DNA from: Apoderus coryli
Taxonomy: Eukaryota > Arthropoda > Insecta > Coleoptera > Attelabidae
NCBI GenBank assembly: GCA_911728435.2
Contig: OU452198.1
Span: 12,930,001-12,994,000, forward strand
Direction of reading: 5' to 3'
DNA length: 64,000 nt
This document shows positions 1 through 64,000 of this stretch, piece after piece. Below the pieces are notes generated by a model. That model saw only the letters and a list, made by a program, of their open reading frames with translations. It did not search any database and was not told where the DNA came from. Made by a program: the position numbers and the translations under genes. Position 1 is the first letter of the stretch; each line of letters begins with the position of its first letter.

Positions 1-444
1 AAAACCACAATAATACACCAAGCAAAGAGGTAGTGTTGTAATGCCTATATAGTATAAGAAGACTTGTCTCACCCTACTTCCTTTTGCTCCACCGAGCGTA
101 ACAAAAAGTCACCGTCCAAAACGGACAACATTTATTATTTTCAATGTCGACATACACGACCTGTTCAATACAAAAATACTAATATTATGTTACATCTTCC
201 TAGGTATTTATGTGAGCACCTACTTTTCCTATAATATTACGTCGTTTTGTTAAAACTAGTTTTGTTTCTGGTAAGGATAGTCGAACACAATGAGTCATCG
301 TAAGTAATATACGCTGGCGAGCACAAAATTTAGGTCTCGTAGGAAATTGGAAAAAAATTTAGAAATAAATAAAAAATATTTACAAAACAAAGACGTCTAC
401 TCCGCAAAATTTAGAAATAAATAAAAAATATTGATGTTCACTTA
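1..444. other. Non-coding flank with short direct repeats
   Basis: I see no gene here. Two short direct repeats are visible. A block rich in TTTAGAAATAAATAAAAAA occurs near 356-378 and again near 409-430. Just downstream of this stretch a unit of about 27 bases ending ATTATTAGCTCA is doubled near 513-570. The rest is unremarkable AT-rich sequence. Confidence 0.5.
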
Positions 445-485
445 GCCAAACATGTTTCGGAACTCACTGTTCCATCATCAGTGGC
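445..485 (-). ncRNA. Hammerhead ribozyme motif 1, type I topology
   Basis: Read on the minus strand, this segment has every part of a minimal hammerhead ribozyme, a self-cleaving RNA. In order they are: stem I strand GCCA, core CUGAUGA, one unpaired U, stem II GGAAC/GUUCC around loop AGUGA, core GAA followed by palindrome ACAUGU (a very short stem III), cleavage position U, and stem I return strand UGGC. A two-base-pair or palindromic stem III is known from hammerheads of Penelope-like retroelements, which act mainly as dimers. The extra U before stem II departs from the textbook core but is shared with the copy at 3546. Activity is inference. Confidence 0.62.
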
Positions 486-617
486 ATTAATAAGCTTGAT
501 GTCTCTCTTTAATGCCTGTTTGTATTATATCATTATTAGCTCATGTATGTATTATATCATTATTAGCTCATAATGTCCTTAGATCCTATTATTTATTATA
601 TTAGGGCGCCCAGGCAT

Positions 618-1698
618 GATAAGAATGGGATAGCATTGGAATCTTGGAAATGGTAGGAGTTACAACGTCGGTTAAATTAGAGAAAATGTGTACAATTTAA
701 ACCTCTCTTAATTGGTGTTTTTAAAGTAACTTTAGACGTTTTCGAGAATATCTGAAAAAAACGATTTTTGGCGATTTGAGTTTTTGTTTATTTCTGACAT
801 CATTTTTACAGAAATAAAAAATCAAAAAGTATTTTCTCATTGTTACTTTTTGAGGAGAATAAGATAGGGTTTACAAATTATCACTTTGACGTTTGGTTTT
901 TGAAAAACCATAATCAACTAAATTTTTTTAAATACGTCTCTGGATTTTTTATTATTAAATTTAAAGCCATCTTCAATTCAAAAATAGGTGGTATATCACA
1001 TGTAATGGTTTAAACAAACTTTTAATGGTTTTAGCTGTTATTTAAAATTATTCAAGAAAATCTTCATAGTTGGGCACTTAAATGACTAAATACAGAGTAG
1101 TAGGTTTTGAAAAACATATTCTTTCGTCGTTTATTTCTGTTTCAGTACAAAATTTTATTCTGTACGCGGTTTTTTAAATTTAGTTGGAATTTTTGTGCTT
1201 TTTGAAGTTAATTAATTAATTAAAAAACCGCTTTTCTCAGATGAATGTTTTACGCAAAATAAGTGCCAAACTATGGCGATATGAATTGAATAATATTAAA
1301 TAACAGCTAAAATTACTGAAAACTTGTTTAAAACATTACGTGTTATATAGGTACCACCTATTTTTGAATTGAAAAATCGAAGTTGATGATGTTTTTTTTT
1401 AAAAAAACGAAACGTCGAAGTGGAAATTTGTAAACGCAATCTTATTGTCCTCAAAAAGTAACATAAAGAAAGTGCTTCTCATTTTTTTATATCTGTAAAA
1501 ATAATGTTAGAAATAAATAAAAACTAAAATTGCAAAAAATCGCTTTTTCAAAAATTCTCTTAAACGGCTCAAGTTAGTAGGTATACTTTTCAAAACACCA
1601 TTTAAAAGGTGATTAAATTGTACAACTTCTCTCTAATTTAACCGATATTCTAACTTCTATCGTTTCCAAGATTCCAATGCTATCCCATTCTTATCTTG
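618..1698. repeat. Long foldback (inverted repeat) element, about 1.08 kb
   Basis: The two halves are imperfect reverse complements around a centre near 1157. GATAAGAATGGGATAGCATT at the left end is mirrored by the sequence ending at 1698. The inner tract with AATAGGTGGTATATCAC near 983-1000 is mirrored by the one near 1350. The arms therefore run almost the whole length with little loop. No coding sequence is recognisable. Such near-perfect palindromes are usually non-autonomous DNA transposon derivatives. No target duplication could be confirmed, because the right end abuts an RT remnant. Confidence 0.8.
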
Positions 1699-2575
1699 GA
1701 CACAGTATATACCGATTTTTCCAAGGCCTTCGACAGGCTTGAGTAAATTGTCAAAATCTGGGCTATCTAATAATCTCTTTTTATTCGTTATTTCCTATTT
1801 TCAGGATCGTATCCAGTATGTTGAGTATCCCGGTGTTAGGTCTGTGAATGTCCGCGCTACGTCCGAAGATCCGCAGGGTTCTGTATTGGGCCCTCATTTG
1901 TTCATGTGTTTTATTAATGATATCACCAATGACCCCAAGTGCAATTCATTACTTTTTGCAGATGATTTTAAGATTTATTCTTCAATCGCATCTGATCTTG
2001 ACTGCTTAAATTTGCAAAGTGATTTAGACACCTTGTATCGGTGGTGCACTCGCAACAAGCCTTACTTGAATTTAGGTAAATGCTGTTCGGTTACATTTAG
2101 CTACTCGTAAGGTGATTTCAATTAATTTCTTGTACACTATTGATTCTCATGGACTTAAGGTGTGTGATGAGATGAGGGATTTGAGTTTGTTGTTTGACGG
2201 TAAACTCATCTTTTTTGGGCTGAAAGTATTGCTGCTTTCGATAGGAGTCATGGTTTTATTATGCGAAACACTAAGAATTTTTCATCCTCTGACACTCTTG
2301 TTCTACTCTAAAATTATTTTATTAAGATAAATGATGATTGGAGCAGGCCTCAGTGGTTTGGAGTCCTGGCTATGACATGCACTCCAATAGTTTGGAAAAA
2401 ATCCAACGTAGATTTGCCAAGTACTTATGGTTTAAGTGCAATGGAGTGTATCCATATATTGGATACCTCATGATGTTCTTTTGAAACGTTTTAATGTAAA
2501 GCCTCTTGATAGACGTCGCGTCCGGAGTATGCATGTTTTGTGCTTCTGTTTAAGATCGTTCTTTAATACCGGGTA
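1699..2575 (+). pseudogene. Non-LTR retrotransposon reverse transcriptase remnant (Jockey/CR1-like)
   Basis: Reverse transcriptase pieces lie in the correct order but in shifting frames. Motif A appears as TDFSKAFDRL at 1711-1740, followed by a frameshift. PQGSVLGPHLFMCFINDI and LLFADDFKIY (motifs B and C, FADD active site) follow within 1739-2110. The thumb region containing GLKVCDEMRD comes after a stop near 2108. A C-terminal stretch resembling KRFNVKPLDRRR runs to about 2570 with several stops. The protein would copy element RNA at a nicked target. The copy is 5'-truncated exactly where the foldback at 618-1698 ends, and it is clearly dead. Clade assignment is from motif resemblance only. 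Confidence 0.8.
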
Positions 2576-2599
2576 CGCATATGAGGGGTAGTGGCTCTA

Positions 2600-2900
2600 A
2601 TTTTTATTTGACTGTTTTCTCCGTTGTATGAGATGTGCTCTGTTTGTAACGCAATGCAAAAATTTGATATAAAGACCATTTTGAAGTTCCTTGAGATGAT
2701 TAAGACTATTTCCAGATGGAAGTCTGTCTGTCTGTGTGTTTGCGTGTGTGTCTGTATGTATTCTACCACGATAGCGCCGAAACGCTTTAACCAATTTGGC
2801 TAAATTGTGGTGCATGAGTTTGGAAGAGCCCTAGGATGAACCCATTAGCTTGTGGTTAAAATCGCTTAAGCCGTGTGATAGGGGTGGACACAACCGTCTA
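2600..2900. repeat. Dispersed repeat with GT/CTGT-rich core, shared with 61.5 kb
   Basis: The tract containing TTCCTTGAGATGATTAAGAC, then a TCTGTCTGTCTGTGTG run and TGTATGTATTCT recurs with substitutions at 61580-61670. Roughly 110 bases are shared in the same order. The element is not identified. The open frames across it on the minus strand (histidine/threonine/glutamine-rich from the CTGT repeats) look like repeat translation rather than protein. Confidence 0.6.
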
Positions 2901-3545
2901 ATTTTCAAACAGCAGTAGGGGTCGAATGATACATCATTATAAAGCATTTTTTTTTATTATACAGGGTGGTCCAACTTTTACCTGCATAAATTTCAGAATC
3001 GATAGATAATTGACAAATAATGTGAGTTTCGTTAATAAACTATGTCCGAAAAATGCTTCGTTACAAAGTTTCAGGGTGTTGAAATTTAAGAAAAAAATTC
3101 GAATTTTATTCTTAAACCTTTATAACCAATTGAAATATGTAAATGAAATTTGGCACGTGTAGAGAAGTAATCTAGCTGCATTTTTTCATGTAATAATATT
3201 ATTTTTATTTCGACCAGTGGCATGCGTACGGCTACCTATTGCGATATTTTTAATGAAAAAACAGATACGCCACTGGTTTATCTCAAAATAAAAATTATAT
3301 CTACAATCCTTGTTCAATGTAAAAGAAAAAAGAGCTCTTGGCTTTTTTTCTTATGACGCAATATTTTCGAGTAAAAAAATAAAAATCGTCTAAACCAAAA
3401 AGAAAAATAAGTACGACATCAATAATTGTATCAAATATGACTTAGTTTTGTTTTTTCGTGTTTTGTGTTTACATAATTTTTATGAAATGACTTTGTGCTT
3501 TTTACTCGTGTATGTCCAATTGACCAAATAGCTTTTCGATAAACC

Positions 3546-3588
3546 CACCACTGATGATGAGGCCGGGTGTCTCGAAACATGTTTGGTG
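3546..3588 (+). ncRNA. Hammerhead ribozyme motif 2, type I topology
   Basis: All elements are present and paired. Stem I strand CACCA is followed by core CUGAUGA, one unpaired U, stem II GAGGC/GUCUC with loop CGGGU, and then GAA. The palindrome ACAUGU forms stem III, U sits at the cleavage position, and the return strand UGGUG is fully complementary to CACCA. Against motif 1, stems I and II differ in sequence but keep their pairing, while core and stem III are identical. That pattern suggests selection for RNA structure in the parent elements. It sits in the unique centre of the foldback at 2960-4203. Confidence 0.72.
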
Positions 3589-3742
3589 ACGAATGAAGAC
3601 CCTTAGAGGGTTTTATTAAACTTATTTTGTGGAGATTGACTTTTATTTCCCCATATCGTAAATCAAATTTATTGAAAACCAACATAAAAATAACATATCA
3701 TTACATGTTTTAACAGATTTTATTTTTTTCTTTTACAGAAAC

Positions 3743-3832
3743 TGTTCAAAATGACTACCGTCAGTGTCAATACATAATTGGCATCTTTCTTGAATTTTGA
3801 ACACTAATTCTTCGGAGTTTCTGACCAAGAGT
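3743..3832 (-). pseudogene. C-terminal tail of an IS630/Tc1/mariner-type transposase
   Basis: On the minus strand about 30 residues read SEELVFKIQERCQLCIDTDG, then SHFEQFL and a stop. This matches the usual end of many insect transposases of this superfamily, where a basic helix is followed by a C-I-D/N-x-x-G-x-H-F/I-E-x-L ending. The transposase remnant at 52.1-53.2 kb ends in a comparable way with NGGHIEQLN. Only the tail survives, inside a foldback of the same general end type, so it may be the last trace of the parent gene. Confidence 0.55.
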
Positions 3833-4245
3833 ACTTTTTTCTTTTAAATTGAATAAGGTTTGCACACATAATTTTTATTTTGAGATAAACCAGTGGCGTA
3901 TCTGTTTTTTCATTAAAAATATCGCAAACGGTAGCCGTACGCAAGCCACTGGTGGAAATAAAAATAATATTATTATATAAAAAAATGAAGCTAGATTACC
4001 TATCTATACGTGCCAAATTTCATTTAAATATCTCAATTGGTTATAAGGATACTAATAAAATTCGATTTTTTTTTTAAATTTCAACACCTTGTAGCTTTGT
4101 AACGAAGCATTCTTCCCATATAGTTTATTAACCAAACTCACATTATTTGTCGATTATCTATCGATTCTGAAATTTATGCAGGTAAAAGTTGGACCACCCT
4201 GTATATTGTCTAACAAGCAATTAATTATAATAATTAAATTTGATA

Positions 4246-4330
4246 AAGGGTTTTTGGCGTCATTGATAGAGTATGCGCTTCGCCTGCGGAAGTCTCTGAG
4301 TTTGAATCCCAGCTCTGCCAATATATTTTT
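4246..4330 (+). repeat. tRNA-like head, probable SINE
   Basis: TGGCGTCATTGATAGAG resembles an internal A box, and GAGTTTGAATCCC about 35 bases further on resembles a B box (consensus GGTTCGAATCC). A T-rich run follows. A CUUC/GAAG hairpin sits where an anticodon arm would be, but the loop does not carry a normal U33-anticodon arrangement, and no acceptor stem pairs. I read it as a tRNA-derived SINE head or an old tRNA pseudogene. The stretch at 10233-10310 has a similar build and the same T-rich tail with TTTCTAATTTT. Confidence 0.4.
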
Positions 4331-5250
4331 TTTCTAATTTAGTTCGAGTCCAACTATTGGCACATCATTCGTCTGATAAATAAAAGACCGCCAATGGTGC
4401 CCTATAGTCAAGCTACAAGCATCCACGCTTATAATTTCACACGAACACCGCAAATGATTAGATTTTGTCGGGTAAATATGACAAACGCAACGCATATAGA
4501 GAAAATAATTTGCTGTAAAATTAACATAAACCGATTGCATTTGTTTTTTAAATTACTACTTAATTATATAAATTTAAAATATGTTAGTAATGAGTTATTT
4601 TATGACCCTGTCAATACTTATTTTGAAGATGAAACCAGTACGCCTCTGACTCTTCTATACAAGTTATGTCCATAATGTCCAACACGCAGTAACAATCGTT
4701 TTAGTGTTAAGATTGTAGTCTGCATATTTATTATTCTGTGTCACTAATTGTCACATAATGTTGGCGTTTAGCGCCTCCGCACTGTGTCACGGAAAAAGAA
4801 AAGGTCACAGTTTTTATTATTAAGTTTAAAAACTGGAACATCATAAGTGCTTCTTTATGTAAGCATATACGTATCATATTTTAATTTGGAACTAATAAAT
4901 CAGATTTATTTCGGATGGTAGTAGTAGTCGTTTTACAAATGGCACCATATAAATTAAACTTTATCTGTATCAAACCGTGTCAATAAAACACGAAAGTTCG
5001 TACCTACGTATTTCGACATTTTCGTTTATATGAACTTTAAATGAACTTTAACACTTTGCCCAAGTTGAGATAATAAATTTCTCTTTTAACTGAAGGCATC
5101 ATCTTCCTTTTAAATGGTAACAGTATGATAAAATAATGTTTATTACTTTGCTTTACAGTAAAAGAAGAAGAATTTTACTTTTATATTATTTTTATACGAT
5201 TGTGTTATAAAATGACGTTTCATAGATTATAAATGTCGACGATATTTTTT
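4331..5250. other. About 0.9 kb with no recognisable gene
   Basis: One 93-codon open frame (4394-4675, plus strand) lacks any recognisable motif and overlaps another on the opposite strand. I do not call either. The rest is AT-rich without clear repeats. Confidence 0.4.
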
Positions 5251-5371
5251 TACTAAATATAGTAACCAATTACTTAATTTTAAGTCGTGTGTCAAATTTC
5301 ATCCAATCACCTCTGGATTACAGCGATAATACCCTACATGTGGTGTTTTCAGTTTGGTGTTTTTTTTATTA

Positions 5372-6650
5372 AAAATTAATTAAACGTCAAACTGACAACT
5401 GGTTTAAAATTGTCGCGAAGATTTGGTATTACATCTAACGATGCAATTAATGATATTATATCTAATAATATACCAAAAAATACAATAAAATCAAAAAAAT
5501 ATGTCTGGAAAATATGTCTCGAGTTTTGTGGGACCAGAGAATACGAACTGAATGTGAAACGAGTGTGCATAATTTGGCTACTATATTGAAAGATTATGCA
5601 GTAAATATGAGAAAAGCTGACGGAACTGAATATAAAGAAGCAACTGTAAAAACAATTTGGAATACTACGAGTAGGCTACTCCAGGAAAAATACTTCAATG
5701 ACTTCAAAATTGTATTCGATGCGTTTACCAGTGTGATATTCAAAAATGCGCGAGATGCAAGAAATGCAAAACGTAAAAGATTACAGCAGGATCCAAACAA
5801 ACGAAAATGCAGTTCATCAAATTTGAGGTCAAGTGATTTGGCTAGAATCATTGGATCATGGGATGAATGTACACCAGAAGGTTTACAAAGAAATTTTTAC
5901 CATATTGTAGCTGTTGAGTTATCTTGGCGAGGTGGTGAACCAGCTGATTGCCTTATAGATTATTTCACGATTGAGAAAAATAATGATGGAACGCCAACCA
6001 ACAGAATTGAATACAATCCAATACTCAGTAAAACATGCCAAGGAGGATCGAAAAGTTTTACAAATAGTAAGTGGCTTGTTCCAAATATTGCAAACGAAAG
6101 TACATGCCCTGTTCGGTGATTCCATAAATTATTGTCCAAAAGGAAGAAAAATATTACTTCCAGTCGCCTATTCTTGAGACCAAATCGTTTCTGGAAATCC
6201 GAAAGTGACACATGGTTTGACAATATACCGGTAGGCAAGAACACAATTAATATGTGGACCAAATCATCCGCGCAATCTATTGGTTTGGACACTAAGTGTA
6301 AAAATATATCCAATCATTCGAACAAATCAACTGCAGTTAGCCATTTGGCAAATAATGGAATTCCTGAACAGCAATTAATAAAAATAACAGGACATAACAG
6401 CTCTAATTCAATTAAACCGTACTTGAATATTAACCAAGAACGCCATGGTGAAATAATCAACACAATGCGAGGAATTTCTTCAACAGTGGAAATTAACAAT
6501 CCGTTAACTTCAGCAAACTCTTCTTCCAATTTAACATTTACCAATTGTACTTTTCACAACTGTAGTTTTAAATAAAAATGAATAATATTTGTTTGATTAA
6601 AACTAATACATTTTGTATTGAAAATTATTAAACGTCAGATTGACAATTAA
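5372..6650 (+). mobile_element. Crypton-like tyrosine-recombinase element, copy 1
   Basis: The recombinase frame (5412-6575) lies between two near-identical direct repeats of about 29 bases, at 5372-5400 and 6621-6650, both containing ATTAAACGTCA and TTGACAA/CTGACAA. Direct rather than inverted flanking repeats fit Crypton-type DNA transposons, which move by a tyrosine recombinase through a circular intermediate and make no TIRs. Flanking sequence upstream (5255-5330) is shared with copy 2 at 57455-57540. Copy 1 carries about 45 extra bases (5331-5375) just before the left repeat. Confidence 0.65.
5412..6575 (+). pseudogene. Crypton-type tyrosine recombinase, broken
   Basis: About 388 codons cover a whole recombinase-like protein. 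The N-terminal DNA-binding part runs to roughly residue 130. The catalytic part ends with an H-S-N-K block (6316 on), LIKITGH, and KPYLN where the tyrosine nucleophile is expected, followed by an Asn/Ser-rich tail. In Cryptons these correspond to the H-x-x-R, G-H and Tyr motifs; here the Arg of H-x-x-R appears as Lys or is shifted. Comparison with copy 2 (57573 on) shows the breaks: the start codon reads TTG instead of ATG, one base is missing near 5551, and TGA replaces TTA at 6117. Between the breaks the frame is otherwise open, so inactivation looks moderate in age. Confidence 0.75.
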
Positions 6651-6688
6651 ATTTTTGATATCTACAAAGTAAAAAATTATCTTATCGA

Positions 6689-6850
6689 ATACTCCTCGGG
6701 CCTTGATAAATACTCAAAATTTTGTCATAGAGAATCCTTCAAGCGAGTTGCTCAAGGATAATAGCCCTCATTAGCATATTATCAAGCAACACGCTTTCGC
6801 CATTTTCTATGACAAAATTATCTCGGTATTATCAAGACCCTAGGGGTATT
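6689..6850. repeat. Short hairpin element, about 160 bp
   Basis: CTCGGGCCTTGATAAATACT at the left is mirrored by GGTATTATCAAGACCCTAGG at the right. Inside these, AAAATTTTGTCATAGA is mirrored by TCTATGACAAAATTAT. The loop is under 70 bases. It could be a miniature inverted-repeat element directly downstream of the Crypton copy. No coding content. Confidence 0.65.
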
Positions 6851-6984
6851 ACTACTGAAAATATGACTTTTTCAACGAGTGTTGTTTTTTAAAAGAAATA
6901 CGCTTAAATGTAAAATTATCTGAGTGTTTTTAGAGAAGAGTGTAATTTAGGGAGAAAATTAGTCGAATAATGGTTATAAAAAAG

Positions 6985-7435
6985 GTCCTGCCTCCTTTAA
7001 TTTGTAAGTTATCGGTTCATATACTTCCGAATGCCGTAAACAAAGCGAAGGCAAGCTTTTTGGACACGCTGTATACGGTCTTTATCAAATTTGGTAAGAC
7101 ATGTGGCACATTTTACATCAGCATAATTAAAGCGATATAAAACTAAAGTATCAGTTAATTTGATTTTGAGTGCCTGGGATAGAGTGTCTATGTGGATAGA
7201 GTATTTTTAGAGCACAGAATCCACTTATTAATTATTTTTGTTACATGATCGGTGAAGCGGATTTCATTATCAAGAAGTATTCCCAAACTTTTAGTGCATT
7301 TTTTTGGACTAAGGTGTTCATTGTTTAATGTGAGTTTAAATTGTTCGCTAATGAAATTCTTGAATTTACCAAAAACTATTATATTTGATTTGGCTGGGTT
7401 TAATGCCAATTGATGTTTCTTTGAAACATTAAGTA
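6985..7435 (-). pseudogene. Non-LTR reverse transcriptase, C-terminal fragment
   Basis: On the minus strand 7188-7409 encodes a thumb-domain piece: LNPAKSNIIVFG, then KSLGILLDNEIRFTDHV. In another frame down to about 6990 follows the usual C-terminal stretch (YRFNYADVKCATC, then DRIQRVQKACLRFVYG). These are standard landmarks of the end of Jockey/CR1-type reverse transcriptases. The polymerase core with the DD motif is absent, so this is a truncated insertion, and its 3' end is not defined by a visible tail. Confidence 0.7.
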
Positions 7436-7559
7436 TAGGGATGCTAGGATTGATGTTCTGATTGGCTAATTGTATGCTATTTGGGCAATAAGTCCGTATG
7501 ATGATATGATGGCGTTAATACATTTTTTTCCACATGATTTTATTCCCTCAAACGATACG

Positions 7560-8625
7560 TGTATAAATTTGACAGCAATCTGACTATTGATTCGTGAGTT
7601 ATAGCATTTTGTATGAAGCAACTTTTCTTATTGAAAAAAAACATGGAAAAAAGTGAATTTCGAGTTTTGATAAAGCATTGGTTTTTGATGAAAAAAAATA
7701 CAGTGGAAACCAAACTATAGCTTGATATACATTATCCGAACTCTGTTCCATTGAGATAAATGGTAGAGAAGTGGATTGCTGAATTTAAACGTGGTCGTAC
7801 CAGCACAAATGATGCAGAGCGCAGTGGACGCCCAAATGAGGCTGTTATTCCAGAAAACGTCAAAAAAATTAACAAATTGATTATGAACGATCGCAAATTG
7901 AAGGTGTTCGAGCTAGCTGACATTGTAAAGATGGTAGTGTTTTTACCATTTTACGCGACCATTTGGGTATGCGAAAGCTCTGTTCAAAGTGGGTGCCGCG
8001 CGAGCTAACTGTCCACCAAAAACAACAACGAATTGATGCTTCACAGGAGTGTTTGGCGCTATTAATGATATGTGACAACGGATGGAACATGGCTTCACTA
8101 TTACAAACCAGAATCCTAAGGACAGTCAGATGAGTGGATAGCAATCGACGACCCGAATCCAAAGCGACCAAAGGCGCAACAGTCGGTCGGTAAGGTGATG
8201 GCGGCTCTATTTTGGGATGCGAAAGGAATAATATTCCTCGAGTACCTCTAAAAACGAACCACCATCAACAGCGCCTATTACTGTACGTTTTTGGATCGAT
8301 TGAAGGCTCAAATCGCAAAGAAACGGCCACATTTGCAAAAGAAAAAAGTGTTGTTTCACCAAGACAATGCACCGAGTCACAAATCGATGAAAACTATGGA
8401 GAAATTGAATGAATTGGGCTTCGAATTGATTACCCATCCACCGTATTTTCCAGATTTAGTCCCCAGCGACTTTTTCCTGTTTTCAGATCTCAAGAGAATG
8501 CTTGCTGGAAAGAAATTTTAGTCCAATGATGAAATAATCGCTGAAACTGAGGCCTATATTGACGAGAAAGAGAAATTGAGGCGTTTCTCGGAAAAACATC
8601 GTTAGTCCAAAATTAACATATTTGG
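7560..8625 (+). pseudogene. mariner transposase (DD34D), broken
   Basis: The whole length of a mariner transposase can be followed in pieces. There is an N-terminal start near 7644 (MEKSEFRVLIKHW) and a second N-terminal block VEKWIAEFKRGRTSTNDAE at 7760. The first catalytic Asp near 8075-8095 lies in TDGTWLHYYKP, where the family has TDETW. The second is in LFHQDNAPSHKS and the third in HPPYFPDLVPSDFFLF within 8291-8521. The C-terminal part after a stop at 8519 reads AETEAYIDEK. The protein would cut and paste the element at TA. Several frameshifts and stops make it dead, and no clean TIRs were found. Confidence 0.85.
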
Positions 8626-8639
8626 GAAAATGAAAAAAA

Positions 8640-9880
8640 CTCTTTGGCATTCTCATTTTTGATAAGAGCGCTTTATGGGCATATCTAGTAGAAGTAAAAC
8701 TATAAAAAATGCTTCGTCCAGAATTACTTATACCTAGCTATCAACGGTATAAGAACAAAACACAAAAACACATGGACATTTGAGGTTTTTGGAAGAAAAA
8801 ATGAAGAAGTATCCCGAATACAAACACTAAAGTAACAAAAAGTTCAACTCCGACGCAAAAAAACCAAATTTAATATGAAAAAAAAAAATAACAAGTGTCC
8901 TTAATAATAACACTAAAAAAATAAAAAACAACAAATAAAAACACAAAAAACAAAGTGAAAATAAACATAATATGTCCTAATACAAACACTACCAAACTCA
9001 GTCTTCGCAACCACTGTTATCATCGTTTTCAATAATGATGTTATCAGGCGTGTCAGGCGCTATGTTGTTCTGGTGTATTGTCAAGTCTTCATAAAATTTT
9101 CTGCTGCTGTTGTTGTAGAAGAGGTAGAAGTTTTTCCAGTGATTCCAATTTTGTTTGCTTAATTGGTACTGCCAGATCATATGCATGATTCAAACTAATT
9201 TCGTTTGTCATGGTTACTTTTGATGCTACTATTGATGAACGCCATTAACCACTATAAATATCTTTCAGAAAAATGCATCTGTTAGTACTTTCCATTCTTA
9301 GCATCCTCAAATTTTTTATTTTAATAGCAGGTTTTGGATTTTTTAGAAAAAACTTGTCAGTTGCACTTTTATTGTCAAAAATCATTGACCGATCTACTTT
9401 AGACTTGTCAAAAGACAAGTTTAAATGGAGACGGCTTAGCTCTTGCTTGTAAAATGATGTTATCCCACCCCTCTGGACACAACCACTCCAATAAATTTCT
9501 ACTAAAACCATCACATGTTATTATGCACATGTGACTTTTCTAGCTGAAACAGTGTGGACTTACGGTTTTTAGAAGAAGAAGCCAATTTTCATTTATAAAT
9601 ACTATGGAACCTATGACATTTTAAGAGAAACAATGATGTGTGAACACGTGTACGGGGGTTAGGAATAAATTGGCACCATTATCTCAATTTCGGTGAAACT
9701 GGACTTATCGAGATTTTTCCGAGAAAGACCTCAATTGTACTAGAAAAGTGGTATCGAAAACTTGGCAAATCGTTATACTTGTTGTATAGCCATCGAAGGC
9801 AACTATGTTGAATAATAAAATCTGTTTTGTCAAAATTTTGTTTTTTTCTTACTTATCCTACGCACTTATTGAATGACCAT
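8640..9880. other. Unassigned A-rich stretch with two small minus-strand frames
   Basis: 8800-8980 is strongly A-rich. Two minus-strand open frames (8998-9186, 62 codons; 9245-9514, 89 codons) have acceptable amino-acid composition, and the second contains FDNKSATDKF. That is faintly like piggyBac transposases, but the match is too short to name. No RNA gene or repeat partner elsewhere in the window was seen. Confidence 0.35.
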
Positions 9881-9887
9881 ATGGTCA

Positions 9888-10135
9888 TGACGTTCCTCAT
9901 CCATTTGAATGTATTGAGATTAATTTTGTGTTCAAGTGACCAGTTATTTTTATAAGCTGTTACTCTCCCACATCTTGCTTTCCCAGTTTTGGAACTGTTG
10001 TTGCCCATAAAGAATGGTTAGTAATTTTCTGGATTTTTGTATCTAGAGCCGTTTTCCTCAGCTGCTTGGCGCTCCATTGACCAATGGTGTTTATTCCAAC
10101 TGGAATAATTTCATACTCGTTTTCAGATAAATTTC
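9888..10135 (-). pseudogene. Second, divergent Crypton-like recombinase remnant
   Basis: Minus-strand translation gives PVGINTIGQWSAKQLRKTAL, DTKIQKITNHSLW and, after one stop, QLIKITGHLNTKLISIHSNG. This follows the C-terminal half of the recombinase at 6220-6440 block by block (VGKNTINMW, LDTKCKNISNHSNK, QLIKITGH). It covers about 80 residues around the H-x-x-R and GH motifs; the nucleophile tyrosine position reads otherwise. It is too diverged to be a recent copy of the 5.4 kb element, so the family has been active here more than once. Confidence 0.7.
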
Positions 10136-10232
10136 AAAATGGGTTTTGATATTTTTAAGTTTTGGTATATGAGTTTGAGGGAATCTTAGCATTAGCCCGT
10201 TAGTTGGGTAATTAGCATGAGTATGATACGGC

Positions 10233-10310
10233 TATAGCTCAGTGGTCAGTGGTAGAGGTAGAAAGCCCTGGTTTCTAATCCCTGCTCTTGTTTTTTTTAT
10301 TTCTAATTTT
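10233..10310 (+). repeat. tRNA-like head, probable SINE, second copy type
   Basis: GCTATAGCTCAGTGGTCAGT resembles an A box region (TAGCTCAGTGG is close to real tRNA D arms), and TGGTTTCTAATCCC about 30 bases on resembles a B box. A T-rich run and TTTCTAATTTTTG follow, as after the 4246 copy. No acceptor stem or anticodon can be assigned. It is best read as a tRNA-derived retroposon head. Confidence 0.42.
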
Positions 10311-11368
10311 TGATTAAAGTGGTTGGTTTGTTAGGTTAGTTTATGGGAAATAATAAAAATAACGTTCCACAGTAAAATAATGGTTCCATAATAAACTAAG
10401 CGGGTCCGGCTTTGGTAAAAAATGTTGCGATAACACAATTCATGAACAAAATTGGGTATGTAAGAAGGTAAAGTGTATTGAACGTGTTAACATGCATCTT
10501 TATTATTATTTGTTCTATACCTTATGAATAAAAAACTATACGTGATGCGTGAATTGATGTTAATACGGTTAAGAATATGTAACAATTATTGTTTAAATTA
10601 CAATACATTACTAAGGTCAATAATAAGTTATTCCTGTCTGAATAACATGCATCAGGATTTATTAGATATAGAACAAAATAAGACACATTATCATCTTACA
10701 ATTCAAGTCGCAAGAATGATTTTACCATCTCTAAATTCAAAACAAAATTATCCCAATTATTCGCTAGCAACAAAAGCGTACGGGAAAATATGTCACCAAA
10801 TGTATATTCGTCAATTATTATAAGATACCTTTCACACACAATGAAGTTACAATAATTATCATTACGGATATTGTAAGGATTACAATAAAAAAACAATATT
10901 TCTTCTAGTGAACCAAATCAAAAAACTAATAGAGCATAAAATTTAGGTGCAATAAGTAAAACTTTAAATGTATATTTTTGTAAACCAACTATTTATTCTA
11001 TTTTTCTTTTTTTTATGTTCTTGAACCATTTTTCTTTTAATTTTTGGTTATTCTTGTTTTTCTTTCGGTTTCAGGTTCTTGAAAACAACGTTTTTTTTTC
11101 ATTTGAACCCATTGACAACCCCATTTGGGCCGCTTATGATGATTAATGTGAAACTATCTCTACCTCGATAAATGTAAAATCTCACAGGTATAGCACATAC
11201 CAAGTTGCAGAATTTTATCTAAAACGATGAAATACTTATTCGTGCACAGTGGAAAATGTAAATTTTTTAATAACACACAATGCATACGCTGAAACATGAA
11301 TCATACTAATTTAAATCTATTTTTTCTTAAAAACGGTGCACAATTATTAGTGTATGAAACAAGAGTAC
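10311..11368. other. About 1 kb with no recognisable gene
   Basis: An open frame of 99 codons at 10524-10823 on the plus strand has no motif I recognise; I leave it uncalled. The tract is otherwise AT-rich and ends at the CTTT target duplication (11369-11372) of the gypsy element. Confidence 0.35.
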
Positions 11369-11372
11369 CTTT

Positions 11373-11616
11373 TGTAAAATAAATCACGAAAAAATATTAA
11401 ATAACACAATAATTCTTTTATTAAATGTAACAAACATTAGTAGTACACACAATAATATCATTTTTGTAGTAATCATAATTTTAACTCGCCACCGACTGTA
11501 GAGTGATTTCAACGATGGTATATATGCTAATCCGCTGCGCGTTAATTCATACCACAACTTACTTTTCGCCGGGATAGCATTTTTTCATGTGAGTCATACC
11601 TAGATATTTTCTTACA
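11373..11616 (-). repeat. 3' LTR of the gypsy element
   Basis: This is the downstream LTR in the sense of transcription. On the minus strand it carries a TATA-like GCATATATACC (11517-11527) and a polyadenylation signal AATAAAAG (11415-11422), so U3, R and U5 are all plausible within 244 bp. The sequence just upstream on the minus strand (11617-11640) is only moderately purine-rich, so a polypurine tract is not obvious. Confidence 0.95.
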
Positions 11617-11797
11617 GTCGGCTACGCTACCATCTTCCACGTCCTCGTGGAATACCGTTTTACTGCTGGAAAATAAGTCAGAACAACAAAACAAAATTAG
11701 ATAATTTATTATTTTTTTGTGTGCTTATGATTGTTAGTTTAGTTACTTCTAACTACTTTATCTAATATACTAAGCAAAATATTGAGCCAACATGTCG

Positions 11798-14700
11798 TTA
11801 ACCCGCTATTTTACTACTCATGCAATTAACCTGAGGATCCTCATCGTTTGAAAGACATTCCACTTCGGAATCAGAGCTAACTTTTACGTTATAAAGCTTC
11901 AATTTGTCAAGGGATACGATTCCCTTGTACTTGGTTTTCGATCTGGAAGAACCCTTTAAATCTTCCACAACGTAGCGATCATGATCTAAGATTTTCGTAA
12001 TCTCGTAAGGCCCACTATACTTTGGCAATAACTTTTTGCTTCGGCCTTGATTTGTCGTAGCGTACGTACGCACTAACACTTTGTCACCCTTTCTATAAGT
12101 GCGGCCTGCACATCTGCGTTTATCGTATGACGCTTTGCGTTCCTTTTGCTTAGCGTCTATAGTAGACTTTGCCCTGGCTCGTACAGTTGCTAAGTCTCTA
12201 TCGTTTGCAGATGCCGCCACGTCATTATCTAATAATGAATTCGCCACACTTCGTGGCAAATATCCAAACATTAGTTCGTATGGTGACTTTCCAGTGGATG
12301 AATTCGTCGTAGAATTCAATCCCCAACGTATTTTAGGAATGGCTTCGTCCCACCTTTGCTCGTCATCCGTTGACGCAGCCAAGGATGCTAATATTGTGCG
12401 ATTATATCGCTCTACTTGTCCGTTTGCTCGGGGAGTAGCAGTAGCATTCAAAATGTGCTTGACGTTCAAGCTCTCACAAAATTCGTCGAATTTCTTGCTT
12501 GTATAACATGAACCTCGGTCGGAAATAATCCGTCGTGGAATTCCAAAATTTTCTATGACAGTTTCAAGAAAACGTATCACCGGTAATGTTCTTGTGGACG
12601 GAACGGCTTTCATAAACACGAATTTTGTAAAAGCATCAACAATCACGATTAAATACATATTCTTCTTTTTCGATTTAACAAATGGTCCTAAGTGATCGAT
12701 ATGTATCGTGTCGAATGGAACTGAAATCTTTTCAATTGGATGCAGGTATCCAGCTTTTCTACCACTTGGTTCTTTGTTATATAAACACGGCAGACAACAA
12801 GACAAATAACTTTTCAGGTATTTGCGCATTTTAGGAAACCAATAGTTTTTCGAAATTAAAGATATTGTTTTATCAAGACCCATGTGTCCTCCTCCGTCAT
12901 GAAAATGCATAACTACTTGACGTCTGGCACCTTTGGGAACAACCCACTTTTTACCATCCTCAGTATTTTTGTAAAGCCGATTGTTCAAAAGACTAAATTC
13001 CTTGTGAATTTGCTTTTCTTCTTTGTCTGTTGGATCCTTAGATAAAACATCAATGACATATTTGCATCTTGAATCTGTAGATTGTGCACTTAAGACCCAA
13101 TCTTCTTGGTTAATATTTACTAAGTTTACTGACACCAAAGAGTCACCAATTGGATTTCGGCTCAGTGCATCAGCATGTGCCATTTTGTGACCTGGTTTAT
13201 ACTCAATTTCAAAAGTATACTCTTGAATACTTAGCCACCACCTCCCAATTCGTGGAACTAGATCCCTCTTGGATAGTGTAGTACGCAAAGCATTACAATC
13301 GGTTACGACTTTAAATTCAATGCCGATAAGGTATATTCGAAAAGCTTTCAATGTATAAACCACAGCCATTGTTTCGAGTTCATATGAATGATATCTTTGT
13401 TCTTGTTTTGTGGTTTGCTTGGAATAGTACAATACAGGCCTAACGTTGCCAGCCTTTTGAGTTTGTAGAAGTATACCTCCAATTCCCCACTTTGAAGCAT
13501 CGGTATGTACTTCAGTTTTTAGCTCTGGGTCATATACAGCTAACACTGGTCGAGTAATCAGTTTCTCTTTTAGGGTATCGAAAGCTTTACGTTGTTCGCT
13601 ACCCCATGAGAACGTTATATCCTTTTTTGTTAGAGTTGTTAAAGGTTTTGCAATCGTAGCAAAATTTTTAATATATTTTCTAAAATAGCTAGTTAAACCC
13701 AGAAATTGTCTGACTGTCTTAATATCTGTTGGAACAGGAAATTTTTTAACAGCGGCGACTTTACTTTGGCCAGGCTGTACACCATGCTTGCTGATTTCAT
13801 GTCCCAAATATTCGATTTTTTCCATAAAAAATTGACATTTTGAGAGTCGAAGTGTCAAACCAGCATCTCGTATAGCTTGCAGAACATCACGTAGGTATTC
13901 TGTTGCTGAATGAAACCCTGTTGCAGGTATCAGAATATCATCCATATATGCCAAGGCCTTTCCGTAACGTAACGAGCCTAGAACTCTGTTTATTGTTCTC
14001 TGGAACACTGCTGGAGCATTACATAATCCAAAAGGTACACGAAGATATTCGTAATGGCCATCCGGCGTTACGAATGCTGTTTTTGATATTGACGATTTAT
14101 CTAGTTCGATCTGGTGGTAACCGCTAGCTAGATCAAGGCTAGTAAAATACTTACAGTCTTTTAGTTTTTCGAGAAATTCATCAACACGAGGTAACGGATA
14201 TCTGTCTTTTACAGTTTTTGAATTAAGAGCTCGATAGTCAACACACATACGTTGCTCGCCGTTTTTCTTTTTAACAAGTAAAATTGGACTAGCATATGGC
14301 GATTCCGATTCACGGATGATTCCGTTTTCCAGAAGATCATTAACTATACCTCTAACCACTTTCCGTTCGTTATAAGAGAGCCGGTATGGTCTATATACTA
14401 CAGGACTTTCATCGTTAAGCCGAATCGACATTTTTAAAATATCTGTTTTACCCAATTCACTAGTAGATTGTGCAAAACAGTCTGAGAATTCGTTTAAAAG
14501 CTTTAAAAGTTCATTTATTTGTTGGTCAGTTAGATTTTTATTAATAATAACATCGTTAGCAGTAAACCCAACAATTTTGTTATGTAAGTTTACTGATAAA
14601 CATTGAACAGACCTCTCTTCAAAACATGGTACTGACCTAGCAAGAATATTATGTGTACTTACAAGAATCTCTTTGGCAGATAAGTTGGACACAGCTACAA

Positions 14701-16240
14701 ATCCATTTTCGCTGTGCGTTACACAATCTTCGATAATGTGCTCTTTCCCAGGACAAAAACGTGAGCTTCTTTGCACATAAACATCACCTCCATATTCACC
14801 ACGTGACGTCACTGCTATTAAGGCCGTTGTTCTTGGAGTAATCACTGTTGAATTTTTCGCCCATAAAGGAATTTTAGCAGCAGGGAGGTCTAACGTTTGG
14901 CAAATATCGGCACTTGCATCCAAAAGTCGAACCTTTTCACCACACACAATTAACATTATGTTTTCATTATTTAAAAATGTTTGTCCGACTAAAACAGGAA
15001 TATCCTGAGCAGAGTCTGGAACAACGAAGGCATCTACTTCTAGCTCGGCCTCATCAACTTTTAGTTTGAAGTGTGTTTTTCCCAAAACTTTAATAGATGA
15101 ACCTCCGTAGCCCGATATAGTGGTTTTGCAAGGACTACATTTCAGTTTTCTTTCTTTGCACAGGCTATCTTGGATTAAAACTGCTCCGCAACCAGTATCA
15201 ACGTATGATTTAACAGGATTTCCATTTACTAGACATTCAAAAAAATATTCTTGGTGTGGTTCATACGATTCTACAATGTTGTTTTTCACATTTCGTCGAC
15301 ATTGATGTGCTTCATGACCCAAACGTTTGCAAACTGTACACTCAAGCTTAGGTTTTGGGCACTTTGTTGAGAAATGCCCAACTTCTCTACAATTATAACA
15401 TCGTTGCGGATTTTTATTGCCAGGTTTTTGAAGTTTTCGTGACGGTTCACCCAATCTATCACTTAGAGGTCTTTTTTTTATATACCTTACATCTTCTTCG
15501 AACTTTTTCTCCATTTGTGGTTTGACTTCTGGTCTTAAAGTGGACAAATACTCAGCATAGAGGGCATCTGGAGTTTCGTATCTACCTGCCATGGCAGCAG
15601 CCTGAATACTTTGGTCTTTGATACCATCTATAACGCAGGATACAGCCTTTTTTCCCACAATTTCACAAGCACCTATCAGTTCCATTTTATCAAAATAATA
15701 TCGGGACCATGATTCGTGTGGTAACTTAAATCGATTTACTAATGCTCGAAGGGTTGATGCGAAATTATGGTGCTCTGGAAATGACCGCAACAATAGTTCC
15801 TTCCATTGTGTCCATGTCATTTGGTATGACGGTAAATTATCATACCAACGTCGTGCGAGACCACCTAGTCTACTTTGCATTAAAAATATTGTTGTTTGTT
15901 CATCCCAGTTATTGATTTTACTCAGTTGTTCAATTTTGTCAATCCACTTACTGGAACTCAGGTTAGGATTTCCGGGGGTAAATTCTGGAATACAATCTGG
16001 CTTCGCGAACACACGACGAGTTTCAGGTTGTGAATCAACTTGGTGTCGGATTAATTTTTCGACCAAATTTTCTAACCTTGAGACTTTGTCAGACCTCGGT
16101 GGTGTATAAGAGCGTTTACTCGTTGACGGTAATGAGCGCGATTTTTTTCTAGGAGTTGTGTGATGCTTAGAGCGTTTGTAATTACCATCCGAGCTCGAAG
16201 ATGAGCTTGAACCTGACGACGAGGATCGCGAACGTCCCAT
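11798..16240 (-). CDS. Gag-Pol polyprotein of the gypsy element
   Basis: A single uninterrupted frame of 1480 residues encodes everything needed for retrotransposition. The N-terminus is Arg/Ser-rich with a run of serines (about residues 4-18). Gag follows, with two CCHC zinc knuckles at about 281-314. The aspartic protease has DTG at 348-350. Reverse transcriptase covers about 600-790 with YMDD at 765-768, then RNase H (HTDAS near 912, ELET near 954, DALSR near 1024). Integrase has an H2C2 zinc finger at about 1112-1153 and the triad D1182, D1241, E1277, with 35 residues between the last two. A basic C-terminal domain lies near 1370-1450. Gag and Pol share one frame with no frameshift site, so relative dosage must be set some other way. 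The start at 16240 is the first Met of the frame. All catalytic motifs look intact. Confidence 0.97.
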   Translation of the reverse strand: MGRSRSSSSGSSSSSSSDGNYKRSKHHTTPRKKSRSLPSTSKRSYTPPRSDKVSRLENLVEKLIRHQVDSQPETRRVFAKPDCIPEFTPGNPNLSSSKWIDKIEQLSKINNWDEQTTIFLMQSRLGGLARRWYDNLPSYQMTWTQWKELLLRSFPEHHNFASTLRALVNRFKLPHESWSRYYFDKMELIGACEIVGKKAVSCVIDGIKDQSIQAAAMAGRYETPDALYAEYLSTLRPEVKPQMEKKFEEDVRYIKKRPLSDRLGEPSRKLQKPGNKNPQRCYNCREVGHFSTKCPKPKLECTVCKRLGHEAHQCRRNVKNNIVESYEPHQEYFFECLVNGNPVKSYVDTGCGAVLIQDSLCKERKLKCSPCKTTISGYGGSSIKVLGKTHFKLKVDEAELEVDAFVVPDSAQDIPVLVGQTFLNNENIMLIVCGEKVRLLDASADICQTLDLPAAKIPLWAKNSTVITPRTTALIAVTSRGEYGGDVYVQRSSRFCPGKEHIIEDCVTHSENGFVAVSNLSAKEILVSTHNILARSVPCFEERSVQCLSVNLHNKIVGFTANDVIINKNLTDQQINELLKLLNEFSDCFAQSTSELGKTDILKMSIRLNDESPVVYRPYRLSYNERKVVRGIVNDLLENGIIRESESPYASPILLVKKKNGEQRMCVDYRALNSKTVKDRYPLPRVDEFLEKLKDCKYFTSLDLASGYHQIELDKSSISKTAFVTPDGHYEYLRVPFGLCNAPAVFQRTINRVLGSLRYGKALAYMDDILIPATGFHSATEYLRDVLQAIRDAGLTLRLSKCQFFMEKIEYLGHEISKHGVQPGQSKVAAVKKFPVPTDIKTVRQFLGLTSYFRKYIKNFATIAKPLTTLTKKDITFSWGSEQRKAFDTLKEKLITRPVLAVYDPELKTEVHTDASKWGIGGILLQTQKAGNVRPVLYYSKQTTKQEQRYHSYELETMAVVYTLKAFRIYLIGIEFKVVTDCNALRTTLSKRDLVPRIGRWWLSIQEYTFEIEYKPGHKMAHADALSRNPIGDSLVSVNLVNINQEDWVLSAQSTDSRCKYVIDVLSKDPTDKEEKQIHKEFSLLNNRLYKNTEDGKKWVVPKGARRQVVMHFHDGGGHMGLDKTISLISKNYWFPKMRKYLKSYLSCCLPCLYNKEPSGRKAGYLHPIEKISVPFDTIHIDHLGPFVKSKKKNMYLIVIVDAFTKFVFMKAVPSTRTLPVIRFLETVIENFGIPRRIISDRGSCYTSKKFDEFCESLNVKHILNATATPRANGQVERYNRTILASLAASTDDEQRWDEAIPKIRWGLNSTTNSSTGKSPYELMFGYLPRSVANSLLDNDVAASANDRDLATVRARAKSTIDAKQKERKASYDKRRCAGRTYRKGDKVLVRTYATTNQGRSKKLLPKYSGPYEITKILDHDRYVVEDLKGSSRSKTKYKGIVSLDKLKLYNVKVSSDSEVECLSNDEDPQVNCMSSKIAG

Positions 16241-16805
16241 AATATTTAAAAATATGCAAAATTATATACTACACAAATATAAAATTATTAAACTCACAAC
16301 TATTAATTAGGTAAATACGTAGAATAGCTTATACGTTAGCTAATCCACAACACTTTAAATTTAATAAATTAACTAAATAGTGAAACAAAGCATTAGCATA
16401 TTTATACGTTATATGCTAATTTAACTTAAATTTAGTAACTATATGTACGAATCAAATTTATTTGGAACTCAACAACACAACAATAAAAATATAAACCCGA
16501 ATCAAAATGATAATAATAACTATATTAAAGACTAAACCTAACTATACGTAATGAATACAACTTAAAATTATTTTTTTTTTTAATGGAACTATCTGAATTA
16601 TAACGAATTAATTTACTTCAAACAACAACGTATGAACTGATATTATACGTTAACCAGTTCCCTGCGTTTACAAAAAAAAAATTGCGTACTTACAGTTTGT
16701 ATTATGTATATATCAATATATTTTTAGTACGACACAGAAAGAATATTAAAAAAAAACACATCAAATTAAACTCTAATTATGTTAACTTTTGCACGAAGGT
16801 TTATT
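16241..16805 (-). other. 5' leader of the gypsy element
   Basis: About 565 bases lie between the primer-binding site and the Gag start. They are AT-rich and have no open frame of note. This would be the untranslated leader carrying packaging signals, but none can be pointed out from sequence alone. Confidence 0.6.
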
Positions 16806-16817
16806 CCACCGCTGCTT
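16806..16817 (-). promoter_or_regulatory. tRNA primer-binding site, tRNA-Leu-like
   Basis: Next to the 5' LTR the minus strand reads AA then GCAGCGGTGG. The plus-strand CCACCGCTGC equals the 3' acceptor/T-arm end of animal tRNA-Leu of the UAG/AAG type, which ends CCACCGCTGCCA. Ten of twelve positions match; the two nearest the LTR do not. This suggests priming by tRNA-Leu. The tRNA ending is recalled knowledge, not searched. Confidence 0.6.
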
Positions 16818-17061
16818 TGTAAAATAAATCACGAAAAAATATTAAATAACACAATAATTCTTTTATTAAATGTAACAAACATTAGTAGTACACACAATAA
16901 TATCATTTTTGTAGTAATCATAATTTTAACTCGCCACCGACTGTAGAGTGATTTCAACGATGGTATATATGCTAATCCGTTGCGCGTTAATTCATACCAC
17001 AACTTACTTTTCGCCGGGATAGCATTTTTTCATGTGAGTCATACCTAGATATTTTCTTACA
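16818..17061 (-). repeat. 5' LTR of the gypsy element
   Basis: The upstream LTR in transcript orientation is identical to the other by eye except for one base (T instead of C within CCGTTGCGCG). It carries the same TATA-like box (16962-16972, minus strand) and AATAAAAG (16860-16867). Transcription would start inside it and run leftward. Confidence 0.95.
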
Positions 17062-17065
17062 CTTT

Positions 17066-18725
17066 TTTTTGTCTATTAAAATCGTGTTTTAAAATTGCTA
17101 AAAACCCTTTCACAAAAAATTTGGGGCATTAGTTCCCCTCCCTGTTTTACCCGCTTATTAGCAGTTGATAAAGCTAAAAAAAAATACCTGCAGCGTTTAA
17201 GGGATAAAACGTTTGGAAGACGTACAAAATTTCATTAGATTATCTTAAGAGGTTTCGTCAACATTATCAAAAAACCACCATCAGTACATCACCTTTAACA
17301 GCCTGTATCTTGAAAACCGACCTATGTTCATATGAAATTTTCTCATTATTTTGGAGCGTGGACTTCGTGGTTAACGTTTGTCAGGCTGTATATATCTTAT
17401 ATTGGAATTAATACAAATTTTTGTGAAACCTGATTTTAGAAATTAAGTTAGTTTAAGTAAAACTGAAAAAAAAAACTCTCAATCCATTATTACTAAAGCA
17501 TTGCCTGCAACATTTGGTGCAGATTGACAATGATTTTTGGAAAGCCAATAATTTTATCGGTTTCTTATAAAAGAGATTTTAATGACATTTCGTCAACACA
17601 CAAAATACATATTTTTTCCATTTCCTTTAAAAGTTTGACTCGAAGTTTTGTATGCGAAAAATGAACTCATTGAACCTTATTATTATTATTATATATGAAT
17701 TTTTGTATGTTTATAGATCTACTCTGCAATTAGGTACAACTAAATCTGGACACCCTGTACAGTTTGACGTATCAAGCGATATTTCTTCCAATTAATGTAA
17801 CAATTATTTCAAACAGGTAATATTAAACGTATTTGTCTATAAATTCCCATACCCAGGCACACATGCGAATATCAAAATAAAAACATTCATCGAATAAATA
17901 AGTAGGTAGTCATTAAAATACTACTTTAAAGTAGGTACATGTATATTTAGAACAAAAAATTTGCAATATGTTCTGTACTAGTTTGATATTTTATTGATTT
18001 CAATAATATGAAATTCAGGTCCTCAATACATTCATTCACACGCCTTTTATAAAATCATATCTTTGCGTGCTGCATTTCAACTTACCAGTGGCACAACACT
18101 TGAAATTATTAAAGTAATCAAATTATCGACGAGTGAATAAAACGACTCTACTCCAGAGGAGAGTGTTAAAGGATGTTTTATTTAGGTAAAAATGTGTGCT
18201 TTTTTAATTTAAAATTTAAAATTAACTGGAGGTAGAGAAAAATAAGATTTAACAGAATCGCCTTTCAAAAAATTTGCAACATTTTTATTAAGGCTGAAAA
18301 TAATTTTTTTGTAAATCATATTAAACTCCCTTTTTACGACGCCTATGACCGCCTGCACAACTGAAGTTTAAATTAGACATTAGTTTAAAGGTTATAATAC
18401 AACGACATTTTGCCAAGTGTACCGATTTACTGAGCATTTAAAGTAAAAAATTTATTTAGAAAATGTACTTAGATGATTTTGTTACTTGCAATCATGCAAA
18501 ATATTATGTTAGCACCTACCTTTCGGATATGTCTAACATGCCATAGAATGATTTTTGAACTTCCTGGGGACCGCTTGGTTTTCCTCGTTCACTCTTCTTG
18601 TTTAATGTCAGGTACTCAGCGCGACGACCACGACAAGGTGGATCCCCTCCGTCAGGAAACCCCCAAAGGGTAACAAAAAAACACCCAAATGCAAATAACA
18701 CTAGCACTTTAAAGCACTACAACAG
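17066..18725. other. About 1.7 kb without recognisable genes
   Basis: Near 17745-17760 the sequence GGACACCCTGTACAG looks like a lone end of a CAGGGTGTCC-type element, with no partner found. Short overlapping open frames on both strands at 18473-18707 have slightly higher GC than their surroundings but no motif I know. Nothing else is supportable. Confidence 0.4.
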
Positions 18726-19935
18726 CAAATGTTCAAAGAGGCCACAGTTAACTTCACTTTATTTACGCGCTTAATCACTGAACTTCGGATACGTGAAAAA
18801 ACACTAGAATTATTGCTATTCGATCCGCTGCCCCTCAATTTGTAGACGTAACTGCTGTTCATCACCAATCTCCGTTTCATAGACAATAGTCTTCATGTAG
18901 ATCTAAAATTATTATTATTTTATATAAATCGTTCATGTTTTACAACAGGAACTTCTCGCTCATCACAATAATAATATGTAGGCCTACAACCTATACCGTA
19001 AACTGTTGTGCTTCAAATTGATTTTTAAAGTTACGCTAATTCGGCCGATCACTTTCATCACAAAAGTCCGAAACCGTCAGAAACAGTCGGGATTCTGCGC
19101 AAACTAATGATGTGACATAATCGCCTACGGTTCATCTCACTTTAATTTTTTTTTTGGAACGTGAAACTCAACATTGTCATTAGCTAATTTGCGCTTAATT
19201 TTTCACGTAACTAGATTTGTTTTCATAGGCTTCGAAACTGTCAGAAACTGTATGGATTCTGCGCATAACGTTGTTGACACGCGATGTAATTGATTTGTGT
19301 TTATTATAATAATAAACACAGTTCTAATGATAATGTTCATGAAGGGCTTTTTCGTGACGCCATCATAGTGAATCCGGCAATATCCGGAGTCGCGTGAATG
19401 CAAAAAGTTAAACCGTTTATAACCGGTTATAATCGGTCATGGCGTGAACTGTCAAATATTTTTTGTATGTCAATATAACTTATGCACAAGTTTGTTGTTA
19501 GTTGTTATTTTTTGCTATTAACAGTAAATATTTAAGATTTCATTAATAATAAAATTGCAAAAACAAATTCCCAAAATATTTATCATATTATAATGCAGGT
19601 GTATACTGTAAGATTATTAACCGAATTTTTTATATGTTTTAATAAACACTTATCTATGATTTGTTTGTTTAAATTTTGTGATGAAAGTGAACTTTAAGAA
19701 TCAATTTGAAGCACAACAATTTACGGTATAGGTTGTAGGCCCACATATTATTATTGTGATGAGTGATGAGCGAGAAGTTTCTGTTGTAACACATGAACGA
19801 TTTATGTGAAATACTCGTAATAATAGTTTTAGATCTACATGAAGACTTGTCTATGAAACGGAGATTGGTGATATTGAAATTCAGTGATTAAGTGCGGAAA
19901 TAAAGTGAAGTTAACGGTGGCCTCTTCGAACATTT
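18726..19935. repeat. Foldback element with arms of about 250-300 bp
   Basis: The left arm (18726-19033) and right arm (19690-19935) are reverse complements. CAAATGTTCAAAGAGGCCAC is mirrored by GTGGCCTCTTCGAACATTTG, and ACCTATACCGTAAACTGTTG near 18990 is mirrored near 19715. The left arm has about 60 extra bases (18785-18845). The loop holds two direct copies of a unit with GAAAC(C/T)GTCAGAAAC and GGATTCTGCGCA (19063-19110 and 19230-19268). No frame was recognised. It is probably a non-autonomous DNA transposon; no target duplication identified. Confidence 0.8.
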
Positions 19936-20590
19936 GGTTTTTGCGCTACTCGAGAAGTCGGTGTAAAAATAACACATTTGAGTAAAATAATCGGACATTT
20001 TAGTGTTTGCGGTTTTTGTTATTAGTGTAGTTGTTCAATATGCGAAAATATCCTTTTAGCAGTTTCCAAAAGCGAAGAAGTAATGTACAATTATGGAGAT
20101 GAACTTATTTATCAGGTATTTTAATTATTATTATTAACATAACTGTTCATTTTCGCCGTCTCTACAATTGGCAACGCCGCGAATATTAACCCTACAGCTG
20201 TTCATATGTTGGAGGTCATATTGAAAAATGGTTGTCATAGGCGCCGATTTACCGGGGAAAAACGTGGATTTGCCCCATTTTGTAAACATCGAATAAAAAT
20301 TACGAAACAAGTTATTTATAGTTTTTCATGCTTCTCTGAGCTCGTATGGTTAAAATTTTTGTACTGAGTGATAGTTCACCCTGTATATCTTGACAAGGCC
20401 GAATGTATAGCCAGCCATCTTTACTTTATTATTTGTTTTTGAAGTATTGTCTATGAAGATTGCTGTATTTTTGAATGCGTTCGAAATAACTCTAGATCCA
20501 TTTATACCACTTTTTTATTGGTACTGTAAAAATTGCGTTTTTGAAGACGTCGACTTGATTTTGAGAAAGGTAAACAAACCGCTTGACTCA
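19936..20590. other. Unassigned stretch
   Basis: TTCACCCTGTATATC near 20368-20382 resembles one end of a CAGGGTGAA-type element, but the partner end was not found. The 65-codon plus-strand frame at 20447-20644 runs antisense into the RT remnant and is not called. Confidence 0.35.
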
Positions 20591-20594
20591 CTCT

Positions 20595-20960
20595 CTAGGA
20601 ATTCCATGTTAAACGAGAGTTCAAATAGACCCCAAGAAATTTAATAACCTTATTATTAAAGTGTTGACCTCTAAGTGAAAAATCAATCCTCTCTGTTTTT
20701 GTAATATCAAGGCACAATCTATTTGATTCGAACAATTTTTTTGCCATGACAAATTTATTCTTGAGTTGTTTGTTGTTATTTCTGTAACACTGATCCAAAG
20801 TAGTGTCATCCGCATACTGAATGATTTGAGTATATCTAACAAAAACGGAGAAGTGATTGACATAAAGCAAAAACAAACGAGGACCCAATATCGAACCTTG
20901 GCATCGTAAATATAATCTCCCTTTAAATATACTGTCACCAAAGGTTCTACTCATCGATTA
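20595..20960 (-). pseudogene. Non-LTR reverse transcriptase fragment
   Basis: The minus-strand frame encodes the core palm: QGSILGPRLFLLYVNHF, then IIQYADDTTLDQ (YADD active site), then the thumb with LCLDITKTERIDFSLRG and IKFLGVYLNSRLTW. This is 119 residues of a non-LTR RT, frameshifted at its start (GDSIFKGRLY instead of the usual strand before the QG motif). Nothing before motif B or after the thumb was found, so it is a fragment of an old insertion. The clade is not resolved. Confidence 0.8.
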
Positions 20961-21680
20961 TAAAGTTTATTGATGTTGGATCTTAAAGAATATTATCTCA
21001 AAGAAATACGTTAATTTCTGACCAAATTAAATTACACTCCATCGCCATTCTAATATATCAACATAATGGTAAGTAGTGTAATTTCTAGGAAATTCAGACT
21101 CGCCAAATGTCATGCACATACCACCAATGTTATTTTACAACTATTTTGTAAATACAAAACGCAATAAAATAATAATAATAACGCAAAGATGAAGAGAAAG
21201 AGAAAAAATAAACATTACATACACAGCAACACACGCTGCTCTTTGCGGAGCATTGCAATTTAACCCGTTATTCTGTGTTTCTTTTCAATAGCCGCAAGTA
21301 GAGTCGTTCCTCTCATTCTGTAGATACACGATTTCGTAGGATACCGCATGTCCAACTATTACTCACCTGGTTTCTCTACTGCTAATATTTTTGCAATGAA
21401 TATTTCTCGTCATCAATGTGGAGCAAATGAGCATGAGTAACGCTACTCAAAAAACTACTTTCGCTAAAGTTAAAGCGTTACTTTACGATTTAACTGAAGG
21501 TCAAGTTAATCGTTATCCGTTAACTGGTAAATTCGTTATCGGAATAGTGAAACGCTCGGTGAAAAGTCAAAATTTCGAATGCATTTTTCTTGCATAAATA
21601 TAAAATTGCATTTATTATGGAAGAAAAACAGTATAATATGAAGGGTTTTTAATCATATTTATTTAGTAGGAATCAATATG
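20961..21680. other. Unassigned stretch with an ATA-rich tail-like run
   Basis: AATAAAATAATAATAATAAC at 21163-21182 resembles the 3' tail of the non-LTR elements in this window (compare 38375 and 58205), but no coding part precedes it. 21420-21560 is less AT-rich, with no recognisable frame. Confidence 0.3.
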
Positions 21681-21684
21681 ACGA

Positions 21685-22842
21685 CCACCGAATGATAAGA
21701 CTGATGTCTCACGTCCTCAAGGTCTTTCTCCGTATATCGTTCACACTGGCATATACGCCAGATGGGAGGGACAGGCTGGAGAAACGCAATTTGAATTTAA
21801 GAACGGAGTGGGCACGGCCGAAGCTCTCTTTTCTCTCAACGTTCTAACACAGCGATGCAGAGACATGAATTTGGATGTATACGCCTGCTTTATCGACTAC
21901 CGAAAAGCTTTCGCACCAGAAGCTCATCGAGATTAGGATAGAGGGCATAAAATCCGAAGAAACAGATATCAATAATATATACTTGGAACTAATATTGCGC
22001 AGGCACTGCAGAATATGAAAGAGGGCATTAAAATCAACGGCACCCTTATTAACAATATACGAGTCGCTGACGATACGGTCGTAGTTGCCGACAGTCTCCC
22101 ACATCTCCAGAATATGATGGACCTCATCGTTGAACATAGCACATAGTATGGTCTACAACCAAAACCAAGGTGGATGTATTCTCCAAGGCACCAAGACGGA
22201 CGATCCTTCAAATTAACAACCAGTTTGTGCAACAAGTACCGTCCATTAAATATATTGGAGCGCCCGTCAACGAGAACAGTGACCCTAAAATAGAAAATAT
22301 CAGATCAAGGATAGAACAGGCCAGAAGGACATTCATCTCCATTTCCATCTCCATTCTTCACTAGTAGAGACCTAAACCTACAGCTCCGCATATACGTATA
22401 TTGCGTTGCTGTATATTCCCAGTGTTACTTTATCTCTGCCAATCAATGGAGAGCCGCATTGACGCTTTTGAGATGTACTTGTATTGCCGTATACTGCGTA
22501 TATACTGGCTAGACAGGATAACCAACGAGGAGGTACTGAGGAGAATAGGTAAAGGTAAAGAGCTGCTGACAACCATCAAAAAACAAAAGCTCCAATACAT
22601 CGGGCACATTATGAGGGGGGCAGCGGTACGAGCTCCTCCGACTGGTCACTGAAGGAAAGATCAAGGGCAAACGATCTGTGGGCAGACAGCAGAACTCATG
22701 GCTAAAGGACTTGCGTCGATGGCCGGTAGGGACATCTATAGAGATTTTCAGAGGTGTGGTTTCACGCACCATTGTAGCCAGTTGGATCGCCAACCTTTGT
22801 GGGGAAATGGCGTGCTACGAAGAAGAAATAGGAATCAAATAA
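21685..22842 (+). pseudogene. RTE-type non-LTR retrotransposon remnant, internally deleted
   Basis: In shifting frames the remnant shows ALFSLNVLTQRCRDMNLDVY and CFIDYRKAF (motif A, 21790-21910). A jump of roughly 50 codons or more follows. Then come IKINGTLINNIRVADDTVVV (motif C, reading VADD instead of YVDD/YADD, about 22025-22085), the thumb with VPSIKYIGAPVNENSD, and the long C-terminal region with ESRIDAFEMYLYCRILR, KQKLQYIGHIMRG and GKRSVGRQQNSWLKDL to about 22842. This order and wording follow the better preserved element at 44.4-46.8 kb, to which it is clearly related. The loss of Tyr at the YADD motif and the deletions make it inactive. Confidence 0.8.
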
Positions 22843-24625
22843 GAATTACCAGAGAATCACGTGAAGCTCACTAAAAATCACAGTCATCACTATCTATTAT
22901 TTTTATTCATAAACATTAAGTTATCTTTTTACTATAGAAAAACACGTTTATCTGCAGCAGTCAAGGGTATGGCGGTAATAAACAGATTTATTAGAAACTA
23001 GTCTCCAAGGGATACCGCCGTGCCCGCTGTAATTGACATTGGTATACATGAAACGAACGCGGCGCGGTATTTCTTTTGTTAAAACTAATAGCTACTTACT
23101 GAAATATTAGAGTCTGTTAACGTTTTTCTTAAATTAACTTAAAAATTAATATATTATTCCATGATTAACAGTCTTTTGCATGAAATTTAGGTAATACTAG
23201 CTTGGATATAATCAAAATTACAGGTTCAGATTTTCATGTTTTAATTATTTTTGATATTTACTTTTAAAGATTGTACCTGTTCTAACCAAGAAGATATCAA
23301 CTCAATTTTTCCCTATTTCCCAAACCATACGTCTTGAGCAATTAAAATTAAACTGACTAATGAGAGCTCTGCCTGTTCTATTAGCAATTTGAGAGTCGAC
23401 TGGATTTAGTTTACGCATTTGAACTCAACAATAAATATATTTCACACCCACAGGATCCTATATTAATTAAAGAAAAAGTATTTTATATTTCCTATTGGAA
23501 ACAAGTTCGGCTAATTTCTATAGCCTCTTGAATTAAATCATGACGTCAAGGAACTAAGGTGTGAACTCCACAATATAGTTGTTCACATTCTCCATCGATT
23601 AGTAAAACAATTTTTGCTCTATGTATAATTTGAAACACAGAGTGGCAAATCTAGTATGTCAGACACGGTAGAGCAGCTGGATTTGTTGCATCGGCTGTGG
23701 CGATCATATAGACTCCCGTTAAGAAGTAGCAGTTTCAGTAGAGTTTTTTGAGTAAAAGAAAGTGAAAAATGAGTAGACTGTTGCAAAACATCTATGGTTC
23801 AATGATTTTATAAAAATGATATATACCTACCTCCTAAAAATCGACAGATATTTCTTGAGAAATTACAGCTTAGAGACCTAGACTTGAGAATCTAACAGGG
23901 TCATGTTTCATTCTTATCGGAGTGCTCCATGTGTCCCCTTCATCTCAGTATGCTTTTACTACTACTAACATCGAATATTAACTATAGACTCCAGTAGACG
24001 CTGAAAACGGCATCGACTCGTCGCATTCGCAGCTACATTTCTGGCCTGCTACTATATTATACTACTCGTATAAGATACTATACTATAACTGTAAGTGCGG
24101 CGAATTGCTTTGTAGACATGAACATCAGACGTACCGATAGGATGAGAACCAACTGTATATTAGTTTAACTGTGCTACTAATCTAACTATTAATCAAACTC
24201 TTTAACGTAGGGTAGTAACACTAGTGGGTTGTTGAAATGTCGTGCTAATTTACCAGTCTATATTACAGGTTTGGATTTTGTCAGTATTCCTACAAGTTGT
24301 GATGGGACTATGCCTGCGTTTTGTTGTTAATCTCAGGTTTCTGGAGTCTTGGAGTCGACTGCAAATATGTTAATCTACTCCTTACTCATCTGAATTAGTT
24401 TTGATGACCCTCTTGTTAAAGATAAACTGGGAACATAATATATTATCGATCGATTATCGATTTAGTTGTGGCAATCTTCAGACTGCCTTTTCCTATTATA
24501 GACAACTCCTAGCCTTCTTACATTCTATGTTAAAAGACTAGCCACTGTCTGAAACCTTAGCATCGCCGTCAGACCCACCTCGTCTTTTAGAGACAGCTCC
24601 AGGTTTATATTTTACGAGGAAGTGT
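22843..24625. other. About 1.8 kb without recognisable genes
   Basis: No ORF, repeat partner or RNA motif was found. GC content is a little higher than average around 23640-23730 and 24500-24600. A TATCGATCGATTATCGATTT palindromic tract sits at 24444-24464. Confidence 0.4.
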
Positions 24626-24629
24626 TTTT

Positions 24630-25155
24630 AATTCCGCTTAGTGGATGGTGTTAATGGAGAGGAAACTTGGGTTCATCATTAGTCGAAGCAGGGCAAACAA
24701 AAAGGCACAACGGATCACCCAAGGTCAGTGAGTGCCAAATTTATGGCGACCATCTTTTGGGAAGGAATCCTATTGACTGAGTATAAGGATATACGTGGAC
24801 AATACAACACTTCAATATTAGAAGTAATCAGGTGGAAAAGAAGAGGGAAATTGACCAAAAGTGACTTCGTCCTGAACCACAATGCTCCCTATTCCATTAG
24901 ATACACAAGAGTCCTGTTGCGTTGCCCTGCATAAAGTGGTCTTCGATATTATGAATCACCTACCCTATAGTCTAGACCTTGCGAGATTAGTATTTAGTTC
25001 CAAAAATGTAAAAAGAACTTTGTGAAAGGAAATTTACGAGCGATGAAGAAATAAAAGAAGTAGTTTTTTATGTTATTTTGAACAAATTAATTGATTGGAC
25101 TGAGAAATGTACAAGGGTTGTGGCTGAATATATTGGAAAGGAAAAATTATAGTGC
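24630..25155 (+). pseudogene. Old mariner transposase fragment (mellifera-like)
   Basis: The frame starting near 24645 reads NGEETWVHH, where mariners have GDETWVHH, so the first catalytic Asp has become Glu. It continues after stops with SAKFMATIFWEGILLTEYKD and RRGKLTKSDFVLNHNAPY; there the second catalytic HDNARPH block reads NHNAPY. A weak remnant of the third block and the C-terminus follows to about 25150. The layout matches the mariner at 62.5 kb (MCTVFWDRKGVLLVEF, RRGKLSKGIVLLHDNARPH), so it is an old relative. Catalytic residues are lost and TIRs are not visible. Confidence 0.75.
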
Positions 25156-25840
25156 ATTTTTGTTTTATACCCCTAACCCGCGGAATTAATTCGGCTTTCA
25201 TTTTTTGAAACTTTTAAACTCATCCCTCAAACAAAAGTTGCAACTCAAAATATTAGCTTCAATTCACATTATAACATATTTTTAGGGAACGCACCTTGAA
25301 CCTAAAGTTGAAAGCAATTTTGGTAAAATATAGTTTACGCGAACGGTTGCAGTGTATAATTCCTGATGGCAGAATCCGTGAACAGTTTGTGCTGCTATTA
25401 TTTTACTACAAAATCTAGTATAGATAACGAGAGTGAATGTACTTGTAGATATGTAGGCGTATATAGTTGGCAACTTTTAGCGGTCAGTCTTTTTTTAATT
25501 TACAGTTATATTATTATATACACTTTTGTTTACTAAAATTAGCTCGGATTAAAAAATTAATACCGAAGCGCAAATTCCAAGCCACATTTTCTACATTGTT
25601 TTTGCTTCTTAAATTTTTATAGTGTCTATGAATATTTAAACATCCATGACGTCCAATCTATTGTCATTTTTTAAATTTCTACTTTGCCCTGGACGCACGA
25701 ATAGCTCTCCATAGGGGTAAGTACCCCAAAGTCACAGTATATTTAAAGGGAGACAGTAAAACCACTATGAAATCTACCCGAAATATTGTCTATCGCGGTA
25801 CCGTATAATGAAATTCTTATATTAACGATGGTTTGGTGTA
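25156..25840. other. Unassigned stretch
   Basis: I see no gene or repeat I can support. A 63-codon minus-strand frame at 25282-25473 has no motif. Confidence 0.35.
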
Positions 25841-25891
25841 GAACACTAAACTAAAACTCGATTTACCACTTAACCAAAACACTCTTTTTTA

Positions 25892-25939
25892 TTCTCGACA
25901 TACGTTTCGATAACAATGTTAGCATCCTCAGCAGAGAAT
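25892..25939 (-). ncRNA. Hammerhead ribozyme motif 3, imperfect
   Basis: On the minus strand the core CUGAGGA (fits CUGANGA) is followed by an unpaired U, then stem II GCUAAC/GUUAUC with one mismatch, then GAAAC. Stem III would be AC/GU around loop GUAU with C at the cleavage position, a classic GUC site. Stem I can pair UUCUC upstream with GAGAA downstream, but two extra bases (UG) lie between stem I and the core. The main catalytic bases are intact; the stem I bulge makes activity uncertain. Confidence 0.5.
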
Positions 25940-25944
25940 TAAAA

Positions 25945-25992
25945 CTCAGGATGCTAACATTGTTAGCGAAACGCGCGACGCGCATGAAAAAA
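25945..25992 (+). ncRNA. Hammerhead ribozyme motif 4, core-damaged partner
   Basis: The plus strand repeats the previous motif in opposite orientation. Stem II is perfect here (GCUAAC/GUUAGC) and GAAAC is intact. The core reads CUCAGGA, so the G of CUGANGA is replaced by C, which should abolish cleavage. It shows that the two arms have diverged in complementary ways: the left kept the core and the right kept the stem. Confidence 0.45.
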
Positions 25993-26199
25993 GTGTTTTG
26001 GTGAAGTGGTAAAACGTGTTTTAGTTTAATCAATAAACTTTGTGATATTATAGAAACACACAAACTGATCTGAACTAACAACAAGCTAAACACGAATACT
26101 AACGATCTGTCAGTGTCAACTTGCTTATTTCAAATGGAGCACCGTATATATTAATAAAGTCTTCGATTCTACGTAAAATTTCAATTAGAACTATGTCTA

Positions 26200-26840
26200 T
26201 CATGTCTTATACCTACAAAGTTTTACCGTTTATGACTTATTTAATGTTTTATGTCAAACATGACGTTTGCGTGCTCTAAAATCATTTCCTTTAAGGTAGC
26301 CTTCACTAATTGATTTAGATACTATTTCTATCGCCAAAATAGTATTTTTATGAGAACTTTGAACTTTTTAAATAGAATATTTTATAGTTTTATCTTATTT
26401 AGCAATAAAAATATGGGTAAATTTGTATAAGGTTGTATATCTCGAAAATTTTTAGTTTTTCAAATATTGCCAAATGAGTAAATTGCATACGGTAATTTTA
26501 TTACAAATTTAAATAGATCTAGGTAGCTATGACAGCAATGAAAATGAAAAACTGAGGAGCGACTCATGAACAATTGTTTCTCAGATACGTAAAATATCTC
26601 GAACTCCAAGGTCGTCAATTCGAACATTTACTTTAAAAAATTATGTTTCTTTGAATTGTTCTACATTTAGTGTTTTCCTTTTTTAAAAAATATCTATTAC
26701 ATTGGTATATTGAGATGTCCAATGTTATTAAAATTTTCAATAATTTGTTTAACAGCATATTGTGATGGTTTCCATTTCTGAGGAGTGGTATTGGCAAAAT
26801 TGTCAAATGTTCTTGATATTATTTTATCACATTGTCCATA
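26200..26840 (-). pseudogene. Trace of an IS630/mariner-type transposase N-terminus
   Basis: On the minus strand 26700-26840 reads KIISRTFDNFANTTPQKWKP, then SQYAVKQIIENFNNIGHLN. This resembles the N-terminal helix-turn-helix region of insect transposases, in which a KIxxxF block leads to a helix ending in FxxxGxL/V. The neighbouring 26200-26290 (CTTATACC, TTTATGACTTAT, TATGTCAAA) resembles the arm of the palindromic element at 51.55-51.64 kb. Together they suggest a decayed relative of the 51.3-54.2 kb transposon. Evidence is thin. Confidence 0.35.
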
Positions 26841-26943
26841 AATAATAAATAAATTTTAATAATCTTCATGTGTGGATTTATTTTAAACGCACCCATACTT
26901 AATAACAATTATTGCTTAAATCCATTATTATAATAGGTTCTTA

Positions 26944-27553
26944 TACAGAGTTATTCAAGCCAAACGACACGGAATATTGTGGCTAAACTATTTAATTTCC
27001 TAAAAGTATTATTTATGGGTTCGATAAAAATAATTTATGGCTACCTTTTAAACATATTGTGAATCTATACAGGGTGTCCCAAATATAAGAAATGAACCAT
27101 AGTTGTGTTTTTTTAAATGAAATGCCCTGTATATATTTTTAGATTCCCCGTTCAAAATAAACCTAACTCTCATTAAAGTACATCTCACCTAAATCTGACA
27201 GTTTTTTAAATATTTTTTTAATTTTTATAAAAATATAGACAGAATTTGAATGAAAAAATTCACACCTATTCGTTCGTTCTTTTTAAAAAACTGTCAGGTT
27301 TAGGTGAGATGTACTTTAACGAAAATTAGGTTTATTTTGAACGGGAAATCTAAAAATATATTCATATACAGGGCATTCCATTTAAAAAAACAAAATTATG
27401 GTTCATTTCTTATATTTGAGACCCCTGTATAGATTCACAATATTTTTAAAATGTAGGCATAAATCATTTTTATCGAACTCATGAATAAAACTATTAGGAA
27501 ATTAAATATTTTAGCCACACTATTCCGTGTCGTATGGCGTGAATAACCCTGTA
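26944..27553. mobile_element. Compound TA-flanked foldback element (end inside an end)
   Basis: The outer ends TACAGAGTTATTCAAGCC and GCGTGAATAACCCTGTA are inverted and TA-flanked. Some 120 bases inside each outer end lies a second end: TACAGGGTGTCCCAAATATA at 27067 and its mirror ending at about 27430. The arms then continue to a centre near 27245 with almost no loop. The markers CTGACAGTTTTTTAAA and CAATATTNNGTG occur in both arms. One arm of the same compound family is at 43.9-44.3 kb. It has no coding content. Confidence 0.85.
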
Positions 27554-28078
27554 TATACCATTAAGTTGTATTGTAAAAAGAAATATATTCGCAGTTTTAA
27601 TTGAATTATATTTTCTATAGTTATTTATTCGGTTTCTAAAGTTTATTAAAGAATCATTTGCATATCTAAACAATTTGATTGCAAAAAAATCAATAAAAAA
27701 CAATAATGGAGAGTTATATAATATAGACAATAATTAAAATTCAATAAGTAGCATAAATTTACTTAATTTTGTAACAAGACTTTGTACAATATGTATGTGA
27801 CATTAAACAGGGTGTATTATATGGATGATATCTTTAATTATTATGTAAAAATACTTATATATTACGACGTAATTAACCGTTATATCATTATTTGTAATAT
27901 CAGTATATTATTTAGAGATCGGTATATTATGTTTGGTATTACGGAAAATGATAGTTACGTAATGTAGCAGAAAAAGGAAAATAATAGACTTTTACTTTAT
28001 GTAATTTTAATATGTTAAATTAGCCTTATCGTGGATATTTTAGTTTGTATCCAATTGCAGTATTTTGAGATTTTAATG
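27554..28078. other. AT-rich spacer
   Basis: There is no gene. The open frames here (27494-27730 minus, 27782-27967 plus) are Tyr/Ile/Asn-rich translations of AT-rich DNA. Confidence 0.4.
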
Positions 28079-28082
28079 TATA

Positions 28083-30312
28083 TGTTACGGGTAAAGTTAG
28101 ATAAGCGAGTAAAACTAGGTTTACCCGGGTAAATTGCGTAATACCCAAGACTCTTGGGTAAAGTCCAAAATATATTTGGAATTGTACACGTTTCGGGCTT
28201 TACCCGGGTAAACTGCGTTTTATCCGCTTTCGCTTGGTTAAAGTTAGATGTGCCATGAATGACAAGGCCATTAATGTTTGAAAAACATATTTAATTCAAA
28301 AAACACATTTTACAAATAAAAATTAGAATTCTAAAACTGTATTCTCTTAAAGGTAATCTACTCGCGAGTGCTTATTTGTTCAAACAAGACAGCAAGCTGC
28401 TGTGACATTTCGAGTTGCAAAAATTTCCAATAGCTTTACATTTACATTTTTTGGTCATGCATTTAGTTTTACAGTTATATCGTTTATAACCTTGACCTAC
28501 TAAAAGTGATTGTTCGTTTGCAAGCTGATGTAAGCTCTTCTTTTCTGGTGATACACTTTCCAGAGCTACGAGTTTCTCACTTCACACAGAAAATTGGTTC
28601 CTGGAAAACATTTCCTCTATTGTTCCTTTCTCGTTTGCTAGCTTATAAAAATCGTCATCGGTTTTCTCGATAAACGTCATGAGAATGTTTCTAAAATCGC
28701 CCCTCCCTCGATCAACGTCTGAAATTTTCACTCTCACTGTATCTCCAACAGAACATGGAGGGAACTTCGATTTAGATAAAGCGATCATCTTCTTTGCTTG
28801 ATTTTCTAAATTTATTTTGCGTCTCTTCTGTTTGACCGAATATTTGTTTGGCACAAGCAAAGTTCACACCTTATATTACCTTATGTACTTGGCTCATCAC
28901 ATTCTGCACATTTGGTATGATTTTCTGAAGTTTCTATATTATTGGCGTTTTCTTTATAATTATTGTCGACGTCTTCCATATTGTCACCTTCAGTAATATC
29001 TTCTTGCGAATTGTCTATTTGTCGGCCACTATACATAGACTGGTCTTCGAATTGTTCTTGTTCACGCTGTTCTTCTACACCAAATTCCCTGACGTCTTTT
29101 CAAGCTCTTGTTCGGTTCGTAGATTCTCAATAGTTTCTTTTGGAAAAGCTGATGTGGATAGGCCGACTTTAATATCATGCCCAAACATGGCGGCGTAAGG
29201 AGCTCGTTTTATTCCATCGTGGTATGCCCTGTTTTTCATTAATTGGACAAATCGCAGACCTTGTGACCATCGCCTACAGTAGTTTTCATCGTCCATCCAC
29301 GTCATGAGCATATTTTGTATATCTTGATTTGCTCTTTCCACGCTGCTGTGCCTGACTCTGACGTGCTTTGTCATGTACTATTTTAAGGCCAATCCACATA
29401 GTACATAACACTTCAATGACACGGTTCGCGAACTCCCACCCGTTGTCCGATTGTAGTATAGATGGCGCGCCAAAAATACAAAATATGTCTATCAGGATCT
29501 TAGGAACTTCCTCAGCCCTTTTCGATTTTAATGGGGAACAAATTTCGTTAAGTGGTCCTGATATACCAAGATAAATGGGATTGCATGTCTATAAGATCCA
29601 CTTGACAACGGCTCTTCATCTCCGAAACACCATTTGTGTAACCACAAGTCCTTTTTTGACAAATTTCAGTTTTTTTTGACATCCTTTGCACAAGCGCAGA
29701 TATAGCTTAATAACATCTTAAGTTATATTCTTGTACTTTGTCTTACATTCACTTTCCATACGACGTTTACCACCATTTCCAATGGCGAAATGTGCATCAT
29801 GCAAAATATCAAACATTTCGTCATTTGTTACGTAATATTTTATGCTGCAGTCACCTGATGATACCCGAGCAATAAGCTTTTCGATGCCTCGAACAGAACA
29901 TAATATGTCGAACCTCTTCAAACGTCGATATTGAGAGTGGACTTGGTTTTAGCATTTTTTGCTAACTGAACCGATTCCAACATTTCTTGGTATTGTTCAT
30001 TATTAAAATAAAAACTGTTTGCACTTTTAGAAAACACCAACTCATCGAAAACTTCATAGAAACTCTGTTTTAAACGAGCGCGTCCACTCTCTTCGGTTGC
30101 CAGCTCGCGGCGGTGGTAAAAGATGACGCAATAATAAATTCCTACACCCAACTTTAGCCAAGGGAAAACGGATAGAACGCGGTTTACCCGGGTAAAGCCC
30201 GAAACGTGTACAATTCCAAATATATTTTGGACTTTATCCAAGAGTCTTGGGTATTTCGCGGTTTACCCGGGTAAAACTAGGTTTACTAGCTTATCTAACT
30301 TTACCCGTAACA
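28083..30312 (-). mobile_element. Ginger-like DNA transposon with integrase-type transposase
   Basis: A 2,230-bp element begins TGTTACGGGTAAAGTTAGAT and ends with its inverted counterpart ATCTAACTTTACCCGTAACA, flanked by a 4-bp duplication TATA (28079-28082 and 30313-30316). The inverted repeats extend about 130 bases, to the TTTCGGGCTTTACCCGGGTA tract. They contain two copies of the palindrome TTTACCCGGGTAAA each. TGTNR ends, a 4-bp target duplication and a retrotransposon-type integrase without LTRs or RT are the marks of Ginger DNA transposons. The coding part is broken, so it is a dead copy with well preserved ends. Confidence 0.85.
28400..30160 (-). pseudogene. Ginger/KRBA2-like integrase transposase, broken
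   Basis: The minus strand shows, in order, an N-terminal stretch (30060-29930: FYEVFDELVFSKSANSFYFN), an H-H-C-C zinc-binding region (HDAHFAIG near 29800 with downstream Cys residues), and the first Asp in QVDLIDMQS near 29610. The second Asp is in LQSDNGWEFANR near 29440 and the catalytic Glu in SSVERANQDIQNML near 29340. WSQGLRFVQLMKNRAYH follows. The C-terminal domain (28860-28590) has VGDTVRVKISDVDRGRGDFR and then a Cys-rich tail near 28400-28520. This is the layout of the KRAB-A domain-containing protein 2-like integrases of insects. At least four frameshifts or stops separate the blocks. Confidence 0.8.
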
Positions 30313-30314
30313 TA

Positions 30315-30851
30315 TACACGGTGTTTCAGAAAGACGCGGCAATATTTAAGGGAGTGATTTCTAATGTCATTTTACGACAAACACATTTTATGGTAACCAT
30401 ACTTCAGGAAATGCATACTTTCCAAGGTACAAGGTGTTAAACTTTTTTTTGTAAACAACGGTTTTTTTTTTAATTAAGTCAAATATCTCCTTACCGATTT
30501 CTTTGAAATTATTTCGCATTGTTGTTGCTAGAAATAGGGCCCTAACTAGATCAAAATTATTAAGTCAATAATTTTTAATAAGTTGCCCCTAACGCCACTG
30601 AACTTAATAATTTTGATCTAGCTAGGGCCATATAAGCTCCCTGTTTATAACAACAACACTGCCAAATTTCAAAAAAATTGGCAAGAAAATATATGACTTA
30701 ATTAAAAAAACCCGTTATTTACAAAAAAAACACCTTGAATCTTGCAAAACAATGCATTTCCAGACGTATGTTTATGTGGGAACTTATTTTCATAAAAGAC
30801 CTTAGAAATTACACCCTTAAATATTGCCGCGTTTTTTTGAAACACCCTGTA
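30315..30851. mobile_element. TA-flanked foldback element
   Basis: TACACGGTGTTTCAGAAAGA at the left is mirrored by the right end, which reads TGAAACACCCTGTA. The arms include GCGGCAATATTTAAGGG at the left and CCTTAAATATTGCCGC at the right, and run about 160-180 bases. The inner arms also mirror (CTAGATCAAAATTATTAAGT against its complement near 30600). The Ginger-like element sits exactly at its left end: the TATA duplicated by Ginger is this element's TA flank plus its first two bases. Hence the foldback was there first. Confidence 0.85.
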
Positions 30852-31448
30852 TAAATAGAGAAATAATAAGAATGTAGTTTGTGTTTAAATTTTTGGATGA
30901 GATGATTTATGAACCATTATTTTTAAATTTCATTAAAATAAAAAAACGACTAAGATTAAGATCTCGTTGATAAAGTTAATGTATCTTTAAAATATCCTAT
31001 TCCATACATACAGTAATTATTACTTATTTTTAATAATAGTAATGGTCAAGGATTTTTATTCTCATATTCTCTAGATGCAGAAAGATATAGGAACGTTCAT
31101 ATTATATTAATGTTATTATTGTTTTTCACATGCGGAAACTAACTTCCGGTAAATTTTTAACAATTATTAAATGCAGCAAATGCATTTATGTAGTTTTTTA
31201 CACATAAATATAATACATTTTAACACGGTTTTTTGGTTACTAACCGGCAATCTACCTCTTTTTAATTATAATAATGCTAGACATTTTAATGTTTCGGCAT
31301 TACTCAAAGCTTGATTTTGTTTCAGATAATCTAGACGGATTTAATTACTGTTTATCTTCTGTATAATTTAGGCTTTTGTGAGGATTTTGATGTCTTTGTC
31401 AAGTTAGGAATACCTCCTTGACCATAATTTTTAGCTCTCCATAAATAT
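30852..31448. other. AT-rich spacer
   Basis: I see no gene, repeat partner or RNA motif. Confidence 0.4.
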
Positions 31449-33440
31449 CATAATAATAATAATAATAATCTTTATTTCAGTATTATGCAATTACATAAAA
31501 TGAAACAAATCAAAACACAAAAACAGAACAAAACAAATATACAGATAGGTGTACACTATTCCCAAAATCTTATATCACTATTTTACAAATGTAATATATC
31601 TAAAGTTTATAGTATTAAATATACAAATCTACAACACAGCAAACAAATAATCATTAATAGAATAGGGTTCCAAATTCAGAAGTAGAGTTTTAACTTCATT
31701 CTTGAACTTTCTTATTGTCTATATTTGCTTAATAGTATTAGGCAACTTGTTAAAAAACTTTACACACATGAAATGTGGGCTAGTTTCAGATAGTGTAAGG
31801 CGGTGTCTTGGATATAATATATCATTAGTTCTGGTGTTGCACGCTGCAAGGATGTTTCAAAGAGAGTTGTATTTTTGAAGAAAAATAAAAGACATTCATA
31901 TACATATAAACCAAACACTGTTAAAAATTTTTCCTGTTTAAAATGATTTCTACAGCTCTCCCTATAAGATAAGCCCATAATGATTCTTAAAGTTCGTTTT
32001 TGAGCCACGAATATATTTTGCGTTTCAAGATCTTTGCCCCAAAAAATTATTCCATATCTAAGTAGGGATTCAAAATTTGCGTAATAAATAATTTTAAGAC
32101 ACTTTCTATTCAAATATTTACCTATAACACGAATTGCATAGCAAACGGAATTAAGTTTTTTTTTTAACAGTCTTATATGTTCTGACACCTAGAAGTTTAG
32201 CAGAATTTTTGTTTGAGTTTAAAATCGTTTCCAGCAATGGGCATATTATCCGGTTTTTGTATTCTCGAACTCTTTGTTCGGAAAAGAATGACACTAGTTT
32301 TAGACTCGTTAAGTACCAGTTTGTTTGCCGTGAGCCATTCTGATGTTCTTTCAAACAATTCTGAACATTCAGAAGTCAATTCAGTCAAAGTCTTCTCCCG
32401 AACTAGTAAAGTTGTGTCATCAACATAATTAATTATTTGCCTTGTGTCACTGTTAGCAATAGTACTAAAATCATTAATAAAAATAATAAACAATATTGGA
32501 CCCAAGATACTACCCTGAGCAATACCAAATTCTGTCGGTAAGAGATCTGACGCGTAATTACTGCCGCTTTTACTAATATTAATTTGCTGATACCTCCTAG
32601 CAGTCAGATATGAATATAGCCACTCCTTTGCCGTCCACGAACCCCATACCTATCCAATTTCTCGATCAGCAATGCCCTATCTAAACAATCGTAAGCTTTA
32701 GAGAGGTCTAGAAACATTCCGGCAGATAAATTACCGCTCTCCAAGCTCTTCAATATAGATCGGTTCAACTCAAACAATGCTGTATAAGTACTTTTACCTT
32801 TAATATAGCCATGTTAATTTTTATTAAATAGAGAACACGCATCAAAGAAACTCATCAATCTATCATACATTGCCATTTCAAAGAACTTGGAAAATCCCGA
32901 TAATATATTGATGGGTCTATAGTTACTAAACTGAGTGGAATCTCCACTTTTAAAAATTGGCTTCACAATTGCGTGTTTTAAGGGAGTCGGAAATATGCCA
33001 TATTTAAATGAGTTGTTTATAATGTAGCACAATACATTAGCAATTTCTGTGCTCGCTAGTTTTATTATGCTAGTAGGTATATTATCGATGCCAGATGAGT
33101 GTCTATTCTTTATACGTGAGGCCAAGTTCTGAATTTCAGATACCGTTGTAAGAAACATAGATTTGTTATTTATCGGAAATTTAGGCGAATAAGCTGTATG
33201 CTGTAACGTATTAATAATATTTGGAATTATTCTTAGCAAATAGCGATTATAATTGTTCGCTGTTTCTTTATCGCCTTGTAAAATACTATCGATCATTGTT
33301 GATTTCCCTCGAATTCCGTTACATACTGTCCACATTGACTTCATTTTGTTGTCAGATTTAGTAATGTTAGATTCGTAACATTTTATACGGTGCGATTTGA
33401 GTAAATTATCGTATTCTTTTTTCATGGACACATAGATATT
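31449..33440 (-). pseudogene. Non-LTR retrotransposon (CR1/Jockey-like), 5'-truncated
   Basis: The 3' end is marked at 31449-31482 by the minus-strand tail AATAAAG followed by ATT repeats. Going upstream the minus strand shows a C-terminal block (LRYGIIFWGKDLETQ, within 31760-32188), the thumb (KLVLNESKTSVILFRTKSS), motif C IINYVDDTTLL and motif B QGSILGPILFIIFINDF (32197-32505). Motif A FLDLSKAYDCLD is near 32690. The 205-codon fingers region (32814-33431) contains RHSSGIDNIPTSIIKLAS and NYRPINILSGFSKFFE. The order is that of a full reverse transcriptase. A few frameshifts and stops (for example at 32812) break it, and no endonuclease precedes it, so it is a truncated insertion of moderate age. 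Confidence 0.88.
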
Positions 33441-33930
33441 TTTGTGATTCCGATTTACTATGTAGACTATATATACGATATATACGAGTATGCAATCAGT
33501 GGCGGTTGGTGGGCACGTGCCCTACCTAAAAAATGAAGTAGAAAATATAATTTTCGATTTTATACTTCGCACCAGACCAGTGTGATTTCGCTAGAATTCC
33601 CTATAAAATTTTGCATTTGAAAATTGGAATCGAAGACGGCCCTCTCTATGCTATAGTGACTCTTGCAGCGCGTCTATTCACGGTAATGAAACAGAACGTA
33701 GGTCTTAGTACATACTACGATGCTCTTGGACACAACATTTTTGTGCCTCTATTGTTTTCTTTGCTTTGCTTCGCGAAAATGGTGCATTTTAGAGGGTATG
33801 TTAATAGAAACTTTTTTCCATATTTTTGGACGGGCTCTCGCATCCTAAAGTCCTGCGCATATATTATGAAACACCCTGTATATCTACTGTGCTTAAATGC
33901 AGGCCGATACTGTAGATGGGCAACGACTAT
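33441..33930. other. Unassigned stretch with transposon-end signatures
   Basis: CAGTGGCGGTTGGTGGGCAC at 33497-33516 looks like the terminus of a hAT-type element (CAGNGGCG ends), and GAAACACCCTGTATATC near 33870 like the end of a CAGGGTG foldback; neither partner end was found. The 126-codon open frame at 33611-33991 spans this junction and resembles no protein I know. Confidence 0.35.
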
Positions 33931-35835
33931 TAGACCAGGGTCGATAATTTTAAAAATGGTAAAAAGTGAAAAAAAAATTATAGTAGGATGATACCCATTG
34001 GAAAACGTTGAGAATATAACAAAAATGAAAGGAAAAATAAATTACGGGCGATCTGAGGTCGGGGAGGGGGTGAGTTTTTAAGGGTAAAAAACGGTTAATC
34101 TCGATTTCCGGTAAAACTGCAAGTCCTATGTAAAAAAGTTAAATAGCAAAGTTGTAGGTAATAAAAAGATCTACAACTTTTGTATCGACACTTTTTTCAC
34201 ATAACCTCAAAATTTATGTGAAAAATTCGAATAACAGAGTTTTTGGTTTTTTATTTTTATCTTTTGCAAAAAAAATTTATTTTTGCACGAAATCTGGTGA
34301 AAACTTACCTTTGTATATCCCAAACATACAATAATTTTTTTGATTTAAAATATTCATTTTTTCACCTTATTTTGACTTAATATCGAAAAAGCACCCTAAT
34401 TTTCAATCGAAAATATCTGCTTTTTAAAAAAGTTGATGTGTTTTTTGTTCGTTGAAATCTCTACTTTCTGAGGGTATAAAAAAATATATACACTACTATG
34501 GTAAATGTTCTCAGAAAATGGAAATAATGAAAAAAACTCGAATCCGAATTTTTTTTTTCTAATTACTTCTCCATTAGTTTTTGTCTCTTTGATGGCATTT
34601 CTTCGTCGTTAGATTCGACAAACCTTCCCGATTCTAGTAGATTTTCGAAATCTTCAAGACCATCACCGTCTTCGTCTCCAAGATTATTTCCGGTCTGCAT
34701 TGGTTCTTCATGCACAATTTCATCTGAATCATCATCTTCCTCGTAGGTTTTTTCTTCCACATTGAAGCATGTTTCAGAACCATGACAATTTGAGCATTTT
34801 AAACCATGTTTTCGGCGCGTTGATGTTGCTTCCAGCCCCAATCTGTTGCTGTCAGTTCGTTACCCAGCCAAGTCTGAAGCTGATAATATGCCCTGTAACA
34901 ATGTTGTTCTGCTGCACCTTCTGTGAGTGGGAGATTGGCCAATATGAAAGAAGATTTAATTCTTGTCAATTGATATTTTTGAAATCTTAATTGGTTCAGT
35001 GTTATATCATTTTTACATTTATTAATAGATTTGATTAATTGTAATCGATTTTTTTTTATATCTTCTTTGTTCGCATCTTTTTTATAAAAAATATTGGCCA
35101 AATTTGACACATTTTTATCGGCGAATAAAGAGTTCAGGATACTTTTCTTTCCTTTTCTAGCAAATCCAGATGTTGTATCGCAACCAGAAAAACAATGGAG
35201 AAATGCAACGATATTTTTTAAGGATTCATATTTGAAACTATTAGATTATTATTTGCATTTTCTGAGAACATTTACTATAGTAGTGTATATTGTTTTTATA
35301 CCATTAGAAAGTAGAGATTTCAACGAACAAAAAACACACAAACTTTTTTAAAAAGCAGATATTTTGACCTGAGAATTTTCGATCGAAAATTAGGGTGTTT
35401 TTTCCATATTAAGTCAAAATAAGGTGAAAAATAAATATTTTAAATCAAAAAAATTACTGTGTGTTTGGGACATACAAAGGTAAGTTTTCACCAAATTTCG
35501 TGAAAAAATAAAAATTTTTGCAAAAGATAAAAATAAAAAACCAAAAACTCGGTTATTCGTATTTTTCACATAAATTTTAAGGTTATGTGAAAAAAATGTC
35601 AATACAAAAGTTGTAGATCTTTTTATTACCTACAACTTTGCCATTTAACTTTTTTTCATAGGACTTGCTGTTTTACCGAAAATCGAGATTAACCGGTTTT
35701 TACCCTTAAAAACTCACCCCCTCCCCCTTCCCGACCTCAGATCGCCCGTAATTTATTTTTCCTTTCATTTTTGTTATATTCTCTACCTTTTCCAATGGGT
35801 ATCATCCTACTATATTTTTTTTTGGTCTCAAAAAT
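33931..35835 (-). mobile_element. Long-TIR element A, copy 1
   Basis: Arms of roughly 600 bases (about 33985-34560 and 35225-35825) are reverse complements. Markers such as ATTACGGGCGATCTGAGGTC, AAAACTGCAAGTCCTATG and AAAGTTGTAGGTAATAAAAA lie in both, in opposite orientation. The left end begins near AGACCAGGGTCGATAATTTT. The same end is found reversed at the right of copy 2 (54380-54400), whereas the right end of copy 1 is cut short. The 650-bp centre encodes a broken protein on the minus strand. Element class is not established. The coding part is of a type seen in many repetitive insect proteins. Confidence 0.82.
34563..35225 (-). pseudogene. GCDTTS/WLGN-type transposon-associated protein, fragment
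   Basis: On the minus strand the centre of element A reads FLHCFSGCDTTSGFARKGKK, then a linker with SILNSLFADKNVSNLANIF. ANLPLTEGAAEQHCYRAYYQ and LQTWLGNELTATDWGWKQ follow, and after a frame change RRKHGLKCSNCHGSE and an acidic tail (YEEDDDSDEIVHEEP). The chain GCDTTS, then AAxQHxYRxYxQxQxWLGN, then a Cys-rich end is familiar from a repetitive insect protein group whose function is undetermined. The Cys-rich end here is shortened. I infer that it is the C-terminal part of the element's own protein. The N-terminal part is missing, so arms this long have replaced most of the gene. Confidence 0.65.
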
Positions 35836-35847
35836 GATCTATCGATA

Positions 35848-35897
35848 TGGTACTCTGACGAACTCTTAATAAGAGCGAAACGAATTCGTCAGTATCG
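35848..35897 (+). ncRNA. Hammerhead ribozyme motif 5, type I with GUC site
   Basis: This is the most complete copy. Stem I strand UGGUACU precedes core CUGACGA (CUGANGA). Stem II is CUCUU/AAGAG with loop AAU, closed by an unpaired A and C next to the cores. GAAAC follows, and stem III is the palindrome ACGAAUUCGU. Cleavage falls after C of GUC at 35890. The return strand AGUAUCG pairs with UGGUACU over seven positions (five Watson-Crick, two G-U). It begins about a dozen bases after the truncated right arm of element A. RNA cleaved here would start at 35891. Confidence 0.75.
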
Positions 35898-37085
35898 GTC
35901 GACCCATGCCTCGGTCTGGTTCTACTGAATTAGACTGAGGCCCTGCTAAATTAAGTCCCTTGTGTAGGTAACACCAGTAATTTTGTCCGCAATGCCACGA
36001 AATTATTGTTCATTTTATTATATTTTAAAGCGAGGTTTGACATGACAAATTTCTTAAGTAACCTTTGGAACATGGCATCTTGGCCAACGATATTGTGGCT
36101 TTGGTAAAAAATTAGTAAAACAGCTATTTGCTGTAAATTGGGACGGGCGAATACTAAAAATTAAGGTATACTCGCTAATTACATCATCAAATTTATCAAA
36201 TTTATTTATCTCATAGAACCACATATGTATCTACCTATCATAAATACGTTGTTGTTTTTCTTCGTTAATTTACGCAATTTATGACCATGATATTACAACA
36301 GATGATTATATACAGAAAACGAGAAAAAAATTATTTAATATCTTTATTCCTGAATCTTCAATCTTTATTATCTTCACATTAAGCAACAAAGTAACAATGG
36401 AGGAAGAGCATATAATAATAAAATTGAAACGAATAATAATAGAGGCTATTATTTTTACTTTTATATTACTCTTCATATTTGTATTCTTTGTAATTAGGTA
36501 TGAGTTCAAAAGAAACTTTTCTTGTATTGACTAAATTCCCTTTTTTATTAAAAATTGTAAACCGTAATTGAAAATGTAAGTGAAATGTCATAAGACCGAT
36601 TTTTGAGAAATTAATTAAATATAATTATTAGGTAGCACTCTAACAAGACTTAAAGATAATTTTCCTTTAAATATTATGTTAATTTTAGAAAACAAATTAA
36701 ATTTTTACGGGCTGTGTCCGAAACCAGGAGAATTTGGAGATGTTTGGAGACAAGAGATTAGACAATTATACTAAATTTGAGATTAAAATATTAACATAGA
36801 TAAAAGATAAATCATATCAAGGCGCATTGAAATAATATACCGTCAAAGCAAGATTGCATACAAAAAGTATCAAATTTAACTGATATGATAAAATCAAATG
36901 GGACACACCATGATTAAGAGCATACAAGATAATGGATGGATTGAAGGAAATTCGTTAGTGGAAGACCAAATAAAAGTGGAGTTCTATTTGCTAATTTTAA
37001 AAGTGATATGTTGATCTTACACTGAACCGAAAAGGTACGTGATATTAATAAAAAAGTGCTTCAAATCAATGAACGTCAACATTAA
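35898..37085. other. Sequence downstream of hammerhead 5; no gene recognised
   Basis: 35900-36130 has higher complexity (CGACCCATGCCTCGGTCTGG, CCTGCTAAATTAAGTCCC). It would be the 5' part of any transcript released by the ribozyme, but it contains no open frame of note. The rest is AT-rich and unassigned. Confidence 0.4.
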
Positions 37086-37087
37086 AT

Positions 37088-37535
37088 TTGAGCCGATGAT
37101 GGGTGACATTAATACAATAACCGTTCGTACATTAATTCGGTAGCGAATTCTGTACGTTGATTTAATAAATAAAGAACATAAATTTATGCTCGCCGGTTAT
37201 TGATCTTACGAATGATGGACATTAATTTATAACCTCTGTACATTAAACCGATGTTAGCAGGTTGTTAAGGTTACGAACGATGAAGATTAGTTTATGTCTC
37301 CAATACGTAAAACCGATGTTAGCTGGTTATTAATATTACGAACGATGAACATTAATCTATGATTTTTGTACATTAAACCGATGTCAGCTGGTTATTAATG
37401 TTACGAACGATGAACATTAATCTATGATTTTTGTACATTAAACCGATGTCAGCTGGTTATTAATGTTACGAACAATAAACATGAATCTATGACTATGGTA
37501 CGTTAAACCAATGTTAGCTGATGATTACATTGGGT
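37088..37535. repeat. Minisatellite, 65-bp unit, about 6 copies
   Basis: The landmark AAACCGATGT recurs with exact 65-base spacing (CCG at 37248, 37313, 37378, 37443, then CCA at 37508). Each unit reads roughly ACCGATGTCAGCTGGTTATT, then AATGTTACGAACGATGAACA, then TTAATCTATGATTTTTGTAC. The two central units (37378-37507) are nearly identical. Units on the left decay progressively to about 37090. A tandem repeat of this period is independent of the transposons around it. Confidence 0.85.
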
Positions 37536-37839
37536 TACAATAATTGTTTTACGTAATTATGTTCGCCAGAAATTATTATTACGAAAGATTGAGATTATTG
37601 TTCTGTATTCAATCAATAATCGCGAGCATATACATATGTAGTATGTGTACTGCAAAGTGCAGTATGGTTCAAATATACTAGTACCAATGGTTAGAGAACT
37701 TAAAAGCCCAAATAAGACTCAAAATTATCTTGCTGTACGTCCATTGATTTGATGCACCTGCTTTGTAAATAAATTAAATTATATTTGTACGACACTCGAA
37801 ATCTAAAGGCTTTATTTTTATTTTAGTTAATATTAAATG

Positions 37840-38398
37840 CTAAACATGTGAGGTGAATAGGGAGAAAAAACTATATTTGGAAACTAAAGTCCGCGGAAAT
37901 TCTTCTAAACAAAATTGGAAATTATTACGAGATCTAAACATTTATGCAAGGGAAAATATCACAATACCGTCTTCTATTCATGATGTTGATAATATTAATG
38001 ATTTTTTTGTGGCCACTTCTTCCAACAATCCGGACCCAGGAACGATCAATGCTTTGAATTTACAATGGTGGATCATGGGGAGATACTTGATGCATTGCTT
38101 GGGATTAAGTCAAATCTGGGCTTTGGGGAGTCTGCTGTGTCTCTACTCGGAACATATTTGAATGATAGAAGTCAGGTTGTCATTTTGGGAACGGCAGTGT
38201 CTGGGCCCAGGACATTGCGTAGTGGTGTGCCGCAGGGCCTTTTTTATGTATCAGGGTTTTTGTTGTTGTTATTATTATGCAGCTATCTTTAGTATTGCTA
38301 ATATGTTAAGCTAGGAGGCTGTGCATCGACTTCACCTTTTGTGTAACTTTTCTAAGTTCTCAATAAAGTCATTTATTATATTATTATTATTATTAATC
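37840..38398 (+). pseudogene. Non-LTR retrotransposon, internally deleted copy with ATT tail
   Basis: A pre-RT region (REKKLYLETKVRGNSSKQNW, then LLRDLNIYARENI) in one frame is joined near 38062 to a mid-RT piece in another frame: VDHGEILDALLG, FGESAVSLLGTYLNDRSQVV and LRSGVPQG (motif B). It then breaks into non-RT sequence and ends with CAATAAAGTCATTTATTATA and ATT repeats at 38375-38398. Motif A's DFSKAFD and motif C's (Y/F)xDD are both absent, so more than half of the RT is deleted. The family resembles the CR1/Jockey-like elements at 31.4 kb in its tail. Confidence 0.78.
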
Positions 38399-38399
38399 A

Positions 38400-40030
38400 A
38401 AATAACAGGTTTTTAGGTAAACAGTGTGCGCCTTTAGAATAGACTTATAGGACTCATACGGTTGAATTGCAGATTTTCTTCCTTTAAGGTTTATTATATG
38501 TTCTTCTATTTCTTGAACTGTTTTAGCACAAAATAAAAAAGACTCTTGAGAGTCTTTTATTGTGTACTTTAAATGGCTTATCTTTCCACTGGCACCTTTG
38601 GAACATAGCTTAGCGGATAGCACTAAATATCTATAAAGATCCCATAAAATTTCTCCCCTCGTATCGGCGGGTTTTCAACATTACAAAGGAATACCGCACT
38701 GTGTTTTTTTTCGTTTTAAACTGACTTTAGTTTTGTACTTTACCTAAGGGTATTTATATAAAAGGATTACTACTTACCTTATATTTCTACATTTGTTGTA
38801 TTATTTGGGAACAAATTTTAAAAATAGATTTAGGAACACACTTCACTTTTCAACTGTATACATTTAACTAAACAAAACAAAAAGGACGCGAAAACAAAAA
38901 GTCTATGAGAATGTCAATGTTTTGAGTATTCAGTATATGGTCCGGGTGCACTGATTTGCGCGCGTTATTCAGAATTTAACGGTTAGGTTCGTAAAATTAA
39001 TGCTTAGCATCCATTGAATCAACGATGATCGTTTATTGGTTTTTATGTTCGCTGTTCGTAGGTGTATGATATACAAATAATTGTGTTAAAGGCGAAGAGC
39101 ATAAATTAATAAATTTAAAACATTGAAGCAATAAATAGTGACATTATATTGATAAAAAAAAACATAAATTTTCGATGTCTTGCATTTATTGATTAATGTT
39201 TCATCGTACATTGATTCTATGTATGAAATTATCAATCTATGATCAAAATTCATTGTAACAGTGACCAATTCATCATATTAATGTTCAAAATATTGATGAC
39301 AACCATTAATTTGTTTCACGTACAATATTTTTTTCAGTATAGGAAAACCAGAGAATGATAGGTAATTGTTGTCTAAAGATCTAGAGGTTTGGACATAGGT
39401 GATGTTTAGTAGTAAAAGGGAACACAGTGTGGAAAAGGGTGGTCGAAGAGCTAATCAAGGAGAGGAAGGAATATAAGCGTGAAAGTCAACAGAATGTCAA
39501 ACATATGTTAAACCAAATTTAAGGTTAGAACATACGTGTTGTTATTATATTAGAGGTGATTGGTAGACAAGAACTATACTAAAGGTGGTTAAAATATGTG
39601 AGGGGAGAAATGTGGGTTTAGAAAGTAGATAGACGACTTTATTGATGGGGTTAATTATGGAAAATTAAAGAGTTGAAAAAGAAAAGGCACCCAAATTCTA
39701 ATTGATGGTTCAAACATTTTATTAATACTTGTTTATTGTTTCTGTAAAAACTTTAAAATCATCTTTTCATAAAGGATCGGACAACGTAAGAATTAATTTA
39801 CACTCGCTAAGGATCTTGATTTATGAATGATAGATTTACTATCTTAAATTAGACGCCTTGTATGTTTTTAGACTAGAATTCTAAATAATACGTTTTTAAA
39901 TGATTTGGCAGCACTTCATATTTTTATCAAAAATTAAAGATAACACTTACGGATAATTCTCAGTAAACATTAACAGAAGCCCTTCGTAATCCATCAAATT
40001 CAATTCGGCTGCAAACATTTTTTAAGCAAT
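38400..40030. other. About 1.6 kb without recognisable genes
   Basis: A 76-codon minus-strand frame (38393-38623) overlaps the previous element's tail and has no known motif. 39000-39330 is rich in ATTAAT, TTGATT and ATGTTC words that loosely recall the 65-bp minisatellite units but show no fixed period. Confidence 0.35.
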
Positions 40031-40035
40031 ACATT

Positions 40036-40830
40036 TATAATAATAATAATAATAATCTTTATTGACTACGTTTTGTACAAAACAATTGCAGTACGTCAAA
40101 ATACAAAAACCATATCTACAACAAAAAACATGAAAGTTTTCCCAGCGACTAATTGCTAAAATGTACAACTTCCTGGGAATATTCTTCCACAGAATAAAAA
40201 GCACGCTTGAGCAAGTATGATTTAATAGTTCTTTTGAACATTTCTGAACTGTACTCCCGGACCCTACAACCGAATCTGTAGGGAATTCTTTGCAGACTTA
40301 GTCAATCTCCATCGCCGAGCCCGTACCAAGTCCGCAGATCTCGTACCGTACTCATGACAAGTTGAGTTAATACACAAATCGGGCTTACATCTGTGAATCT
40401 CAAGCAGTTGATAATATATATATATAAAGACGGGAGAGGCATTATATTGAGAGATTTGAAAATGGGCTTGCAATGCTCCAGATATCCAGCATTTGCCAGA
40501 ATGCGAACCACCTACCTACCCCAGACACTCACTCCATAAGAAATATGAGAATGGAACAGTGAGAAATAAACAGTTCTCAGAGCTTGCTGACTCAGACAAT
40601 GTCTGAGCCTCCTAATAACGTAAATACTAGAAGACAACTTACCCCTGAGAAAATCAACGTGCGACGCCCAGCAAAGCGCATCATCAACAATAATCCCCAA
40701 TAAGTTGGCTGTTCGTCCCCGAGCATGACCACTAGCACTAGAAAATGTAAGTCTCTGGGTCTTATCAATATTTAGTTTCAGCAGATTACTAGTGAACCAG
40801 CCATTCGCAACTCTCTCAAGGTGCAAGTAT
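40036..40830 (-). pseudogene. Non-LTR retrotransposon 3' part (thumb to tail)
   Basis: The ATT-repeat tail with AATAAAG on the minus strand lies at 40037-40066. Upstream come the C-terminal block (LPREYSS-like region near 40255, then KRTIKSYLLKRAFYS near 40215), HRCKPDLCINSTCHEYGTRS (near 40350), the spacer with YLEHCKPIFKSLNIMPLPSL, and the thumb with WFTSNLLKLNIDKTQRLTFS and LLGIIVDDALCWASHV within 40512-40826. Order and spacing are normal for the end of a CR1/Jockey-like RT, with frameshifts at about 40510 and 40300. It stops abruptly at about 40828, just where the next RT piece begins. Confidence 0.8.
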
Positions 40831-40872
40831 TTCCGTCAATTTATAATTTAGCTTGTTTTTAGTTTCTGCATT

Positions 40873-41379
40873 TTAGTGACAGCGCGTTTGGGTTACCGTT
40901 TGGGTTTGAGACCAGATTAGAACCGAAATGGTACGGAAAGCTACACTACCGCAAGCAGTAACGTAACGGTTAATAACGAAATACGGAGACACCAAAATCT
41001 CCAGTAAAAGGTTATTAACACAAACGAATTCATTACCGAAACCTATTCCAACGACAAACTCATTAATCAAGACCCTCATTCTGGACTCAACACTATAGTC
41101 TACCTCTTTTGCCAAGAAACGAATATGGTTAGCATTTTTAAAATTCACCAAATCATTAGCGACACAGTAAGTTTGCATTTCTTCCAAACACGCACGACCT
41201 TTAGTAATTAAATCCTGAATATTATCAGCGGATATAACAACTGAGATATCGTCGGCAAAAAGCGATATATGTTTAGCAGATTTTATTTGAGCAGATATAT
41301 CCGAAATAAGTAAAATGAAAATCAACGGCACTGCCCTGAGGGACGCCATCGTCCAACTCAAGCACCGATGATCTAACAA
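40873..41379 (-). pseudogene. Second, different non-LTR RT fragment
   Basis: A 168-codon minus-strand frame carries ALRAVPLIFILLISDISAQI (degraded motif B), KHISLFADDISVVISADNI (motif C, FADD), and a thumb segment YCVANDLVNFKNANHIRFL. The thumb is already present here, and the neighbouring piece at 40512-40826 has its own thumb. So the two are parts of different elements lying head to tail, not one gene. The remaining C-terminal reading (40873-41090) contains no recognisable RT motif. Confidence 0.7.
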
Positions 41380-41687
41380 TGAGAAGAAATTCTACAAGAT
41401 GACGGCCCAATAAATCGAGGAACAGCTATTCTTACCAACTTTGTTAAAGTCTTAATAATTTTAGTTTAAAATGATATAAAAAACCACAACTCGATATCCC
41501 TTTGTAATGTTAATACCGACTGTAGCCGTCCATAGGCGCACCCTTTTAACTTTTCATAACAATACATGTCCTACGATATTTTAAAAATCTTTTATGTATT
41601 AACAATTGTATGTTCAAGAATTGCTTGTTACATAAAGCAACAAGACTTTAAGTTATGTTGGAAATTTGTTTTACACTACCATGCTTT

Positions 41688-41729
41688 CACCAGACGGCCG
41701 TTTCGTCGATCCACGACTGGTCAGTGGTG
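41688..41729 (-). ncRNA. Hammerhead ribozyme motif 6, core-damaged
   Basis: On the minus strand stem I CACCA/UGGUG is perfect. Stem II is GUCG/CGAC with loop UGGAU, placed directly against the cores as in canonical hammerheads. GAAAC, palindromic stem III ACGGCCGU and the GUC cleavage site are all present. The core reads CUGACCA, so the essential G of CUGANGA is C. This should be inactive, although every helix is intact. Confidence 0.6.
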
Positions 41730-41874
41730 ATCGGCAGGCAGTGTGACCCAAATTTACAAAGAGCTTATACGAGCACGAGAACTGATTGAGAGAGAGAGAG
41801 AGATGTTTTTTGATTCAATCAATTCTCGTGCTAGTATAAGCTCTTTGTAAATTTGGGTCACACTGCCTGCCGAT

Positions 41875-41916
41875 CACCACTGATCAGTCGTGGATCGACG
41901 AAACGGCCGCCTGGTG
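41875..41916 (+). ncRNA. Hammerhead ribozyme motif 7, core-damaged
   Basis: This is the mirror partner of the previous motif on the plus strand. Stem I CACCA/UGGUG and stem II GUCG/CGAC are intact. The core reads CUGAUCA (G to C, as in the partner), and the base before the cleavage position is C instead of U (GGCCGCC). Because both arms share the G-to-C change, it predates the inversion or was copied between the arms. Confidence 0.58.
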
Positions 41917-41992
41917 AAATCATGGTAGTGTGAAACAAATTTCCAACATAACTTAAAGTCTTGTTGCTTTATGTAACAAGCAATTCTTAAAT

Positions 41993-42690
41993 AAAGCCTC
42001 CCTGCTAGGGGATTCGGGCGCATCTAGTGTTGGCAATAGGATATAATGGAGTTGTTACTTCTTGTCCGGCCATCGTTTGTGACCTTTGTTTCACCCGGCA
42101 TATTGCCTGTTCACGCTAGGTGTCGCCAAAAACATCTCTCTCTCTCCCAATTGTATGTTCATTTGTATAAAAGTATACTGTATTTTTCCTTGCCGCTCCA
42201 ACACGGCAACATATAAACCTACGCTCAAAAAGACTGTTTTTGTTTTTAGAAGCTTAGACATAGATGCACACGTACCTAGTCTGTGTTCTACTAAAGGTAT
42301 GTTCCCTTTATAATAATTAAAACTATTGTTAATACTTGTTATGCATATAAGTAGATACATTTTTAATAATATGCTTGTGATATTATACAAACAACAAATT
42401 TTACTCACTTAGTCAGTAACATTTTCTATAGAACGTAAAAATTTTATAATATGTGTATCCGTCACTTCATTATTTTCAGAGCTTAACTGATGATAAATAT
42501 TTAAAAGAAGACGCTGGCTTTGCACACGTAAATTTTAATGCTTAAAATCCCAACGTGCTCCGCTCGTGTCGTATACTGGCCGTGTCTGATACAGTAACTG
42601 CAAAAAGTTTAATCCACTTAAGGTTTTATTAAAAATTATATCTAATTTGATAGATTTTCTTTCAATTTGTTAATCTAAGAAAAAGTATTG
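41993..42690. other. Unassigned stretch
   Basis: Overlapping frames on both strands at 42086-42408 show no known motif. TTTCACCCGGCATATTGCC near 42090 and CTCTCTCTCTCCC at 42137-42149 are the only notable words. No gene is called. Confidence 0.35.
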
Positions 42691-42699
42691 AACAGATCA

Positions 42700-42965
42700 T
42701 GGTTACAATATTCTGCCACCGTGTTTGACTGTCAGACAGAAATTTTCTTGTTTAAGTTCCACATTACGTCTTCGCCATACCATATGTTGTCCATCCGATT
42801 ATATTTAGATGTATCTGAGAAAGTAACAGGTTGCCAAAAATTATTTGTTTCATTCAAATATTTATTTTCAAACTTTTTTTTGTTTCGATTAATCATTAAC
42901 CCAATACTTTCTCCAGTCAATGTAGTTATTTTTATTACTGTCGGTATCCTTTGGCAGGCATGATT
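42700..42965 (-). pseudogene. Tc1-like transposase fragment
   Basis: The minus-strand frame reads GESIGLMINRNKKKFENKYL, then FWQPVTFSDTSKYNRM. Tc1-like transposases have a W-x-x-V-x-F-S/T-D-E-S-x-(F/Y)-N block holding the first catalytic Asp; here the Glu after that Asp is Thr. The downstream reading (YGEDVMWNL, then a stop) could correspond to the following V-W-R region but is decayed. It is a short fragment with no TIRs seen. Tc1 family assignment is moderate. Confidence 0.5.
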
Positions 42966-43920
42966 TTATTATGCGAGCAAATTGAAAGATTTTTTAATAT
43001 CAGGGACATTCTACACGCTGCAGGAATTTACCGAGTCATATGTTCGACTCTGACATGGATGGCGTGTTCTTGATATCATGATTACTGATGCTCGCCTGTG
43101 ATCATAGCTATGAAATTTTTTAAATTTGTTTATTTATTTATTATTTTACTTATTGAATGTTTTTTAGATGTATGTGTTGTTTTTATCTATATTTTTTATT
43201 TATTTGTAAATATCTTTTACCTTATTTACAAGTTGACTGTTTCTTAAATCAATACTTGACTTGCCAATTGTACAATATTTGTATAATTGTGATGAACGGA
43301 TAACTCCGGTACAATCGTTTAATTTATATATTTTAAATTAACTTTGGATAAACTATACATAAAATTTTCGTAGTTTAGAAAGACAAATAGACCCCAAGCT
43401 TCAATAAAAAACTTACTAGACAGGTACATGTTACAAATATCTAAAGGATAATTGAATAAATAATCAACATTCACTCTGCAATGATTCATCTCTTGTAAAA
43501 TTAATTATAGTGACCTCTGAACTAAATATATTCCATACACCAGACATCCTTCATATGTTTACTTTTATTCTTCCTTTAATATCAATTTATAAATCACAAG
43601 AAGTGTGTTCGTGTTGCTCGACCTTAGGATGAACAAGTATACCTATTATTATCCGGATATGCTATATTTTTTTGTTTCATTTTTTGTTTGTATTTAAATT
43701 GAAAATGAAAAAAAAAAAAAACAACCAGGTAAGTATCTACGAGAAGTCCTCGACTATTAATCACGCGACATGACTAGCGAAGTCATCCGTATTTGGTAGA
43801 GACCGTTAATCTCATAAATAAATTCAAGTAAAGCAACTATTTCTTGCCATTGGAAATATAGGTGTATAGGTTTTTTGCGGTGGCCAGTGTCATTTGATTT
43901 GTGATAATATTGTGATCTTC
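42966..43920. other. AT-rich spacer
   Basis: No gene or repeat partner was found. 43140-43215 is T-rich; 43705-43725 is an A run. Confidence 0.4.
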
Positions 43921-43923
43921 ATA

Positions 43924-44345
43924 TACAGGGTTATTCACTCTTTATGGCGCGGAATATTGTGGCGAAACTACGTGAGTTTCAAAAAGTCTCATTTATTGGA
44001 TGTGTAGGCATCTACTATGGCTACTTTTTAAAATAGGTTTCATATTATACCGGGTGTCCCAAATAAGCTAAAAGTATCAAAGTTGTGTTTTTTTAAATGG
44101 AATCCCCTGTATATTATTGCACTTTTAGATCCTCTGATCAAATTAAGTGCCTGTTTCATTAAAATTTATAATACCTAAACCTTAAGATTTTTTAAATAAA
44201 TTGTATTTTCTCAAAATCTAGCCTAATTTTCATCTTTCAAATACTTAGGAAGTATTTAAGTCATTTTGACAAAATTAACTCTAAAGTATAGTAATAGATC
44301 ATATTTGGTATTCCAATTGCAATACACTTGCAATCTTATACAGGG
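43924..44345. repeat. One arm of the compound foldback family seen at 26.9 kb
   Basis: TACAGGGTTATTCACTC at 43924 with ATGGCGCGGAATATTGTGGC after it corresponds to the outer end of the 26944-27553 element. TACCGGGTGTCCCAAATAAG at 44046 with TTGTGTTTTTTTAAATGGAA corresponds to its inner end, at the same distance. The matching right half is missing. Another end, TACAGGGTGTCCACAAATTA, follows at 44339 and may be the truncated left end of a further element. Confidence 0.7.
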
Positions 44346-44438
44346 TGTCCACAAATTAAAACTACTCAAATAAGAACTTTAAGTTGCTATAACCTCATTA
44401 ATTTAAATGGAACGTCATATTTCTGAACTTACGTAGTA

Positions 44439-46860
44439 ATGTACTTACTAATTACCTGTCGAATGGTATTACAAAACCTGGTAGGTAGATTTGGACTGGG
44501 AGATCGTAATGAGCGAGGTGATCGCCTTGTACAATTTTGTCAAGAAAATAACTTTGTTGTGACAAATAACTTTTTTAAACTACCCAAGAGAAGACTATGC
44601 ACTTGGAAATCCCCAGCAGATGGACACTATGGGGCGATAGTCCGAAATCAAATAGATTACATTTTCATTAAAGAAAGGTATCGAAATGCGCTCAAATCGG
44701 TTAAAGCATATCCCGGTGCGGATGTTGGGTCAGACCATAATCCGCACACGAAGAAACTTAAAGAGGAGACCATTAAAGAAGTGTCCAACAAGCAATACAT
44801 TCCAACCTTGCGAAAGTTAACCCTGAATCCGAAGATATTGACAATCAATGGGAATCCCTCAAAACCTGCATTCTTTCCCCCTGCCAAGAGTTACTAGCAC
44901 CTTCTAAAAAGATAAATAAAGAATGGATTACCCAGGAAATTTTATTTCTGATGGACCAACGAAGGAAATACAAGAACAACGAAACAAAATATAGGGAAAC
45001 CCAGAAAAAGATAAGAACAAAAATAAGAGTAGCAAAAGAACGTTTCTATGAAGAAAAATGCAAGGAAATAGAAGAGCTACAACGCAGATTTGACTTGTAT
45101 AACCTACATAAGAAGATAAAAGAATTGGCAGGTCTCAGAAAAGGAAAGATTACTATAATACAATCCTCTTAGATAAAAATGGGAAAACACTATCAAATAC
45201 AGAAGACAAACTGAAGAGATGGCAGGAATATATAAAAGACCTTTTCGACGATGTGAGAAATATCACATCCGTAGCTAGGGTGGACTGGAAGACACAGGTC
45301 CCGAAATCACGAAGGACGAAGTCACCCACACACTAAACAACATGAGCAACGGTAAATCTCCTGGCCCCGACGGAATTCCTATCGACATTCTTAAGATCAT
45401 AAGTGAACAAGATATGGATGTCGTGGTGAGACTCTTGAACAGCGTCTATGAGTCTGGAAAACTACCAAAGGAATGGCTCTCATCAGTATTCATATATTTA
45501 CCGAAAAAATCGGGTGCAAAAGAGTGACCACCGTACCATAAGCCTCATGTCCCACACTTTGAAACTACTGTTAAAAATTATACTCAACCGCATCCACCAG
45601 AAACTCGATCTGGATATAAGTGACAGTCAGTTTGGCTTTCGCAAAGGATTAGGTACAAGAGAAGCACTATTCGCATGCAACGTAATAGTGCAGCGATGCC
45701 TAGATATTAATCAGGACGTATATGCTTGCTTCATCGACTATAATAAGGCGTTTGACAGGGTCCGCCACGACCAGTTGATGGAAATATTACAATGTAAAAA
45801 CCTAGACCACCAAGACCTGCAAATCATCTCAAATCTATATTACAACCAAAATGCCATCGTCAAAGTAGATCAACAAAATTCTGGCACCATCTCAATAAAG
45901 AGAGGTGTATGTCAAGGTTGTGTTCTGTCACCTATTTTGTTTAATGCCTACTCTGAAGAGATTCTAAAAAGGGCAATTGAAAATGACAGTGCAGGAATAA
46001 AAGTAAATGGAGTGCCTATAGTTGTTCTAAGATACGTTGATGATACCGTAATTTTAACGAAAAACCTGGAAGATCTACAAAGAATCATGGACAAACTTGT
46101 TCGATATAGCGAAGAACCAACGAAGGAAATACAAGAACAACGTAAACAAAACAAAGTTCATGAAAATAACAAAGAAGGCCCAGACTAACAACGAACAGAT
46201 AATCGTCAAAGGTGAACCCATCGAACAGGTAGAGAAGTATACTTATCTTGGAACAACAGTTACTTGTAATAACGACTACACGAAAGAAATAAAAGCACGC
46301 ATAGAAATAGCAAGGTCCAATTTCAATAGCATGAAAAGAGTTTTGTGCAATAGAGGTATAAGCCTAAAACTGAGACTGAGACTAGTTAGATGTTATGTTT
46401 TTGCCACTCTGCTTTATGGCGTCGAGGCATGGACTCTGAACGCAGAAATAACCAAAAGACTAGAAGCTTTTGAAATGTGGGTGTACAGAAGAGTACTGAA
46501 GGTGTCATGGGTCGATCGGATAACTAACTTAGAAATACTTGAGCGACTAAACATAGAAAGAGAGTTGTTAATAACAATTAAAAGCAGATAACTGCAGTAT
46601 CTCGGCCATGTGACTCGTGGACCAAGATACGCCTTACTTCAATTGATAATGCAGGGAAGGATCCAAGGTACAAGAAGCGTGGGTAGAAGAAGGATATCCT
46701 GGTTGAGAAACTTGAGAGAGTGGTTTGGATGTTCCTCGATAGAGCTTTTTAGAGCAGCTGCATCCAAAATAAGAATTGCCATGATGATCGCCAATCTTCG
46801 TCGCGGAGATGGCACCTAGAGAGAGAGAGAGATAGGCAAGTCTGCGCGTTTTGGCAGAAA
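44439..46860 (+). pseudogene. RTE-type non-LTR retrotransposon, near-complete coding region, frameshifted
   Basis: Starting inside the endonuclease, the element shows GRFGLGDRNERGDRLVQFCQ, RNQIDYIFIKERY and GSDHNP, the C-terminal motifs of an APE-type endonuclease (44439-44765). A lysine-rich linker (44951-45172) follows. NGKSPGPDGIPIDILK and the RT fingers come next (45342-45520), then motif A ACFIDYNKAFDRVRHDQLME, motif B KRGVCQGCVLSPILFNAYSE and motif C VVLRYVDDTVILT (45448-46090). The thumb and long C-terminal region contain KYTYLGTTVTCNN, RRVLKVSWVDRITNLEILE and QYLGHVTRG (46097-46819). This order is that of RTE/BovB-type elements. About four frameshifts or stops (near 44800, 45175, 45525, 46110 and 46590) disable it. 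The endonuclease N-terminus is missing. Confidence 0.88.
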
Positions 46861-47264
46861 ACGCCAAAGAATTGTTTTGTACACCATTTGGTGTTTAATT
46901 ATACTAAATTATTAACAAAAATTCATCTATGGTTAGAAACGGACAGATAAGGAAGAAACCAATTGACTGTTCAGCAAAACATTACGAACAACTTTACGAA
47001 AGAGCCCGTCAGAAGCACCAGAAAATACTTTCATGAAATGCATTGAAATATTTAACTACATTGTAAGAAAAACAGCGTGTAAAGAGCAGCTGTGGCATAT
47101 TATATTAGTAACATTTTGATGACTATTTTAAATTAACTTGGAAATAAGTATATATTCACGGTATTAATAAATCTATAGAAAGTAACGCAGATAATAAATA
47201 TTCCTTTAATTCCTTTTCAAAATGAAGTTCTTATAAAATTATTTATTTTACACAATGTGATGAA
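46861..47264. other. 3' flank of the RTE remnant
   Basis: AG repeats at 46821-46832 and TTTGGCAGAAAACGCCAAAG (a small hairpin) near 46849 follow the stop codon. No clear tail or poly(A) signal marks the 3' end. There is no gene. Confidence 0.4.
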
Positions 47265-47475
47265 ATTATTGCTAGAATTTGCAGAAAATTTAACCATCCT
47301 GAATTACAAGCGATGAACGCGAAGAAGGTTGTAAGATTACAAAATAAATTGATTAATTATTACTCCAATTTAAAAGCATCTGCAACATTACCAAAACCAG
47401 TGACTTCAAATGAAGACAATATTATTAACGTTTTGGCTTATCCGGAAGCTTCAATTCGTAGTACCTGAAAAGATT
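47265..47475 (+). pseudogene. Transposase N-terminal trace related to the one at 52.3 kb
   Basis: The plus strand reads ATLPKPVTSNEDNIINVLAY and PEASIRST (47380-47467). The transposase at 52.34 kb reads KPVTTDEDNVVNVLAYFN and then PESSVRAAEQDLGIS, so the linker before the helix-turn-helix is shared. Upstream, IARICRKFNHPELQAMNAKK would be the N-terminal helical part. The copy breaks at a stop at 47466. Only about 70 residues remain. Confidence 0.55.
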
Positions 47476-48682
47476 TGTTTAAAATTTTTTTTTCCAAATT
47501 CTGGCAAGAATCTGATCACATTACCAGTGTAAAATATCAATATAATCATTTCATAAAAATTTCGGTTCATTTGTTTATTATTTATTTTGAGGGATTTTTA
47601 TACAGAGTGAATATTTACTTATTTATAAGCCAAGGTTACAAAAAAATATATATAATTATAAATTTCCACAAATAAATATGATCATTTAGGTGTATAGAAA
47701 TATGATATGTCACCTTAAAGCATTTTACTTTGTTTTTCAAATTATAATGTGATATATAGGGTGTTCCATTTGAGAAAAATGACTCATGCCAATTTTTACT
47801 AGTTAATTAAACTGGGGGGCCAAAGCTAAAGCATAGATAAATTACTGCCAATAATTTCAACATTGTGTTTTTTTAAACAATGAAATATTTTCCGCAGACC
47901 CGTTTTAGGGCCAAACAAAATTTGATTATAAATGTTGTATTCAAAAACGTTTAAAGACAGGTTTAGGGAAGTGTTAAGACACAATACGTCAAAAGAAATA
48001 AAGGAATCTAAAAATGTAATACAATAACATATAGAAATAAGAAAGTTGGCATCACGTCCGGTATAACCGAAAGTGTCACAAACGTCAAAATATTTTAGAA
48101 GTATAGATTAGATTGTCATATTATGTAAGCAACCAAATTTTATAAATAATCCTATCAAATTTAAGGATATAATAAGAGACATTGCATATAATAATAAATT
48201 ATGAGCTTCGAGAAGAAAATGCGTTTTTCGGAAAGATATAAGAGCTACACATAGTCTAATTGCTTGATCATAAAGGATCTTGCCTCTAACATCACTGTTA
48301 CATTGAATAAAACAAAGAAATGTTGTATGCAAGGGAACGGTGAAATTTTATAATAAACACAAATTTAAATACATATTTAGTTTTGAATGTTATGAATTTT
48401 AATTTCTGATGATATCTCTTAATATAAAAAAAATATAAATAGCAATTATAACGTGTAATAATCATTTATTATAATTCTGTTTATTTTGCTGTTTGGCATC
48501 TACCAAAATATGTAAATATATTTTTTTAATTGAATAGTTATTTATAATAACCGGTATTTTATTTTTAAAACTTTTTTGTAAATTTCAATCTACCTGTATT
48601 AGTATATTTCGAAACAAAAATATTATGTAAATTACTTTTATACTAAAATATTTATAGAAACGGGCTTGTTTAACAAAACAAG
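47476..48682. other. AT-rich spacer with element-end debris
   Basis: ATATAGGGTGTTCCATTTGA at 47754 and AAGTTGGCATCACGTCCGGT near 48040 (compare AAGTTGCCATCAACTTCCGG at 54017) are traces of the palindromic family found at 51.3-54.2 kb. No coding sequence is supported. Confidence 0.45.
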
Positions 48683-48803
48683 ACCTAATTTCGAGAGTTT
48701 GTCTGTCAACCAGCATACTTTAACCAGACGGCCGTTTCGTCGATCCACGAGTCATCAGTGGTGATCGGTCAGTGGTTGACAGACAAACTCTCTAAATTCG
48801 GTG
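48683..48803. repeat. Hairpin with hammerhead motif in its loop
   Basis: Arms of about 30 bases, GAGAGTTTGTCTGTCAACC (48693-48711) and GGTTGACAGACAAACTCTC (48774-48792), are exact reverse complements, and the match continues outward with a few mismatches. The loop holds the hammerhead motif on the minus strand. A stretch with GGCGACATCTAGTTTCTGTT follows at 48846, as in the region after the 41.6 kb palindrome. Confidence 0.8.
48722..48763 (-). ncRNA. Hammerhead ribozyme motif 8, intact core
   Basis: On the minus strand the parts are stem I strand CACCA, intact core CUGAUGA, stem II UCG/CGA with loop UGGAU flanked by an unpaired C on each side, GAAAC, palindromic stem III ACGGCCGU, cleavage site GUC, and return strand UGGUU (four of five bases pair with ACCA). 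It belongs to the same family as the two core-damaged motifs at 41.7-41.9 kb. Here the core is intact, but the first stem II pair is lost (C-C instead of G-C). Confidence 0.7.
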
Positions 48804-50046
48804 GTATATACTCCACACGGTACAGAGATGTAAAAGTATGTGTTTGGCGACATCTAGTTTCTGTTGGTAATATCCTGAGTGAGCAACCATTCACTATATC
48901 GACTGCGCGAGAGGTCACTGACTCCATCATTCATTTAAAATGTTTATATGTTGTATTTTAAATGGGACAAATAAAGTTAAATCATGGTTGTTTTCCCGAA
49001 CACCTACATAAATTGGGAATAAAAGACACTCCTCATTGTGACTGTGTAAATATACAGACAAATATCAGGTAAGTGCCGAACAACATGTTTAGCCAAACAT
49101 TGAATCAATAATTTAAAATCAAGAAATTTTTTAAATTTACAACCGGAGTTTCAGCTGCCGAATATATCTTGTGCAAATTTTTATTGCATTCTATAGACTA
49201 GAAATAAATGAAGTATAGGTACTTTGGTGGAAGATTTACTAACTTCGGCTGGATTAATTATTGGTAATTAACAGTGATACATTTTTTCAATAGTTATCAA
49301 AATATTCGGTAGTAGATACTTGATGGTTTTTTATACGGTTCATGGTCAAGTAAATGTAAGAATAATTATATATCAGAAGTAGTCCATCTTACTGTATAGA
49401 TACTAACTACTATAATGTTATTTAAACTTTATAATTTTTTTTGATAAAGAAAAAGAAACACAGTAAACACAATGTAATTCCTAAACATATAAAATAATAT
49501 TTTTATTCCATATATCGTCGATGGTAAACTACCACTTGTTGTTCGACTAAAAGTTGTTGAAGAATTTTATTGAGTTTATTTAAAATAGTAAAATTGAACA
49601 CTTTTTAACCACACAAAAGTAAATTTTATCTGCAGAAAGGCCGTGTAGTGCAAAATAATTCGTTTATGTCAAATTATGCCACATTTACATAGTTTCACAG
49701 TTTAGGACAGTATATTTTTAAAACAATTTTTTTATTTTTAATATGTAAAAGATTGTATTCCGCGGAAGAAAATTTTGACATGATATTAACAATTGGTGAA
49801 TGTTTTTCAAATTGTCTATTAGCATCCAGAGTATATCCCCAGAAATTCTCACACCGGAGACACCCTGATACCAAAGCGCTTGCAAATTTCCATTACTACG
49901 ATACCTAGAATAACCATTAGTTTCGGACTCATTGTGGAGTGTTAACGTTTTTGGTGAAATAGTCAGAGATATCATGATTGGGCCATATTTCTTTGACGGT
50001 CATTTACATGGAGATAAATTCTAACGATTTTAAAAGAGTTTATAAC
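48804..50046. other. About 1.2 kb without recognisable genes
   Basis: An 85-codon minus-strand frame at 49718-49975 has no motif I recognise. The sequence is otherwise AT-rich and unassigned. Confidence 0.35.
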
Positions 50047-50399
50047 GGTAAAAAACTGTTAATCTCGATTTCCGGTAAAACTGCAAGTCCTATGAAAAAA
50101 AGTTAAATAGCAAAGTTGTAGGCAATAAAAGGATCTACAACTTTTCTATCGACACTTTTTTCTTATAACCTCAAAATGTATGTGAAAATTTTTTTTTGGT
50201 TTTTTATTTGTATCTTTTGCAAAATTTTTTATTTTTTCAAGAAATTTGGTGAAAACTTACCTTTGTATGTCCCAAACATACAGTAATTTTTTTGATTTAA
50301 AATATTCATTTTTTCACCTTATTTTGACTTAATATGGAAAAAGCACCCTAATTTTCAATCGAAAATTCTCACGTCAAAATATCTGCTTTTTTATCAAAG

Positions 50400-51115
50400 T
50401 TGGTGTGTTTTTTGTTCGTTGAAATATCTACTTTCCGATGGTATAAAAAGATATACACTACTATAAATAATGAAAAAAACTCGAATCCGAAATTTTTTCC
50501 TTCCCGATTCTACTGGATCTTCGAAATCTTCAAGACCATCACCGTCTGCGTCTCCAAGATTATTTCCGGTCTGCATTGATTCTTCATTCACAATTTCATC
50601 TGAATCAGCAACTTCCTCGTAGGTTTTTTCTTCCACATTGGAGCATGTTTCAGAACCATGACAATTTGAGCATAAATTTGTGCATTTTAAACCATGTATT
50701 CGGCGCGTTTATGTTGCTTCCAGCCCCAATCTGTTGCTGTCAGTTCGTTACCCAGCCAAGTCTGAAGCTGATAATATGCCCTGAACAATGTTGTTCTGCT
50801 GCAACTTATGTGGGTGGGAGATTGGCCAATATGAAAGAAGATTTAATTCTTGCCAATTGATATTTTTGAAATCTTAATTGGTTCAGTATTATATCATTTT
50901 TACATTTATTAATAGATTTGGTTATTTGTAATCCATTTTTTTTATCTTCTTTGTTCGCATCTTTTTTATAAAAAATATTGGCCAAATTTGAGACATTTTT
51001 ATCGGCTAATAAAGAGTTAACGATCCTTCTCTTTCCTTTTCCGGCAAATCCAGATGTTGTATCGCAACCAAAAAAATAATGGAAAAATGCAACGATATTT
51101 TTTAAGGATTCATAT
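50400..51115 (-). pseudogene. GCDTTS/WLGN-type protein, second broken copy
   Basis: This is the minus-strand centre of copy 2. The Cys and acidic tail (TYEEVADSDEIVNEES) lies at 50590-50640, and the AYYQLQTWLGNELTATDWGW region is near 50735-50790 with a lost base in the CYRA part (the copy 1 sequence has one more base). The nuclear part with ANIFYKKDANKED lies near 50960-51000. The GCDTTS block near 51060 reads FFGCDTTSG. The same fragment of the gene is present as in copy 1, so the deletion of its N-terminal part happened before both copies spread. Confidence 0.6.
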
Positions 51116-51770
51116 TTGAAACTATTAGATCATTATTTGCATTTTCTAAAAACATTTACCATAGTAGTGTATATTTTTTTTTATACCATCAGAAAGTAGA
51201 GATTTCAACGACCAAAAAACACACCAACTTTTTTAAAAAAGCAGATATTTTGACGAGAGAATTTTCGATTGAAAATTAGGGTGCTTTTTCGATATTAAGT
51301 CAAAATAAGGTGAAAAAATGAATATTTTAAAGCAAACAAATTACTTTATACAGGGTGTCCTACGGTGGCAACCCATTAGATTATTTCAGAAACTACTATT
51401 GAATTTTGAAAATTTCAGTGTCTATATTGTCAAATATGCTCTACTCAAATAATATAATAGCAACGGCATAGCACTTCCGGTTATACCGGAAGTTGATGGC
51501 AACTTTATTATTTTAAATGGAACTCCCTATATATTATTACATTTTTGGATTCTAAATAAGAGTTCAGACATATTTCATGTATCATGTCTTATACCAAACG
51601 TCAGTCGTTTTTGACTTATATCAAAATTTATGTCAAAATTTAGAGTTTAGGGCTCCATAAGAATTCCGTTTTTTCCTTGTAAATCAGTATTTAATAATTA
51701 TTTTGCAGGTATTTTCTTATCAGGTGGGATCTTCTTTTTCGAATTGACAACACATTTTCTGATTAGTTTA

Positions 51771-53750
51771 TACAGGGTGGTCAAAAAATTATATTGAAAA
51801 CGGTTCAAGAAAAACAGTTGAAAGTCAATTTTTTCAAATAGAATGGGTATATTGTTATTATTTTATCTTCCTTAGCATTAAAAAATACTGCAATTTTGTA
51901 ATAGGTTATCATTTTCTAAAATGCATAGTTTTCGAAATATCGTCATTTTAAATTTTTCTGCAGCACCTACCGTTGTCTCTCTCGAACCTAGCTAATTAAT
52001 TTAGTTAGCCATGAAAATAATGACATTTCTCTGAATTAGCATAAACGTCAAACTAAATATGAAATTAGTTGTTGCTATCCAACCAGTCGTTATTGATCAA
52101 TATTTGTGACCATTATATTTTACAATAACTATTACAAAATGGAAAATATTTATTCATATGCTGATATTGTAAATGTATTATTAATCCATGGAGAATGTAA
52201 CAAAGTGATTAATAGAACCTGTAGAGTATTTAACGAGAGAAACCCGCATTTGCCAACAATGACTAGAGAAAAATTAAGAAGAATTTTGAGAAATCAAATA
52301 TACGGTGGGGGCAGTGTCATGCAAATAGAGTACTACAAAAACCTGTAACTACAGATGAGGATAATGTGGTAAATGTTTTGGCATATTTTAATTCATATCC
52401 TGAATCATCAGTGCGTGCTGCTGAACAAGATCTAGGAATTTCAAAATCCTCTGTCCAAAAAATATTAAAAAATAGTGGTTTACATCCATTTAAATTCAAA
52501 TATCTTTGTGCTCTGGAAGCAGGTGATGCCGAACGACATGTACGGTTCTGCGAAACCATTTTAACATGAACGCAAGAAGATCCTGGGTTTCTGCAAAAAG
52601 CGATTTGGACAGATGAGTCGAAATTGTCCAGAGATGAAATCGTTAATAAACAAAATAGTCATTTTTGGGCTTCTGAGAATCCGCACGCTATTCGTGAATG
52701 AAATTTTCAAAATAAATTTAGTGTGAACGTTTTTTGTATGGTGAAAGACACACATGTTGAATATTTTATTTACGAGCATAATTTAAATACGGAAGGTTAT
52801 CTTTATATTTTGCAAAATGTTGTGGCGCATTTTTTGGATGATCTACCATTAAATGAATTAAGAAGTTGTTGGTTCCAGGTAGATGGAGCACCACCTCACT
52901 GTGTTTGAAGATCGATGGATCAGACGTTTAAGGCCTTGGGATTGGCCAACGAGATCTCCAGATCTATCACCGCTGGATTTTTATGTTTGGGGTGCAATTA
53001 AACAAAAGGTGTATTCTACCCCAATTAATTCAAAAGAAGAATTAGTAGGACGCATCCGAACTTCATTCGAAGCCTTACCTGGAGTCCAAATTGCACGAGC
53101 TGTCACGAGTGAATTTATTGAAAGGGTAAATAAGTGTTTAAGAGTAAATGGGGGTCATATCGAACAATTAAATTAGTTTTGTTATCGTTAGTTGATTAAC
53201 TTTTTTTAGATGAAAATTTATTTAGTTTAATCTTCTGTTCATTTCTGCTGTATTATTTTAAATTTTAGTCTTAGTTCGTTGTAATACTTGATTTGTATAC
53301 CTCCCAACCTGCTCTAAACGATTTCTCAAAATTATTCCTAATTTCTCTAGTCATCGTTAGCAAATGGGGGTTTCTCTCGTAAAATACTCTACAGGCGATA
53401 TTAATCACTTTATTTTATTCTCCATGAATTAATAATAAATTTATAATATCAGTAAATATTTTTCATTTTTATTAATTTGACGTATAGTTTGACGTTAAAA
53501 TGACAATAATTTCATGGCTAACTAAATTAATTAGCTAGCTTCCAGAGAGACAACGGTAGACGCTGCAGAAAAAAAATGACGATATTTCGAAAACTATGCA
53601 TTTTAGAAAATGATAACCTATTACAAAATTGCATTATTTTTTAATGCTAAGGAAGATAAAATAATAATAAAATACCCATTCCATTTGAAAAAATTGACTT
53701 TCAACTGTTTTTCTTAAACCGTTTTCAATATAATTTTTGACCACCCTGTA
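51771..53750 (+). mobile_element. TIR transposon C with transposase, nested in B
   Basis: TACAGGGTGGTCAAAAAATT at the left is mirrored by AATTTTTGACCACCCTGTA at the right, with TA on both sides. The inverted repeats extend about 300 bases (AACGGTTCAAGAAAAACAGT, CGTTGTCTCTC and similar). The centre, on the plus strand, encodes a broken IS630/Tc1/mariner-superfamily transposase. At 1,980 bp with a recognisable gene it is the most complete autonomous-type member among the CAGGGTGG-ended elements in the window. Confidence 0.88.
52106..53176 (+). pseudogene. IS630/Tc1/mariner-superfamily transposase of element C, broken
   Basis: Blocks in order: an N-terminal helical region (52139-52345, start MENIYSYADIV); a linker, then helix-turn-helix RAAEQDLGISKSSVQKILKN (52400-52480); the first catalytic region KAIWTDESKLS near 52600; the segment FSVNVFCMVKDTHVEYF; the second Asp in CWFQVDGAPPH near 52880; and, after a deletion and frame change, WPTRSPDLSPLDFYVWGAIK with the third acidic residue, ending NGGHIEQLN and a stop at 53174. 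Stops or shifts occur near 52346, 52568, 52700 and 52906. The subfamily cannot be fixed, because the spacing between the second and third acidic residues is disturbed by the deletion. Confidence 0.8.
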
Positions 53751-54400
53751 TAAACTAATCAGGAAATGTCTTGTCAATTCGAAGAAGAAGATCTCACCTG
53801 ATAAGAAAATACCTGAAAAATAATTATTAAATACTGATTTACAAGGAAAAAACGGAATTCTTATGGAGCCCTAAACTGTCAATTTTGACATAAATCTTGA
53901 TATAAGTCAAAAACGACTGACGTTAGGTATAGGACATGATACATGAAATATGTCTGAAATCTTATTTAGAATCCAAAAATGTAATAATATACAGGGTGTT
54001 CTATTTAAAATAACAAAGTTGCCATCAACTTCCGGTATAAGCGGAAGTGCTATGCCGTTGCTATTATATTATTTGAGTAGAGCATATTTGACAATATAGA
54101 CACTGAAATTTTCAAAATTCAATTCGAAGTAGTTTCTGAAATAATCTAATGGGTTGCCACCGTAGGACACCCTGTATACCTACAACTTTGTCATTTAACT
54201 TTTTTTCATAGGACTTGCAGTTTTACCGGAAATCGAGATTTTTTACACTTAAAAACCCCCCCCCCCCTCCCCCTTGCCGACCTCAGATCGCCCGTAATTA
54301 ATTTTTCCTTTCATTTTTGTTATATTCTCTACCTTTTCCAATGGGTATCATCCTACTATAATTTTTTTTGGTCTCAAAAATTATCGACCCTGGTCTACTA

Positions 54401-55225
54401 GGCCGCATTTGTTGACCAATCGAAACAAAATTTGGTTAAAAAATCGGCTAGGACAATGTCTCGCTTGAATTCGTTAATTTTAAAATCATATTTTTTCATT
54501 CTTAATAGAAAGTAGCAATGTTCACTATAGGTCTGTCCAAAACTCATACACCAACATTTTTTCGCGTGTTCACAATACTTGCCGTGTGCGGGAAAGTAAT
54601 ATATAGATTGAAAATCTACGTTTCCGACTGGCTGCTATCGGGATTTTTTAGTATCAAAACACCGATTAAAAAATCGAAATAGGTATAATACATCAAATAA
54701 TTATTATTATAACAAGTTAATGCCCTTTTTGCAACAACAATACCATTATTAATTACTATTTCTATAGAAGAACTTCCGCAAATTAAACAGTTAACTTAAA
54801 TAATTAATGTTGTCTATAATATGTATAGAACCATATTTTTACCTCTTCTAATTTTTACTGGTTTAGAAGAAAACTAAATACAAATCAAAAGCAGCTGTTC
54901 CTTTATAACATCTACTTGTTTTGATGATAGTAACAAATAATAATAATCTTTTAATGCTTTGATGAATGCGTTATACACCAGTCCAAGATAGATTATTATT
55001 GTTCTCGTTAATTGTTAATTTTAGTAAGTAGTTTATTTGTACTACAGTACAAACGTTTTCAAATTAGAATCACTTAATAATGCTAGTTTCACAAGGGAAT
55101 ACAAGTTAGTTCTTAGTCTTACCACCACAATTGAATTATTCAAAATGAATAGTAGATTGAAGTGGAGTCGTATTTGGCCTCTTTTCACTTGGACCTAAAG
55201 ATATCTTTTGTAAATGAGTCTAATC
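54401..55225. other. Unassigned spacer
   Basis: I see no gene. The stretch is AT-rich with no repeat partner noted. Confidence 0.4.
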
Positions 55226-55227
55226 TA

Positions 55228-56185
55228 ATTATAATAATAATAAATGATTTATTGTGAAAATGCAAAAAAAAATGACAATCACACAAAAGGTTAGAGGTTT
55301 GGCTAAGGCCACTCTTCCACTCTACCTAAAAGATACAAATGTACAAAAAATAGAAAAAAAAGAAAAAATGTTACAATTTAAAAAAAAAAAGAAAAAAAAG
55401 AACCCATCCACAATTAACAAAACATTGAGCCTATGGGTAAATTCTTAGTTTCACTTTTTTCTGAAATAAGTTTAATGGTAAGTCAATTATATCAATCACT
55501 TTATTTAAAAGCAGTGACGCCATATATGTAAAAGAACCCTGAAATTTTGATGTGTGACGCTTAGGGATTGTAAATGTATTAACCCGTATATTAACACCAT
55601 GCACACACTCCACAACAAACTATTCAAATACTGAGGCTCTCCGGAATGGTAGATTTTATGTAGTAATGAGGTGTATAGGTACTCGAATCTGGCATTCAAC
55701 TTCGGTCCCCCAATCTCTCATAAAAAGGAGTGACATGTGCTGCAAAAGGAACTGTGCACACAAATCGAACACATGAGTTCTGCACTCTCTGCAACTTCAA
55801 CCTATTATACTCGAACAAAAAATAAAAATAAACAGAAGAACAATAATCAAGTTGTGGGTAAATTAGAGCTTTAATCAATTTCAGCTTATTAGACTCATCC
55901 ACGAGATGTTTCAGATGATATATAGAGCGTAATTTAAAAAGGGAATTCTTGCATACAATGCTCGTTGAAATTCAAATGAGAATCAATCACAACACCTAAA
56001 TCACGAACTTTTTGAACCCAAGAGATAATATCGCTGCCAATTCGAACGCTAAACTGCTGAGTAATCGCACTGCTATGACGCGCATTACCAATGGACAAGG
56101 CCACGGTCTTTTTAGGATTCAAGCGCAATCCGTTATCAGCGCACCAACCAGAAAACTGTGTTAGTTCCCTATTTATAATATTTAA
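55228..56185 (-). pseudogene. Non-LTR retrotransposon, thumb to 3' end
   Basis: ATT-type repeats and AATAAAT on the minus strand mark the 3' end near 55228-55252. Upstream the minus strand gives a C-terminal zone with several stops (55505-55700) and KALIYPQLDYCSSVY with RLKLQRVQNSCVRFV (55696-55902), the usual end of the RT. The thumb reads LRLNPKKTVALSIGNAR and KVRDLGVVIDSHLNFNEHC (55934-56128). The palm with the DD motif is absent, so the copy is 5'-truncated at about 56185. A clade near CR1/Jockey is inferred. Confidence 0.78.
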
Positions 56186-56224
56186 GACAGTCCCTCTACA
56201 ATTGGCCTAGTTGCCCCAAACTTT

Positions 56225-56690
56225 GCATTAAGTAGATGATCAAGTCCCTTGCTTCGTCAGGTGTTAAACTAGGGTAGTTCTAAGGTATGTCTGCCTTTTG
56301 CAGAACAGTTTCATGCAATTGCAAAACACATGTTCAGTCGTCTCTGTTGGTGCCTCGCAAAAACTGTATGTCCTGTAATGTGCCTTAAATCGTCTATATA
56401 TTTTGAAAAGTTTTTGGCTTTCCATCTTCGATTCTTTCAGGACTGTAGTATTCCCCTGTAGGACTTTATTTGTCCCTTTTCCCATTTACACAATTCCTCC
56501 ATCACATGGCCCTTTGTAATGCCAAAGATGGGTTCCGGACCGCGAAAAGAAAGCCGCTTAGTTAGACGCAAGTCAGAGTAATTCTATTCTGTTGAGATGC
56601 CAGTGTTGCTTCAGGGACTGTTTGCTTTTTATCCTCTGACGACGGGAACAGATTGGTCTCTGCAACGTTATACGGCTCCATAAAGATAAG
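56225..56690 (-). pseudogene. RNase H end of an I/R1/LOA-type non-LTR retrotransposon
   Basis: On the minus strand, TKRLSFRGPEPIFGITKG (near 56520-56570) resembles the last part of a retroelement RNase H domain, where F-x-G-P-E-P is common. Then, at 56264-56485, FKIYRRFKAHYRTYSFCEAP and TETTEHVFCNCMKLFCKR follow. The C-x-C/H-x-C arrangement with E-T-x-E-H-V-F-C-x-C is the typical zinc-like tail of the I/R1/LOA group. It belongs to a different element from the 55.2-56.2 kb piece, which lacks RNase H. Confidence 0.65.
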
Positions 56691-57455
56691 TTTTTTAATT
56701 TACGTTTTTGTTTGTATTAAGTTTTATCCAACTTTTTTTAACATTTTGTCAAACTAGCAGTGGCGTTTTTTATTAATACGAAAGGATTATTTTTGATTGC
56801 TTAATATTTAGAATTTTAAATAGTGGCGAAATTTAATATAATGAGCTTTAATTTAATATCCTCGATCTGTGTGTATTGATACCATAATTTTCTTTAGCCA
56901 AACATGCAATAGATATCTGCTACAACGTCATCAATATAACTACATAATATAAAATATAAATTGGTTTTTTGACGTCGGCGTCGTACCAGATGTTGTGTAC
57001 TAGAGATTATTACGGACGGCGACGTGTGCAATAATAGCCCGAGGCCCTTTGGCTGAAGGGATATATTTTTGACCTGATGAGGGACATTATAGTCTAGTAA
57101 TGTCCGTGGAGCATACAGTGCTTCATTTTCTATTTAAAAAATGTGTTTCTCTAATTTTATATTAAATAAAATCAGCTGAAATTATAACATTATCGACTAC
57201 ACATTGTACAGGGTGGCCCAAATTAGATGTTTTTATGGGAACTCATGTTTCTGTCGAAGATGGAAAAAAATTAACCAAGGCTATCCACGGTCAAATTTTA
57301 TGAAAAGCTCACACGTGCAAACTAAATTTGGCTATCTGTAACGGTTAATCCGCTAGGTGACGTTTCTCAATTTTGGTCGATTTACTCGTATTTTATGGCT
57401 TATAACTTATATGTTATTTGAGATAATTGATTTCTGCGATAATTTTTTACTAAAT
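56691..57455. other. Unassigned, with a hairpin and a lone transposon end
   Basis: GGACATTATAGTCTAGTAATGTCC at 57084-57107 is an 8-bp-stem hairpin next to CTGATGA. TACAGGGTGGCCCAAATTAG at 57207 is one end of a CAGGGTGGCC-type element with no partner. No gene. Confidence 0.45.
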
Positions 57456-58424
57456 ATAGTAACCAATCAAATTACGAGTACTTAATTTTAAGTCATGTGT
57501 CAAATTTCATCCAATCACCTCTGGATTACAGCGACAATACAATAAAACGTCAAACTGACAACTGGTTTAAAAATGTCGCGAAGATTTGGTATTGCATCTA
57601 ACGATGCAATTAATGATATTATATATAATAATATACCAAACAATACAATCAAATCAAAAAAATATGTATGGAAAATATTTCTCGAGTTTTGTGCGACCAG
57701 AGAATACGAACTGAATGCTGAAACGAGTTTGCATAATTTGGCTAATAAAATAAACAATTTGGAATACTACGAGTAGGCTACTCCAGGAAAAATACTTCAA
57801 TGACTTCAAAATTGTATTCGACCCGTTTACCAGTGTGATATTCAAAAATGCGCGAGATGCAAGAAATGCAAAACGTAAAAGATTATAGCAGGATCCAAAC
57901 AAGAATCATTGGATTATGGGATGAATGTACACCAGAAGGTTTACAAATTTTTTTTACCATATTGTAGCTGTTGAGTTAGCTTGGCGAGGTGGTGAACCAG
58001 CTGATTGCCTTATAGATTATTTCACGATTGAGAAAAATAATGATGGAACGCCAACCAACAGAATTGAATACAATCCAATATTCAGTAAAACATGCCAAGG
58101 AGGATCGAAAAGTTGTACAAATAGTAAGTAAGGGGTTAAGTGAGGAAGCCTGTACTTCAACTTCGCCCATTGTAAAATATTTATATATTATTTTGCAATA
58201 AAGACTTTATTATTATTATTATTATTAAGTGGCTTGTTCCAAATATTGCAAACGAAAGTGCATGCCCTGTTCGGTTATTCCATAAATTATTGTCCAAAAG
58301 GGGGAAAAATATTACTTCCAGTCGCCTATTCTTGAGACCAAATCGTTTCTGGAAATCCGAAAGTGACACATGGTTTGACAATATACCGGTAGGCAAGAAC
58401 ACAATTAATATGTGGACCAAATAA
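57456..58424 (+). pseudogene. Crypton-like recombinase, copy 2
   Basis: This copy is close to the one at 5.4 kb and shares its upstream flank and left direct repeat (57540-57564). It starts with a proper ATG at 57573 (SRRFGIASNDAINDII). It has lost about 60 bases near 57750 and about 58 bases near 57900, and carries a 100-bp retroposon end at 58129. It stops after IPVGKNTINMWTK at 58424, so the catalytic H-x-x-R, GH and Tyr motifs are gone. It keeps the sense codon where copy 1 has TGA. It is dead by deletion, while copy 1 is dead by point changes. Confidence 0.78.
58129..58232 (+). mobile_element. Short non-LTR 3'-end insertion inside Crypton copy 2
   Basis: About 100 bases interrupt the recombinase at AATAGTAAG. 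The insert ends in TTTGCAATAAAGACTTTATT and ATT repeats, and TAAG of the target is repeated after it. Copy 1 has the uninterrupted sequence at 6063-6072. A poly(A)-like signal, an ATT tail and a short target duplication identify a severely 5'-truncated non-LTR element of the type seen at 38.3 kb. Confidence 0.75.
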
Positions 58425-58860
58425 CAAGTTATATATTATATTTTTTAAACCTAACAACCTATTTGACTTTAAGAAAATAATCCATACAAATCAAATATGG
58501 CCATGCCTATTAATGCAGTTGCCAAGTTTCAACTGTTTTGCACCCCAAAAATTTAGTAAAAACAATTAACCAAACTCATTTATTGTAACAATTACATTAT
58601 TAAGGATTTTATAGACAACAAATAATCCATATATTAAAGTTTGAACAATATGTAATTTACATAAAGTAGAAAAAACTATAAACAATCAAAACAATACACA
58701 AAAGAGAAAGAAATAATCAACAAATTAACCACAAACAAGATACTAGAAACAACCAAAAAAATACAAGAAACAAACAAAAACACCTCTGCATATGAGAAAA
58801 CATTTACCACATATACTGAAACTGGCCACCGTTCTGATCTAAACACATGCGGCAATAGCA
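58425..58860. other. Unassigned stretch, A-rich
   Basis: 58670-58780 is A-rich (CAAACAAAAACACC words). It may be the upstream part of the piggyBac-like remnant, but no motif shows this. No gene. Confidence 0.35.
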
Positions 58861-59560
58861 TTTATTGCAGATCTTATCTCCAAATTGGCAACTGTGATGA
58901 TCAGTTTGAAGAATGGGTGGAAAATAAACATGATAGATTAGACAGTGCAGAAAGTAATTTTAGTGATATAGAAACTGCGATATCAAGTAGTGATGTCTGA
59001 ATTGAGAACTGTAATGAAGTTTCTACAAAAGCTTTATATGCTGACACTCTTGCCCCACACAAGCACAATCCTTCACTAAGAAAATGGCAAAACCTCCTGA
59101 AGCTGTTTTACGACTTGTAGCTACCATAAAATGGACTAACCGCAACATCACGGCAGATAACTGGTTTTTATTCCGTGCCTTTGGTTGGAGAGCTACGCAG
59201 AAGGGGAGTTACCTATGTGGGAGCATTTCGAAAGAACAAAAAAGAAGTTCCACCAGCGTTCCTAAAAGCCAGAGGAAGAGAAGTGGGGACTGCTTCATAC
59301 GCTTTTCACTAGTGACCTTACCTTTGTATCGTTTGTACTTAAACAGAACAAGGTTGTGCTCTTGTGCAACACAGATCCTGATACCGGGAAGGCAGAAATT
59401 GTAGCATTCTACAACGCGACTAAAGAAGTGTCCAAGATGAGCAGACAAGAAGACTCGAGTGCAATGCCATCGTTGCCACATTCCTGTGTGCAAACACTGT
59501 AGTAGAACAGTATGTAAAGACTGCTTATCTTGGGAGCTGTCAAACTATGGACTCAAATGT
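58861..59560 (+). pseudogene. piggyBac-like transposase, internally deleted
   Basis: An acidic leader-like piece (DDQFEEWVENKHDRLDSAES, to a stop near 58999) is followed by VATIKWTNRNITADNWF. YVGAFRKNKKEVPPAFLKAR, GREVGTSSYAF and KQNKVVLLCNTDPDTGKAEI with VAFYNATKE come next, in changing frames to about 59430. These are conserved blocks of piggyBac transposases (RNxTxDNWFxS, GTxRKNKxxxP, YNxTK). The reading then jumps to the C-terminal Cys-rich finger (VQCHRCHIPVCKHCSRTVCK, 59460-59520), so the region between, with the last catalytic Asp, is deleted. Confidence 0.8.
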
Positions 59561-60600
59561 TGCTTTTTTACATTTGGACATTATTTTGATTTTTTTAAGT
59601 ATGTTTTATAGGCTAAGTTGAGTTTTATAATAATTACTACATTTTTACTATTAAAAAAATAGGTTTCTTTATTTTTTTCATCAAACCGGTATTTACTTGT
59701 AATAAGCACTTATATTTTTCTGAATAAAATATTTATCAACGTTAGTACTTTATCTTTGTGTTTAGCAAGGGCCAATAACTCATTATAATATATGAAAAAA
59801 CTGTAATTTTTAAGCAAATTTTGAGAAATAAAATAAAAAAAAATAGGGGTATGGCTAACCCCACCGTCGCCATTTGTGCTACAAAAAAAAACACCTCGCT
59901 GGTTACGGGTTAAGCGCGTTGAATGAAAATTGTTATTCACTTGTATCTTCAATATTTTTTTCACGTTAATCTCAACTGCCATCGTATATGATTTATATTT
60001 CGTGTATATTCAATATAAAATCAAAAATATACCTAATATCAGTGACAATTTCTCATGTTTTATCGGGAAAATACAGTTACCCTACTTTTGTGTACATTTA
60101 AGGTTATTAGTGACATTTATTTAACAAAACTGTATATTGCAATAATTAAGAAACAAGTCGCTTCCATATGAACTCACTAAAGGTTAATGTTAATCCATTG
60201 CATATAATTAAAACAATTAATGTTGTCACCTAAATTAAATTGTTTAATTTAAAAACAAAAAAACACAACTTAATATTTCATAATAATTACTATTACAAAG
60301 AGTTTCCTTACAACATTGTATTATACTAAGCTTAAATATTACGCAATTTTATATTTTATCCGTTAGCATTTTATTTTAATTAGTACCTATAATATGAGTT
60401 TTCCATGTATCTAGGTAAATACCTATTCTAGGTATCTTGTGGTATTTGAATTTATCTATTTAATACTTCGTTTATAGCATTTTAGAATTAACTGTAGTTT
60501 AATATTAGATATTGCAAATATTACAATAATTAATTAGTTTATAGTGTTATTATATTACATCGGTTTTGTGCTGATCTCGAATAATTATTGTAATACCTAA
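59561..60600. other. Unassigned; possible piggyBac end
   Basis: CGGGTTAAGCGCG near 59907 contains TTAA, the piggyBac target, after a GC-richer tract (59840-59905). It may be the right end of the remnant above, but the other end was not found. The remainder is AT-rich without features. Confidence 0.3.
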
Positions 60601-60603
60601 GAT

Positions 60604-61424
60604 ACCGGGTGGTCCATTTATCTTGAGACAGCCTTATATCTTAAAAACGGCATATTTTTCGGGAAAAAAGTTCAAATAAAATTTGTTTGCTATTGTGGAG
60701 CAAATGCAGTGGTTTTTTAAATAGAAACTTAGATTTTTATTACAGAATCGTATACTACAGGAAAAAATAAATAACTTTTGTTAACAATATTTTTTTATTC
60801 CGATTGAAATAATAACAATTTTTACAACATTTATTTGCTATTACACGAAAGAAAAAGGTCTCTTTTTAACAAGATATGGAATATCTTTCTATCTCAGAAA
60901 GGTTTTGTTGATATTACCTGTGGTTTTGCAGTTAAAAATGCTATATCCCATGTATTTTATTACTGTGTGGCAAAGAAGTTTACGAGAACGTATTTTACTA
61001 AATTCCTGATGAAGACAGGTGGTTTTGTCGAAACGTTGAAACAAAGAAAATATAAATAATGGCAGTTAAGTAATGATCTAAAATCAAATAATCAGTCGAT
61101 GATTTTGCAATTGTTAAACCTCAGTTCCAAGAACAAAAAATAGAGAAATTAACCCACATTATTATTGGAATCAAAAAAATTAATTAACAAAATTTATTTG
61201 TTTTTTTTTAAATTTAGAATCCGATTCGGTAATGAAAAGTATATGTTTCCATTAAGAAAAAACGAGTTGACCTTGAGATAACCTTGAAACGGTTGACAAA
61301 CTCGCCAATGGGTGCCACCATTGTTTTTCCCCCCACAATAGCAAACTTTTATTTGAACTTTTTTCCGAAAATTGTGCCGTTTTTAAGATATAAGGCTGTC
61401 TCACGATAAATGGATCACCCGGTA
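60604..61424. mobile_element. Foldback element with about 100-bp inverted ends
   Basis: TACCGGGTGGTCCATTTATC at the left is mirrored by the right end, which reads GATAAATGGATCACCCGGTA. ATATCTTAAAAACGGCA and GTTTGCTATTGTGG occur in both ends in opposite orientation. The centre is not palindromic. It includes a 74-codon frame without known motif and a hammerhead-like core at 61006. The flanks read GA/CT-like sequence rather than a clean TA on the left; on the right TA precedes CTTA. Confidence 0.75.
61001..61041 (+). ncRNA. Hammerhead-like motif 9, weak stem I
   Basis: Core CUGAUGA, one unpaired A, stem II GACA/UGUC, then GAAAC and a minimal AC/GU stem III with U at the cleavage position. Stem I would have only three pairs (UUC/GAA). 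As in motifs 1 and 2, one unpaired base sits between the core and stem II. With so little stem I it may be a decayed copy or chance. Confidence 0.35.
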
Positions 61425-61539
61425 TACTTAACGCCAAATAATCGTGCATGAACGTCAGCATTGTGTAACCTCGTCAATATTGCCAACATTGCCAGATTGT
61501 TGGAGATGTATGAAAATTATTGGATTTTTTTTCGCTTTT

Positions 61540-61740
61540 ACACGCGCTAAAAAAAATGAGATAAAGACGGATATACCCATTTTGAACTTCCTTGAGACGA
61601 TTAAGACCATTTCCCGATGGAAGTTTGTCTGTCTGCGTGTGTGCCTGTATGTATTCTTCCACGATAATGAAATCGCTTTTGCCCTCATAATTCTCGAAAA
61701 AATTGCGTTTAAAATTTCACCAGTTAGGTAGTTGGAACCT
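61540..61740. repeat. Dispersed repeat, second copy of the 2.6 kb tract
   Basis: GAACTTCCTTGAGACGATTA, then CCCGATGGAAGT and a CTGTCTGCGTGTGTGCCTGT run and TATGTATTCTTCCACGATA, follow the order of the copy at 2690-2775. Roughly 20 percent of bases differ by eye, so the copies are old. No function assigned. Confidence 0.6.
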
Positions 61741-62483
61741 ACAACCCTTAGGCCCGACACGTTCACATTTATATAAAATTGCAATATCTTTCGAATAACA
61801 ACTCGTCAGATAATTATTCGAGCAATTACAATCTGGAGGATAAATTATTTGGGTACTTTGAGGTAAACTTATCTGATAGATAGTAATCAATGGTTGCTGC
61901 ATTAGACACTACCACCCACAAGAGCTGCCAACCGAAATGCATTAAAAGAAGAGTATATAGGCATCTCATTATATGCGTGTTAGACAGAAATAAAGCATAT
62001 ATAACCACAAATATTATTCTTTTCCAACAAATAGCAATTGTCAAATGAAAATTTGAAAACAAAGTTTTGGCAGTATTCAGGCAGTTTTGTTTATAAAAAA
62101 TATTGTTCCGGTTTTGTGAAAACTAGATAGTATTTTGTTTATGTGTAAACGTTATATGATTTCGTGAAAACTCTTAAGACTATACCTTATTTTGCAAAAT
62201 TATTTTGTTTATAACTATTAAACAATCAAACCTTTTCGTGTACGAATCTCAACACAAAATGGAAAAGAAAAATGGAGGTACGAGCCGCTAATTTAATTTC
62301 ACCACGCAAGAGATTCAATTATTAATTCGTTTGGCTTTACGTGAAAAACATATATTAGAAAATACAAAAAAAAGATTCGGAAGTTTGGAAACTCAAAACG
62401 AAAAGCTGGGAAAAATTGCGGAAGTTTTTAACGCATCTTCAGGTATTTTATTGTAAAAGTTTCATTTAAAATTACAAATTATA

Positions 62484-63489
62484 CGAGGCATGTTTTTTAA
62501 GTAAGTACCGTTTTGGAATTAAAAAAAGACGTGCAAAGATATCGCAATAATTTTATTTTTACATGAAAGCCTGTACCTTAATCTACTTTTCTACATAATT
62601 TCCGTGAATATTGAGGCACTTGTCATAACGTGGCACCAGTTTTTGAATACCTTCCTCATAAAATTCTACCGCCTGACTTGTTAACCACTGTATCACAAAT
62701 GTTTTGACTTCGTTATCGTCTTGAAGACGCTGACCACCCAGGTGTTTCTTCAAGTGCAGGAACAAATGGTAGTCGCTGGGCGCCAGATCAGTGCTGTATG
62801 GAGGATGATCTAGAGTTTCCCATTTAAAAGATTTGATGAGATCTTTGGTCCGATTAGCCACATGTGGACGGGCATTGTCATGCAGCAAAACGATACCCTT
62901 ACTCAATTTGCCACGTCTTTTGTTCTGGATTGCACGACGCAGATTGTTCAATGCCTCACAATAAGACGCTGCATTGATTGTCTCATTACGAGGCAGAAAC
63001 TCCACTAGCAATACTCCTTTTCTGTCCCAAAAAACTGTGCACATGATTTTCCGGGCAGAAATTGTTTGCTTAAACTTCACTCTTTTGGGTGATGATGAAT
63101 GTCGCCATTCCATGGATTGTTGTTTCGATTCTGGTGTGACGTAGGCCACCCATGTTTCGTCACCAGTAACAATTTGGTCTAAAAAATCTTCACCTACCGC
63201 ACTACCATTTGTTCCTGCACTTGAAGAAACACCTGGGTGGTCAGCGTCTTCAAGACGATAACGAAGTCAAAACATTTGTGATACAGTGGTTAACAAGTCA
63301 GGCGGCAGAATTTTACGAGGAGGGTATTCAAAAACTGGTGCCACGTTATGACAAGTGCCTCAATATTCACGGAAATTATGTAGAAAAGTAGATTAGAAAC
63401 AGGTTTTCATGTAAAAATAAAATTATTGCGATATCTTTGCACGTCTTTTTTTAATTCCCAAACGGTACTTACTTAAAAAACATGCCTCG
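62484..63489 (-). mobile_element. Rearranged mariner with two inverted copies of its 3' end
   Basis: The element is flanked by TA and bounded by CGAGGCATGTTTTTTAAGTA and its exact inverse. The left 290 bases (62484-62773) are repeated inverted at the right (63202-63489), including the last 60 codons of the transposase, with few differences. Thus the normal 5' end and the first third of the gene have been replaced by a second 3' end. Both termini carry the same type of end, so the element could still be moved by a helper transposase. It sits in the intron of the SANT-like gene. Confidence 0.88.
62583..63195 (-). pseudogene. mariner transposase, catalytic domain only
   Basis: About 200 codons remain open on the minus strand, from VTGDETWVAYVTPESKQ (first Asp, near 63165) through VLLHDNARPHVANRTKD (second Asp) and HPPYSTDLAPSDYHLFLHLK (third Asp, 34 residues after the second) to NIHGNYVEK and a stop at 62583. 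All three catalytic aspartates of the DD34D triad are intact. The N-terminal paired-type DNA-binding domain is missing, replaced by the inverted 3' end, so this protein could not bind its ends. Motifs suggest the mellifera-type branch. The plus-strand frame at 63209-63391 is the inverted copy of its C-terminus. Confidence 0.88.
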
Positions 63490-63679
63490 TACATTATTGA
63501 TGTACTTACGTTTTATATAATAAAAATATGATTCATTAGGACAAACATTACTAACTCCGAAGAAAAAGAAAGATGACAGGAGCAAAATTGACAATCTGTT
63601 GCAACTTCGGGAAGAGCTAGTTAAACAACAAATATATCACATACAACAAGAAGAGAGACGTGCTCAGACCTCAGACTAA

Positions 63680-64000
63680 CATGAAATGGAAATAAAATAT
63701 TAAACAAAAAAAGTTTGTAAAGTGATATAATTTGTTATGAGCAGTTCTAGATCCTCAAATATATCCATGCTAAAATACAGTCAAAGATAGTACTTACATT
63801 TTACAATTTACATGTTTGTGGTGATTGGGTGTGTCGATTTCACCACAGAAATCCCTGAGTTGGAATAATTCATACTCGAGTGAATGCTGATGACTCTTCA
63901 TTTGTTTAAAGCACCACTTCTATTTGAAAGTGAGGTTTTTGTGTGTATTTTTGAAAGGCAAAAGTTCTTAAATATTGATATTCGGGGAAAATCGATATCC
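63680..64000. other. Right flank after the SANT-like gene
   Basis: A poly(A)-like AATAAAATATTAAAC lies just after the stop codon (63690-63706), which would suit a 3' end. Beyond it no gene or repeat is visible. Confidence 0.45.

Follow-up and report, generated by a model that had tools for sequence, protein, structure and literature searches.

A transposon-interrupted hammerhead in Apoderus coryli, probably a decayed copy of a retrozyme-like repeat with Penelope-like footprints

Positions 35848–35897 of the 64,000-nucleotide stretch of the Apoderus coryli genome analysed here (contig OU452198.1, positions 12,930,001 to 12,994,000, forward strand; referred to below as the window) read as a hammerhead ribozyme, which raises the questions of whether this copy is intact and what kind of element carried it there. 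An earlier note had described it as a complete type I hammerhead, built on the minimal plan of Penelope-like elements (PLEs) and perhaps still able to cleave, most likely as a dimer. Our analysis favours, with a probability of roughly 0.68, the view that the copy is decayed and interrupted by a transposon, and that it belongs to a non-coding retroelement of retrozyme-like kind, termed family A, that was spread by PLE enzymes. The flagged copy is thereby corrected to a fossil, and the full hammerhead is kept in other family A copies.

The window copy and the transposon inside it

Re-reading the sequence showed that the letters and coordinates reported for the hammerhead are correct. The copy has the core CUGANGA, GAAA, UH, helices II and III and the open-ended helix I of type I hammerheads, with a cleavage site predicted after 35890, and it lacks an intact 10.1–11.1 pair and a continuous stem I. 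The features of this locus were read from the sequence, with the alignment of family A copies as a further basis for stem II:

33877–33930 (+): 5' part of the window copy of family A, unit positions 299–353, ending in GGGCAACGACTAT; 94.5% over 55 columns
33931 to ~35845 (no strand): transposon with long inverted repeats, ~1.9 kb, inserted in stem I
35842–35846 with 35898–35902 (+): replacement outer stem I of five pairs, TCGAT with GTCGA, which arose at the transposon junction
35846–36025 (+): 3' part of the window copy, unit positions 351–533, with the short 3' end that lacks a tail
35848–35854 with 35891–35897: stem I as previously drawn, pairs T.G, G-C, G.T, T-A, A-T, C-G, T-A
35851–35854 with 35891–35894 (+): proximal stem I, TACT/AGTA
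35855–35861 (+): hammerhead core CTGACGA, C7 variant
35862–35876 (+): stem II, ACTCTTAATAAGAGC, five-pair CTCTT/AAGAG
35877–35890 (+): GAAAC (35877–35881), ten-base palindromic stem III ACGAATTCGT (35880–35889) and GTC (35888–35890)

The transposon entered at the internal loop of stem I. Its inverted repeats (33969–34528 and 35248–35823, ~575 bp) are 90.9% alike, and its right border can be placed only to within a few bases. Beyond it the family A copy restarts at 35846 with TATGGTACT, and the two pieces join at unit positions 353/351, with TAT common to both. By eye, no target duplication was seen around the window copy. Pieces related to this transposon also lie near 50036–52028 and 53498–54385.

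Within stem I, only TACT/AGTA (4 bp) and loop letters are original, the 5' strand of the outer stem having been cut off. The 10.1–11.1 pair, which adjoins the core, is A.C (35862/35876) through a change of G10.1 to A. Because of this mismatch, the transposon-cut stem I and Rfam scores below gathering, the description of the hammerhead as complete does not hold; the mismatch and the split stem also weaken the suggestion that it may still cleave. The copy is probably inactive or weak and represents ordinary decay of a family A repeat.

Searches with Rfam found no model at gathering score at 35848–35897 or elsewhere in the window, and with E allowed up to 10, none of the 11 matches in the full window is a hammerhead. 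In a 601-base stretch around the copy, the best hammerhead match is HH9 (RF02275), at 15.3 bits versus a gathering score of 52. The covariance-model search that had been proposed as a check thus returned no match above threshold, which counts against the original reading; however, this threshold is not decisive for family A, because intact copies also score only 20.6–21.6 bits versus the same 52 (six loci searched, with four HH9 matches in three of them: two in L004 and one each in L015 and L022). In L018, L024 and L001, there was no HH9 match at E up to 1. Family A shares with HH9 the core and the three-helix plan, at scores of 15.3–21.6 bits. A comparison of the window with a phage collection gave no match.

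Two hammerhead families

In a search of the genome (428 Mb, 129 contigs), 40 of the 2813 first-look candidates were scored and yielded 54 matches, which share sharp borders at window positions 35846 and ~36025. Extending the 30 best matches to loci, leaving out the window itself and merging two locus pairs placed the repeat of the window copy at 27 other places. Family A is a non-coding multicopy repeat with a type I hammerhead and a unit of about 480–525 bp. Its loci were fetched with a query that spanned the hammerhead and the 3' part but little of the 5' part.

We aligned 27 of 42 hammerhead placements, leaving out truncated or duplicate ones. The window copy scores 75.1 bits against the resulting model R1, its own row being among the 27 from which R1 was built. 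The family A fold has a stem I of GGG/CCC and CGAC/GTCG followed by an internal loop and TACT/AGTA, a 4-bp stem II (GCTC-ATAATAA-GAGC) and a 3-bp stem III (ACG-AAUU-CGU). Most aligned copies keep this fold, with standard pairs in 94.4% of pair cells and stem III paired in 91% of cells, and every catalytic letter is kept in 34 of 47 family A arms. At 10.1–11.1, 22 of 26 distinct aligned rows have G-C, one (L028) has a compensated A-U pair and three are unpaired, among them the window copy and L014, which carries the same G10.1 to A change. Covariation inside the family A alignment did not exceed shuffles, which is normal among recent copies; the evidence for the structure therefore comes from the core of the hammerhead and from a second family, described below.

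Divergence outside CpG sites is 2.4% in the hammerhead (68/2782 letters), versus 8.0% in the upstream 5' part (349/4388) and 3.4% (97/2813) and then 6.2% (170/2753) downstream; given the composition of the query, the comparison with the 3' part is the fair one. With CpG sites counted, the hammerhead stands at 3.1%, versus 8.2% on the 5' side and 3.5% and 6.3% on the 3' side, and its edge over the next 60 bases (3.1% versus 3.5%) is therefore small.

The pattern CTGANGA-gap-GAAAC-gap-GTC has three matches in the window where 0.13 were expected, a number reached in 0 of 100 shuffles. Two of them read as hammerheads, at 35855 (+) and 48727 (−). The third, at 25897–25931 (−), has no stem II by eye and lies within a palindrome, and we rejected it as chance; the palindrome that contains it is imperfect and spans 25847–26028. 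The match at 48727 belongs to a family of different sequence, termed family B, which occurs in the window as follows:

41609–41993 (no strand): palindrome of ~380 bp; each arm carries a family B hammerhead, and the two are head-to-head
48727–48758 (−): family B hammerhead, CTGATGA..GAAACGGCCGTC, with C.C as its 10.1–11.1 pair

Around the second of these, the family B copy at 48687–48798 (−) forms a ~20 bp perfect extended stem I. Its best hammerhead match is Hammerhead_1 (RF00163), with which family B has in common the core and the three-helix plan, at 18.7 bits versus a gathering score of 34. In the palindrome, G8 is changed to C in both arms and U16.1 is also changed in the right arm. Elsewhere, the family B copy in L049 has a compensatory stem II change (GTTG/CAAC versus GTCG/CGAC), and that in L033 a G.U variant. 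With two hammerhead families in 64 kb, hammerheads may well be abundant in this genome.

We calculated nearest-neighbour energies for family A RNA, whose stem III is able to close within a single strand. The dimeric hammerhead comes to −39.4 kcal/mol, versus 2 × −13.8 kcal/mol for monomers, and the non-hammerhead minima are lower, at −52.4 kcal/mol for the dimer and −23.9 kcal/mol for the monomer; for the family A consensus, the hammerhead fold lies ~10 kcal/mol above the minimum, in energies that leave out tertiary contacts. The GACGA of the core is fully complementary to the UCGUC of the cleavage site, and in a 525-nt circle of the unit found in L018 and L044, which has its own stem I change, the two pair with a calculated nearest-neighbour probability of 0.98–1.0. 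This predicted pairing may lock the ribozyme, or it may be an artefact of the energy model.

It could be argued that hammerhead-like letters arose by chance in AT-rich repeat DNA and have no ribozyme function, as the lack of an Rfam match at gathering score and the calculated preference for pairing the core with the cleavage site would allow. We regard this as very improbable in view of the excess of pattern matches over expectation, the presence in the window of family B, whose hammerhead differs in sequence, the compensatory change in L049 and the position of the hammerhead as the least diverged part outside CpG sites.

Arrangement of family A in the genome

We mapped the L018/L044 unit on 33 loci, the window excluded, clustered pieces less than 130 bases apart and dropped two clusters under 100 bases, which left 36 clusters. 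Half of these (18/36) are head-to-head, in which a minus arm precedes a plus arm, with the 5' ends fused and the 3' ends pointing outward, a share that is inflated because the ten-kb loci L031–L050 were partly chosen for showing paired matches; none (0/36) is tail-to-tail. Among the 27 places derived from the 30 best matches, which were not picked for pairing, a hand count gave 11 head-to-head arrangements. The remaining clusters are 15 single copies and three plain tandems (L044, L045 and L050). Head-to-head and tandem joints are both present in L031 and L039, and a double-minus cluster in L014 is one split copy, not a tandem. Tandem (head-to-tail) units, a minority of the layouts, are spaced about 480–525 bp apart; an array at L031:4979–5826 has a spacing of ~290 bp, below the length of the unit.

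The 3' ends fall into two groups ~30 nt apart: of 56 ends, a number that includes joints within tandems, 26 are short (unit 515–534), 29 are long (545–575) and one lies between. An extra AC-rich stretch, ACGGACACAAATTC, distinguishes the longer ends, and we refer to it as the tail. Both outer 3' ends could be mapped in 13 of the 18 head-to-head clusters, and by hand count ten of these combine one long and one short end, an asymmetry that is weak (10/13, one-sided p about 0.05 versus 50%). The other three have both ends short (L034), both long (the second pair of L033) or unclear (the first pair of L033).

Flanking sequences were compared in windows that take in eight element letters per side. 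Exact shared flanks of at least 12 bp, corresponding to target duplications of 12–14 bp, occur in 4 of 36 clusters (L035, L037, L039 and L048, all head-to-head), versus 3 of 1254 mismatched flank pairs. Lowering the limit to at least 9 bp gives 6 of 36, again all head-to-head, versus 27 of 1254, and one of these six, the first pair of L033, has a repeat that is not flush with the element ends. Duplications of at least 12 bp are absent from 14 of the 18 head-to-head clusters, and none of at least 9 bp was found in the 15 single and three tandem clusters. The 20 bases past the 3' ends are 75.5% AT, versus a locus mean of 66.8% (55 ends).

Penelope-like enzymes and competing origins

Animal retrozymes and PLE hammerheads are both already known. 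Passages of Cervera and de la Pena (2020, PMC7229834) describe animal non-LTR retrozymes, reported for insects among others, that resemble family A in being non-coding, of low GC and present in many copies, some in tandem, with type I hammerheads. The family A unit of about 480–525 bp (290-bp spacing in one array) differs from the 150–450 bp typical there, and family A copies are often head-to-head whereas the word 'inverted' appears 0 times in the main text of that paper on retrozymes. Its Discussion names PLEs as a strong candidate for moving animal retrozymes.

Family A has several traits in common with PLEs bearing hammerheads in their pseudo-LTRs (pLTRs), as these are described in parts of PMC11167929, PMC3846280 and PMC7761336: head-to-head inverted copies, an optional tail of ~30 nt, short target duplications, AT-rich flanks and a type I hammerhead. 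Unlike those elements, family A has no ORF, its hammerhead combines a 3-bp stem III with a longer stem I, and its tail does not begin an ORF. The account in PMC3846280 includes PLEs with a 31-bp tail optionally on one inverted pLTR, a 9-bp target duplication and mostly head-to-head repeats, and sections of PMC11167929 report a PLE that extends both strands and initiates at two internal sites, which lie next to each other and match its tail. The footprints of family A, namely two 3' start sites, head-to-head joins and target duplications, match this published structure and biochemistry, and their joint occurrence in one genome bears on the proposal that PLEs move retrozymes. The link to Penelope-like biology drawn in the earlier note thus stands for the family, more through its integration pattern (head-to-head repeats, the optional ~30-nt 3' tail and a short target duplication) and less through the shape of the ribozyme: minimal PLE hammerheads, in the portions of PMC7761336 that treat them, lack helix III or loop-loop contacts, whereas in family A stem III is present, with three pairs closed by an AAUU loop, and stem I contains an internal loop, so the minimal plan does not fit. 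Family A carries an unusually legible PLE signature. Among the papers listed in literature searches, which covered a minority of subscription papers, no title or abstract opening describes head-to-head retrozymes with PLE tails.

The following course of events would produce these footprints. Transcripts of tandem copies would cleave themselves after GTC into unit-length RNAs, perhaps then circularised; a circular stage is suggested by the tandem copies and by the work on other animals set out in parts of PMC7229834. A PLE reverse transcriptase/GIY-YIG endonuclease, which would act in trans because the family A unit examined has no ORF above 61 aa, would cut AT-rich DNA, and cDNA synthesis would start at either of two sites within the RNA, one that leaves out the AC-rich tail and one that includes it. 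If both target strands are extended, two cDNAs, each truncated at its 5' end, would join head-to-head, and the result would be a palindromic insert with a single duplication. We put forward only tentatively, and with some doubt, the specific proposal that the retrozymes here are mobilised by PLE enzymes priming both target strands, that one integration inserts two cDNAs head-to-head, one from the tail site and one from the inner site, and that a GACGA-UCGUC lock could keep the RNA circle closed until PLE protein binds. In sections of PMC11167929, mutating the hammerhead left in vitro insertion unaffected, and the cleavage site showed no RNA ends, results that argue against cleavage as a needed step.

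As to the source of the enzyme, a GIY-YIG-like motif, searched for with a motif pattern, was absent from 360 kb of partly overlapping loci sequence, and no PLE gene was found there; the family A unit examined does not have the ORF with reverse transcriptase and GIY-YIG domains that marks a PLE. Two reverse transcriptases in the window (45448–46188 and 40873–41379) were considered as a PLE source and rejected, having only Pfam RVT_1 matches or NCBIfam matches below cut-off and no GIY-YIG-like motif; they may be LINE-type.

Family A might instead consist of solo pLTR fragments derived from a single autonomous PLE that has its full copies outside the loci sampled, in which case neither a separate retrozyme nor a circular RNA stage would exist. 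The tail and target duplication signature would be the same, and PLE pLTRs bear hammerheads and occur solo or inverted, as parts of PMC7761336 and PMC3846280 relate. In the tandems of L044 and L050, however, the tail is joined to the non-coding start of the next unit and not to an ORF, the L044 unit has no ORF above 61 aa and the family A hammerhead is not the minimal PLE form, so that we consider this origin somewhat unlikely. A different question concerns one step only, the formation of the head-to-head pairs, which could come from snap-back (self-priming) of a cDNA rather than from priming on two target strands. Snap-back was proposed, and favoured, for Penelope elements of Adineta in the pertinent part of PMC3846280, and the family B palindrome with its same G8 change in both arms is in keeping with it. 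It should, however, put the same 3' end in both arms, and 10 of 13 pairs differ. Variants shared between arms, compared in 16 of the 18 head-to-head clusters (arms under 55 bases dropped), are mixed between snap-back and independent templates: among the 15 pairs that overlap, nine share at least one variant, with many in some (L031, the first pair of L033, L036 and L040), and six, including L032 and L043, share none and have 6–26 unshared differences. We judge snap-back unlikely as the source of these pairs.

The window holds other repeats as well. A tandem array with a 65-bp period lies at 37186–37527, and a single ORF of 1480 aa at 11798–16240 (−) contains protease, reverse transcriptase, RNase H and integrase domains, in an order that we take to be Gypsy-like. 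It is flanked by 246-bp repeats that are 99.6% alike (11371–11616 and 16816–17061), and the ORF and these repeats are probably a young LTR element.
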